From Saururus chinensis (lineage: Eukaryota > Streptophyta > Magnoliopsida > Piperales > Saururaceae), in NCBI GenBank assembly GCA_035235625.1, contig CP141146.1, positions 21,322,501 to 21,386,500 of the forward strand: a stretch of DNA of 64,000 bases. The letters are read 5' to 3'. Shown here in pieces: positions 1 to 64,000 of the stretch; the first letter of the stretch is position 1, and the number at the start of each line of letters is the position of its first letter. The notes beneath the pieces were generated by a model. The model did not search any database. It had not been told where the DNA came from and was given only the letters and a program-made list of their open reading frames with translations. Position numbers and translations under genes: made by a program.

Positions 1-204
1 TAATAATACAATTATGCATACATTCATGTCTGATTCTTTGAAAGACTTATAAAATCATCTCTTATGATATCTTTCAAGCCTGCCTGAAATTTCTGGTTCT
101 TTGCACCGAGAAAATGAGCTTTAATTTTGATTTTTGCTTATACTAATTCTATTTACAGGCTTGTAGACGGATAATCCTATTCTCATATCATGTTTTTTTA
201 AAGC

Positions 205-573
205 AAAGAATGAGAAGCGCCGCTAATAATTTTTTTAATTTAAAAACATTAACGGCGCTTATAAGACGCACCGCTAATAATATTTTTTTAAATTTTAAAA
301 AAAGTAGCGGCGCTTTTACAAAGCGCCACTAATTCTGTATATTTTTTATTTTTTCTTTTTCTTAAATACTATTCGCGGCGCTTTTAAAACCGCCGCTAAA
401 TAGTCAATCAAGTGCGGCACTCGTATAAAGCGCCACAAGAAACGCCGCTGATGCTTTTAAGTGACACTTTTTCCCATGGCGCTATTAAGAGTGCCGCTTA
501 TTTCAGTAGCGGCGCTTTAGGGACTTTTAGTGGCGTTTATAAAGTGCCGCTAATGATCAATTTTTTTGTAGTG
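205..573. mobile_element. CACTA-like element, right terminal part
   Basis: The segment is filled with short subterminal repeats of the type GCGGCGCTTT in both orientations, from about 215 to 550. It ends in TTTTTTTGTAGTG at 561-573, the reverse complement of the usual CACTACAAAAA terminus of plant CACTA elements. The matching left end is not visible, so the element is truncated or extends outside the window. No transposase coding is seen. Bases 1-204 before it show nothing recognisable. Confidence 0.6.
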
Positions 574-1869
574 CCTTAGAATCATGATACTCGGCAAAAC
601 ATATTTTATTTTTTATTCCCCAAGCTCTCCTTTTAGTCGGGCCCCAAAAAAACATTATTCAATGGAACGGTTGCCTGACCCATGTGGTAGATACATCCAT
701 TTAATATTTGACATATTTAAATGGTTTCTATTTATTTAAAGTGAGTAAATTCAGATTATGACTTAAGTGCATGTGTTAAATCATGAATAGAACTATGCAT
801 TGCCACTTGGTGGAACGGTTAGACTGGATACCTTCTGGGGTCCTAGACGGCTGTCAACTCTTTGTTGCCAACAAATCCTTTTGGCCAATTGTGACCAAGA
901 AAAGTAACAGACAATGGCGGGATTTTAGTTTAGAATAAAGTTTGATTTAGGGACATATGTCTAGACATACATCCAGCCAAACCAAACTAAACAAGAAATT
1001 ATTTACTCCCAAGGTAATACATGAGAGATTTCACACGCTTTACATGAGCTCTTGATTCTAAAAATTTACATTGCATATGCTAGTCCATGTTAACTCAAAT
1101 AAAAGTCTTTTATACTTACATTAATATTCCCTCCATTCTAGTAACATTTGAAAAAAATGGTGATTTTTATTTTATGGTGTAACCTACAAGTAAGAAAAGA
1201 AAAAATAAGCTTATGATACTCTTTTTAATAATAAACTCACTTAAATTTTTTTAAAAAGAAGTTATTAATATAAAACAAACTCTTTTTTTAAAGGGAGCTA
1301 TTAATTTAAGTCAAAGATAATATATATTAACACGTAGTCTATAACTATATAATGTGAAAGTAACTCCATTCTTATCCTAGGATATTCACAGCTGAAAAGC
1401 GTTGTAGGAAAAGGTTGACTTTAGACTCGTGGGAAACGTGCGTATGAGTAGACTGCATCATGTAAAAACAACAAATGTTTCAGACATGTTGCTTTTTGTA
1501 ACGAGTAGATAAGGGTCTAAGGGATGTCTAATCTTGTTGACTTTATATTTCTAATTAACTTGATAATGGCCCTAAAATTAATGGTAGGTGAGAAATTGTA
1601 TGTAAATGTTCGTCTTTTGGTATGGGACCCCTGCAATTGCAAAATTTTATCCGATGTTGTGGAACTGTCATATTTCCCTGCACCAGAGTTAAAAGTTACA
1701 AAAAAAAATTTTAAGACATGTAAACGTGGGAGAGGAGGCAAATCCGAAGAAGAGGTATTAGCCCGAGAATGGGAATGAGTGGAGGGAGATTAGGGCTGTT
1801 GAAACAAAGGTTGCCTGTTATCAGCATAGTTGAAGAAGAGGAGTGAATTATGGTTAGGCTTTTTTTCTG
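574..1869 (+). repeat. Duplicated unit, copy 1 (flank of the TSB promoter unit)
   Basis: This stretch recurs inverted at about 42931-44390 and, in part, in direct orientation at about 30600-31440. Shared landmarks are a GGGCCC run near 640, the phrase CAATGGCGGGATTTTAG near 912 and the phrase GGGATGTCTAATCTTG near 1520. A short reading frame at 1524-1778 is also present in the inverted copy, but it is frameshifted there and degraded in the third copy, so I do not call it a gene. Confidence 0.6.
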
Positions 1870-2500
1870 GATCCAATAGGGTTAGGTTCCTTTGGTTTCA
1901 TTATATTATCATATCAATTCAATAATATTATTATATTAATATAACAATATTATTATATTAATTAGGATTTTAATAAATTTGAATAAGAGTTAAAAAAATA
2001 AAAGAAATATTATAATTCAAAATGAGGTTAAATATAGTTTCTAAAGTAATTCTAAATACTAGTATAAAGAACTAGAAAATGTGTAAATTTATCTTTTATG
2101 AAATCTGTGGTTTTAGTTATTGGGACTTGTTTAACCTGACCATTTTTCAAGACCAAGTTAGGTGACCAACAATCGCTGCCACATCATGCACAATTTGTGA
2201 GAGAGATATTTGGGAACTTTGGATCTAATTAACAATTCCCCTCCATATGTCAATTGGTTATTCAATTTGGTCATACAAATCTGGTTAGGAAAATATATAT
2301 GTACTTATCCTATTCAGTCCACATTTAACACAATTTTTATCATAACATTTACATGTCTCAGTCATCATTTCACAATTCACGTGTTCCCAAACCATGGCAT
2401 TAGTAGACAAGTGACATCCTATCTATTTCTATCACAAGACCTAACTCTTATACCGACATCTAAATTATTTCAAGTAAGTGATGGCTCTAGACTTGTGTGT
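1870..2500 (+). pseudogene. TSB promoter fragment A with first codons only
   Basis: This is homologous to the region upstream of the intact TSB gene, starting with the phrase AATAGGGTTAGGTTC and including a CACGTG G-box at 2378-2383. About 340 bp of proximal promoter and leader are missing, so the upstream part runs straight into an ATG at 2481 followed by about five TSB-like codons. The match then stops. The same proximal deletion occurs in the inverted copy near 42283, so the two share an ancestor. It is a dead fragment, not a gene. Confidence 0.6.
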
Positions 2501-2684
2501 TACAAATAATTGTTAGCGATCGATGTTTAATAGAACCTTACTAATTATTATTAGCGACACTAAAAAATTGGCAAAAAAGTTATATTTAGTGACACAAGTC
2601 TCTTTTTGTCGCAAATTAGTATTCATGACCCAAGTATGTACATCACTAATAACCTATTTTGTTGTAATTTTTTTTTATTCAATA
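2501..2684. mobile_element. CACTA-like subterminal repeat segment
   Basis: Repeats of the form TTAGCGACAC and TTTAGTGACAC end near a TTTTGTTGTAAT stretch that resembles a decayed CACTA terminus. Related segments sit at the same place relative to the TSB promoter at about 26900-27250, 35868-36260 and 50390-50780, so it moved with the duplicated unit. Confidence 0.45.
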
Positions 2685-3175
2685 GGGTTAGGTTCTTTTA
2701 GATTCATTAATATTATCATATCAATTAAATAATATTATTATATTAATTCAACACTATTATTACATTAATTAGGATTTTTATAAATTTGAATAAAAGTTAA
2801 ATAAGCGAAAGAAATATTTTAATTTAAAAGCAGGTGAGATATAATTTCCAAAATGAATCTAAATACTGGTGTAAAGAACTAGAAAATGTGTATATCGCTC
2901 TTTGATAAAACCTGAGTAATAGTTATCCTATTATGCCTACTCTTATCATTCAACATTTCCTTGTCTCTCCATTTCACAATTCACGTGTTCCCTAACTATG
3001 GCACTAGTAGATTATTGACATCCTATCTTTTGCTATCACAAGATCTAACTCTTATATCAACATCTAACTTATTTGAACGTGGGGACCAAATTACACAAAT
3101 ACGAAACTTTTGAGTGGAAATACGAGCAGCTCCTCGTTGCTACCGGCCAAAGGAATGTGATTGTCCTTCGAAATG
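2685..3175 (+). pseudogene. TSB promoter fragment B
   Basis: This second, tandem copy of the TSB upstream region matches 27260-27740 upstream of the intact gene. It includes the G-box CACGTG at 2982-2987 and the phrase ATACGAGCAGC near 3121. Homology stops just after TGTCCTTCG at 3170, where an LTR beginning TGTTGGACC starts at 3178. The transposon therefore cut this copy before its coding region, and the rest of the copy was not found. Confidence 0.6.
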
Positions 3176-3177
3176 TG

Positions 3178-3948
3178 TGTTGGACCAGGGTATGGGTTCA
3201 GGCCCATTTCAGTCCACTTTGTTCACGGTTCGGGTGAGCCAGTATGGGTGACGGGGTCCAAGGATAGTGGGGGCAGTCTGTCACGGGGTAGCGAAGCGGA
3301 CTATCCATGACATGTGTTGGGGCGCATACACGTGTGAAAGTGTTGTATACTAGGTGTGTATGCATTGCAGAAATTGCCCATATTATTGCACATCATGTAT
3401 GTAGGCGTTGCGGGGAAGGCCCGCAATGTTACGCAACATGTGTGCACAACGTTGCGCAGAAAGCACGCAACGATGTGCACACATAGTTGGCTATGTTGGG
3501 ACACATGACCAACTAGCACATATTTGAATTCAGAAGGTGTCCCCTCCCCCCTAAATAGTGTTAAAGAGTCATTGGGAGTTATCTCGGGCCGTTTGGCAAA
3601 CTTTGGATGAACCATGTCCGTACAGCCACTTTGGCTGCCACTCCAATAGAATGGAGAAAATCTCTTATGCTATATAGGGGGGGACATGGTGAGCTGAAAT
3701 GACAAAGTCATTCGTATGATGCCAAGCCTTGCAACCGGCTGTCTCGGATGACAACGAGGGCTCGTTGTGTTGCTACCTATCATGCCAAGAGCCTCGTCCG
3801 CTGGGGGATGAGACTCTCCAACCTATCGGGCGGCTGTCTGTCCTTATGGCCGTATTAGATTCAAAGACCCTTGCATGCACTTGGCTGAGATGGAATGTTG
3901 AGATGTCCGAGTTGCCTAAGTTGGATTCGTGCATCGCAAGGAGGTGTC
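3178..3948 (+). repeat. Copia-1 5' LTR, first part (split by the Gypsy insertion)
   Basis: It begins TGTTGGACC, the same start as the LTRs of the Copia remnants ending near 21990 (minus) and starting near 41175. It is interrupted at 3948 by the Gypsy element and appears to resume at 10471. Joining the two parts into one LTR of about 1.8 kb is inferred from the GTGTC target duplication and from the primer-binding site that follows the second part. Confidence 0.5.
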
Positions 3949-5187
3949 TGATGCACTAAAATAATATTTAATAAAATGTTTTCAACTTTCGAATTGCAAT
4001 CCTATTTTCTGTTAATTCATTGCTGATTTGGGCTATTTATGTTTTGAACAAGTTAGTTGGACCTTAATTGAGTTTACATGTCTAAACAGGCTTCAACAAG
4101 ATACAACTGGAAGAGGAAGTTAAGCCCAACTACCCAAAGCTATTTAAAAGTCAAGAATGGGCTCCTAATGGTTTAAACATGCATGGAATGGTCGAACACA
4201 ACCTTGTAGACCCATTTGATTTGAGACTTGTATGAATCAAACTAAATTACGAAAGAAGTTGATTTGGACAGATTGACACAGCCTTAGTATTTTGATCATA
4301 TCTTTTTGTGTATAATTTGGATTGATACGATTCTAGTGGCAATGGAAAGAAGACTTCCGTGGCTACAAGTGTTATTTCAGGAAGAAATTCCAAATTCCTA
4401 AGATATATGGGTCAAATTAGACAATTAAGCAGGATATAATCTGGAGATATGATTTTATTTTCTTCTTAGAAGCAACCCCTTCTACTCCTATAAATAGAGG
4501 GATGGACGTGATAGATGGATCATCCCCTTCTCTTTGGAGCTCTCTTCTCCTATTTTTTTATCTCATTTTGTATTTTTGTTTTAGTTTTATTGTAATGGCT
4601 TTCTAAGTTCTCAAGCTAAGGCTAGAGGTAATTTGTAACAATTTAATGGAGTTCAATTCATGTTTCATTAATGGTTTCAAGTAAGTATTGTTTATTTTAA
4701 GTAATATTTATTTAATATTATTTTTCTTCTTGTTTCTTTGTGATTTGGATACATAAGATACTTGAAGGCTCTTCTTCTTGATCTTTTGTGATTTGGATAC
4801 ATAGAAATCTTTAAGAGACAATTATTTTTATCCTTCATCTATCCAAAGCATTTTTATCTTTATTTTCAATTTTAATGTTCATATCTTCCGGTTAGATAGA
4901 ATTTTTATTCGATTCTAACTGAGATAACATGATACATGAAGAATATCATTAGATGTTACAATGATCCTTAATACCTTAGTATTTTCTCATCTCAATTTCT
5001 CGACTCTATATTGCCTCAATACTCTTCTATGCTTTCTTTCTTGATTTTTCCTTTCTCTATTTCTTCGTAACTATTTTCTTTGTTGCACAAGGATTTCCCT
5101 GTGGATCGACCTTGTCTACTATAATTGACAAGTAAAAAAAAGAAATCTGAACTAGACTCCTTCATAGTCTTGGTTTGGACGTAACAA
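3949..5187 (+). repeat. Gypsy left (5') LTR
   Basis: It starts TGATGCAC and matches 9230-10467 over its whole length. Its last bases read GTAACAATAA instead of the GTAACATCA of the right copy, so its terminal CATCA is mutated. A TATA-type sequence, CTATAAATAGAGG, lies at 4490-4502 and probably marks the element's promoter. Confidence 0.85.
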
Positions 5188-5192
5188 TAAAT

Positions 5193-5210
5193 TGGCGCCG
5201 TTGCCGGGGA
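5193..5210 (+). other. Gypsy primer-binding site
   Basis: TGGCGCCGTTGCCGGGGA lies six bases after the LTR. This motif is typical of the plant Tat/Athila branch of Ty3/Gypsy elements, where it primes reverse transcription from a tRNA. Naming the exact tRNA would need a comparison. Confidence 0.75.
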
Positions 5211-5648
5211 TTGCAACGTGTGACAAGAATCCGTTACGAAAAAAAAACTCACTCTAACTTTACTAATTCTCTAACTTTTATTTTTGCATACTAACTCTTT
5301 AAATTCAGTCATTTATTTTATGTCATTTACTTTTAGTACTTAAATTCTGTAATTTTTCTTTTTTTGAGACCGGAGGCACTACCCATGTTACTACCAAAAA
5401 TTTTTTGGGATCAAACGTGTACCTTGATAGTGTCTTTGACCTTATTTTGTAATTTTAATTTTTGTCCATTAACTTCTAACTCTCTAACTTTTTATATTTT
5501 TTCATTTAATTTTTGCACTTTTACTTTCATTTGTTACTAAATATATATAAAAAAAAATTTGTTGTTGCATGTTCACATGGGTGCTTGATAATTTGGACGA
5601 TTGAAAAGAGTGAACAAATCTTTTCAAAATTATCTTTATTTTGATACA

Positions 5649-7637
5649 ATGGAGGAACTAAAAAGTGATAATGAGGATAATAATGCACAAAATTTTAAAG
5701 TTAAAACCTTGCGTGATTATTTACAACCAACTAGATCAAGTTCTCCTTTTTGCATGATTTTTTCAACTAATATGAGTGGTTTTGAACTCAAACCGGGTGT
5801 AATTCAATTACTACCCAAATTTCATGGCTTAGATTCGGAAAACCCATATTTGCATTTAAAAGAGTTTGAAGAGGTTTGTGCAACTTTGTGAAACCAAAAT
5901 ATTTCAAATGATGTTATTCGATTAAAACTCTTTCCATTTTCTTTAAAGGAAAAAGCAAAAAATTGGTTGAATTCTTTTAAGCCAAGATCCATTGGAACAT
6001 GGCAAGAAATACAAAGAGAATTTTTGAAAAAGTTTTTTCCCACCCATAGAACTAATACACTTAGAAAGAACATCATGAATTTTTCACAAAAAGAAAATGA
6101 GACTTTCTTTCAATATTGAGAAAGATTTAAAGAACTTTTGTTATTGTGCCCACATCATGGATATGAAATATGGTATACAATTAATTTTTTTTATAATAGC
6201 TTGACTTTTCAAATGAGGCAATTTATTGAAATGATGTGTAATGGAGAATTTTTAAGTAAAGAACCTAAGGAATCATGGGTCTATTTTGATGTGTTAGCTG
6301 AAAATGCTAAATCATGGGAAGATTCTAATGAATTTAAAAGTAGTATTAAGACCAAATCTAATTTGACAACTAAGTGGGGCATGTACCTTCTTAAAAAAGA
6401 TGATGATGTAAAAGCAAAAATTATAAGTTTAACTAGAAAAGTTGAGGCTATGAAAATTAATAGGGAAAACATGTCTAAAGCTTCTCGAAAAGCATAAGAT
6501 ATTTGTAGTATATGTGAGAGTGATAGACACCAAACACAGGATTGTCCAACAATCCCTGCTTTTAAGAAGTGTTACATACTTAAGGAAGTGCTATGAATAC
6601 ATACAAAAGGCATTTCTCTTCTCTTTATTCTGAAACTTATATTCCTAATTTGAGAAATCATCCAAACTTTAGTTGGAGAAATTAGTCTAATGTGTAGGTA
6701 CCCCATTCTTCCTCAAATTATGTTCCACCACATAAGAAGACTCTTGAAGACACATTGCAAGAATTTATGCAAAGTCAAGCAACAATCAACAACCAAACAA
6801 TGCAAGCCATCAATGACTTGAAGACTTCTATCACTCAATTAACCACAGATTTGAGCACTAAAGAAAAAGGGAAGTTTCCTTCTCAACCTCAACCAAATCT
6901 TAAAGGTCAATTTGTAATTGAAAATTTAAATTCTTTAAGGTCACAAGAAGAGCATGTTAAGTCCATCACCACTTTGAGAAGTGGAAAAGTCATTAACAAA
7001 GACATTATAATGAAGGTCGTTGAACCTAAGGAATCTTTGAATTCTAAATATGGTGACGAACATGACAACTCCGATTGTGTTTCTCCTATTCCTCCTCCTT
7101 TTTCTCAAAGATTACAATCTTCTTCTAAATTAGTGCAAAATGGTGACATTCTTGAAATTTTCAAGTAAGTGAAGATTAATATTCCTCTCTTAGATGTCAT
7201 TAAACAAATTCTATCTTATGCAAAATTTTTGAAAGACCTTTGTACAATCAAGCGTAAGCTATATGTACAAAAGAAGGCATTTTTGACAGAACAAGTAAGT
7301 GCAATTTTGCAACAAAACACCCCACCCAAATATAAAGATCCTGGTTGTCCAACCATATCTTGTATAATTGAGAATTATAGAATTAAAAAAACTTTGCTTG
7401 ATCTTGGGGCAAGTGTTAATCTCTTACCTTATTCTGTTTATGAGCAATTAGGTTTAGCGGATTTGAAACCCACTAACATAACACTTTAACTTGCTGACCG
7501 CTCAATCAAAAGGCAAAGAGGAATAGTGGAAGATGTCCTTGTTCAAGTAGACAAATTCTATTTTCCAGTGGACTTCATTGTTTTAGACACACAACCGGTT
7601 TTAAATGCATCTTCTCAAATCCCTGTGATTTTGGGTC
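5649..7637 (+). pseudogene. Gypsy gag and aspartic protease, broken
   Basis: Retrotransposon capsid followed by a protease. The capsid shows conserved blocks such as LKPGVIQLLPKFHGL, ENPYLHLKEFEEVC and LCPHHGYEIWYTINFFY. A zinc-knuckle-like CSICESDRHQTQDC follows near 6510. The protease core reads TLLDLGASVNLLPYSVY at about 7392-7442, where DLGAS is in place of the usual D[ST]GA active site, as is common in this lineage. TGA stops interrupt the frame at 5889 and 6117, a TAA at about 6495, frameshifts occur between 6500 and 6750, and a TAA lies at 7487. The match ends abruptly after PVILG near 7637, where polymerase should follow. The first ATG in frame is at 5649. Confidence 0.75.
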
Positions 7638-9229
7638 TCATTATTAGGGTGTGCTTATATGATTCATTATTAATTTACCCTAATGTGATTATGCTTGTGC
7701 TTTATTGACTATTTTTCTTTTGATAGCTATGTACATGAGCACATCAACCGATATATTATCTCTTCTTTCCTCTTTTCTTATATTAAGCATTGCATTGACT
7801 TTCTTTTATACATTGAGGACAATGTTTGGGGGTATAGAAAGAGATTTTTCTATCATATTTTTTTTAGTCTTAATTAAAAAATAAAAAAATTAGAAAAATT
7901 AATTAGATTTATTTTATTTTATGTTTTTTCTTATTACATTGATGCTTATTTTAGACATGTGACTATATTTAATGACATGAGACTACTTAGAATATGACTT
8001 GACAGATTTAATGATTTTGAGTTCTGATTACTTCATATTGGTTTCTTGTGCTCCTATTTTGAAATAAAAACTAAGAAAAATATTTGCCTAAGTGAGAATT
8101 CGAGCCTTTGATTATGGTCTTACATCTTGGTGGATATCATTGAATCTAAGTAATTATTTTCATATTAGAGTAAAACTTTGGCATGATCTAGTAGTATTCA
8201 TGTTATCATGATAGAGTTTTGAGCTTCACTATTCTTGGTTTGTAGAACAGTCGAGGACTTTTTGTCAACACAATTCAAGTTGATTATATAATGTGCTCAA
8301 GAAAAGAAAAGAAAAATGTGAAAAAAAATTTGAAAAATTGTAAAGAATTAAAGTCACTCTATTGAGTAGATCGGGACTCAGTGTGCCTCACTAAGCATAT
8401 GGTGTTCGTGTCAAAAGATAGAGTTGACTAATTTATGACATACATAGCCTTAAAGCCTATTTGGTTTAAGTTATTAAGCCTGAGGGGTGCTTTAATACCT
8501 AGTGCCCTGAGCCAACTGGATTGGGAGTCACTGGCTTAACATTTGTTACATGGATCTTATAGAAAGCTTAAAAAGGCTAAGCCTTACACATGTCATGTGA
8601 GATGAGCATAAAATTCTAATAGGACATTATGCAATTATATCTTGAATGAGTTATAAGGTGATCTAGGGTGTTTTACTTTTCAATGAAGGTTTTGCATGAT
8701 TCTCTATTATGATCTCTTGAAGATGAATAGATGCTAATGTCTATTTTTTAGTGTTAAACTTGAAATTGCTGAGTGGACATAAGACACATTGAGTTGTTCG
8801 ATTCATGAGAATGGGATTGTATAATTACTTGGCAATGTCTATTTTTCTAAAACTATTATGTATGTATGAATACTTGCCACCAATATGAAGTTGTTAGAAT
8901 GAATTATTGTTTCAGAAGATAAGTTATATTATGCATGTTTGATTTTACTAAATGAAGTCACATGTTTAGGAGGAGTTGATTTGTAAATTTGACGTGGTTT
9001 TAATTTTAATTTTCTTTTATCATTCTAGTTTTGAATTTTGTGGGTAGATTCACTACAAACCCTCACGAGACACAACTCGTCCACTAGTATAAGCTAGGGG
9101 TTTAAAGGCTTATTATATATGCTAAATGCAATCGAGATTTCCTGCGGAAGTGGAGTAGTTAGTTTTGTTTTCTATGGTTTTAATTTTTGTTTTGCTCGAG
9201 GACTAGCAAAAAGTAGGTTTGGGGGTATT
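7638..9229 (+). other. Gypsy 3' internal noncoding region
   Basis: No coding matches are seen. The phrase GAGGACAATGTTTGGGGG near 7815 is typical of the region downstream of polymerase in Tat/Athila elements. A purine-rich tract AGGTTTGGGGGTATT just before 9230 fits the polypurine primer for plus-strand synthesis. The polymerase genes that should lie upstream have been deleted. Confidence 0.55.
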
Positions 9230-10470
9230 TGATGCACTGAAATAATGTTAAATAAAATATTTTCAACTTTCGAATTGCAATCCTATTTTCTGTTAATTCA
9301 TTGCTAATTTAGGCTATTTATATTTTGAATAAGTTAGTTGGACCTTAATTGAGTTTACATGTCTAAACAGGCTTCAACAGGATACAACTGGAAGAGGAAG
9401 TTAAGCCCAACTACCAAAAGCTATTTAAAAGTCAAGAATGGGCTCCTAATGGTTTAAACATGCATGGAATGGTCGAACACAACCTTGTAGACCCATTTGA
9501 TTTGAGACTTGTATGAATAAAACTGAATTATGAAAGAAGTTGATTTGGACAGATTGACACAACCTTAGTATTTTGATCATATCTTTTTGTGTATAATTTG
9601 GATTGATACGATTCTAGTGGCAATGGAAAGAAGACGTCCGTGGCTACAAGTGTTATTTTAGGAAGAAATTCCAAATTCCTAAGATATATGGGTCAAATCA
9701 GACAATCAATCAAGATGTAATCTAAAGATATGATTTCATTTTCTTCTTAGAAGCAACCCCTTCTACTCCTATAAATAGAAGGGTGGACGTGATAGATGGA
9801 TCATCCCCTTCTCTTTGGAGCTCTCTTCTCCTATTTTCTTCTCTCATTTTGTATTTTTGTTTTAGTTTTATTGTAATGGCTTTCTAAGCTCTCAAGCTAA
9901 GGCTAGAGGTGATTTGTAACAATTTAATGAAGTTTAATTCATGTTTCATTAATGGTTTCAAGTAAGTATTATTTATTTTAAGTAATATTTATTTAATATT
10001 ATTTTTCTTCTTGTTTCTTTGTGATTTGGATACATAAGATACTTGAAGGCTCTTCTTCTTGATCTTTTGTGATTTGGATACATAGAAATCTTTAAGAGAC
10101 AATTATTTTTATCCTTCATCTATCCAAAGCATTTCTATCTTTATTTTCAAATTTAATGTTCATATCTTCCGGTTAGATAGAATTTTTATTCGATTCTAAC
10201 TGAGATAACATGATACATGAAGAATATCATTAGATGTTACAATGATTCTTAATGCCTTAGTATTTTCTCATCTCAATTTCTCGACTCTATATTGCCTCAA
10301 TACTCTTCTATGCTTTCTTTCTTGATTTTTCCTTTCTCTATTTCTTCGTAACTATTTTCTTTGTTGCACAAGGATTTCCCTGTGGATCGACCTTGTCTAC
10401 TATAATTGACAAGTAAAAAAAAGAAATCTGAACTAGACTCCTTCATAGTCTTGGTTTGGACGTAACATCA
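9230..10470 (+). repeat. Gypsy right (3') LTR
   Basis: This is the partner of the left LTR. It starts TGATGCAC and ends GTAACATCA, followed directly by the GTGTC target duplication. Differences from the left copy are mostly single-base changes, concentrated in the first 800 bp. Confidence 0.85.
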
Positions 10471-11527
10471 GTGTCCCCCTCCGGACAACTCACTTGGGAA
10501 ATGTCCCGGTACATTTGCACCTTCGCCTTGGGACAGGTTCGTTGCTTGGCTTCGCAGGTTGGACGCTTGGTCGAATGGCACGAGGCCATGACCTTGACGA
10601 AGAATGACTTACTCGCTTGACTATTTGGCCTTACGAGTGCCGCACACTAGGCATTCCCCTAGCACCTCCGTGACAGGTCATGCTCCACATGAGCCATCGT
10701 GACATGAATTTTATTGGGACCCACATCCGTCACACATGCATACTAGGCATGTGACTAGGGTGTGCATATTAAAATTATAGGGCCCGACTCATGAATTAGT
10801 GTCATTGGTCAGACCCGTAGTTAGTGAGGGGTCGACCGTGTCACGGGCTTGGCCATGTGCAAGAGGTCCAGGCCCCCGTGGTCTCTGAGAAGCAGAGCCC
10901 ACTCTCATTGTGTCATAACCTCTAAGAAAGCGTGGTGAAATCAAGAAGGAGGCTCGCTTAAGTAAAGCCCAAATAGGGTTAATTGAGGGAGGAGGAAGCC
11001 CTAAGTCAAGTGAGCAGCCCCCACTCTCCTCTCTCACCCAATTCCCCCCCCCCCCCCCCCTCTCTCTCTTGTGGTGTGCGGTGCCCTAGTCTAAAGAGAA
11101 AGGAAGGGGCTGGCCGCCCCCTCCTCTCCCTTGTGCGTGGTGCAAAAAGGTTGATCTTCTTCCTCGCAAGTGTGTGGATTCAAGACGAAGGTTGTACGTT
11201 CCTCCTCGCTGATTTCTCCATCCAAGAAAGAGGCTTTGAGGGATCTACACAAGGTAATTTCCTCTCTTGTTTCATTGAATTATCATTCAATTGAGTTTGG
11301 GCATTGGTGTGAAGGAGCTGTCCGGGGGCTGATCAGCCCCAAAGATCAGTCCGTCGTACCTTTCTTTGATTTCATTTTGATTCATGGTTTGCCCCATTAC
11401 ATTATTATTACTTATGTATTTGCTTATTGATTGTGTAGAGGATTTCATTTAAAGTCGCAATTTTTATGCAAGGTGCCACCCCTAGGACTCTCCCACCTCA
11501 ACGCTTCCACTTTGATGCCACTCCACA
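10471..11527 (+). repeat. Copia-1 5' LTR, second part
   Basis: It resumes after the Gypsy insertion and ends in CCACA immediately before a primer-binding site. It contains a poly-C run near 11045-11060 followed by a CT run, and a GGGCCC-rich stretch near 10780-10900. Gene-like frames here are low-complexity and unsupported. Confidence 0.5.
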
Positions 11528-11528
11528 G

Positions 11529-11540
11529 TTGTATCAGAGC
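11529..11540 (+). other. Copia-1 primer-binding site
   Basis: TTGTATCAGAGC is one base from TGGTATCAGAGC, the usual plant Copia primer site complementary to initiator methionine tRNA. It lies one base after the LTR end. Confidence 0.7.
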
Positions 11541-12440
11541 CCGACAAAGGGGTTTTGGTCATTGATTTGTTGAAAAAATTGTGATCTTTACCTAATTTAG
11601 GGTTTTTGTGCATAATTGGGGAAAACCCTCATTTGATCTCTAGACATCATTCTATAATAGGGCTTTTGGAATTAAAGTGAAGTATATTATGAACTTAGTT
11701 TGCTGGAATTTTGTGAGTCGGTCATTTGTTTGGGTTTGGCACGCCTAGGGGCAAAACCATAAGTTCACATGTGGATTTTTTGCCTTAATAAATTTTCTAG
11801 TCACTTATATGCACATACATACTTTCTAGTCCATGATTTTTAATTAATTATATTTTTTAGATTTAATCAATTAATTAGATTAGAAGTAGTGCAAATTGAC
11901 CAAATTAGACCTAGGGGCATTTTGGTCAATTTACAAGAGCATTTTGTGTGCATGATTGTTTGCTGTATAGAACCTTAATTATAATCTTTCATGCATATAA
12001 AAGTGTTGATTAATTATTGTGTGATTAAAGTTGGTGTGATTATAAGGGTGAAAATATCGTACTAGCCCTAGGACTAATTTGGTAATTTCATACCATTATT
12101 TTTCTGTACAGAAAAGTGATTTTTCCCGCAACCCTATTTAAGTATTTTGTTGTTGATTGCATGTTCTTAATTATTAGAATAAGTTATTATCACAAGTAAT
12201 TGCATATTAGGTCAACTTACCTTAAGCGACTTAAGGGTAGTTTGGACTTTTCACATGCTTGTGATTTGTACCTAATTTATATGCAATTAAATTGATTATA
12301 TTAGCATAAAAACACTTGTTCCTTTACTATGTGTTAGAATAAGTGAGTCAATATATAATTAACAAAGTAGTGATTGGTCATATCATAGTATTTATTATAT
12401 TGTCTTTGCCTTGTTTTGTTGTAATTCTATTTTGTGCATA

Positions 12441-15264
12441 ATGACATCAAAGATGGTCACCTTTGAGTTGGGAAAGACACATAAACTCAATGCTTATAAT
12501 TATCTGTTGTGGAAGAGGATGATACACCATATCCTCATTCTCTCTGACCTGGCTCATGTCATGGAGCAGGTCATTGAGCCATGCCAAGAAAATTACTTTG
12601 TAGCTCAAAAAAAGGCTTATGAGAAACTGAAGGATGATGACAACAAGGTCAGGTCTACTATTCTAACCTTCATGGAGCTAAAGATGGAGAGGCTCTTTGA
12701 GAAGCACAAGACTACGAGAGAGATGCGTGAAGTTGTATCTGTGAGGTATGAGGAGCAGACTAAGGCTCATAAGAGGATGCTGCATCAAAATATCAAAACT
12801 CTATGATGAAAGAGGGAGATGATGTGAATGAGCACCTGAGTACCATGTCCATCATTGCTGATGACCTGGACACCTTGTATGGCCCCATCTCTTAGTAAGT
12901 TTAGATGTCTACTGTGTTGAAGAACCTCCCTAAGTCCTAGGAGAGTGTAGTGGTGTACCTCAACATGAGTGACTAGAAGCTGACAATGGAGGCTCTGACT
13001 GCCAAGCTTTTGCTTGAGCTAGAAAGGAGAAACCATGTTAATGCTTTAGGGTCTGTTACTGCTAACCTAGCACAGAACTCTGGTGGTGGGAAGAAAGGTG
13101 GACAGGGGCTAGGACCTTCATGGAAGAAACTCTTCAAGAGAAAGGGGAAGAAGCCTTAGAACAAAGGTAATGACAAGGGGAATAACAAACCCTAGGGTAC
13201 TTGATTCAAGTGTGACCAAGTGGAACACTTCAAGGCTAATTGTCCCTAGAAGGATAACCAAACCAATAACAACAAGAGCAAGAACAAAGAAATAATTTGT
13301 GTTATCTCTAAAGTCATGATCTTGATGTTAAGGAGAAGACCTAGTGGTTGGACTTTGGAGCTATAATGTATGAATCTCACTCTAGGGGTCAAGGGGTGAG
13401 ATGATCAGCCTTCTCCTAGGACTGAACAAAGTATACATGAGAAACAACACTTCTTGCGATGTGAAGGCCATGGGGACTTTATTGGATCCTGTTGAAGGAA
13501 GGGTCAACTCTTGTGTTGATTGATGTGTTGTTTGTTCCTTCCATCAAGATGAATCTAATTTCCATTCCTATTCTGACCAAGAAAAGATTTGAGGTCAAAT
13601 TCAAAGGGAGCAAAGCCACAGTGGGCAAGGGTGGCTCTGTTCTTTTTACTGCTACTTTGGTTGATGGATTGTATTATTTGGATGTTATGGACTCATTTAC
13701 TTTTAATGAATTAAACTCTTTTGATTATTTTTTTTTGTCTTTGGATGATGCGTTACTTTGGCACATGCGATTGTATCATGTAAATGTAGATAAGCTACAT
13801 AGGATGTCGAATGTGGGATTATTACCTAGAATATTTAAAGACTTATGTATGTGTGAAGATTGCTTATCGGGGAAGATGAGCAGGCAATCTTTCCAAAAGG
13901 GACAAAGGGCTAATAAACTATTAGGAGTAGTTCATTCACACATTTGTGGGCCCCTGAATGGTCATACCCACTAAGGTATGACCTCTTTTATAACCTTCAT
14001 AGATTACTATTCAAGATACGGGTACATGTATCTAATAAACAGAAAGTCTGATGCCTTAGATAAATTCAAAGAATTTAAAATTGAGGTAGAGATCCAATTA
14101 GGTAAATAGGTAAAAGTCATAAGGACTGGTAGGGGTGGCGAGTACACCTCTGATTAGTTTAAGGATTATTATACTAATGAAGGAATAGTGCATCAATACA
14201 CCCTCCCCTACACTCCACAGCAAAATGGAGTGGTAAAAAGGCGTAATAGTATGCTTATGGACATGGTAAGGTTCATGTTAAATCACTATGAATTAGGAAC
14301 CAATTTTTTGGGTGAGGCTTTAGACATTGCCGTGTATATCCTTAATCGTGTACCTACAAAGGTAGTCCAACGAACATCTTATGAGCCATGGACAGGTCGA
14401 TGCCCAAGCTTAGGGTATCTTAGTGTGTGAGGATCTAGGGCACACGTAAAGGTGCCTAAATAGCATAGGTCTAAGATGGATCCTAAGACCATAAAGTGTA
14501 ACTTTATTGGTTATTGTGATCACTTTAAGGGGTACAAATTTGTGGTTCACCACATGGATGAGACAGTAGGGGTTATTGATTCTAGATATGCTTATTTATT
14601 AGAAGAAGAATTAAACCACAAATACCTAATAAAAGAGTATATATTTTCGAGATAATAAAAGAGACTGGTCCTATTACTATCCTAAGGAAGTAATTGGATC
14701 AATTTAAAATCAAAGCGACTAGGAACCAAGCACATTGAGGGAAAGAAGACCTTCAACATGGTTGATAGACTTCTATACAATGCAAGAGAAAGACAATGTC
14801 ACATTAGATGAACGTGTTCTAAATGACCCAATTACCCTTAAGCAAGCTTCGAGTCTTCCAGATGCTCAAGAATGGTGAAATGCTATTCAAGAGGAAATAG
14901 ATTTAATTCTAAAGAACAAGGTTGGGAGATAGTGGATCTACTTGAAGGGCGGAAGCCCATAGGGTGTAAATGGATCTTCAAAATGAAGCTTAAGGCAGAT
15001 GGGTCAATAGACAAGTACAAAGCGAGATTAGTGGCAAAAACCTAGGTGTATAGGATGGAGTTTAAAGTGACATTCTCACCTATGTCAAGATTTGACTCAA
15101 TCAGATATCTCTTGGCATGTGTTACTTACTTTGATTTAGAACTGCACCAGATGGATGTAAAATCTGCCTTCCTAAATGGAAATTTAGAGGAAGAGATTTA
15201 CATTGAACTACTTGAGGGTTTTGTAGTTCTTGGGGAGGAACACAGGGTGTGTATGCGAATAAAT
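12441..15264 (+). pseudogene. Copia-1 gag-pol polyprotein, decayed and truncated
   Basis: Ty1/Copia polyprotein remains in the usual order. Gag starts at the ATG at 12441 (block LNAYNYLLWKRMIHHIL). A CCHC knuckle remnant follows near 13205 (FKCDQVEHFKANC). The pre-integrase block LLWHMRLYHVNVDKLHRM is near 13755. The integrase core carries FITFIDYYSRYG near 13990 and YTPQQNGVVKRRNS near 14210. Reverse transcriptase has KPIGCKWIFKMKLKADGS near 14955 and HQMDVKSAFLNGNLEEEIY near 15145, which includes the first catalytic Asp. Many in-frame stops, mostly TAG, plus frameshifts break it. It ends before YVDD, where unrelated DNA begins near 15265, and no 3' LTR follows. It cannot encode active protein. 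Confidence 0.85.
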
Positions 15265-16550
15265 TCATTTTTGGGCCGTCGGAGGTCTATTTTGCAATTG
15301 TTTGCTGCCACCCTCCACTAAACTTAACTTTGTCCATCTGCCAAGAACCTATAGGCATTGGCCAGTACCGCCGCCACCATGCTCTCCTTGCTCCTCCAGG
15401 AGCTGCCGATAATTTTCCTCGTTTCTTTTCTTCTCACTATGCCAAAACAATTTTGGCCGTCGGATGACTGTTTCGTTGCCTCCATTAGTCGTTTCCGATC
15501 GGCCACAACCCCTTCATCCCATGTCTGGCTAGATCGACCTCCTATGCACCCTACGCTCTTCTCCTCTGCCTAGTTCCACCTTCGCCTCACTGTTCCTCTA
15601 TGTTTTTGGCCGGTTAGATGCTTTGTGTGTGTCTCTGGCAAGCCGTAGGCCATTTGGCCATCATGGGCTCTGCCCCACTTGGCCTGATTATGCCTCCACC
15701 TGGAATGGGCCGCTTGCTCATTGCCCTATACCGTGCTAGATGCATAGCCACCCACATCGTTGGGTTTGGTTGTGGGTGGCAATTGGCAATTCTGTTGTCT
15801 CTATTGGCCACCACTAGGGCCTTAGTCATGTCACCCTTTCGGGCCTTGGGCAGCCACCTTCTAGCCCTTGTCCCCCTCGAGTGGCCCTTTTTTATTGTGT
15901 GTGCATGTGGCCGCACATGTGATTTAGGGTTTAGGAACCGTTTTCATGCCGCCTGACCATCGGCTGACTCTGCCACCGAATGGATTTGACACCAGATCCC
16001 TCCTCTACCTATCCTCCATCCTTGAGTGTCGCCCTTGCCCTTTGACCTTATGTGGGCCCTTGTTGACTCGAAATCATTGTCATTGGGTGTTGTCCGTGGC
16101 CAATTTCTACATCTTGCAGCTGGACAAGCACATCTCAGCTGCCGATCGACCATCAGTGAGAACACCTAGACTTTCATAGTACCTACCACTCGTTGGCACA
16201 ATCTTTCTCCTTGCCGCCTAAGTTCACTATTGTGGATCGCAACTTTTGTCGCGTTGATTTGTGTCACCACGTTTGTCCTTGAGTACTCTGGCGCTTCCTA
16301 AACCCTCGAGACAAGAGCTCTCTCAACTTGGCAATGATTTTGACCGCCAACTCCACCATCGACGCCACCACCGTCATGTGCTCGCCATCAAACATCATGG
16401 ATTTTGAGGTAGGGGAGCTTTGAACTTGTAATTTCATGATAGCATGCTTTGGATGTTAAATCATGATCCATTTGCATGATGTAAGAGGATAAATTATGCT
16501 ATGTTGAAATGCATTTGACATGCATGTGAACTGTAAGTATGTTTGAAGTA

Positions 16551-16706
16551 TGTGTATGCTAGTGATGCCTAGCGAGTATGTTGGTAAGCTACATATGTGG
16601 AATATGTATGTGCTAGTGATAGCTAGTGAGTATGTTGGTAACCAACGTATGTGAATTGTGTGTGTGCTAGTGATTGCTAGTGAGTATGTTGGTAAGCTAT
16701 GTATGA
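16551..16706. repeat. Tandem repeat, three units of about 54 bp
   Basis: Each unit contains GCTAGTGAT followed by GAGTATGTTGGTAA. Units start near 16552, 16604 and 16659 and differ at several positions. Confidence 0.75.
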
Positions 16707-17559
16707 AATTGGGTTTATGAAAGCATGTGTGACGAACATATGTATGTGTGATGGCTATGCGCTTGTGTGATGGATATGTGTATGTGTGTGTGTGGGCAGA
16801 TGTATCATCGATGGATGGTAAGAGGTGACAAAGGGTTTGGTATGGAGTTGGAAGTGGATGTGTAAGCATATGACAAAAGAAGGTGGTTGTAAGTTTGGTA
16901 GGCGAGGATTGGAGTAGATTGGTGTGGTTTGGACTCTAGCGTATGTGGGGGGATTGTCAGACAATAAGAGTGTTGCATAATTGTACAAGCATAACGTACA
17001 TATATATGAAGTGAAAAGTAAATATAATAAGTGAGGTAAAGTAAGAGGGTGATAAATGGGTCTATGAGGAGCTCAATTTGATGACTTCTAAGTAAGATGT
17101 GTTGGCCATAAGGTGTATGGAGGAGATTGCATGAATATGTGAGACTTTGGTGTACGGTGAGTTATGTTATGAGTTGGCCGGGTTAAGTGAAGTCTGTTGC
17201 CTTGATGAACTAGAGATCGGGCTCAGCTTCAGTTTGATCAATGGAGCACTGTATGTTTGAGAGTTTTTGTGGCATAATTGTACCACATAACTTACTAATT
17301 TAAGCTTGAATTATAAGCAAAGCTAATGATAGCATTGTGAATTTGAGACTTGAGGGTTCGACGGATTATGTTCTGTGTTTGACCTAGCCGATAATGACTT
17401 GGCTGAGCATTTCATCTCTTGCCATGGTGTTTATCCTATGGGATGTTGACTATGTGTTGTATTTAAGCCCAAACGTCTAATGTTCTGTTGAGAGTGATGG
17501 ATGTTTTTGATTTGGTTTGTGTGTTGTATTAAGCCCAGACGTTTAATGCTCTATTGAAA

Positions 17560-17668
17560 GCATTGTATGATTCTACCCTAAAGTGGCACTGTATGATTTC
17601 TGCCCAAGAGTGGCATTGTATGATTCTTCCCAAGAGTGGCATTGTATGATTTTTGCCCAAAAGTGGCA
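17560..17668. repeat. Tandem repeat, four units of 26-27 bp
   Basis: Units of the form ATTGTATGATT-(6-7 nt)-CCAAGAGTGG start near 17561, 17588, 17614 and 17640. The near-constant period with little divergence suggests slippage. Confidence 0.8.
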
Positions 17669-18010
17669 TGGCAGTATAAGACCCCTAAAGTGTAGGCAAT
17701 TGTATGGCCCCTAATGTGTGGGTGTTTATGTTTGCACACTTAGGTAAGTAGTATCATAGAACTGCTCTTACCTGTTTGATCTTGTGCCTCATGAGCATTG
17801 TTGTGCCATACCTTCAAAAAGTCCTTGGCATCTAGTCACTTCCTAGAGGTTAAGGTGATGCCCCAGTGGCATTCTTTTCTATTTTGATGTTGGAGTTTAT
17901 TAATTGTAATGAGCTTCAGTAGTCGATAGTATATGTACGACTATATGAGTGAGTATGTATGTTTTTGAGTATGTGTAAGTTTTTGAACAAGATTGTAATC
18001 ATATGATTAT

Positions 18011-18130
18011 GAGTAAGATGGTACGAGTAAGACTGTACAAGTAAGGTCGTAAGAGTAAGATTGTACGAGTAAGGTCGTACGAATAAGACTATACAAGTAC
18101 GGTTGTACAAGTAAGACCGTACGAGTATGT
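18011..18130. repeat. Short tandem array, period about 14 bp
   Basis: Degenerate copies of GTACGAGTAAGACT follow one another, with GTACAA and GTCGTA variants. Confidence 0.75.
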
Positions 18131-19229
18131 ATAAGATTAGTTTGATGGTATGTATTTGACATGATTGTATGCGTTTGTGCATGATTATTATATGTCTGTT
18201 TGCTTCATGTTTGAGTTGCATGAACACATCTATGTATGGACATACTGAGTTCACTATTTGGAACTCCTCGACTGAGTATTTTCCTACTAAGTATAAAAAT
18301 CCTCATTTTACCCTAATTTTTTTAGCCCCAGTGGTCGGGAGGCTTTTGCAGGTTTGTGTTGAAGAGCTCCTGAAGATAGACACTTGCTCCCTTGAGTGGA
18401 TCGATTCCTTTGACTTGGGTATATCCTTAACTCATTGCGAGTATTATTTCTATGCCACAATCTGATGTATTGGGCGAGATGAAATTTAAGGTGTTTATGT
18501 TTTCTGGACTTGTAATTTGGATTAGATTATGGACTATTTATGGGATTTCCACTCAAGGATGTCTGGAATAGATTTGTATTTAAAACCCATGATCATGGTA
18601 ATTTCTTTGTACATTTATTTTCGAGTAGCGCCTAAGGATGTTTGGATTGGCTGTACGATGTTTGATCGAATGAGAAAAAAATTGGAAAGTATAAATTGAT
18701 GTGTGATATTTTAAATTATAAACTATTTTCACAAGTTTCGTATTTCGTCATTTTTCCCAATTTATAGCCGTTATATTGTAAAAACTTTCTGTGAAATTTG
18801 AGAAAATGTGATGAAAATTTCGGGCATTACAGTAGATCCTATAAAGCTCTAACTATCCTGGGAGGAGAGTCTGCTTGAGAACCCCACAACAATTTGGTTT
18901 ACCAAAGGGGGCAAATACTTCCTTAAGGAAAGTTATATCCTATGCAATTCAGAGCCGTTCTTTATGTGTTATTCATCAAATTTCAGATTGTTCAACGTGA
19001 AGTTTGTGACAATTATAATAAAGGTTGTTGGATGTTCTTCATCAAATTTAAGAATTTAAGATTGCCTAAAGTAGCAGTTAGTCATTACAAGTACTACTCG
19101 TGGCCACCACCAAAAGACATCAAGTTGTTGGGTGGCAGCCGTGGAAGCCTCGTGGTAAGCCCTTGGCATGGAGGTGTTAAAATTACAATTTTCAATCTCT
19201 TACAAGTAATTCACATGTAATCCACAAAA

Positions 19230-19233
<4 letters not shown>

Positions 19234-19270
<37 letters not shown>
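19234..19270. repeat. TA microsatellite
   Basis: Uninterrupted alternating TA run. Confidence 0.95.
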
Positions 19271-19274
<4 letters not shown>

Positions 19275-19522
19275 CAAGATTAAAACCTATTGACCTTTAG
19301 GGGTTGAGCTCCCAAGGACGGGGCCAATCACCCACAAGAAAAGCACAACCTTTTATATAGATTCAATTATAATCAAGGGGGATCAAAGTTGTCTCTTTGA
19401 TGATTGTAATATCAAGATCACCACTCAACCTATTGCATGGAGATGGAGAGATCGCCCTACAAAATCCTCTTGATGTGGTCTAAAACCTCCTTGAACTCTG
19501 CCTAGGCACATGAGGGAGAAAG

Positions 19523-21412
19523 TGTAGCGCCCCGATTTTTTAAATTACTTTAAAGGTCGAAGTGCCGCTAATTCGTAATTAAAAGTGGGCCAAGATCAAC
19601 CGTGCATAGAAGAGTAACTTTCTATTAATTTAGGTAATTACAAAAACTTTACAAAATAAGGCCTATCGTGCCTTAACAAAATCAAAGTTGCTTACATCCA
19701 AAATTAATACATAGCAAAAGAACATGATAAAGCATAGACCTTTCGAAGTTTTACAAACAATCCTCATTGACATCAACATCTTCGTTTGGACCTGCAGCAT
19801 CTAGGGATGAGTGAGTATAATTATACTCAATAGATATAATTAAATTCTATTAGGATGTTAAAACATGAAGCATAAATAAATATATCATAATCATTTATAT
19901 TCAAAAGTCGACTCACACTTCTTATACCGATAAAATAGTTCTTCATAGAATCCGGTAAACTCAGATAAATCATTTGTAAGCAGAATCCGATAAATAATTC
20001 AGAATCGAATAATTGTTCGTAAATAGAATCAGATAAATAATTCAAAATTGGATAAAACGTCATTCACAGAATGTCGCCGATACCGGAGCGACATACACCC
20101 ATGCTTGTGGGGGCAACAGGATCATAATGAAGAAGATCTTCCCACAATATCCAACTTCATGGGCACGCCATATGTCATAATAGGCGATACCTAGGAGTCA
20201 TAACTCCAATAGCATTTGGGCTTTATACCAAATAGCTACCCTTCAAAACCGATGATAGTTTTTGGTCTTTATACCAAATAACTACCATTCAAATCTGGTC
20301 AAAATCATTTGTACATATTTAAATAATAATAATGTTTTAAAGTACGTATTACGATGAAATCCTACAAAGAGGCATACAATACACTATTATTATTTTAGCG
20401 TATGTCCGACCCATAGAAAATACCATATTTTTTGAAATAATCTTTTATGAAAGGATAAAAAAATCATACGATCTAGTGGTAGCGCGAGATTAGAGTTCAA
20501 GGCCACCTACCCTTTGTTCTTAAAATTGAACGGAGTAACAACCGGCAGTCAGATCCTTATCACGTTCGTGGGTTTAGGAGCGACAGGCGGAACCTCCCCT
20601 TGTGCTAAGATAGTCTCCTCGTCCGGCTCGAGTGAGGCGAGTAGAACTTCCCCTTAGGCTAGAATAAATTTTTCCTCCCAACCAGAAAGCGGCGGACGGA
20701 GCCTCACCTTACCTTGGGTCGTTCCCCCCTTTAGATTAGCTAACTCAAAAAACCCCTCTACAACATAGAGTGTCCTCGAATTAGCTAGGAATGGTTTTTG
20801 AATGGAAGAAATCGGACGAGAAACGGCTTAGAAACGGGGGACAAAAGTTTTGACGGCGGGTAGAGAAGAGGAGGAAAAAAATATGAAATGAACCTCATCC
20901 CTTTTATAAAGGACCAGAACCATTGGATGCGTGCCAACAACCAAAAAAGCCATCTTGCATCATGGCTGACGCATGCCAACTCTTGCGTCAACCATGGCCT
21001 GTCGTATGCAGGCCATGGGCCTGCATCAACGCGTCGTATTTTTTTAAATTTTTCTTTTTAAATAGAAAATGAAAATTCAAAGCATAAATCTTTATTCCGA
21101 GCTCAGAATAACGCGTTCTTAGTATAGTTGAACTCGTATCGATGAGCCCTTCGAAACAAGACCACACAACGGTATGTTTTCTCGTAAAATTCAAGTGGGT
21201 CCTGCTTATAGCACTCTTCTTGATGCCATAATATACTACCCCGGTGTCCGTTTGACACATTCTTGGGCTCGATACATTCGTCTCACCGAGCCCTATCAAA
21301 TGTCTTAAGGCTCCTTTGATCGAATGAAGCTCAAAATAGTATAATTTTAAGAAAAGTCATTATTGGGCCCAAACTTTCGAATTTCAAAACATTGAAATTT
21401 TGAGGCGTTATA
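19523..21412. mobile_element. Solo-LTR-like insertion flanked by GAAAG
   Basis: The 1890-bp element begins TGTAGCGCC and ends GGCGTTATA, imperfect inverted ends. It is flanked by direct copies of GAAAG at 19518-19522 and 21413-21417, the 5-bp duplication expected of LTR integration. No gag or pol is inside, so it is a solo LTR or a small non-autonomous element. The end is TA rather than the usual CA. A fragment of the same family lies inverted at 32755-33130. It disrupts the LTR of the minus-strand Copia remnant. Confidence 0.7.
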
Positions 21413-21417
21413 GAAAG

Positions 21418-21990
21418 GTTCTCTAGGTCACCACATGGGAGAGGAAGAGAAGAGGAGGCAGGCAGCTCAACCCTCACCAAGGGGAGCCGTGGCCTTGATC
21501 ACCAAGAGGGCGAGAAAGGGAGCACCAAGAGAGGGAGAGGCTGCCTCTCTCTCCACACTACAAGGGGAGAGGGGCGGCCGTGAGAGAGAGAGGGGACATG
21601 CGAGTGATGAGGGAGAGGGGCTAGAAGCCTCTCTTTTATAGTAAGGGCTTTGCCTCCTTAGTTGGTCTTAGGATTAGGCCCAATTCGTCTCATCCGAGTG
21701 GTTCTTCTCTAGTAGTGTCGCATTCATATGCATGGGCTCATATCCACAAGCCCATGGAGGCCGTGCACATCCCTCATGTCTATATGGTGTATGCATTGTG
21801 TGCACACCTAATATATAAGTAATATGTGTGTGTGGCTCAGGCCCACCAAACTTAGGTGACATGTGTCGTGGTAGTGGTTCCACCCCCACATATATACCTA
21901 GACCCCTTGACTGTTAACCGGTTTACCCAGTTAGTCACATGATCAATATGGGCCGAGCCCATTACTTGGTCCAACATCCCCTACCTATTT
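21418..21990 (-). repeat. Copia-2 LTR (3' LTR, minus orientation)
   Basis: Read on the minus strand it starts TGTTGGACCAAGTAATGGG at about 21985. It is homologous to the partial LTR at 25500-25868 and to the right-arm LTR from 41175. The 3' side is interrupted by the GAAAG-flanked insertion. Confidence 0.6.
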
Positions 21991-23278
21991 GTGAAACTTT
22001 TGAGTTTAATATTAATCTAATCGACTTAGCGGATCATGAGATTGCTCTTAAAACTAATACTTTGACAAGTAAGAATTAAGTGTCAAAGTAAGAATTAAGA
22101 TCCTAGCCTCTTTGTGCAGATTTTTTTATTAAGCGGAAGTAAGTAAATATTCTCTCAAAGAAAAGTGCATTCTCACAATGAATCAATCATTATATTACCA
22201 TAATTCAATCCACATATGAACATGACAATTTACTTAGAAAACCCCAACTAAGGTAAAAAACTACAATAATTCCAAAGGAACCAAATCAATGTACTTGAAA
22301 TCAAGACTTTACATTGACACATGCAAACCACTAACTTATTTAGACTCTACGACAAGCTTCTCTTATTTAGATTGGCGTTACTAGCCTGTAAGTCTTCTCC
22401 CTCAAGCACTTTAAACTTTTTCCTCCTTGTCTTCTCTTTGTCTACTTCTAGTCTTCAACAAAAACATCTTGTTGTATTACCGTTGACCATGTAAAAATCT
22501 TCAATCTCTTATTAAAGATATGTTGTAACTCCTTAGAATACTTGTGTATAAGATTCTTTAGTTTTGGATTGTCTTTTTTAATTCACTATGGATTTTCAAC
22601 TCAAAGCTCTATGTAAATTCTCCTTTAGAAAACAATAAGCAAATGTATAAACTCTTTTTCTCTTTTCTCCTCTACGTTTTTCTCTATGAAATTTTATGAT
22701 TTCAAAACACTTTTATAGCTCATTAAGTCAGTTTAGGACTTGTACTTGAATAAGGAATAAAATTAAAATCGGAATGTCTTAATTAGGGTAACCAGAACTT
22801 GAAACAATTATAGTTCTAAACAACGATCGATCAGTCATTGTTTTAATGTGTATGATACTCTAAGCGATTGATTGATTACAATAGCAAGCAATTGATAACT
22901 CTCAACTTCGTTTTGCAATATGTTGAATCAAGGTGCAATCAATTGCTCTATCCTTCATAATTTGTAGAGATCGATCACTCTACAAATAAATTTACCTTTT
23001 CGTCATTTTTACCTTAAATCTTTTTGACATCACTTTTGAAACTTCTCTACGTGACTTTTGTATGTAAATATTATCTGAATAAGCTTCAAAACTCTTTAAC
23101 ATTCTCTAGTCTTCTATCTTAATAAATAAGAACATGTCTGCTATTATTTTTCAGGTCTGTTAATTCTAAATTTGACTCGACCACAACAACTTCAAATCAG
23201 ATTCTAACACTCAATACATACTCATAGCTTCATGACATAATTTTGACAAAGCATTAGCCAATGAACTAGACATATGAC

Positions 23279-24330
23279 TCATATGTTTTTACAACATTCA
23301 TATTGGTACAATGATGACACATTATCATGTCGCAACCCTAGACAATGAGCGTGTTGTACAAACAAATCCGTAGGTAAGGCCTTAGTTAATGGATCCACCA
23401 ACATCTCAGTAGTAAGAATATGACTAACTGTCAACTTTCCTTTGTGTAGCATGCCAAAGATAAAGTAGTAATGTACCTCAATGTGCTTGCTTCTAGTGTT
23501 GATGTCCCCATTCTTTAGTGTCAACATGGTGGCCAGATTATCGCAATACATTTGGACTAGAGAATTAGGCTAGTCTTCTAGCCCCAGCCTAGTAAAAATT
23601 CATTTATTTACATTGCTTCTGAAGCTGCTAAATTGCATGCATAAAACTCTGCCTCCATAGTGGGCTTAGCAACACTCTTTTACTTCTTACTAGCTCATGT
23701 TATGGCTTCGCCTCCAAACATGAAAATGCCATCTAGCCCCCCCCCCCCCCAATCCCCAAATGTTAGATCCACTATACCCAGCCAATGAAGGGCCCTCAGC
23801 CAAATAGGAAATTCTCATAGATTTAGTGAACATTAGGTACCTAAACATTCACTTAACAGCTTGCCAATGTTGCATTCTTAGGTCAGCTTGGTATGTACTC
23901 AACAAGCTTACAACGAAGCTTCAATCAAGTCGAGTAAATGTCATGACATACATCAAGCTGCCAATAGCATGTGCAAATGGAATCGACTCCATGTTGAGTC
24001 TTTCCTCACCACTTGAGGGTGTCATTCTCTTTTAGAGAATTGAACCCTTGTAAATAGGGGAATCAAATGTTTTCCAACCAACTACACTGAAGTGCTTTAA
24101 GATGGTTTCAATGTAAGCTTCTTGAGATATACTAAGCTTACGAGCTTTTTTATCTTTATCAATATTTATCCTTAGGATGTAAGAGGCCTCACCCATGTCT
24201 TTCATCTTAAACTAGGTTTTGAACAACTTCTTTAGACTAACGATCAAGCTCATGTCATTCCCCATTAGTAGGATATCATTAACATAAAGAAAAAGTAATA
24301 TAATCTACTTACATCCCTGAAGAAGTAGAC
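23279..24330 (-). pseudogene. Copia-2 reverse transcriptase/RNase H remnant
   Basis: Minus-strand polymerase tail. The RT active-site block reads YVNDILLMG near 24260-24300 instead of YVDDILLMG, so a catalytic Asp has become Asn. RNase H shows MYCDNLATMLTLKN and TRSKHIEVHYYF near 23460-23550, then DPLTKALPTDLF near 23350-23385. Only the last 90 codons (23551 down to 23279) are open; the rest has stops and frameshifts. Gag and integrase are missing. The same piece occurs inverted at 38850-39890. Confidence 0.8.
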
Positions 24331-25220
24331 AAAATGGTCATACTCATTTGCTGTCATGATCTAGATTTTTAAAACCATTTTTAAATAGCACGAATGGTAA
24401 GTCACGAGGAAATTTTTTTTCATAATGTAAAATAAACCCTTTGATTAAATGTACAAGTCATGATAACTAGGGTTTACAAATACGTATATAAAATCATATG
24501 ATTTTATTACACATCTCAAAATCCATAACAATAGGCTATCTATCTAAGTACAAGTATGTCATAAGTATGAAAATAAAGAACCGAGTTAGCTCTCACACCA
24601 AAGATACATTTACTTACCATAATTCAGAAATTAGTAACTACATCCCATGTTTGTTAGTCTTGGTCCCACTGATCTTCGCCTGAAGAACCTGCAACCAATC
24701 AAACAACAACATAACCTCTCCACCCTTAAGGGAAGAGCTCTAAAAGAACAAAATGATTTATTAAAGTTTTTTAGATCGGGCCAACATCACCAAGTTGTTA
24801 GTTGCCTATGTACTCATAGGACAACATCTTAAATATTAGTTCCAACAAGATCGGATCCAAAAGTAGTTTTGTTTAGAAACTACAATATCTCAAGAAGCAT
24901 AGCATCAAACATGCAATGCTTAAGTATTTTTAACCAACCTACATTTTATGGTAGTCCTTTAATCATTTGACTTGTTCTAATTAATAAATAATAGTAAGTA
25001 GTGTCATTAATTATCTCACAACCCTTGTTTAATAATTAACAATTTGTCTCAACCTTTGGATAGACAGACTCATCATATATCAACTAAAATGACAAATGAT
25101 GCTAATCACCCTTCACTGTTCTGATCCAAGTCTAGGTTTAAAAGAATATAACTCTTGATGAAGTTTAATATACTACGATTGCAATGAAGAAATCCCAGAA
25201 TACCCAACTCCAACATTTGA

Positions 25221-25868
25221 GTAAGACTTCTTAAATAGCAGCTTGACCCAAATCCCCATGGCTCTCAATATGCTTCAAGGAATTTAGAGACGCGGATGTC
25301 AATTGTGCTCATGGACACAGATTAGTGAGTAACACAAGACTTTCATGATGCTCATGCAACTCGACTTTTTGAATGAACTATATGTTACTGTAAGATGTGC
25401 GAGAAACTTGAAAAAAAAGACCTATTTAGCCAACACCTAAACCATCATGGCCGTAAAGAATGTATACAAGTAAAATAATCTACACCTTCACGACTCTCGG
25501 AGAAATGTCCTTAATGACATAAATAATGTTACTACAAAAGGGAGGGGGAGAAGAGGAGGTCGATGGCTCAACCATCACCAAGGGGAGTCGCGGTCATGAT
25601 CACGAGAGGGCGAGAGAGGGAGAATCAAGAGAGGGAGTGAGGGGCTGCCTCTCTCTCCTTCACTTCACAAGGGGAGGGGCGGCTGTGAGAGAGAGAGAGA
25701 GAGGACGTGAGAGTGATGGGGGATAGGGGCAAGAAGGCCCTCTTTTATAGTTGGGGCTTTCCCTCCTTAGTTGGGATTGGGCTTAGGCCCAATTAGACTC
25801 ATACGGGAGGTTCATCAATAGCGGTATCTCATTCATTTATATGGGCTCGTGGGCCACACACATCCCTC
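25221..25868 (-). repeat. Copia-2 5' LTR fragment and decayed primer site
   Basis: The LTR-like part, about 25500-25868, matches 21435-21780 with purine-rich AGAGGGAG repeats and the phrase TCTTTTATAGT. It stops near 25868, where the TSB flank starts. A degenerate primer-binding site at 25221-25243 corresponds to the better-preserved TGGTATCTAAGCAG of the right arm. The LTR start is missing. Confidence 0.4.
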
Positions 25869-27005
25869 ATGGTCATGCCATGGAGAGGTCCTAGAGGTGA
25901 AGTAGCACGTGCAAGAGAGCATGAAGCTGTTTGGTTTAGAGGAAAACGTTTTGTTCCATCTGTTTGGTCTAGTACTTCTGGAGAAGAACAAATGAGGCAG
26001 ATCATACCAGCATTAGATTCTAGGGGGAGAAAAGTTGGAGAAGAATGGTTTAGAACTGCCAAAGTGGAAAAAGCCTTAAACAAGTACTCTTTTATCTTAT
26101 GCTCTTCGACCTTGATATCTATAATATTTGCTCGTACATATGCATTACTGAATATACATTACTGAATAGGTATTGTATCTTAGCTATCGTGGCGCATGAG
26201 TAAAGGCAAATGATGAGGTCTTCATGTTACTGAGGAATTTATGTTGAGCTGCATACAAGAACAAATGTTCTTGTTTTTGCCTCCATGCTGCTTATCACTG
26301 CCGAGGCTCTATTTTGTCATGTTAGGTAAAGCTTTTCATGTATAATTTGTTGGTGTTGTTAATACAAACAATTAGTCCCTTCTCTAACCACTTAAGTCTT
26401 TTTAGTTGAATGGTTAATTTAAGTAATTTCTCGAAATTATGGGATACATATTTAAAGTGAACTTCTCATGTAAATTTTGTTTTGTTGTGTTGTTATTATA
26501 TTATAGCTACTACTAGGTAATTTCAACCTAGTCAATACCTATCAGCATGGACATGGTTAATCCTAAGAGATCTATGCTCGATAAAGCACAGTCCTGCTGA
26601 GCTTTGTGGTGTGCATTGATTATGCTAATTTTCTTAGGTTGATCATCAAATTAGTAAATTTTGAATGTAGTAAAATTTTGGTCTAGTATCAAACAGTTAA
26701 TGATCACTATCTGCTTTAATATGGTATCATCTTGTTAGAAGAGAACTGATTTCATATGACTGTACTTTAAAAAATAATGTATTTTAGAAGTGAAGTTACT
26801 GTAAATGGAAATTTTGTTTTAAGAAAAATAATGAACGTGCCAAATTTTTTAAATGGATTTCGGACTTCAAATTTAGTTATGAATAAAATTATGACCGTAA
26901 TTTTTTCCTATTTAGCATAGAGCTTAAAAAATTTCTATATTCAGCTATGATTTGTATTACAAATTTTTTTAATATTTTTTTACTAGCAACACAAATTAAA
27001 CACCG

Positions 27006-27100
<95 letters not shown>

Positions 27101-27547
27101 CACTGCCAATTTATTTACAACATATATTAAAACGTCACTAATAATTATTAGCGATGTTTAATAAAATCTTACTAATTATTATTAGCGACACTAAAAAAAT
27201 TACTAAAAGGTTATTTTTAGCGACATTAGTCTCTTTCTAAAGCAAATTAGTGTTCTTTCATTAATCATATCAATTAAATAAAATTATTATATTAATTCAA
27301 CAACATTATTATATTAATTTGGATTTTTATCAATTTGAATAAAAGTTAAAAAAGTGAAAGAAATAGTTTAATTTAAAAGCAGGTAAGATATAATTTCCAA
27401 AATAAATCTAAATACTGGTATAAATATATAACTTGAAAATGTGTAAATCGCTCTTTTATAAAACCTGAGTTATAGTTATCTTATTCTGTCCACTCTTACC
27501 CAATTTTTATCATTCAACATTTACGTGTCTCTCTCCATTTCACAATT
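25869..27547 (+). other. TSB-1 distal upstream flank
   Basis: This shared flank of the TSB duplication unit is repeated inverted at about 35520-37220 and in part at about 50160-51310. A 98-codon frame at 25869-26165 starts in LTR sequence and is not conserved as protein, so no gene is called. CACTA-like TTAGCGAC repeats lie at 26900-27250 with a long AT microsatellite inside. Confidence 0.6.
27009..27099. repeat. AT microsatellite
   Basis: About 45 AT dinucleotides in the TSB-1 upstream flank. The corresponding position in the right arm lacks the long run. Confidence 0.95.
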
Positions 27548-27553
27548 CACGTG
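27548..27553. promoter_or_regulatory. G-box CACGTG upstream of TSB-1
   Basis: Perfect G-box about 440 bp upstream of the start codon. It is conserved in promoter copies at 2378, 2982, 35512 and 42384 and missing from the copy near 50150. G-boxes bind bZIP and bHLH factors in plants; use here is inferred. Confidence 0.5.
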
Positions 27554-27898
27554 TTCCTTAATTACCATGGCATTAGAAGATATTGATATCCTATCTTTTG
27601 CTATCGCTAGAGCTAACTCTTATATCAACATCTAAATTATTTGAACGTGGGACCAAATTACACAAGTACGAAACTCTGAGTGGAAATACGAGCAGCCCAT
27701 TGTTGTGACAGGCGAAAGGAATATCACTGTCCTTCGAACCGTGTCCACTTGAAACACTTGAAACAGTACAAGAACAACACGAAAGACCCGAGTCCTCCAT
27801 CCCCTCTGAAACCACATGTTTCACATTTTTTTCATGGACATGTTCACGAGTAATCGTAAACAACACTACAAATTTATCAATGCCTCTTCATCTGTGCA

Positions 27899-27907
27899 TT
27901 ATATATT
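27899..27907 (+). promoter_or_regulatory. Likely TATA box of TSB-1
   Basis: TTATATATT lies about 90 bp before the chosen ATG and is conserved at 35182-35190 in the inverted copy. Transcription would start near 27930, leaving a short pyrimidine-rich leader. Confidence 0.55.
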
Positions 27908-27989
27908 GCCTGGTTAGATGTTGATTTTTCCCAACAACAACACCATCTCTCTCTCTTCTCAAACATACACACAAAAAAAAACAGTTCGT

Positions 27990-29363
27990 ATGGCTCTAGT
28001 CTCTTGTCTAAGCACCACCCTCTCTGTCGACAACTCAACTATCTCACAGCCGAAAAAACTCCTCCTTTCTCAGTCCCCGTTGGTGAAGCAGCCCCTTCCG
28101 ATGAGGAGGCCAGTTCAATCTGTCCCGACTGAAAAAAAGAAAGTCGACGTTCTAAACATCCCCACCAAACCGGATTCTTTTGGAAAATTTGGAAACTACG
28201 GTGGAAAATTTGTTCCGGAGACTTTGATCAGCCCCCTCATGCTTCTTGAAGAGGCGTTCCATTCAGCGACTAAGGACCCTTACTTCCAACGGGAACTCCG
28301 TCAGATCTTGAGGGACTATGTTGGTCGTGAGACCCCCCTCTACTTTGCCCAGCAGCTGAGTAATCACTATAAAAGGAGGTCTACTGGCGAAGGTCCACAT
28401 ATTTACCTGAAAAGGGAAGACCTCAACCACACAGGATCACACAAGATCAACAACGCTGTTGCCCAAGCCCTGCTGGCCAAGCGGTTGGGCAAGAGACGCA
28501 TTGTTGCCGAGACAGGAGCCGGACAACATGGCGTTGCAACAGCCAGTATTTGTGCAAGGCTAGGGATGGAGTGCATCATCTACATGGGTGCCCGAGATAT
28601 GAAGAGGCAGACCCTCAACGTTGATAAAATGAAGCTTTTGGGTGCTGAAGTGAGAGCAGTCCATTCTGGGACAGCCTCACTAAAGGATGCCACTTCAGAG
28701 GCATTCAGGGACTGTGTGGCGAATATGGCATCGACCCATTTCATAATTGGGACTGTAGCCGGCCCACATCCATATCCAATGATGGTCAGGGAGTTCAATG
28801 CCCTGATTGGCAAGGAGACCAGGAAACAGGCTATGGAGAAGTGGCAAGGGAAGCCGGACGTTCTACTGGCTTGTGTTGGTGGGGGCTCAAATGCAATGGG
28901 GCTGTTCCATGAGTTTGTTGGTGATGCTGATGTGAGACTGATTGGAGTGGAGGCTGCAGGATTTGGGCTGGATAGCGGTAAGCATGCAGCAAGTTTGACA
29001 AAAGGGGAAGTGGGTGTTTTGCACGGAGCAATGTGCTATGTGTTGCAAGATGAGGAAGGCCAAATTGTGGAACCTCACTCTATCTGTGCTGGCATGGATT
29101 ATCCTGGGGTAGGACCAGAGCATAGCTTCCTCAAGGATATAGGACGTGCTGAATACCATTACGTAACAGATGAGGAGGCTCTGGAAGCCTGCAAAAGGCT
29201 GTCTAGGCTGGAGGGTATCATCCCGGCATTGGAGACCGCCCATGCTTTGGCCTACTTGGAAAAATTGTGCCCTACTCTCCAGGATGGTGTAAAGGTTGTT
29301 GTCAACTGCAGTGGTCATGGAGACAAGGATATCCAAACAGTATTGGATTGTTCACAAGTTTGA
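27990..29363 (+). CDS. TSB: Tryptophan synthase beta chain, plastid, intronless (TSB-1)
   Basis: Makes L-tryptophan from indole and serine with pyridoxal phosphate (PLP), the last step of the pathway, normally in plastids with an alpha partner. The 457 residues read through without introns. Residues 1-50 are rich in Ser, Thr and Lys like a transit peptide. PLP Lys152 lies in [11 protein letters not shown], the catalytic Glu174 in [10 protein letters not shown], the phosphate loop GGGSNAMG at 297-304 and the PLP-contacting Ser441 in SGHGDKD. From memory of the family, plants usually have TGAHK, NVFRM and SGRGDKD; here they are TGSHK, NVDKM (210-214) and SGHGDKD, so it is a divergent paralogue. 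An in-frame ATG at 27918 adds 24 unlikely residues and is lost in a related copy, so I chose 27990. The full reading frame suggests it can work. Confidence 0.93.
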
Positions 29364-30089
29364 TCAATTCTTGTTTCATTTTTATTTAACACATTTTCAA
29401 GTATATTGTAAAAGGGTGTTTTTTTTTGGACTTTGTAAAAAGAATGAGTCTTTATGCACTTCAATAATCCCTTCAGTACCCCAATAAACCCATAAACCCC
29501 CTTGTAAATTTATGAGTAAAATAAGGTACTGAGGGGATTAGTGAGGTGCATATAGATTAATTCTTAATTCTTGTAAAAAGTGTTGTATGTTTCTTCTTGA
29601 AAAAAATAATAAGAATGTGGCACTCAAATTTGATAGCTAACATTTGGATGGCTTCCTGCAAGGTAATTAGAACATGCATCAGGCTTAAAATGCTCCTTTT
29701 TGTTGGATATTAGGTGTATCATGTATGTTGAACCACTTTAATTTAGATGTGACCCTAGTTTTCGGGTGGAAGCCTATGTGCTGGTGTGGGTTATAATACA
29801 TATAGAGACATTCGAGAGGATTAAGTTTAGTTGTCTTTGATAAGGATACTTTCCAAACTAGCTAGTATTTTCAAAGCATTTGGGACTTGGATTTTTCACG
29901 CAGCTCTATAGAGGTAACTAGTTCATTTTGAAAATCTATATAAGATGCAGGGCCTTGTGAAATAGATATTCTATGTATCATCTTAAGAGGCCTATGTAAT
30001 TATGCTCACAAGGTGGTTAATTACCAAGACACAAATGCTCCTTTCCTCAGGAAAAATGTTTTCTTTTTGACTAATTAGCATGACTAAAA
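29364..30089 (+). other. TSB-1 3' flank
   Basis: It contains AATAAA at 29483-29488 as a possible polyadenylation signal and a poly-T run near 29418. The flank is shared with the inverted copy up to 30091, with one insertion of about 30 bp near 30020. No other gene is seen. Confidence 0.5.
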
Positions 30090-30283
30090 TCGAACCGTGA
30101 TCGGCTGGTAAAGTTTCACCAGCGTAGCCCCCGGAGAAGCAACAACCTCCTCCAATCAATTTTTCAGAACATGTGCATTTATAACAGCGTGTGCAAACCG
30201 GGAAACATGTGGTTACGTGATATAACGTGTTTTGAAAAATTGATTGGCTGGTGTTGCTTCACCAGCCGAGCTGATCACGATTC
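30090..30283. mobile_element. Foldback MITE of 194 bp
   Basis: Its halves are inverted. GAACCGTGATC near the left end pairs with GATCACGATTC at the right end, and AATCAATTTTTCAGAACA (30154-30171) pairs with the stretch at about 30224-30245. It is flanked by direct copies of ACTAAAA at 30083-30089 and 30284-30290. It sits exactly at the inner edge of the left arm. A frame at 30171-30632 starts within it and is not a gene. Confidence 0.65.
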
Positions 30284-30599
30284 ACTAAAAGCCACGGTTT
30301 CTAAGTTGCTCTCTCACCACTTTCTTGGTGATGTAGCAGGCCCCATTATTAGTCCCCGCCTTATCTTCTCCATGGACGACCACATGGCTCTATTCTCTGT
30401 CCCTCAAGAATCAACAGACTCAAGACCCACCATGCCACCCACAAGCAGAGACATTCCAGCACAGAATAGAAGCAAGAATGGTAAAGAAATGGCCTTGGAT
30501 GTTTCGTTTTTTATCCCCCCAGTTATTTTCTTAGTCACCCAAGCGGCAGTCAATTCTTTGCTGCCAGCTCGAAAGCAAACGACTAAGGAGTCGATATCT

Positions 30600-31440
30600 C
30601 TTGTAACAGAGAATGGCGGGATTTCAGGGTAGAACAAATTTTGATATAGGAATTAGGTATGTACGTCTAAAGGAAATCCTTTAAGCATACGTCCAGCCAA
30701 ACCGAACTTAAGAGAAATTATTGAGTATTCCTACAGTTACACATGGAGCTTTTACGCACAGTACTCGAGCTGTTAATCCTAAAAGAATATTGATATTTTC
30801 ACAATAAAAATACTTACAAAAACTTAGACAAGAGTTTGTTTGGATTTCACAAGTAGGCATTACACAAAGTTCACGTGGGTTCACTTATCTAGAGGTGTGA
30901 GTTTTTATGTAAAATTTTGATGTAAAAATATCATTTTCCATCCTAAAAATTCATGTTGCATATGCTAATCCACGTTAACTCAAACAAGAGACTTCTATAA
31001 CACTTAGATTGATATGTACAAGCGCGTAATTGGCTTATATAATGTCAAATTAATTCCCAAATTATACTCCTAGAGTAAATAATTTCTGGAACTTAACGAA
31101 GTGACATCAATGGCAAACGTAAGGAGAGTTTGAGGGAAGGGGAAAGCAGTCGTCATATTAATCGCCTGTATGGAGGCCACTCGTATATTATCTTATCTGA
31201 GAAAACTCATGGCTGAAAAGCGTTGCAGGAAGAGGTTGAAGTAAAACAACAAATGTTTCAGTGTCGAATTCGTAAAGCATTGAGAGGGACATGTTGCTTT
31301 TTGTACCGAGAAGCATAGCAAGAGTCCAAGGGATGTCTAAACTTGTTGGCTATTTAGATATTAATGGCCCTAAAGATAATGAGATGCGTTCGTCTTTTGA
31401 TATGGTACCCAATTGATGTTTTTTTCCCTTGGAAATTTAC
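30600..31440 (+). repeat. Duplicated unit, copy 2 (inside the spacer)
   Basis: Direct, partly degraded match to about 910-1640, sharing AATGGCGGGATTT, CGTCCAGCCAAACC and GGGATGTCTAA in the same order. It is inverted relative to 42931-44390. Coding potential is lost. Confidence 0.55.
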
Positions 31441-32754
31441 TTATAAGCAATTTTTGGCTGGCATAATGCATGCGACATACTGTGTGGATTTGAGTGTCCA
31501 AAAAACGAAAATATTTTCCTAAATATTTTCCTCATTAAATTTGCATGATCAGATTAAATAACTAATAGACATGTGAAGGGGGAAAATATGAAAAATGTTG
31601 GATTCAGCAGTCTCCCTCCCGGTGTGTTGGTCACTTAGCTTGGGGATTTCTCTCTCACTATTTGTGGGTAATGCGGCAATCTCCCAGTGTTGGTTACCTA
31701 GCTTGGTCACGAAAACTAATCAAGCTAGACAAATCCTTTAAAAAATGCTCCTCCTTTTCGTTACTCAAGAAACTATTTTAGCCAAGTAGTCCAATTCTTA
31801 TTCTTTTCAATTACAAAAGTATTGAGTTTATATTTCTTTAATAAGTTTAATTTAGAGTACTTTAGAAAAAATAGACATGGCCCTTGCAACTAGCCCCAAC
31901 CGGTTGGTCCGGTGTGATGGAGGTTGTCCAGGCAAGCTATAGGACTAGCCGTAGGCCCGCAGCTAGTTTGCACCCAGCCATGCCCTTGCAAAAGGCAGCA
32001 TCGCCAGCCATTGGGGCATGTCGTCCGCAATGCTTGGCCATGCTGTTTTCTTAATCCCAACGGAAGTTTTTTTTATTTTCAGCGGGGAGCATGTCTTAAA
32101 AATTTAATTGGCAGTAAAAAATAATGATTTCATCGTGTTGGTAACATGCTGTCAGGGTTTATTAGGCCTTTTAGGCTTATTGGCAAATCCCCTTTTATAT
32201 GATTCTCATTTGAACCAAATGGTAATTCATACTGGCAGTGTAGGTATTGAAAGTATATGACTTACTGTGTATCTTGATATGTGCTTTTCTTTCCCTGTGA
32301 AGTCTCGCCCTTCCTATCAGTGTGTTTAAACATGAACCGGCCAGTTCAACCGAGTTTAATCGGGCCCAGTCAAAATTCTAGGCTGAGTCATCTGGGTTAC
32401 TGGGCCAAGTTGACCTGGGCGAGTCACTAAGTATGACTAACGAGAGTCCTCGACTATAGAGTTAATATAGGTTGAAAAAAACAAACAAATCTGTCAAGAG
32501 AGCAGAGCAGAGCAGGCGAGGGGAAGGGGAAGAACCTGAAAGAGAGGAGCGAGATTTTTCTGAGGTTGGGTGCACTGACAAGATGTCACCAAACAAGTAT
32601 TGCGAGACGCGACGCGAGAGGATACGGTGCAATAGATAGCCGCACTTGCGGAAGGGATGTCGTCGCCCATGTGAAGGGTGGGAGTAGCTTGAACAACGAA
32701 GACGAGGATGGACCAGTCTGATGTTATGGGAGAGCCAAAATGAGTCAGAGTACG
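31441..32754. other. Spacer between the arms, mostly unassigned
   Basis: About 31540-31740 is related to 42470-42660 and to 2100-2290 (phrases AATTTTTCATGACC-like, TTGGTCACCTA, CTTGGTC). From 31741 to 32754 nothing was recognised; frames at 31924 and 32494 have no domain or context. Confidence 0.4.
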
Positions 32755-33130
32755 GGTCAACGCCGAGGATGCAGATGTGAACTTAAAATTATACTATTTT
32801 GAACTTAATTCATTCAGAGGAGCCTTAAGACAATTGATAAGGTTCGGATAGATGAACGTATCGAGCCGAAGAACGTGTCGAATGATCACCGGGTTAGTGG
32901 GCTATGACATTAGGAAGTGTGCCATGGACGGGGCCCACTTTTATTTTACAAGAAAACATACCCTTGTGTGGTCTTGATTCGTAGGTCTCGTTAATACGAG
33001 TCCAACGGTACTAAGAACGCACGATTCTTAGTTCGAGGTAAGAAATTACGGTCATTTAAAGTTTTAAATTTCGTTTTAATAATAAAACAAAATTTATACA
33101 AATTAAAAAAAAATGGTGTTAGCAATTTGG
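32755..33130 (-). repeat. Fragment of the 19523-21412 LTR family, inverted
   Basis: It matches about 21020-21350 on the opposite strand. Shared phrases include TAAGGCTCCT-type, CGAACGTGTC-like and AAAACATACC-type sequence, with scattered changes. It lies just inside the right arm. Confidence 0.55.
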
Positions 33131-33727
33131 AAACTGTAACCCTCCTCCACATGGTCATGCATTTTAGTCATGTTAATTAAGTAAAAAAGAAAAAAAAATT
33201 TCCTAAGGAAAACCACCTTGTGAGAATAGTTACATAGGCCTCTTAACATGGTATATAGAATATCTATTTCACAAGGCCCTGCATCTTATCTAGATTTTCA
33301 AAATGAACTAGTTACCTCTATAGAGCTGCGTGAAAAATACAAGTCCCCAATGCTTTGAAAATACTAGTTCGGAAAGTATCCTTATCAAAGACAAAGTAAA
33401 CTCATTCCTCTCGAATGTCTCTATATGTATTATAACCCACAACGTACAGCACATAGGCTTTCACTCGAAAGCTAGGATCACATCTAAACTAAAGTGGCTC
33501 AACGTACACCTAATATCCAACAAAAAGGAGCATTTAAGCCCGATACATGTTTTAAATATCTTGTAGGAAGCCATTGAAATGTCAGCTGTCAAATTTGAGT
33601 GCCCAGATTCTTATTTTTTTTTCAAGAAGAAACATACAACACTTTTTACAAAGTTAACATCCAAAAGAAACACCCTTTTACAATAGAGACTTGAGAATGT
33701 GTTAAATAAAAACGAAACAAGAATTGA

Positions 33728-35101
33728 TCAAACTTGTGAATGATCCAACACTATTTGGATATCCTTGTCGCCATGACCACTGCAGTTGACAATAATCTTT
33801 ACACCATCCTGGAGAGTAGGGCACAATTTTTCCAAGTAGGCCAAAGCATGGGCGGTCTCCAATGCCGGGATGATACCCTCCAGCCTAGACAGCCTCTTGC
33901 AGGCTTCCAGCGCCTCCTCATCTGTTACGTAATGGTATTCAGCACGTCCTATATCCTTGAGGAAGCTATGCTCTGGTCCTACCCCAGGATAATCCATGCC
34001 AGCACAGATAGAGTGAGGTTCCACAATTTGGCCTTCCTCATCTTGCAACACATAGCACATTGCTCCGTGCAAAACACCCACTTCCCCTTTTGTCAAACTT
34101 GCTGCATGCTTACCGCTATCCAGCCCAAATCCTGCAGCCTCCACTCCAATCAGTCTCACATCAGCATCACCAACAAACTCATGGAACAGCCCCATTGCAT
34201 TTGAACCCCCACCAACACAAGCCAGTAGAACGTCCGGCTTTCCTCGCCACTTCTCCATAGCCTGTCTCCGGGTCTCCTTGCCAATCAGGGCATTGAACTC
34301 CCGGACCATCATTGGATATGGATGTGGGCCGGCTACAGTCCCAATTATGAAATGGGTCGACGCCATATTCGCCACACAGTCCCTGAATGCCTCTGAAGTG
34401 GCATCCTTTAGTGAGGCTGTCCCAGCATGGACTGCTCTCACTTAAGCACCCAAAAGCTTCATTTTATCAACATTGAGGGCCTGCCTCTTCATATCTCGGG
34501 CACCCATGTAGATGATGCACTCCATCCCTAGCCTTGCACAAATACTGGCTGTTGCAACGCCATGTTGTCCGGCTCCTGTCTCGGCAACAATGCGTCTCTT
34601 GCCCAACCGCTTGGCCAGCAGGGCTTGGGCAACAGCGTTGTTGATCTTGTGTGATCCTGTGTGGTTGAGGTCTTCCCTTTTCAGGTAAATATGTGGACCT
34701 TCGCCAGTAGACCTCCTTTTATAGTGATTACTCAGCTGCTGGGCAAAGTAGAGGGGGGTCTCACGACCAACATAGTCCCTCAAGATCTGACGGAGTTCCC
34801 GTTGGAAGTAAGGGTCCTTAGTTGCTGAATGGAACGCCTCTTCGAGAAGCATGAGGGGGCTGATCAAAGTCTCCGGAACAAATTTTCCACCGTAGTTTCC
34901 AAATTTTCCAAAAGAATCCGGTTTGGTGGGGATGTTTAGAAAGTCGACTTTCTTTTTTTCAGTCATGACAGATTGAACTGCCCTCCTCATCGGAAGGGCG
35001 TCCTTCACCAATGGGGACTGAGAAAGGAGAAGTTTTTTCGGCTGTGAGATAGTTGAGTTGTCGACAGCAAGGGTGGTGCTTAGACAAGAGACTAGAGCCA
35101 T
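33728..35101 (-). pseudogene. TSB: Tryptophan synthase beta copy with one stop (TSB-2)
   Basis: An intronless 457-codon frame nearly identical to TSB-1, with about a dozen amino-acid differences. Codon 220 has changed from GAA (Glu) to TAA (34444-34442). The product would stop at 219 residues, keeping the PLP lysine but losing the GGGSN loop and the C-terminal half, so it should be inactive. The remaining C-terminal frame has no ATG at its start. This copy has the usual plant RQALN at 206-210 where TSB-1 has RQTLN. Its promoter region, TATA box and G-box (35512-35517) are intact, so it may still be transcribed. It lies tail to tail with TSB-1. A single-base sequencing error cannot be excluded. 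Confidence 0.9.
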
Positions 35102-35867
35102 GACTATCTTTTTTTTTGTGTATGTTTGAGGAGAGAGAGAGATGGTGTTGTTGTTGGGAAAAATAAACATCTAACCAGGCAATATATAATGCACAGATGA
35201 AGAGGCATTGATAAATTTGTAGTGTTGTTTACGATTACTCGTGAACATGTCCAAGAAAAAAATGTGAAACATGTGGTTTCAAAGGGGATGGAGGACTCGG
35301 GTCTTTCGTGTAGTTCTTGTGCTGTTTCAAGTGGATACGGTTTGAAGGACAGTCACATTCCGTCGCAACAAGGGGCTGCTCGCATTTCCACTCAGAGTTT
35401 CGTATTTGTGTAATTCGGTTCCCACGTTCAAATAATTTAGATGTTGATATAAGAGTTAGGTCTTGTGACAGCAATAGGATGTCAATATCTACTAATGCCA
35501 CGGTATGGGAACACGTGAATTGTGAAATGTAGAGAGACACGTAAATGTTGAAATATCATTTTCCAATGTTGAATGATAAAAATTGGGTAAAGAGTGGACA
35601 GAATAGGATAACTATAACTCAGGTTTTATTAATTAAAGAGCGATTTACACATTTTCTAGTTCTTTATACCAGTATTGAGATTTATTTTGTAAATTATATC
35701 TCACCTGATTTTAAATTAAAATATTTCTTTCACTTTTTTAACTTTCATTCAAATTTATAAAAATCCTAATTAATATAATAATGTTGTTTAATTAATATAA
35801 TAATAATATTTAATTGATATGATAATATTAATGAATCCAAAAGAACGTAACCCTATTGAATCCCAAA
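35102..35867 (-). promoter_or_regulatory. TSB-2 promoter region
   Basis: Reverse-complement match of the TSB-1 upstream region, including TATA (35182-35190), G-box (35512-35517) and the distal AATAGGGTTA phrase near 35850. Small indels separate the two. Frames here on either strand are not genes. Confidence 0.65.
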
Positions 35868-36260
35868 AAAACTACAATAAAATAGTTTATTAGTGACCTA
35901 CATACTCGGATCGCGAATATCAATTTGCAACAAAAAGAGACTAGTGTCACTGAAAATAACCTTTTAGCGATTTTCTTAGTCTCGCTAATAATAATTAGTA
36001 AGGTTTTATTAAACATCGCTAATAATTGTTATTGATGTTTTAATATATGTCATAAATAAAATTGGCAATGTTTTGTTACTAATATATTGTATTATAGTGA
36101 TGTTGTATAGTTATCATTGCTAATAGTAAAAAGTGACTTTTAATAAATATTCTATGAATTATACATATTAGCAACGTTTTATAGAAAACCGCTAATATAT
36201 TTCTTAGCGACGTTTATTTTGTTACTAATAAAAAAATCATTAAAAAAATTCGTAACTAAA
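35868..36260. mobile_element. CACTA-like segment in the TSB-2 upstream flank
   Basis: It starts near an ACTACAATAAAATAG sequence resembling a CACTA terminus and continues with TTAGCGAC/GTCGCTAA-type repeats. Similar segments accompany the other TSB promoter copies. Confidence 0.45.
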
Positions 36261-37225
36261 ATCATAGCTGAATATAGAAAAATTTTAAGATCTATGCTAA
36301 AAAGAAAATAAAAATTATGTCATAATTTTATTCATAACTAAATTTGAAGTCATTAGTTCATTTAAAAATTTTGGCACGTTCATTAATTTTCTTAAAAAAA
36401 TAAAAATAAAGTTTCCATACATAGTAACTTCAGGTCTAAAATACATTACTTTTTAAATTACACTCATATGCAATCACTTCTCTTCTAACAAGATGACACC
36501 ATATTAAAGCAGATAGTGATAATTAACAATTTGATACTAGACCAAAATTTAGTAATTTGATGCTCTACCAAGCATCGATTTCTCTTAGGATTAACCATGT
36601 CCATGCTGATAGGTATTGACTAGGCTGAAATTACCTACTTGTAGCTATAATATTATAACAAAAAAACAAAACAAAACAAAACAAAAGTTACATGAGAAGT
36701 TCACTTTAAATATGTATCCCATAATTTCGAGAAATTACTTAAATTAACCATTCAACTAAAAACTTTAGTGGTTAGAGAAGGGAATAATTGTTTATATTAA
36801 CAACACTAACAAATTATACATGAAAAGCTTTACCTAACATGATAAAACAAGAACATTTGTTCTTGTCTTCTGCTCAACATAAAGTCCTCTAAGTAACACG
36901 AAGACCTCATCCTTTGCCTTCACACATGCGTTACGATAGCTAAGATACAATACCTATTCAGTAGGGTATATGTACTACCATATATTATAGATATCAAAGT
37001 CAAAGGGCAGACCATAAAAGATTACTTGTTTAAGGCTTTTTCCACTTTGGCAGTTCTAAATCATTCTTCTCCAACTTTTCTCCCCCTAGAATCTAATGCA
37101 GGTATGAGCTGCCACATTTGTTCTTTTCCAGAAGTACTAGACCAAACAGATGGAACAAAATGTTTTCCTCTCTCTTGCACTTGCTACTTCACCTCTATGA
37201 CCTCTCCATGGGCATGGCCATGAGG
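36261..37225. other. TSB-2 distal flank
   Basis: Mirror of 25869-26950 on the left arm, also partly present at about 50790-51310. No gene is recognised. Confidence 0.5.
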
Positions 37226-37373
37226 GTTGTACATGGCCCATGAGCCCATACAAATGAATGAGACACCGCTAGAGATGAACCTCTCGGATGAGACTAATCA
37301 GCCTAAGCCCAATCCCAAGTAAGAAAGGGAAGCCCTAACTATAAAAGAGGGGCTTTTTGCCCCTATCCCCCAG

Positions 37374-37417
<44 letters not shown>

Positions 37418-37858
37418 GCCACCCCTCTCCCCTTGTGATGTGAAGGGGAGAGAAGCAGCCCCTCACTCCTCTTGATTCTCCCTCTCTCGCCCTCTTGGTG
37501 ATCATGGTTGCGACTCCCCTCGGTGAGGGTATAGCTATCGACCTCCTCTTCTCTCCCTCTTTTCTATGGGTTACATTATTTATGTCATTGAAGACATTTC
37601 TCTTAGAGTCAGGAATGGTGGAGATTGTGTTACTTTTAGACTTTCTTCATAATCACGATGGTTTGGGTATTGGCCAAATAGGTCTTTATTGCGGGTTTTC
37701 TCATGTCTTCATAGGACAATATAGTGCATACAGAAAGATGAGTTGCATGAGCATCTTGGAAAGTTTGTGTTTTTTACCAGTATGTTTTCATGACCACAGT
37801 TGGGATCCGCATATCTAATTCTTGGCAGGCTATTGAGAGCCCTGGGGATTTAGGTCAA
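37226..37858 (+). repeat. Copia-3 5' LTR fragment
   Basis: Mirror of the left-arm LTR fragment. It includes CTATAAAAGAGG near 37338 (possible TATA) and a CT microsatellite at 37374-37413. Its start was lost at the junction with the TSB flank. TGGTATCTAAGCAG at 37861-37874, close to TGGTATCAGAGC, is the likely primer site. Confidence 0.4.
37374..37413. repeat. CT microsatellite
   Basis: Uninterrupted CT run, longer than the corresponding AG run near 25690 on the left arm. Confidence 0.9.
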
Positions 37859-38829
37859 ACTGGTATCTAAGCAGTCTTACTCTAATGTTGAAGTTGAGTA
37901 TTCTGGGATTTCTTCAAGAGTTCGGTTATCTCTGGGTTGGTACATATTTATATTATATTCTTATTTCCTTACATTGTGATTGTAGTGTATTAACCTTCAT
38001 TAAGAGTTATATTCTTTTAAACCTAGAGTTGGGTCAAAACAATGAAGGGTGGTTAGTATCATGTGTGTTTTTAGTTAACATATGGTGTGTCTGTCTATCT
38101 AAAGGATTAAACGAATTGTTAATTATTGAACAAGGGTTGTGAGATAAGTAATGACATTGATTACTATTATTTGTTAGTTAGAACAAGTGAAACAATTAAA
38201 AGACTTGTATAAAATGTAGGTTGGTTGAAAATACTTAAGCATTGCATGTTTGATGTTATGCTTCTTGAGATATTGTAGAAATAACTACTTCTAGATCCTA
38301 TCTTGTTTGAACTAATATTGAAGATGTTGTCTTATGAGTATGTAGGCAACTATAAAACAACTTGGTTATGTTGGACTGATCCGAAAAACTTTAATAAATC
38401 CTTTTGCTTTTTTAGAAACTCTTCCCTTGAGGGTGGAGAGGTTATGTTGTTGTTTGATTGGTTGCAGGTTCTTCAGGTGAGGATTAGTGAGACCAAGACT
38501 AATAGGCGTGGGATGTAGTTCCTCATTTATGCAATTATGGTAAGTAATTGTATCTTTGGTGCAAGAGCTCACTTGGTTCTTTATTTTCAGACTCATGACA
38601 GACTTATACTAAGATAGATAGCATGTTGTTATGGATTTTGAAACGTGTAAATCATGTGATTTTATATTTGTATTTGTGAACCCTAGTTATCATGATTAGG
38701 ATATTTAATCAAATGGTTTATTTTGTATTAAGAAAAAATTATCCTCGTGACTTACCATTTGTGTTATTAAAAAAAGGTTTTAAAAATCTGGGTCATGATA
38801 GCAAATAAGTATGATCATTTTGTCTACTT

Positions 38830-39890
38830 CTTCAAGGATGCAAGTAGATTATGTTACTTTCTCTTTATGTAGTTGATATCCTATTAATGGGGAATGACCT
38901 GAGCTTGATCATCAGTTTAAAGGAGTTGCTCAAAACCCAATTTGAGATGAAAGACATGGGTGAGATGTCTTACATCCTAAGGATAAAGATTGATAAAGAT
39001 AAACAAGCTCATAAGCTTAGTACATCTCTAGAAACTTACATTGAAACCATCTTAAAGCGCTTTGGTGTAGTTGGTTGGAAAACAATTGATTCCCCTATTT
39101 ACAAGGGTTCATTCTCTAAAAGAGAATGGAACCCTCAAGTGGTGAGGAAAGACTCAACATGGAGTCAGTTCCATTTGCACATGCTATTGGTAGTTGTATG
39201 TATATTATGACATGTACTCGACCTAGTTGAAGCTTCATTGTAAGCTTGTTAAGTACATACCATCCTGACCTAGGAATGCAACATTAGCAAGCTATTAAGC
39301 GAGTCTTGAAGTACCTAATGTGCACTAAATCTATGAGACTCATTTATCAAGCTGAGGGCCTGTCATTGGCGGGGTATAGTGGATTTGACTATGGGGGGGG
39401 ACTAGCTGACAAAAAAGCTACTGCTAGTTTTGTCCTCGTGTTTTGATGTGAAGCCATAGCATGAGCTAACAAGAAGAAAAAGAGTGTTGCTAAGTCCACT
39501 ATGGAGGCTGAGTTTTATGCATGCAGTTTAGCAGCATCCGAAGCAATATAAAGAAATGAATTTCTACTAGGATGGGGCTAGAAGACTAGTCTAATTTTCT
39601 AGTCCAAATGTATTGTGATAATCTGGCCACCATGTTGACACTAAAGAATTGGGACATCAGCACTAGAAGTAAGCACATTGAGGTAACATAACTACTTTAT
39701 CGTCAACGTGCTACAAAAAGGAAAGTTGACAATTAGTCATATTTCTACTACTGAGATGTTGGCGGATCCGATAACTAAGGCCTTACCTACAGATCTATTT
39801 GTACAACATGCTCATTGTCTAGGGTTGCGACATGACAATACATCGTCATTGTTGAATGAATATGAATGTTGTAAGAACATATGAGTCCTA
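38830..39890 (+). pseudogene. Copia-3 reverse transcriptase/RNase H remnant
   Basis: Plus-strand mirror of the left-arm remnant. The RT block reads YVVDILLMGND near 38867-38900, so the first Asp of YVDD is Val. Then come LLKTQFEMKDMGEMSYIL near 38925-38980 and ETYIETILKRFGV near 39030-39070. RNase H shows MYCDNLATMLTLKN near 39607-39650 and TRSKHIEV near 39663. Stops and frameshifts break it after 39210. The LTR-to-RT interval (37859-38830) holds no gag or integrase. Confidence 0.8.
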
Positions 39891-41174
39891 TGTCTAGTTC
39901 ATTGCTAATTATCTATCAAAATTATGTCAAGAAGCTATGAGTATGTATTGAGTCTTAGAATTTGATTTGAGGTTGTTGTGGTCGAGTTAGATTTAGAATT
40001 GACAAACTTGAAAAATAAGAGCAGACATGTTCTTATTGATCAAGATAGAAGACTAGAGAATGTTGAAGGGTTTTGAAGCTTATTTAGGTCAGATTTATAT
40101 ACAAAAATGATGCAAAGAAGTTTCAAAAGTGATTTCAGAAGGATTTAAGGTAAAAAGGAGAAAAGGTAAATTTACTAGAAGAATGATCGATCGCTACAAA
40201 TTATAAAGGATAGAACAATTGATTGCACCTTGATTCAACCCAGTGCAAAATAAAGTCGAGAGTTATTGATTGATTGCTCTTGTAATCGATTGATCGCTTA
40301 GAGTATCGTATACATTAAAAAAAGTGACTGATTGATCGCTGTTTAGAACAATCAACTGTTTAAAGGAATGGTTACCCTAATTAAGACATTCTGATTTCAA
40401 TTTCATTCCTTATTCAAGTACCTATCCTAAACCGACTTAATGAGCAATAAAAGGGTTATAAAATCACAAAATTTCATAGAGAAAAACTTAGAGGAGAAAA
40501 GAGAAAAATGGTTTATACCTTTGCTTATTGTTTTCTAAAGGAGAATTTACATAGAGCTTTGAGTAGAAAATCCATGGTGAATTGAAAAAGATAATCCATA
40601 ACTAAAGGAGCTTATACACAAAAGTGTTTAAAGGAGTTGCAACATATCTTCAATGTGAGATTGAAGTTTTCCACAAGGTCAAAGTGAAGACAACAAGAGG
40701 TGTTTGTTGAAGACTAGAAGCAAACAAAGAGAAGGCAAGGAAGAGAAAATTTAAAGTGCTTTAGGGAGAATACTTAAAAGCTATTAACAACAATATAAAT
40801 AAGAGAAACTTGTGGTAGAGTCTAAATAAGTTAGTGGTTTGCTTGTGTCAATGTAAAGTCTTATTTTCTAGTATATTGATTTGGTTCCTTTGAAATTGTC
40901 GTGGTTTTTTTTTACCTTAGTTGGGGTTTTCCAAGTAAATTGTTGTGTTCATATGTGTATTGAATAATGGTAATTTCATGATTGATTCATCGTGAGAGTG
41001 TGCTTTTCTTTGAGAGAATATTTACTTATTTTCGCTTAATAAAAAAAATCTGCGCAAAGAGGCTAATACTCTTAATTCTTACTTATCAAAGTACTAGTTT
41101 TACGAGCAATCTAGTGATCCGCTAAGTCAATTAGATGGATATTAAACTCAAATGCTTCACAAATAGGTGGGGGA

Positions 41175-41312
41175 TGATGGACTAAGTAATAGGCTCGGCC
41201 CATATTGATCATGTGGCTGGCTGGGTGAACCGGTTAACGGTCAAGGGGTTTAGGTATGTGGGGGTGGACCCGCTACCTCATACACATGTCACCTAAGTTT
41301 GGTAAGCCTGAG

Positions 41313-41402
<90 letters not shown>

Positions 41403-41670
41403 TAGGTGTGCACACATTGCATAAACTATGTGAGCCCTCAAACGTGCATGCACTAATGTGGGACCCATTGGAGCAACTTAGGGGTTGGCTTGTGCACGAC
41501 CTCCATGGGCTTGTGGATATAAACCCATACATATGAATGTGACACTGCTAGAGAAAAACCACTCGGATGAGACTAATTGGGCCTAAGCCCAAGTAAGGAG
41601 GGAAGCCCTAACTATAAAAGCGAGGCTTTTAGCCCTCTCCCCTTGTGGCGTGGAGAGAGAGGTAGAATAA
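41175..41670 (+). repeat. Copia-3 3' LTR, truncated
   Basis: It starts GATGGACTAAGTAATAGG, matching the LTR start of the left arm. It contains the AACCGGTTAACGGTCAAGGG block and a long TA microsatellite, and is cut near 41667. A second short piece of the same pre-LTR sequence recurs at about 41770-41820. Confidence 0.55.
41314..41398. repeat. TA microsatellite inside the LTR
   Basis: About 42 TA dinucleotides. The left-arm LTR has only a short TATATAAGTAATATG sequence at the same place. Confidence 0.95.
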
Positions 41671-42054
41671 TCATGAATGCACTTCTTATTTAGGTTTAAT
41701 TAGTTGTTTTCAATTCAAAACAAAATTATGTGTTAGATCTCATAATTGCTTACTTGTTGAAGTACTCGGGTTAGGAGCAATCTAGTGATTTACTAAGTCA
41801 TCTAGATGGATATTAAATTCTCAACTCCTACACCCATCTCAAGACAACCCTAATTTCACCCATCGAAACCCCTTACTTCTCCTTGCTCCATCTCAACTCA
41901 TCCCCAACACTACCCTTGCCTTCATCGAAACCCCTCTGCCCCATTGCAACACCCTTACTATCATTCCCCATCTATCCCCCCAACCCCCTTGCCCCTATCA
42001 CAACCCCAACATCCATTTCAACACAGCCCCACTTGCACCAACAAGCAAGTAAGT

Positions 42055-42283
42055 ACGGGTCCTTAGTTGCTGAGTGGAAAACCTCTTCGAGAAGCATGAG
42101 GGGGCTCATCAATCTTCGGAACAAATTTTCCACCGTAGTTTCCAAAATTTCTAAAAGATTCCAATTTTGTGGGGATCTTTAGAAGGTCTGCTTGCTTTTT
42201 GAAGAAAGCAGGAGTTTTTTAGGCTGTGAGATAGTTGAGTTCTTGATAGCATGTGTGGAGTGTAGACAAGAGTCTAGAGCCAT
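42055..42283 (-). pseudogene. TSB: TSB N-terminal fragment (TSB-3)
   Basis: Minus-strand remnant of roughly codons 1-98 of TSB. The ATG is at 42283 and is followed by [12 protein letters not shown], after which the frame shifts. A second frame continues with MSPLMLLEE and FHSATKDPY near 42065-42110. A stretch between the transit peptide and the mature start is shortened. The C-terminal four fifths are missing, and the DNA beyond 42055 is unrelated proline-rich sequence. Confidence 0.75.
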
Positions 42284-42930
42284 GACTAACTTCAAATAAT
42301 TTAGATGTTGATATAAGAGTTAGGTCATGTGATATCAATAGATAGGATGTCACTAGTGATCTACTAATGCCATGGTTTGGGAACACGTGAATTGTGAAAT
42401 GATGAGTGAGACACGTAAATGTTGTTATAAAAATTGGGTTAACGGTCGACTGAATAGGATAACTACATATATTTTTTCCTGACCAGATTTGTATGACCGA
42501 ATTGAATAACCAATTGACATGTGGATGGGAACTCTGAATTAGATCCAGAGTTTCCAAATTTCTCTCTCACAAATTGTGCATAATGTGGAAGCTTCCCATT
42601 GTTGGTCACCTAACTTGGTCTAGAAAATTGGTTAGGTTAAACAAGTCCTGAAAACTATAACCACAAATTTCATAAGTATAACCACAAATTTCATAAAAGA
42701 GCGATTTACACATTTTCTAGTTCTTTATACCAGTTTTTAGAATTACTTTGGAAATTATATTTAACCTCATTTTGAATTATAATATTTCTTTCACTTTTAT
42801 AACTCTTATTAAAATTTATTAAAATCCTAATTAATGTAATAATATTGTTAAATTAATATGATAATATTATTGAATTGATATGATAATATTAATGAAACCA
42901 AAAGAACCTAATCCTATTGAATCCAGAAAA
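42284..42930 (-). promoter_or_regulatory. Promoter remnant of TSB-3 (fragment E)
   Basis: Inverted copy of fragment A (1870-2500), with the same loss of the proximal promoter so that upstream sequence abuts the ATG. The G-box CACGTG is at 42384-42389. Confidence 0.6.
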
Positions 42931-44395
42931 AGCCTCACCATAATCCACCCCTCTTCTTCAATTATGCTGATCACAGGCAACCTTTGTTTCTCCAGCCCTA
43001 ACCTCCTCCATTCATTCCCATTCTCTGGCTAATACCTCTTCTTCGGACTTGCCTCCTCTCCCACCTTTACATTTCTTGAAAAATTTCTTTTAACTTTTAA
43101 CTTTGGTTCAGGGAAATATGACAGTACTACAACATCGGATAAAATTTTACAATTGCAGGGGTCCCATACCAAAAGACGAACGCTTACATACAATTTCTCA
43201 CGTACCATTAATTTTAGGGCCATTATCAAGCTAGAAATAAATAGACAACAAGATTAGACATCCCTTCGACCCTTATCTTCTCGGTACAAAAAGCAACATG
43301 TCCCTCTCAAGCCTTTACGAATTCGACACTGAAACATTTGTTGTGTTTTACACGATGCAGTCTTCTCATACCCACGTTTCCCACAAGTGTAAGGTCAACC
43401 TCTTCCTGTAACGCATTTCAGCTGTGAAAATCTAAGGATAAGACAATGGACGAGTGGCCTCCATTATCACGACTGCTTTCCCATTCCCTCAAACTGCTTA
43501 CGTTAGCCATATGGATGTGATTACTTGGTAAAGTTCCAGAAATAATTTACTCTGGGAGTATATTTTGGGAGCTACTTTCACATTATATAAGTCATAGACT
43601 ACACGTTAATATATATTCCTTTCATCTTAAATTAATAGCTCCATTTAGAAAAAAAAATTTGTTTCATATTAAAAGCTTTATTTTTTAAAATTTAAGTGGG
43701 TTGATTCTTAAAAAGAGTATCATAAGCTTATTATTTTTTCTTAGATGTGGGTTACACCATGAAATAAAAATCACCATTTTATCAAATGTTACTATTAATA
43801 TAGAATGGAGAGAATATTAATGTAAGTATAAGAGTCTCTTATTTGAGTTAGCTTGGTCTAGCATATACAATGTAAACTTTTACAATCAACAGCTCATGCA
43901 ATGTGTGTGAGATCTCTCATGTATTACCTTAGGAGTACTCAATAATTTCTCTTTAAGCTCGGTTTGGCTAGATGTATGTCTAGAGGAAATGGGTTTCCTC
44001 TAGATGTACGTCCCTAAATCAAACTTTGTTCTACCCTAAAATCCCGCCATTGTTTGTTACTTTCTTGGTCACAATTAGCCAAAAGGGTTAGCTGGCAACA
44101 AAAAGTTGACAGCTGTCTAGGACCCGAGAAAGTATCCAGGGGGAACAGTTCTACCAAGTGGCTGTGCATAGGTCTATTCATGATTTAACACATACACTCA
44201 AGTCATAATCTGAATTTACTCACTTTAAATACATAGAAACGATTTAAACGTGTCAAAAATTAAATGGACATATCTACCACATTGCTCATGGAGTTGTTCC
44301 ACTGAATAATTTTTCTTCGGGCCCGACTAAAAGAATAGCTTGGGGAATAAAAAACAAAATATGCTTTGTCCAGTATCATGATTCTAAGGTCGGGG
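42931..44395 (-). repeat. Duplicated unit, copy 3 (inverted)
   Basis: Reverse-complement match of about 570-1869, with the same order of landmarks up to the GGGCCCGACTAAAAG phrase near 44320. The match ends shortly before the CACTA-like element. Confidence 0.65.
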
Positions 44396-44422
44396 TGGTG
44401 TGGAAGTTATTTCTTTACCATT

Positions 44423-45513
44423 CACTTCAAGAAAAAAGACTATTAGATACATAGATAATTGTCATAAAAGAAGCACTAATGTCTATTAGTGTGCTTAAAA
44501 AATGTCGCTAAAAGCGTCGTTAATAGTCCTGTCGCAACTGCTCATTAGTGATGTATATGAAAAAGCGTTGCTCATAGCGAGGCGTTTTTTACTTTAAAAA
44601 GTATCACTAATAATAAATTATTGACGATGTTTATTCACAAGTGTCACTAATAGGTAATTATTAGTGACACTTTATTTTATTTTTATTATTTTAACATATA
44701 ATATAATATAAAATTTTAAAAATTAAAATTAAATTCTCATGCTCTCTCGCCTCTCTTTTTTCCCCGCTAGAATTTGGCCACCCTCCTGCTCTCCATATAT
44801 TGGTCTGTGTTGAATTTCTTATACTTATGTCTACACTATCTGTCTTTTTGCTTTCTCTCTCTATCTCTATCTCTCTCACTGCCTCTCTCTCACTCTTTCT
44901 ATATTTTTCTCTCTTGCTCTCATCTTTCTCTCCCTTCTCTCTATCTCCTCTTTTTTCTCTCTCCTCTTTCTCTATGTCTTCTCTTTCTCTTCTCTCTCTC
45001 CTCTATTATTTTTCTCTCTTTATCTTTTCTCTCCCTCTCATGTGGATGAGTGTAAGCCCCAGCTCGGAGGAGAAGGAAAGGGAGAAAGTATGGGAATTTA
45101 ATTTAATTTTTTTTAATTTATTTATTATATATTAAAATATTAAATATAATATAATATATTTACCAAGATTTTTAATTTAATTTTTTAATATTTTTATTAT
45201 ATATTATATTTCAATAATAAATATTAAATAAAATAAAATTAAAAAATTTAGAACTATTTGCAATGCTTATAGCAAAGCGTTGCAAATAAAGTATTTGCAT
45301 CGTTTTTTTTAAAGCATCGCAAATAGTTTTATTTTTTTATAAATTATTTTATTTATAAAGCTTTTTTATAAATATCGCAAATAGTAATACTATTTGAGAT
45401 ATTTTTAAAAAAGTGTTACAAATAGTTATATTTTTGCGATATTTTTTATGCGTTAGAAATGGTAATTTTTAGCAATGCTTTGTATTGTGTAGCTAATATT
45501 CCTTTTTATAGTA
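44423..45513. mobile_element. Non-autonomous CACTA-like element, 1.1 kb
   Basis: It begins CACTTCAAGAAAAAA and ends CTTTTTATAGTA, decayed CACTA inverted ends, with ATT on both sides (44420-44422, 45514-45516) as the expected 3-bp duplication. Subterminal TAGTGACACTT and GCGTTGC-type repeats fill both ends. A CT-rich tract at 44845-45035 gives long meaningless frames. There is no transposase. Confidence 0.6.
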
Positions 45514-45751
45514 ATTCTTACTTTTACTCCCTTATGGAATGCCTCTACTAGTGGCTGGCATGATAGTGGCAGGGAATGATGCAACTTTTGTGTCTTTAGG
45601 AGATTTTAATTGAAGTTAAAATATTGCAACTACTTGTCTGTAAAGTGTATGGATGTCATTATGTTAATCTAGTGGCAGTTCTGATGGAAGTAATTGCATT
45701 TTACTTTGTTATTCCCTGCATATGAGTCTTGTTATAAAGATGCTACCAAAG

Positions 45752-47273
45752 TCTACAATATTTGGAATAGTTGGAACAATTAGATTGTTGGCAGGTACAT
45801 TCTGTGGTTGAGTTAGATCTCAGAACTGGGTAGCTCATATAAAAATCAATTGTCATCTTGTAATAGGTATTTGATTTGACAACGTCAGGAAGTTTTTAAA
45901 ATTGTAATATCTTTTATGTAGATGCCTATTTTGCATTGTATACTATGACTTACCCTTTTTTACAATAACGGCAGTTTTCATTTAGCACCATTATACAAAA
46001 AAGAAATCTAGTATGATTTTTTCTTTTCATAGATCCTCTCTTCCTTGCCTCTGACTTCCAAACTCCCTTTCACACTGTATGAACCTTCACTTGATTTAGA
46101 ATTCAAATGCATGCAAAGTTTTCTTCATGCAAGATGGGTCGTATTCCTTACATAGTTTAGTCAGAAGTTGTTTCTCTGCCTGTAGATTTAATTAATATGT
46201 CAAATATATTATAGAAAAGAAATATGTATAGTAAATCTATTTTCTTGGTAGAGTAAATGTGTACTGTAGATGCGCAATGAACAGAAATGGTATGTGTGAA
46301 AGATTTCACCTCTAGAAAAGTATAGAAGTAATTGGGTTTATTAATACGTTTATTTATATGAGAACTTTATATGACTCTAAATCACACATGGTGTGTCGCT
46401 ATTTCTTTAGGTTATCAGCCTACTTTTTTTTTAGTTATCAGCCAATTTCTAAGGTCCTTCTTTGGTATGATACATGGAATTATATTCTTGTAATCACTTC
46501 AAGAAAGAAAGTTGGTTCTTATCTTGGTTTCCCTGTTTTTCTGTTAACGTCTATGAGAGTTTTGCCCTGTAATGAAGCTTTGAAGCATTCTACAACTCAA
46601 GAAGTATGATTTATTTACCCATCTTCCTGGTACTAAAATCTTATTGTTCGTAATATCACTTTATCAATTATTTAATTTTCCTTCATACCTAGTGCTTATT
46701 TATATGCAACTATTGTACAGAAACGAGACAAGGCTTATTTGATGACTCTCTTACAAACTGTGGAAACAACCCCGGGCCTGTATTATTCATATGAAGTGGA
46801 TTTAACTGTAAGGTGAAATTTTTGATGACACTGCATGAAATCATAAGGGAAAGTAAAATTATCTTGACTGCAGCCCATAAATCCTAAATAAGGAGTATTG
46901 CTGCCTGCTGTTGGTTTATCATGCATATTTCTCGTTTGGGCTGAAATTGTGGCCTGAAATGTTGTATCCTAAGTCATCATTTTCCATCATTCTGAGGCTG
47001 CAGTCAAAGACTCCTCTCTTGTTAAACGATCGGCATCTATTGGCTCCAAATTTTTGTCGCAATATGCATGAGCATGAACTTCCTGCTTCAAAGGAGACTA
47101 ATTGAGTATGATTTGAAAGGGAATTTTGCATGGATATGCATTTTCTTCATACAACATTAGGCACTCTGTATTTCAGGTCATTAACACTTACGAAATACTG
47201 ATCATGACACCAGCTTACAGACAACATGCAAGCTATCAGATGAGAGAAGGAATAAGCCACTTTGGAAGCAGGT
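45752..47273 (+). pseudogene. SAC-domain phosphoinositide phosphatase gene fragment
   Basis: SAC proteins remove phosphates from membrane phosphoinositides. Four exon-like pieces in the right order match the N-terminal SAC region of plant SAC6/7/8-type proteins. The first is STIFGIVGTIRLLAG (45752-45794, then GTACAT). The second is YILVITSRKKVGSYLGFPVF with LPCNEALKHSTTQE (about 46478-46603, then GTATGA). The third is RDKAYLMTLLQTVETTPGLY (46721-46807, between CAG and GTAAGG). The fourth is CKLSDERRNKPLWKQ (about 47221-47271, then GTATGG). Splice sites survive, but the second acceptor is unclear, a few residues are missing before exon 4, and the catalytic half was not found. I read it as a duplicated or captured fragment. 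Confidence 0.65.
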
Positions 47274-48829
47274 ATGGTACATGATATTTAATTAGATATT
47301 GAATGGGGCATATATCTTAATAAATGACAGAGAATAAAGTGCACCATTTTATGAGCTCTATATGGGTTAGTCACAGAAGTTGCTTTTCATCTGAAGTCTG
47401 CTGCTGGCTTATTGAAATTAGCTGCTATATCTATTCTTTTAACTTACAGTAAGACACTTAATTTCGGTTATCAGCTTCAATTACTTTAATGTTAGAATTT
47501 AAGAAGTGGGAGTTCTGATACATGTGTGCTTAGTATTACAGCGTTGTATATGTATTTTCTGTTGGCAAGTCATTTTTTTTTCTTGGTTTCACTGTGTCTG
47601 AATTATATTTATATATTGCTCGTGTTGCAGTTGTTTTTGTGTTAGAAAATAAAGGTATTCATGTTTTTTTGTAATGACAACCGGATCACCTGTATTGATC
47701 CCATTGCCCTGTTTTCCAATGCAGATGGGAAATTCCAAACTGACTAAAGAATAGCTTTTTGCTTGGTTGAAAACCAGAAAGCTGCATCTGTTTCTGACTT
47801 TGTGTTGATTAATGCATTTCATAATTTGTACTTCATGACATTTTATAATTTGTACTTGATAACAAACTGCTTGTTTTGGTGGACTGGGTATATTTTGTAT
47901 GCTGATATACTATTTTCTGTTTAGAGGTTAGTTCTAAGTGATTTTTGTTCAGTGTGGTTTTGTCCTCTGAGATGAGGAGAGCACATGCTAAGTGGGGACC
48001 TCAATCTTGTTCAAGTACTTGGGTAGATTGTGACTTTAAAACTGGATTATTTGATTGGCTGGTTTCTGACTTACATTTGGTCCGGTCTCAAACTTGCTTG
48101 TGTTATAGCTGTTAGTTTCTAAGTGGTTTATGTATGATAAACTTTCTATCTACTGCAGAGATCCAGCTGCATGCTGTTGGGAAACAAACTGAACGCTTTC
48201 CTGTTAGATATTCATTTGGTGAGGAGTGCTAGAATATATTCAAGTGGTAGTATTAGCTTTGGCAGAGTCGTCATTGAGAGATAGGTCATCACAAGTTTCT
48301 TGCTCGCAGATCAAAATATTAGAGCATATCAGGGCCTCTCCTTATAGAAGAAAAGTAACAAACATTATTTTATGTCTACTTGAGCTCCTCTTGCAAGTGG
48401 CAATGACATTGAGAGGCTTCACAGGTCGACCATGCTTATAGTTCACAACTTGCTGAACATTGAAAAGCATTTGACAGGCATTATTGAGATCTCAAGCAGA
48501 GTTTCAACTTTCTTTCTACATTTTATGTTTTTGTAGTCTAAATGGGATTACCCTTGTGCTGTTATGTCTGGCTGGGTATGGTGCTTCTTACATGGGCTTT
48601 TATAGTCCCAAGTTTCATACTCATGAAGATTTAATTTCTGAATCCTAATAAATTGGGATGGGGATTTTGTTTACTCAATTAAGGTCTTTGGAAGATATAT
48701 TTGTAAATAAAATTGATTAAAATAATAGTAGTGTATTTTCTCTATCTATTGTTAAAATGTTCAATTTTTTGACTCTTGTTTCTATCCTTATAAGCTTGCC
48801 AAAACTCTGCCTTTTGACTATGTGCAGCA
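47274..48829 (+). other. Possible intronic remnant after the SAC fragment
   Basis: T-rich, intron-like sequence. Near 48160-48170 a TGCAG/AGATCCA junction could be the next SAC exon (ADPRF...), but the frame is broken within a few codons. A frame at 48226-48441 was not recognised. Confidence 0.3.
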
Positions 48830-49300
48830 AAGGTTGCATGCAACCCTTCTAAACAATGTTAATTTTTGTAACAAAATGTTGCTAATATTTTTACTGACAT
48901 TTCTAATACGTTGCTAATTCCTTCGTATGATTTCTATACATATGTAGCAACACTTCTAAACATTGTTAGTTATTATCGAAAAACGTTACTAATATTTTTA
49001 GCGACGTTTCTAAAGCGTCGCTAAATCATTCTTACGATTTCCTTACATATATAGCAACGCTTTTAAATGTCATTAATTGTTATCGAAAAATAAATATCTA
49101 ACCATGCAACATATAATGCTTTTATAGAACATCGTTGTTAACTATAATAGTGATATTTTGTACAAACATCACAAATACTTTTAAGGATGCGACCTTTAGC
49201 AACATTTGTATAAAGCGTCGCTAAAAGTTTTAGCAATGTTTTAAATACTTTCAGCAACGCTTTTGAAACGTCGCTAAAACCAAATATTTTTGTAGTGTAA
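48830..49300. mobile_element. CACTA-like element with TSB leader sequence inside
   Basis: Dense repeats of the form TTTCTAAAGCGTCGCTAA end in TTTTTGTAGTG at about 49290-49300. Bases about 49085-49119 are identical to the TSB leader at 49787-49820. The 60 bp after the end (49301-49360) are nearly identical to 45514-45575 after the other CACTA-like element. Confidence 0.5.
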
Positions 49301-49559
49301 TTCTTACTTTTACTCCCTTATGGAATGCCTCTGCTAGTGGCTGGCATGATAGGGACAATGAATGATGGCTTTGGCATGTGGTCGTCAATGGAGAAGAGAA
49401 AGCAGGGGCTCACCGGACTCACAAGTACTATCATACATGATTTATATTTTAGAGGTTGGTATGAGATGGGTAAGGAATGGACTTCTGGCCGCCATTTATG
49501 ACCAAATTGCCAAAGAAGTGGTGAGAGAGCAGCTTAGGAGAGCCTTGTGGACATAGTTA

Positions 49560-49721
49560 TATGGGTCTCTTAATATGGTACACAGAACATCTATTTCATA
49601 AGCACTGCATTTTATTTAAAGTTTTTGGCTGCAGCCAATATCTTAAGCAGCAGTTTTTTCGGCTGTGAGATAGTTGAGTTGTCGACAGCAAGAGTGTGCT
49701 TAGAAAAGAGAATAGAGCCAT
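49560..49721 (-). pseudogene. TSB: TSB copy with the coding region deleted (TSB-4)
   Basis: On the minus strand the ATG at 49721 starts about 25 recognisable codons of the transit peptide, with a frameshift. Near 49650 the sequence jumps to the TSB 3' flank (49556-49610, like 33225-33290). About 1.7 kb holding nearly all of the enzyme is therefore gone. Confidence 0.7.
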
Positions 49722-51310
49722 GACTTACTGTTTTTTTTTTGTGTATGTTTGTGAAGAAAGAGAGAGAGAGATGGTGTTGTTGTTGGGAAAAATAAATATC
49801 TAACCATGCAACATATAATGCACAGATGGAGAGGCATTGATAAATACATACATTTGTAGTGTCGTGGACGATTACTCATGAACATGCCCAAAAAACGTGG
49901 AACGTACATGTGGCTTTAGAGGGGATGGATGACTCGGGTATTTTGTGTTGTTCTTGTGCTGCTTCAAGTGGACACAGTTCGAAGGACCGTCACATTCCTT
50001 TGGCTGGTCGCATCAAGGGGCTGCTTGTATTTCCACTAATGAGTTTCGTATTTGTGTAATTTGGTCCCCAGGTTCAAATAATTTAGATGTTGATATAAAA
50101 GTTAGGTCTTGTGAAAGCAAAAGATAGGATGTCAATAATCTACTAATGCCATGGTTAGCGATTTACTCATTTTCTAGTTCTTTATACTAGTATTTAGATT
50201 TATTTTTGAAATTATATCTCACCTGCTTTTGAATTAAAATATTTCTTCCACTTTTTATAACTTTTATTCAAATTTATAAAAATCTTAATCAATATAATAA
50301 TGTTGTTGAATTAATATAATAATATTAATTAATTGATATGGTAATATTAATGAATCCAAAAGAACCTAACCCTATTGAATCCAAAAAAAAAAAACTACAA
50401 CAAAATAGATTATTAGTGACGTACAGACTCGGGTCGCAAATACTAATTTGCAACATAAGGTGACTAGTGCACTAAAAATAACCTTTTAGCAATTTTTTAG
50501 TGTCGCTAATAATAATTAGTAAAGTTTTATTAAACATCACTAATAATTATTAGTGACATTTTAATATATGTCATAAATAAAATTAGCATCGTTTTATATA
50601 TGTTACTAATAAATTTTATTATAGAGATATTGTATAGTTAGCATTGCTAATAATAAAAAGCGACTTTTCAATAAGTCTTCTACAAATCATACATATTAGA
50701 GCATCGTTTTATAGAAAACTGCTAATTTATTTATTAGTGACATTTATTTTGTGTTGCTAATAAAAAAATTATTAAAAAAATTCATAGCTGAATATAGACA
50801 TTTTTTAAATCTACACTAAATAGAAAAAAATTACGGTCATAATTTTATTCATAGCTAAGTTTGAAGTCACCAATCCATTAAAAAAAATTGCATGTTCATT
50901 ATTTTTCATAAAAAAAAATCCATACACATTAACTTCATGTCTAAAATACGTTATTTTTTAAATTACAGTCATATGCAATCGCTTCACTTCTAACAAGATG
51001 ACACCATATTAAAGAAGATGGTGATCATTAACTGTTTGATACTAGACCAAAATTTACTCCATTCAAAATTTAGTAATTTGATGATCAACCTAAGAAAATT
51101 AGCATAACAAATGCACACGCCAAAGCTTAGCAGGACTGTGCTCTACCAAGCATAGGTTTCTCTTAGGATTAACCATGTTCATACTTATAGGTATTGTCTA
51201 GGTTGAAGCTACCTAGTTTTAGCTATAATATTATAACAACACAACAAAACAAAAGTTACATGAGAAGTTCACTTTAGATATGTATCCCATAATCTCGAGA
51301 AATTACTTGA
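49722..51310 (-). repeat. Upstream unit of TSB-4 (fragment F)
   Basis: Direct repeat of about 35102-36730: leader, TATA, promoter, CACTA-like segment (50390-50780) and distal flank. The G-box block is missing around 50155. Similarity ends near 51310, where the Mutator-like element begins. Confidence 0.65.
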
Positions 51311-52178
51311 AGATTTTTTTCCATATTGCGTGGCCAAAGAATGACATATTCCATATTCCCTAGATTTTAAACGAAAATACCATAAAACCTGGAATAACAC
51401 GATATAAGCTAAAAATTAGACTAAAATACTCCTAACCAGAGGTAGGGTTTCATATCTGTTAAACCCTCACAAAGTCACATACATTGGCAGACAACTTCAG
51501 ACACTCGCGATTCCTCATAGTGAAAAACTCTGTTCCGATTGAAAACTCACTTCCGATTGGAAAGTACTCTAATTGACCACTGTTTACGCGGCATGTGAGA
51601 AGATTTTGCAACCTATCTGACCAAACATCGAAGATTAGGGTTTTTCTGTTCTGGAATGAGTTTGAGTTTGCGAAGAACGAGTTTTGGAACGAGGGTTTCT
51701 CCTAAGCTGAGTTTTGAAACTGTATGCCCCAAAGCTGGTTCTTCTTTGTAGCGCGGTTCGGGTTTGCGGCAATCCCTGAAAAGCAATGGCCGAATGAGTG
51801 TTTAATCCAACTCGAGAACAACAGCGAAGGTTTCGTGGTAAGGCATTTTAGATATTTGTATGCACAAATTTTGATTTAGCGTGTATTCGAACACACGACA
51901 TAGGCAGTCGAATCAAACTATCGTTGGGTAAGAAAGACGATACGTCATATATCGTGTGCTCAATAAGACGTTGGAAACACGATGTTCAACCATAATGATG
52001 TTGTGTATGCGAGTTCCTCTTAGCGTAGGTTCGATCACATGATAAATATACTTATCGTATCAATAGAAGTTAGTTAGATAATGTGAATCGACATGGCTAT
52101 TGATTATGGTCACAACCTATTGTTGATTGACATATATTTATCCAATTTTTTAGACGTAAAGTTAGAGTATTACATCAA

Positions 52179-55100
52179 ATGGCGGAGTCAGTGAAGGTTG
52201 CAGAAGAGAAGATGAAGAGAATCTATGGGAGAAGACCGGGTCTCGGAATGAATAGTTTCCCCACTGGACTGCGTCTATCAAAAGACCTTGTAGATTCACG
52301 TCCGGGATGCAAGGCCATATTGGTGGAGACTAGGTTCTACCTAGTATATGATTGCGAGTCCATCATCATCTTTAGGCCGCTGATGGATGTACTCATTGGT
52401 GATTGTTGGGACGACTCACTGGAGGTCTTCAACATAAGGGGCTGCCCTTACTGTGGCTGAAGTGGCTATGATCAAGGGTTTGAGTGGAAAAGGGAACCTG
52501 TGTAAATTGGAAAGTAGCGAGGGGAAGGCTTCCCAAGGCAAGGAGAAATTCTACAAGAAGTTCTTCCAAGGGAAGCGGCCGGAGAAGATAGGACTTGAAG
52601 AATTGTTGAAAGAAGTGGTTGCGGAAACAAGGACTCTTTCAGACAAGGACTTAGCATGGTTGGCGACTGTGCACATGGGTGTCCTCATGTTATTCACACA
52701 GAGCAACAAAGCTGTATCCCTAGCTCTGTGTGATTACTTAGATGACATGTCGGTCGTGGGGAGCTACAATTGGGCAGGCGCTGTACATGATATGCTGATG
52801 AGAGGCATATCGGCAGCCCATCGGAACATCATGAGCAAACAAGACGAGCATTCCGCCATGGCCAGAATTCTCGTAGGGGCTTCATTAGTGCTCCAGGTAA
52901 CACTCGTATGTGTTATACTACGCAAATGCTAATAGCGTATTGATAATGACACGATATGTGTTACAGAGATGAATATCACTATATCGATCACATGATATGA
53001 ACTAAATCGTGTTATCGGACATATGCCATTTAACATGCACGGAGACATATCGTGTTCTTAATAACACAACTAAGGATAATATTGTGGATAGGACATTAGA
53101 TGATCGGAATGTATCGTGTTACCAGAAACACGATGTGGATTCTAGCGTGTTATCCGTAACACGACTAATTTGTTATATAAAGATACTAACCATTTACACT
53201 AATGACTATATTCTTTTGTATTGTCCGCCAGGTATGGTTTTATGAGCATAGTTCCATATGGGCTCCCGGTGGTCCTCCATGCAGCCTGAGGTGCAAGAGG
53301 TGGACCGGATTTTTCCAACTTTTGAGCGACGTGGAGAAGGCTGATAAACTTGACCCAGTCGACGAAAAGGGGAGGAAGAAGATTCTAGCTCATCACTGGA
53401 TGAGGATGTGGTACGAGGATGTCTTCATGAGGCTGAAGCCAGACTTGCACATTGTTATGCGCATCACACCAATTGCCGAAGAGGCACACTTGATGGATGG
53501 CCAAAGGGTGACCCCGAAAGCTAAGAAGGCGAGTACGCAGACTTTCCAAACAATCAGACCCGCCCACGCCCCCCACAGCGAGATGTCGGGGCATGTACAT
53601 TCGGGCCATGACGTCATTGAATCATTCGTGATGCCAATTGATGTCATGACGGGAATTTGTGAAGTTGTTTTGGAGAAAGCTATTCTCTACGGTGAGTGGA
53701 GATGGAACACGAAGCGAGTTGCAGCTGCACTCTAGCGTGTTAAGAACGATCTAGAGGTGGCAACTAGCCTCATAGAACAAATGCAACCCCTTGAGGAACC
53801 AGAGACAAAACAACCACCTAAACCCACTCAGTCGGTGGTCACCCAAGCATCAACCCCTCCTCCTAGAACCGAAGGATCACCGTCAGTTCGTTTAAAGGAA
53901 AGAGCTTCAAAATCAAGAGAAGCTCGCCAACCATCTACCCCCAAAGATCAACCAGTACATGTCCCTCAGCCGGTGGAAGAGGGATTCATTTTGAGTAAGT
54001 ACGACAGTTTAATGTATCGTGTTTCATTAGGGGATCTTCGTGTAGTCGAGAACACGATAAGAGATCATGTCATTGAGTAAGAAAGACGATGTTGGTATTA
54101 TCATGTCATCGAGCTTATGATCATTGAAGCAACATTTACTTATGAAAACCATCTCTGCGTGGTCATGGGATCGTGAGCACGATTAGTCCTCTTTTCATTT
54201 TTCCAACAATACAATATGCATTTTCATCGTGTTTGGTAAAAGACGACTGGGATGGATATCGTTTGGTTACTAACACGATGGCTTACTTCTTAAATACAGA
54301 GAAACGACAGCCACAAGCTGCCAGCAAACCGAAGAAGAAGATTGGTTAGAAGTTGCAAAGGACCGTAATAACGAGATTTTTGATGAAAATAAATGTAGAA
54401 TTCATGGACACAACCATGGGACATCGTGCATCAACCACGAGATGTCGTGGAACCACCCCATGAGGTGGAAGAACAACCCCGGGAGGTAGAAGAACCAGAC
54501 CTTCAATGGGAGGTCGTGGCTCAAGTCTACGATGTGACGGAATAACCCCGTGAGGGATCCGCAGACCAACTGGAGATTTTGGAACAACCCTTGAAGGGAC
54601 CAGAAGCACCTCAATAAGCAAATAAAGGAGTAGTACACAAACAAGCAATAAAAATCAGAGTGAAGTGGAAAGCTGCTCTTGGCGCTCCCATCTTACCACC
54701 TGTGCAACGGAAGTCAAGGTCCACCGCAGTTGAACCACCTGCTCAAGTGAGGAGCTTGTGAAGAAAGTTTTAGCTCAGGTATCGAAGAAGCCAAAGCGTT
54801 TTAGCACCTACATTGATGAGAAGCTAGCAAAATGTGGACCCAAAGCCTAGCCTAGAAAGCCTGGTGACGAAGTACCTCTGGCATCGGTCCCTGGCCCAAG
54901 CATTATCCGTTAGGCACATACAAAGTCTCCCACCTAGGAACCAACAACCTCAATCGCAATTTCTAGTGAAGGCACTTTATTGGATACTCCTATAGTAGAT
55001 GCAGACGTAATGGAGAGTATCCACAATGTTGAAGATGTCAAAGTTGATACTGTGACTAAGATGAACAAGAAGGAGACAAGTCTGCTGCCAAAGGACTATC

Positions 55101-55740
55101 TTGACACAGAGTGGGTGTTCCACCTAGAGGTTCAGACAGATGCAGTTAAGGAAATTATCACGGAATTTATGTTGAACTCATACAAGTCGTGGCCCATAGA
55201 TATACTCCTCTACACCGACTACCTATCTCTGTTAAAGTAGGATTGCATAACAAATGAGGTAATATTGTTTCATTTCTCAAACATTTTAACCTCTATCATG
55301 TTATCAATCAAACGATTGAATAACTGACGTAGATTACAATTAATTAGTGTGTTATCGATTACACTACTTGTACATTCGTCGTGTTATCGTGAACACGATA
55401 TAATTGTTGAAGTAAAACTAGCGTGTTATTTTGTACATGACCTGTAAATGCTTCGTGTTATCATGTACACGATAAAATTACTTATCGTGTAAATGATGTC
55501 ATGATAGGTATAATATCATGTCATTACTAACATGTATGGTATTGTGTAGGTCATCGACATCTTCTTCCAACTTCTTTATGAACAAAATTTGATAAATCCA
55601 GGTAGGTATCCCAACTATTTTTTTGGCATGTTCGCTATTCAGCAACACTTTAACGTTGGCATGGCAGAAGGGCACGCGGAGAAGGAGGGCAAACTCTCTG
55701 GCATATTATTGAGAATGTGTTAATATTGATACATTGTTAT
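52179..55740 (+). pseudogene. MULE-borne plant-mobile-domain/DUF1985-like gene with Ulp1-like end
   Basis: The role in transposons is unproven. Exon 1 starts at the ATG at 52179; a one-base shift near 52444 moves the frame from DSLEVFNIRG to LTVAEVAMIKGLSGKG. The core SLALCDYLDDMSVVGSYNWA (near 52720) runs to ASLVLQ. An intron (about 52898-53231) follows, then VWFYEHSSIWAPGG, the layout of plant mobile/DUF1985 domains. A TAG at 53733 and a TAA near 54541 interrupt a Pro/Glu-rich linker. After an intron near 54060-54300, LLYTDYLSLLK, a TAG (55238) and an intron lead to VIDIFFQLLYEQNLI (about 55551), like the start of a C48 Ulp1 protease. The catalytic His-Asp-Cys part is absent. Domain naming is by eye; DUF1985 versus PMD is open. 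Confidence 0.55.
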
Positions 55741-55989
55741 CATGAAGTCGGGATCCATTGTGTGTTTGAACGTACGACCAATATTGAGATAGTGTTATAC
55801 GGGAAGACATCTTTCCATGGGAAAAAGATCGCGTTATACGGGAAGACACCTTTCCATGGATAATAATATATTCCTTTAAATTTCATTAATTCATTACATA
55901 CAACAAACTAATATTTACAAAAATTTATGAATACAAATAAAATAACATTATGAAGATAGTGAATCGTGCCCTCATCGGTTAAATTATGA

Positions 55990-57175
55990 AAGAACCTTCG
56001 CGACATTGATATTACACTGGGATAGTAAATCGCCCCCCGTCAGAGGCTGGTTAGGACCGTGCCACTGAAGGGGGACGAATTACCATATGGTGCAAAATCA
56101 ATCTCCCAAAGGCTCCGTCTTGGCACCAGCAATCAGTATGCGTGCGATCTCCATGCAAATTCACGGACCCATCAGTTCAATTGTGATGGAACCTTCGCGA
56201 CATTGAAATAATGCCTAGTAGTTAATCGCCCCCCTTCAGAGGCTGGTTAGGACCGTGCCACTGAAGGGGGACGAATAACCATCTGGCGTCATATCAATAT
56301 CCCAAAGGCTCTGTCTCGTGCTCTTCGCGAATTGGGTAAGCACAAAGGTCACTTAGATATATATAGGCAGGTTGCGAGGGATATGAATCATTAAATATTC
56401 CATATTTAGTGTAATTGGAAATGATTCATCGCGAATTGGTGATCTTAATTTAATTGAAATCCCAAAAATTGTGGTGACGCTTCGGGAATTAGGTTGTTAA
56501 ATTAATGCAATTGTCGTGTGTGCGATCTCACGAAATGACCCATATCGTGTAATGGATTACACGATATGAAAAAATAATCATTATCGCAGTCGTCAGCTCA
56601 TCAAACGGTTCTGGTAACTCATCGTGTGAATGTTAACACGATATTTACGAAAGTCGTGTGAAAACAAAATGCTAATGTGTTTATTGTCGTGTGGTCAGAA
56701 ACACGATTTGCAAACAGATCATGTTAAGGCATACACGCTTGAACAAGTATCATAACTTTACATTACCTACGCGATCAGTTGACTTGAGATCTCCTAGGAC
56801 AAACCATTCGAAACATTGGTATAACGCCTGGTGGCGTTCTTCCCCCTCCAGATGCAGGTGAGCTCCTTATCTGAAAGGGGGAAGATACACCATTAGGTGC
56901 AAAAGCAATCTCTGGAATAAACCGTCTCGGAGCCAAAAAGGAAAGCCAGAGATAAGTTGGCATGTGATCTCCTTGCAGAATCTCGGACGCATTAGTTCAA
57001 GAAAAGGGTGTCGTCTAGTGAATAGGGTGCAAATTCGACGGATCATTTGAGACATTGATATATCGCCATCAAGTGAAGCAAGTCTTCCATCAAATATAGG
57101 TGAGGACCGTATTTGATGGCGGGCTGATTCAATTGCCGCCACTACAACAATCTCCCGAATAACCCATCTCCGCGA
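55990..57175. repeat. Four diverged units (R1-R4), each with a hairpin
   Basis: Units share a leading GACATTGATAT-type phrase, then a hairpin, then GGTGCAAAATCAATCTC and CCGTCT-type phrases. Stem arms: R1 56034-56043 with 56065-56074; R2 56230-56239 with 56261-56270; R3 56838-56853 with 56869-56885; R4 57087-57096 with 57110-57119. R2 pairs CCCCCTTCAG with CTGAAGGGGG and R4 pairs CCATCAAATA with TATTTGATGG, around a GGTNAGGACC-like loop. On the minus strand the units also encode a similar broken peptide (FAPNGVSSPF in R3), so a coding origin is possible. Confidence 0.7.
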
Positions 57176-57179
57176 AGAA

Positions 57180-57181
<2 letters not shown>

Positions 57182-57230
<49 letters not shown>
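57182..57230. repeat. AT microsatellite
   Basis: About 24 AT dinucleotides between the R4 unit and the transposase gene. Confidence 0.95.
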
Positions 57231-57232
<2 letters not shown>

Positions 57233-57550
57233 CAGGGTGAAACGGCTACGAACTGTCAGGTAAATGAGGGTATTGATACTTCGGCAATCAGGTCAATATG
57301 ATCCTATCATTGTCATGGGTTTGGACATACGTTATTACTAATATCGTGTAAGCAACAAACACTCTTGATTGCAAAATTAATAATCAATTGATATTATCGT
57401 GTAATTAGCAACACATAACCCCTTTTGGTCGCGTTGTCGAATACACGATATACATATCCAGTTTACCCTATTTACATCATGTCATGTTTTTCGAAACACA
57501 TTACTTACATCTTCCATGTTGTTGATAACACGATGTACATACAAAAAATT

Positions 57551-58955
57551 TCAGCTGAAGAACAGGGATGGAAAAGGTAAGCCTGATTGATGCTCTCCTT
57601 CCTTATATCGTTTGTGTGCGCTATTATTCGACCTCCTTCGGTTTGTTGTAGGTACATCTGCCACATTGGGGGGCCCTCCTTGTGCGTTGGTACATCGTTT
57701 GCGGTTGTGACACAATTGACCGCATGTTCCACATTTTCGTGGGGCTTTGAGAGGTGGTTGTGACTCTATCTGATTTTTTCGTGGATTCCCCCGCTGCTTT
57801 TGAGGGATAGATGGGTTGAATGCAGGCATAAATTCACCTGGTGCCCACTGGTGCCGATCCTTCATTGGGTGTAAGGGCTCTCGATAGGTCACTTTATAAA
57901 TTTCAGTAGAGTACCATCTTTTGCAGTACTCAGACACATATAAGTGTCTATTATCAATTGCTGCGATTGCATGCTTACATGGTTGATCCAAATGTTGAAA
58001 CTTTCCACATGTGTAGGTACGATCAACCAGGTTTACCACATCCTGTGAAGAAAATATCGCGAGTAAGAGAGCATGATAAAGGAATTTATCGTGTTCTCGA
58101 TTACACAATGTGTCTTACAATCTTGTCGTAAGTCATATCTACTTGCATGTTCAAGGACAATAACGTGTGTAAACTAACACGATATGAAGCCCTAACGCAT
58201 AAACAAACACAAGCTATGGACATCACCGTATGAATGCAATGTACCTGGTGATATAGCGAGTTAACCTGGAATTCATATATTGACACATGCAATACAATCA
58301 CATTCCTTGCTTCTTCTCGCCTGATTTCTATGTGTTTTCGGGCAAATGGGGTTAACTCTTCCATCATATTATGTCCATCCATTTGACGTTTTTCAAATAA
58401 TGTTGTCGTGTGCTCCCTCGTGTGCTCAATTAAACGAGTTATAGGCATCGATCTGTCTTTTCTGAACATTGCATTTGCACTTTTAGACCTATTTGAGCTG
58501 AGTGTCCCATATCTTTTCCTTGGAAATGATACATTGGCCCAGTGCTTTGAACCTATCTTATTTAGTGAAGCATATGCTTCAGGATTATGTTCTTTAATGT
58601 TGTTCATTGTTTCATTGTACACATTCTGTCTGAACATTTCAGCTGCAACATGAAGCTAATTCTTTAGGTAGTTGTCCTTGAATCTGTCCAACATTTTTGC
58701 TTCCATGTAACGGATGCAATAATTGTGGTGTGTAGATGGGAAAAACTTCTTCACAGCATTTGCCAATCCCTTCTGTCTATCTGAAATGATTGTATCCAAC
58801 TCAGCTGGAGGATCAGAATATATATGATTTCTAAGCAATTCAAGAAACCAACACCAAGTTCTCAACCATTGCAAATGCAACGCACAACATATTATTGTTC
58901 CAGTCCAGTGCAGTTGTAACTTCCGGGAATTTTCTAAATTTCTGAAGTTGACCAC
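57551..58955 (-). pseudogene. MuDR-type MULE transposase, C-terminal part
   Basis: Cuts and inserts MULE DNA. Read on the minus strand: a WFLELLRNHI-like block, then TIISDRQKGLANAVKKFFP with a DDE-type Asp and HHNYCIRYMEAK (58760-58700). A TAG at 58656-58658 interrupts the frame before LHVAAEMF. Next are NPEAYASLNKIGSKHWANV and a basic stretch. An intron (58244 down to 58043, GT...AG) carries two of the palindromes. The last exon has a SWIM-like zinc finger (TYTCGKF...QPCKHAIAAI) and a CCHC knuckle CGTCGQLCHNRKRC near 57725. The first Asp and the N-terminus are lost at 58968. Confidence 0.85.
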
Positions 58956-58967
58956 ATGAAATTAGGG

Positions 58968-59430
58968 TGTTGGACCCCTTGACTTTCTTATAAGAATAAC
59001 TCGATCATTGGTTAGAACAAGTGGGTGAGACCTATATGGATGGAAAGTAGACAAAAAGAGTTTAGAAACTCCACCAAGAATGCGCAAATCGAAGTTCGGA
59101 TGAGGGAGATACGACCTTTCGAAGTTGACTATATTGCGTGAGACCCGTTTACCCGAATTGGACGTGTAAATTGGTCGTTTAAGCCATTTTATGGGCCCAA
59201 TTATTTTTTTGTGACAAAAATTAATAAAAAATAGGCCCAAGTAGCCTATTTAGCCCAACAACTAAGGGAATTAGGAACCCTAATCCCTATATTTATAAAA
59301 ACTTATTTAGGGCTCTAAAAGGGAGGGCTTTTGGGGAAGACCGATGGAGGAGAAACCGCCGATGAAATTTTCTTGCGAGGCTCTGGCGATGGTGGATCGA
59401 TGACAAACCGATAGTGGAGGTAGGATCTTG
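58968..59430 (+). repeat. Possible LTR start cutting the MULE
   Basis: It begins TGTTGGACC, like the Copia LTRs of this window, exactly where transposase homology stops. It contains a TATATTTATAAAAAC sequence near 59289 that could be a promoter, followed by AGGGAGGGC. The rest does not clearly match the other LTRs, so the family is uncertain. Confidence 0.4.
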
Positions 59431-62400
59431 TCTTAGACTTCAAGTTGAACTTATTAGTAGGGGTTTTGTTGATTAAATTTAAATGCACATAGTGTTTTAT
59501 GCAATTACTCCTTTGGTAGTTTTAATTAACCGTTACTATTGCAATGAATGTTTTGTAGAACATTGATTTTACTTCTGCCAATTGGTTCTTTCTTGGCGGA
59601 GGCCGGCCAAACTTAGGGCCAAGGTGGTCGGAGTCATCACTGAGCGGCAGACCGACTAGTCCCGGCCCTGCGTCCAGCCGAGGCGGCGATTTCAACAGCT
59701 AGTAGTAAACTGTTGTCAGAGAGATGGGAAAGGCTGAGCCTTTTAGGCTCTCAGCGGAGGAGAATTAGCCACCTCCACTGGTGGGCCCTACAGCTAGTGT
59801 TATGTTGGCAGCTACTGGTAGACGCACCCACATAGAGAGATCCAGATCCGCCATGGACCTGGGCGCCGCCAGGCGTAAGCATTGGTGAATGGGCTAGTGG
59901 TGGCGGATGTGCCTATGATGGAAAGCAGGACTCGTAGGGGTGGATGCGCAGTCCAGTCGCTGCCCACTGCCCTGCAGGCGTCTCCATGAGGAAGATGACC
60001 CACAGGCGGGTCAGCGAGTCTGGCCCGATTTTGGGCTGAACTGCTGACCCGGTCCAGGTTGGTTTTTTTATAAAAAAAAAAGAAGAATGTAAGGGGGATC
60101 GAACCGGGTCCGGTTCATAGGGGTATAAGTATCCAAAAACATTATAGAAAATTACTCATGCATCTAGAGAGGGGTGGGAGTGTCCTGACCAAATTTCAGC
60201 TCATGGAAAAATCCCAGAGACTATGAAATGACCCTTTTACCCCTTGTAGTAAAATTATTGTGTGTAAACTACTTACCCGACTTAGGGGCTCCGGTTCAGG
60301 GGCCTATGAGTTGATCTAAAACTTGGGAAAATTCTCAGTGAGAGTTTAATGGGTAAAATAATTATAGGACAAACGTTTTGATGAGGAAAAATCCCAATGA
60401 GTGGGTAATTGACCTTTTTGCCCCTAGGTTTAATCGTAAACTGTTAAGTAAACCTTGGTCAGTTCAAAAGGTTCACGACCCCGTCACATGTCAGAAAAAT
60501 TATAGAGAGTCCATGAAGTCTAGTAGTACCCTTGAGTTTAATTTTAGACCCATTGGATGTCAATAAGGCCTTAAAGAAAATAACAGAAATAACCCTTTGA
60601 GTGGACCTGCCCACATTCGTGTGAATGGAAGTGCGGGTCAGTTTGAGAGTGGAGCCTCCTAAGAGGATTATGACTTAAAAAAAATAAATGGGTAGTGAGA
60701 TAAACAAATGATCCAAGGGAGGGTAGCATACCCCATGTGGAGAATTACCCTAATGCCCTTAGGGGGTAGTATATTCTGTTTCTGCTAAAACGGATAATTT
60801 AGCAACCAAGTGTTAGGGTGCCCTAGAATTACGTTAAATGGCTTCAAAAGGAAGGGGTGTGACTAGTAAGAGACATGAAGACCTTGACAGGTCATAATGA
60901 CATGGAAAACAAGGGGAATAACCCTAATTCTCAAGGTTTAAGGCAACGTATTACACATGTCTGCAACCGAGTACATCAATCGACTAGAGTGTTATATATG
61001 TAACTCGCGGGATGCGTTAAAGTTGTTTACACTCTCGGGCTTGAACTACTGAGCCCTAGCCCTACAAATGAGTGCAACAGGCCTTTATTCATTATTTATG
61101 CACTGGTGTGAATGCATGTTATTTATGTTGATTATGCTAATGCATGCTTTTATTTTTTATGCTTTAATTTATATCGGTAACTTAAAATTAATGAAGTTTA
61201 ATCAAGAGACATGGGTTGCCGTTGGATTAGGGGGAGAACATCTAATCAAAATAAAGACTAAAATACCCTCAATAGGGTTTGAGACCTATTCATGGAGTGA
61301 ACGGGGCCCTAACATAGAATTTTACCTTGGTTAATGAACCGAGAGTGGTTACGGGATGTTCTCTGAGTCATAGCTCAGTGAATGAGCTATTTCTTGGGCC
61401 AATTCAAAAGGTGAAGAGGACCCAAACGGTTGAGCGTATACTGGACTAGATGGAATTAATCTAGTCTAAGTTCAGAGGTTTGAGGGAGTTAATGGTCATA
61501 ATGACCTGAGGCTTCTATGGATACATTAGTAATGTCTTATAAGACATTTTCTCCCAGAGTTGAGATGGTGGAGATTGCAATATGCTTCTTCATTGCCACG
61601 ATGGTTTGGGTATTGATAAGAGAGTCTTTACTGCAAATCTTGTAAGGACTCTCATTTCTAAACTAGTTTTCGTTTCATTTTAATTATCGGTTATTGCGTG
61701 GCTAACTCATTTTCTTATTAATTCAGTGGTTTCGTGAATAAATAGTGTTTCTTATAGTTTTAATCAAAATCAACTTCACAATTATTGGTTTTAAGTGATT
61801 TTGAGTCAAATCTGAATTTTTGGGATTTTTTTGGTTTTTCACTAATTTTCCAAAAATTAGGCTTTGGCGGGACCCCTTGTGGGCCCCACAGTCAAATTTT
61901 AGGTTTTTGGACCAAACTAACCCAGACATCAACACAAGCCTCTACAAAAATTTTCATAATTTTCTCAGGTTTAATTAGTGCTCAAATAGCTAAAATACCC
62001 ATTTTTAGCCTATTTTTCTATTCATACCCCACTAATTACCTACACACACCCCAAACCCTACTATAAATAGAATGACCTGAGCCATTTCTATTTTTGGAAT
62101 AGGCTGGAAAAGGGAGGTTAGGCCTAATTCCCCAATTAGGCCCGGATTAGAAGGGGTTTAAGGTAAGTCTCTTCTAATTAAGCCTTAAACCCTAAATTTC
62201 CTCCTAATCCTTTCATATCTATCATTTCCCCTTTGTTTTGATTCATTTTTAAACATCAAAACTACTTATTTGCGCCTTTACTTCAAACCCTATATCTAAA
62301 AATTCAATTTTTATGTTCAACAAGCCCTAGATCTAAGTTTTTCATTAGGGTTTTCTATGTTAAATCGGTTTTAATGGAGTTTAATTTAAACTCTATGTCT

Positions 62401-64000
62401 TTGTAAGGTTTTCAAGAAGGGTGACCATCAAATCCAAGCCTAATCAAGGGATAAGGTAATGGACTTTCGAAATTTCAGTATTCCTATGGTAAAACTCTTG
62501 ATTTTGTGGTTTATTTTGAGTGGATTTACTTGATTTAGTGCTTTAATGGCATGATTAGTAAATGGTAATCTTTAATCTTGATTTCATAGGATTTTATCTT
62601 GTTATGATATAGATTAGCTTTCTGGAAGTTATGGTGGAATTTTAATGCATTTAGGTTGTTAGATGGAGATTTTAAGTTTCATTAATGAAGTTTCGGTTTG
62701 AAAATTTGAAATGGAGAAGAAGGTCGATTTTGCCTTGTTGGTGTTCGAACGACCCTCCTAGGCGTTCAAACGGCAACACTGTAAGTTCGACCAATTTCCT
62801 GTTTAGCCGATCAAACGTCCTGACTGGGCATTCGAACGTCTACACAACAGATTTTGTATTATTTGCATGATGTTTATTTCAGTGATTCTACTTTGATATA
62901 TCATTTTCATGTGTATGTGGAGTGTTTTGAGCTATAGTATGCTACTGGAAGGGTATACCATTGAGGTTATGAAGTTGTGGTATATATTTGGTGTTATGTA
63001 AAATGGCTTGTGGTTGGATATATGATGTTGGAATTGCCATCTTGAAGTTATGAATGGTTGATTCTCTTTGGTTAAACTTATTTTTAGTAGAGCTACAGCA
63101 TCCTAACAGACTGATATGTCATGTTAGGATGTGGTTAATTGACGTGTGAATGTTAGTGAATGTCATGGCTCAAGGATGAAGTGAATGATCTTATATGTGT
63201 TTAGCTTGTGGTTAAGCTTTGATTTGAGTTATGATTTCAATGATTCTTCACCTATGATTTCCACTAGAATTCATGATTAGATGATTATATACATGTGTAG
63301 GATGATGGTGAGTGAATTACAAGCATGTTGATATGCATTGAGTGAAATGCATCTACTATGTACACACACACATGTGGGGTTTAATGATGATGATGAGGTA
63401 CTATTATGATTATGAATGATGTAGGAGGGGCTGATGAGAGAACTTATTATGAATTAGGATTCATGTATGCCTTGCCCACGTATGTACCATGTTGCATGCA
63501 TCATGAAAATGGATTTCCAATTGATGCTTTATCGAGATTAACCGAATTTGACCGATTGGATGAAATGTGATGAAATTGCGTGCTGAATTAATCGGTCATG
63601 GCTTAATCGAAACTTGACTGGTCCGAAAGGACATGTTTTGATTTGAGTTCCTTCGTGGAACATGTGCACTTCTCGGGTTGAGTCTAGTTAAATGGAATTA
63701 TATGGGGGACGAGTTACGTACTTGTCCTGCAATTTGAGATTATTATTGTCTTCTAGACCCTGAGAATCTAGTATGGTATGCTCTGTGCACCGGCTACCAT
63801 GTGTTCTAGGGTTTCCTTCGTGGGAACTCGGGCTCTTCCCCATCGCAGGAGATGTCCCAAAACGAATACCCCTGCTCTAGGTTCCTTCATGAGAATGTGA
63901 CATCCTTGGCCAGGATCGTCTGGGGCGAGCAACTTTAGGGATTGACAACCCGAACTTCTTAAATTCTTGTGTAGAATTTAGACCATGACACGCCTTCGTG
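59431..64000. other. Unassigned LTR-like noncoding region
   Basis: No protein domain was recognised on either strand. Phrases such as ACGATGGTTTGGGTATTG near 61598 recur in the Copia-3 region near 37656. ACTATAAATAGAATG near 62060 could be an LTR promoter. The sequence looks like long retrotransposon LTR or untranslated DNA running out of the window. Confidence 0.35.
62743..62838. repeat. Degenerate array of TTCGAACG-like motifs
   Basis: Five copies of GTTCGAACG or close variants start at 62743, 62764, 62785, 62809 and 62830, a period of 21-24 bp. Confidence 0.55.

Follow-up and report, generated by a model that had tools for sequence, protein, structure and literature searches.

A 22-bp palindrome, ATCGTGT-N8-ACACGAT, is repeated in the noncoding DNA of a high-copy TIR-MULE family, one copy of which lies in the window (the whole 64-kb stretch of DNA analysed here). 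The best reading of these repeats, with a probability of about 0.72, is an anti-silencing system of the VANC type whose site is dimeric and private to the family, and in which the palindrome would most likely be bound by the element's own DUF1985-Ulp1 protein. The assignment of this protein to the palindrome was made by analogy and elimination. The concept itself is already published, with PMC5735166, PMC10398659 and PMC13317346 (all in excerpt) as precedent; the fixed-spacer palindrome and the presence of two private motifs in one genome appear to be new in the literature consulted. As the accessible part of the review PMC13317346 already covers Ulp1-carrying VANC systems, only the palindromic form of such a system would be new.

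The palindrome and its host element

A spacer scan of the window from 0 to 30 bp returned 20 sites at spacer 8 (up to two mismatches over the 14 half-site positions), against 0-5 at each other spacer. All 20 lie within 51311-58916 and none in the remaining 56.4 kb, while 200 dinucleotide shuffles of the window gave a mean of 0.15 and a maximum of 2 sites. The exact half-site ATCGTGT occurs 14 times, 12 of them at 51951-58088. The initial annotation had correctly described the palindrome as concentrated in the MULE and rare elsewhere in the 64 kb, and both introns that it had named hold sites (Table 1). Its variable spacer of 2-19 nucleotides was wrong, and the long-spacer pairs at 51951-51983 and 54016-54058 overlap the spacer-8 sites at 51951 and 54037.

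The same spacer dominates genome-wide. In the genome, 516 Mb on 11 contigs and probably that of a plant to judge from its DUF1985/PMD genes, the exact core was counted 2061 times with spacer 8, against 88 times for spacers 0-7 pooled and 286 times for spacers 9-16 pooled. Reversed-pattern controls (43, 304 and 298, respectively) are imperfectly matched because they lack the CpG that is present in each half-site, and a better control is to compare the spacers with one another. The extended form of the palindrome reads TAT-ATCGTGT-TATCGATA-ACACGAT-ATA.

The window copy of the MULE is defective, as its right part, including the transposase 5' end and the right TIR, is missing. Exon 1 of the DUF1985 gene is frameshifted near 52440, and exon 2 carries an in-frame stop at 53733. 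In relatives, which were selected for open frames, the exon 1 frame is open in 13 of 13, and the intron 1 region holds 1-5 sites each in 13 of 13 fetched exon-intron stretches. In inverted orientation, the left TIR also matches the right end of the relative C4 (81 bp, 86%), and direct homology to the left end of a second relative, C11, begins at 51317. The broken copy, the left TIR near 51311, the Ulp1-like part, the genome-wide family and the helical phasing are additions to the initial annotation.

Table 1. Parts of the MULE copy in the window and the palindromes that they contain.
Feature	Position	Strand	Basis
MULE copy, as far as homologous to relatives	51311..58916		blastn against C11 and C4
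Left terminal inverted repeat	51311..51395	+	inverted alignment to C11 right TIR, 85 bp, 88%
Sites 51878, 51920 (3 mismatches), 51951, upstream of DUF1985 gene	51878..51972		motif scan
DUF1985 gene exon 1	52180..52896	+	Pfam DUF1985 1.2e-5, below curated cut-off
Intron 1, palindromes 52934, 53049, 53113, 53144	52897..53231	+	motif scan
DUF1985 gene exon 2	53232..53993	+	ORFs; boundaries by splice-consensus inspection and relatives
Intron 2, palindromes 54037, 54226, 54258	53994..54299	+	motif scan; limits by inspection
DUF1985 gene exon 3, degenerate	54300..55258	+	homology to relatives
Intron 3, palindromes 55295, 55378, 55420 (3 mismatches), 55452, 55484	55259..55549	+	limits by inspection
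Exon 4 start (Ulp1-like part), truncated	55550..55714	+	homology to relatives
Intergenic palindromes 56513 (3 mismatches), 56544, 56621, 56686, 56718	56513..56739		motif scan
Palindromes 57396 (3 mismatches), 57428, 57513 (3 mismatches), beyond transposase 3' end	57396..57534		motif scan
Transposase last exon, SWIM zinc finger	57554..58042	-	Pfam SWIM 5.7e-5
Transposase intron, palindromes 58088, 58162	58043..58244	-	motif scan
Transposase exon, MULE domain, 5' side truncated	58245..58916	-	Pfam MULE 1.4e-7; homology stops at 58916

Counted in the window copy, with exon and intron limits modelled by inspection, none of the 20 sites is exonic, though exons make up 3764 of the 7606 bp; at three mismatches one of 26 sites, the weak one at 58417, falls in the transposase exon. 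As in VANC-type systems, the motif is dense in the element's own noncoding DNA and absent from coding DNA.

C11 keeps both ends, with 84-bp TIRs of 89% identity and the 9-bp TSD TATTTTTTC on both sides; this TSD and the MULE transposase domain (1e-19) identify it as a Mutator-like element. Its transposase, on the - strand, also has a MuDR-type DNA-binding domain (DBD_Tnp_Mut, 3.8e-11). Facing it on the + strand is a DUF1985-homologous gene with an Ulp1-like Peptidase_C48 domain (9.3e-7) and, judged from the sequence, this arrangement is the VANC/KI-MULE layout. All 26 palindromes at this locus are inside the element, and 2.6 kb of flanks contain none.

Palindromes were found in 29 of 29 transposase-side loci (the window's own excluded) and in 13 of 13 DUF1985-side loci, counts that are not independent because the copies have common ancestry. 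All ten motif-anchored loci that were cut out align to the window MULE, one of them over just ~105 bp, and three diverged loci hold seven further sites in stretches with no alignment to either C11 or C4. By majority consensus, the non-CpG columns of the half-sites are more conserved than other noncoding columns, both on the transposase side (0.867 vs 0.762, 11 consensus sites) and in intron 1 of the DUF1985 gene (0.963 vs 0.900, 4 consensus sites). The spacer columns show some conservation too (0.805 by the same measure), which counts against the VANC reading. Pairwise conservation tests were rejected as evidence in favour of the majority-consensus version, because picking motif-matching sites in a reference copy by itself inflates identity.

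Adjacent palindromes tend toward spacings that are multiples of ~10.6 bp, therefore their dyads lie mostly on one face of the helix. The dyad distances are mostly 31-32, 41-43, 53-56, 63-66, 73-75 and 82-86 bp, and a period scan from 8 to 14 bp peaks at 10.5-10.7 bp with a phase near 0. Phasing is strong in the window alone (R 0.84, n 17; null p 0.00085 from its 10 distinct distances) and weaker in C11 and C4 taken singly (R 0.49 and 0.45 at 10.5 bp, slightly higher at 11). When each distance is counted once, R is 0.33; this value and the weaker phasing of C11 and C4 count against the VANC reading. Everted ACACGA/TCGTGT pairs at the off-phase gaps of 15-16 number 32 genome-wide, against 41 in the control. 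Helical periodicity of VANC motif copies has reportedly been described by Sasaki (2022), and the peak observed here is what would be expected of such copies, less so in C11 and C4 alone.

The DUF1985-Ulp1 gene and a second motif

The DUF1985 part, towards the start, and the C48 part, towards the end, probably belong to one gene, as suggested by strand, order and homology. Against a Pfam cut-off of 35.1 bits, DUF1985 scores 25.8 bits in the window copy and 24.0-34.6 bits in six relatives scanned singly, which counts against the VANC reading, and other family members score above the cut-off. Among the matches listed, 42 of 149 DUF1985 matches have one of the 150 transposase matches within 15 kb (random mean 1.3), and all 42 pairs are convergent. 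A protein database search with the DUF1985 piece from the window gave no homologue at E <= 0.001 among 60 candidates, a PDB sequence search gave no credible relative (best E 0.028), and an AlphaFold2 model of the piece alone reached a pLDDT of 44. A DUF1985-type protein beside a MULE transposase, here with DUF1985 and MULE/SWIM domains, is characteristic of VANC-type systems. What such a system would predict at the sequence level was borne out, namely a DUF1985 gene within the MULE (joined in one relative by an Ulp1-like part), a noncoding motif and conserved half-sites, and the interpretation given in the initial annotation is thereby partly supported. Equal density elsewhere and absence from relatives, outcomes that the initial annotation had named as adverse, were not found. 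Three of three DUF1985 loci outside the window family lack the palindrome.

One of these three outside loci carries a motif of its own, a 16-bp direct repeat that has 299 matches genome-wide, against 0 in the control, and is located upstream of other DUF1985 genes. The first 100 of the 299 places form 36 clusters, of which 16 have a listed DUF1985 match within 3 kb (random 0.05) and 0 are near a listed DUF1985 match of the window family. Likewise, pairs of the 16-bp motif number 0 in 57 window-family loci. Different VANC families have different motifs, and the palindrome and the 16-bp repeat differ in the same way. It is conceivable, at slightly under even odds, that two or more separate VANC-type anti-silencing systems operate in the same genome, each with a private address and a geometry of its own: in a TIR-MULE family, a dimeric palindrome set at whole helical turns, and in a different DUF1985 group, a direct repeat of 16 bp (1.5 turns). 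In that case, the way in which VANC-type proteins recognise DNA would have changed between a dimeric and a serial mode, and the CpG of each half-site would make binding sensitive to the very methylation that the protein should remove.

Proposed mechanism and competing explanations

In the proposed system, one dimer would bind each palindrome, with one unit on each half-site. Several dimers could sit side by side along one helix face, because the dyads recur mostly at the distances listed above. Once bound along introns and intergenic DNA, the protein would remove methylation from motif-bearing copies or exclude it from them, by analogy with Arabidopsis VANC21 and VANC6. We infer the binding protein, the dimeric binding and the anti-silencing effect.

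The palindromes might instead be internal sites that the transposase binds for transposition or autoregulation, much as TnpA has its sites in CACTA elements. Motif and transposase gene occur together in these elements, the C11 transposase has a DNA-binding domain, and a lone half-site just inside the left TIR (51397) would fit binding by the transposase and counts against the VANC reading. We nevertheless consider this unlikely, since no full palindrome (up to four mismatches) lies within 100 bp of either C11 end, its outermost sites (up to two mismatches) are ~1.66 kb from the left and ~0.92 kb from the right end, and the window palindromes occupy introns of both genes. Moreover, the motif varies with the DUF1985 group, although, in a comparison that covered the DUF1985 genes of the second group, it may vary with the transposase as well.

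Binding by a host transcription factor, such as one of the NAC class, whose sites the element gathered to drive its genes, is rather improbable. The half-sites contain ACACG/CGTGT cores, and ACACG motifs are on record for ZmNAC20 (PMC12899871, in excerpt), yet the NAC VNS palindrome is given as C(G/T)T-N7-A(A/C)G (PMC6309453, in excerpt), whereas the gap from CGT to ACG is 12 here. Introns and the 3' intergenic DNA hold palindromes too, the motif-anchored loci lead back to this MULE, and other DUF1985 genes of the genome have an unrelated motif (16 of 36 clusters paired).

All copies are related, and Arabidopsis VANC targets spread as tandem repeats (PMC5735166, in excerpt), so that the repeats could be neutral by-products of tandem or inverted duplication that were then inherited by the copies. 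This is very improbable, as the spacer stays at 8 while the sites are variably spaced, mostly in steps of whole helical turns, the half-sites exceed other noncoding columns in conservation, and the seven further sites of the diverged loci lie in DNA with no alignment to C11 or C4.

An Rfam scan of 51000-59500 gave no match at gathering scores; two of four intergenic stem-loops, compared in relatives, had 57-60% paired cells against 34-48% in slid controls, in a poor alignment. A role as RNA hairpins in splicing, termination or siRNA production would suit the location in introns and 3' DNA but is scarcely credible, as the palindrome is fixed in sequence and spacer, not merely complementary, and helical phasing would be a property of DNA.

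The VANC-type reading matters beyond this element. Proteins of the VANC type are natural tools for stripping DNA methylation from selected sequences, and the question of how they choose and change their targets could be approached here. With about two thousand exact cores, fixed spacing and phasing, the palindrome is a clear and testable candidate target site beyond the published cases consulted, and DUF1985 genes with an unrelated motif in the same genome are a built-in specificity control. Both the code between protein and DNA and the switch from one address to another would become directly testable.

Comparison with known systems

In the En-Spm system, the TE protein TnpA binds many short subterminal sites in its own CACTA element and is linked to demethylation. 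The MULE family likewise has many short sites within the element and a candidate TE-encoded binder, but the sites are internal, the element is a MULE, and the ends of C11 carry no full palindrome. KI-MULEs and KIU were reportedly described by Hoen (2006). The abstract of a published study is also said to address the gain and loss of DUF1985, DUF287 and Ulp1, together with motif sequence, density and helical periodicity.

As in KI-MULEs and KIU (PMC13317346, PMC2528002, both in excerpt), the Ulp1 gene is reversed relative to mudrA, with the Ulp1-like C48 domain of C11 opposite the transposase. Unlike Arabidopsis KI-MULEs, which are non-TIR, C11 has 84-bp TIRs; ULP in TIR-MULEs has been reported for melon and grapevine (PMC2528002, in excerpt). 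The palindrome is a further difference, as the accessible parts of PMC13317346 and PMC2528002 mention none for KI-MULEs. According to the same portion of the review, Ulp1-carrying VANC systems are traced to eudicots, and Ulp1-carrying VANDALs recognise motifs of their own kind (PMC13317346).

The closest precedent for the proposed function are the VANC proteins and target motifs of Arabidopsis VANDAL21 and VANDAL6 (Hosaka 2017; PMC5735166, in excerpt). The motifs published there, YAGTATTAY and AGTTGTCC/AC, are short, often occur as tandem repeats, and are not described as palindromic in the accessible text of two papers. Here, in contrast, the motif, known from sequence alone, is a 22-bp fixed-spacer palindrome with CpG in both half-sites. 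The TIRs are clear as well, whereas those of VANDALs are degenerate (PMC10398659, in excerpt) or lacking, a difference that counts against the VANC reading. What the MULE family shares with VANDAL21 and VANDAL6 is a MULE-encoded DUF1985 protein and a short motif that is repeated in the introns and noncoding DNA of its own family and differs from one family to another.

Spacing and distribution of the palindrome

The window was scanned for ATCGTGT/ACACGAT pairs with every spacer from 0 to 30, allowing up to two mismatches over the 14 half-site positions. A spacer of 8 bp gave 20 sites, any other single spacer 0–5, and the variable spacer of 2–19 nt proposed in the initial annotation thus gives way to one dominant length. 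All 20 sites lie within 51311–58916, the span of a MULE, and none in the remainder of the window, which bears out the claim that the motif is almost absent elsewhere in the 64 kb; 200 dinucleotide shuffles of the window held 0.15 sites on average and at most 2. At three mismatches 26 of 28 sites fall within the MULE (shuffle mean 2.0). The described noncoding placement likewise held in the window copy, where exon placement was counted: none of the 20 dyads, and 1 of 26 at up to three mismatches, is exonic, with modelled exons (limits set by inspection from splice consensus and relatives) taking up 3764 of 7606 bp.

Throughout the genome (516 Mb, 11 contigs, the window being on contig 7), the core TCGTGT-N8-ACACGA occurs 2061 times and the pattern read backwards 43 times. 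Pooled spacers of 0–7 give 88 occurrences (reversed control 304) and those of 9–16 give 286 (298); because the reversed controls lack CpG, setting one spacer length against another is the fairer test. The loci around the first ten listed core sites all align to the window MULE, one of them (L008) over only ~105 bp, and in seven the site itself lies within aligned DNA. In the exceptions, L004, L005 and L008, the aligned parts show ~70–75% DNA identity, and DNA aligning to neither of the relatives on contigs 11 and 4 (C11 and C4) holds 3, 2 and 2 sites, respectively, besides the one used for selection. Judging from these extra sites, the motif seems to persist longer than the sequence around it.

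Relatives, on which the initial annotation had made its reading depend, carry the palindrome throughout: 29/29 on the transposase side (2–12 sites each, from the best 30 of 150 matches, the thirtieth being the window) and 13/13 on the DUF1985 side (1–5 sites each, in loci chosen for open frames).

The element family and its copy in the window

The C11 relative has both ends. It measures 11.37 kb, with 84-bp TIRs at 89% identity, and is bordered on each side by TATTTTTTC, a 9-bp TSD; all 26 of its palindromes are internal, with none in 2.6 kb of flanks. Its DUF1985 exon is divided between frames, and a Pfam scan of one piece gave no match. DUF1985 scores 24.0–34.6 bits in six open-frame relatives, under the Pfam cut-off of 35.1, and other family members in the genome search exceed it, for example C11:18131971 at 44.4 bits (the same gene as C11:18131854). 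The Ulp1-like frame of C11 (L041:4992-5570, plus strand) has, by eye and in this single copy, Asn (WYNPL) where the catalytic Asp is expected, and the His, Gln and Cys contexts appear retained; the fold may be catalytically dead.

Domains of the C11 relative and other features of the window
Feature	Position	Strand	Evidence and context
C11 transposase, DBD_Tnp_Mut		minus	Pfam 3.8e-11
C11 transposase, MULE domain		minus	Pfam 1e-19
C11 transposase, SWIM		minus	16 bits, below cut-off
C11 Ulp1-like C48 domain		plus	9.3e-7; located downstream of a stretch homologous to the DUF1985 exons of the window
Four stem-loops	56023-56090, 56219-56286, 56825-56895, 57060-57135		RNA folding; between the two convergent genes
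Tandem duplication of 107 nt (copies 79% alike) and a 30-nt inverted repeat that overlaps it	48840-49053 and 48996-49279		left of the MULE

The window copy is defective. Its DUF1985 gene has a frameshift near 52440 and a stop at 53733, the Ulp1-like part is missing beyond 55714, and the 5' part of the transposase and the right TIR are missing beyond 58916. The genome holds at least 150 transposase matches (150 scored of 2182 candidates) and at least 150 DUF1985 exon matches (150 of 1834). Among the listed matches, 42 of 149 for DUF1985 have one of the 150 for the transposase within 15 kb (random mean 1.3, maximum 5), and the pairs are convergent in 42/42.

The four intergenic stem-loops (−27 to −36 kcal/mol as RNA, z −4.1 to −5.6), the two leftmost of which belong to a 98-nt direct repeat, are possibly 3'-end or terminator structures. 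The repeats to the left of the MULE could represent a further short element.

Consensus, conservation and helical phasing

A consensus of 258 distinct sites (277 with flanks) from 42 sequences (161.9 kb, including ten loci picked by the motif itself and some that overlap) reads TAT-ATCGTGT-TATCGATA-ACACGAT-ATA, palindromic over its full length, with weak spacer and outer bases. Spacer 8 accounts for 278 sites in these sequences, followed by 0 (38), 9 (30) and 10 (27). Conservation was computed per column on majority consensus sequences, with non-CpG and CpG columns kept apart. Non-CpG half-site columns reach 0.867 against 0.762 for other noncoding columns on the transposase side (30 rows including the window's own, 11 consensus sites; matched by 1/2000 random masks), and 0.963 against 0.900 in DUF1985 intron 1 (16 rows, 4 consensus sites; 0/2000). 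CpG half-site columns show a slight excess as well (0.732 vs 0.683 and 0.836 vs 0.801), and spacer columns are intermediate (0.805 and 0.906).

Everted half-sites peak at gaps of 9–10 (63 and 155) and direct ones at 24–25 (52 and 145), which matches the 31–32 bp step between adjacent palindromes. Distances between neighbours cluster at 31–32, 41–43, 53–56, 63–66, 73–75 and 82–86 bp, and a period scan over 8–14 bp has its maximum at 10.5–10.7 bp, with a phase near 0. R is 0.72 for 359 distances of at least 22 bp, 0.65 for those of at least 40 bp, and 0.33 with each of 54 distances used once. The window alone gives 0.84 (n=17 distances), the cleaner figure because distances across copies share ancestry, and its ten distinct distances differ from random ones (p 0.00085). 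C11 (R 0.49 at 10.5 bp, 0.57 at 11; n=35) and C4 (0.45 and 0.48; n=24) alone are weaker than the window.

A VANC-type reading and its precedents

The anatomy of the family fits a VANC-type system. From the VANC-like reading first put forward, the plus-strand DUF1985 gene in a MULE, the motif in the element's own noncoding DNA and, in the loci sampled, its restriction to the family stand; which protein binds it is proposed partly by analogy. A DUF1985 protein encoded by the element would recognise the motif wherever it recurs in noncoding DNA of the protein's own family, and silencing would be lifted from those copies. The palindrome with its fixed spacer points to two protein units binding as a dimer, and steps of whole turns point to adjacent dimers that would meet on a single helix face. 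Work by Sasaki from 2022 is said to describe VANC motifs with helical periodicity.

The DUF1985 protein is the candidate binder because of this analogy, because the terminal ends of C11 lack a full palindrome, and because another motif lies beside other DUF1985 genes. A single half-site, at 51397, is found just inside the left TIR of the window copy. Three DUF1985 loci that show no similarity to the window MULE in blastn (L058–L060, 22 kb) have no palindrome at up to three mismatches. L060 (DUF1985 1.8e-13, C48 5.8e-6) carries the 16-bp direct repeat TGGAAAACTATAAAAC upstream of its DUF1985 gene (L060 1-671). The genome has 137 + 162 occurrences of the pair GAAAACTATA-N6-GAAAACTATA and 0 of its reversed form. 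Grouping the first 100 listed places yields 36 clusters. For 16 of them a listed DUF1985 match is no more than 3 kb away (random mean 0.05) and for 20 there is none nearby, the DUF1985 list being 150 scored of 957 candidates; none of the 36 is near a listed window-family DUF1985 match. Of the 52 sites close to a listed DUF1985 match, 51 are on its strand and upstream of it. The 57 window-family loci (181 kb) hold no GAAAACTATA pair and no single GAAAACTATAA, of which the window has one copy.

Some listed places of the TGGAAAACTATAAAAC motif are inverted ~3–21 kb off (e.g. C5:8923348), resembling the opposite end of an element. L058 (C8:21678500-21688499) has a DUF1985 gene that also gives a weak match of Ulp1-like type, near a frame resembling cytochrome P450 by eye; four listed DUF1985 matches have the same score (41.1 bits), which suggests recent near-identical copies.

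The VANC-type concept is known, and the palindromic form appears to be a new variant. An open-licence literature search found no palindromic VANC motif, one in the key eudicot study being possible, and the available text of two Arabidopsis VANC papers has no occurrence of 'palindrom' (PMC5735166, PMC10398659). As far as the available parts of the sources go, VANC and RdDM have opposite effects on noncoding regions (PMC10398659), VANC proteins that carry Ulp1 (KIU) act upon elements of their own kind, and Ulp1 is conserved in eudicots (PMC13317346); in KI-MULEs ULP genes face mudrA, and melon and grapevine have ULP in TIR-MULEs as well (PMC2528002). The likeness to the VANC systems of Arabidopsis lies in a DUF1985 protein and a short motif in the element's own noncoding DNA. 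The motifs differ: in the accessible portion of PMC5735166, VANC21 binds YAGTATTAY and VANC6 targets contain AGTTGTCC/AC, whereas the window family has a palindrome with a fixed spacer.
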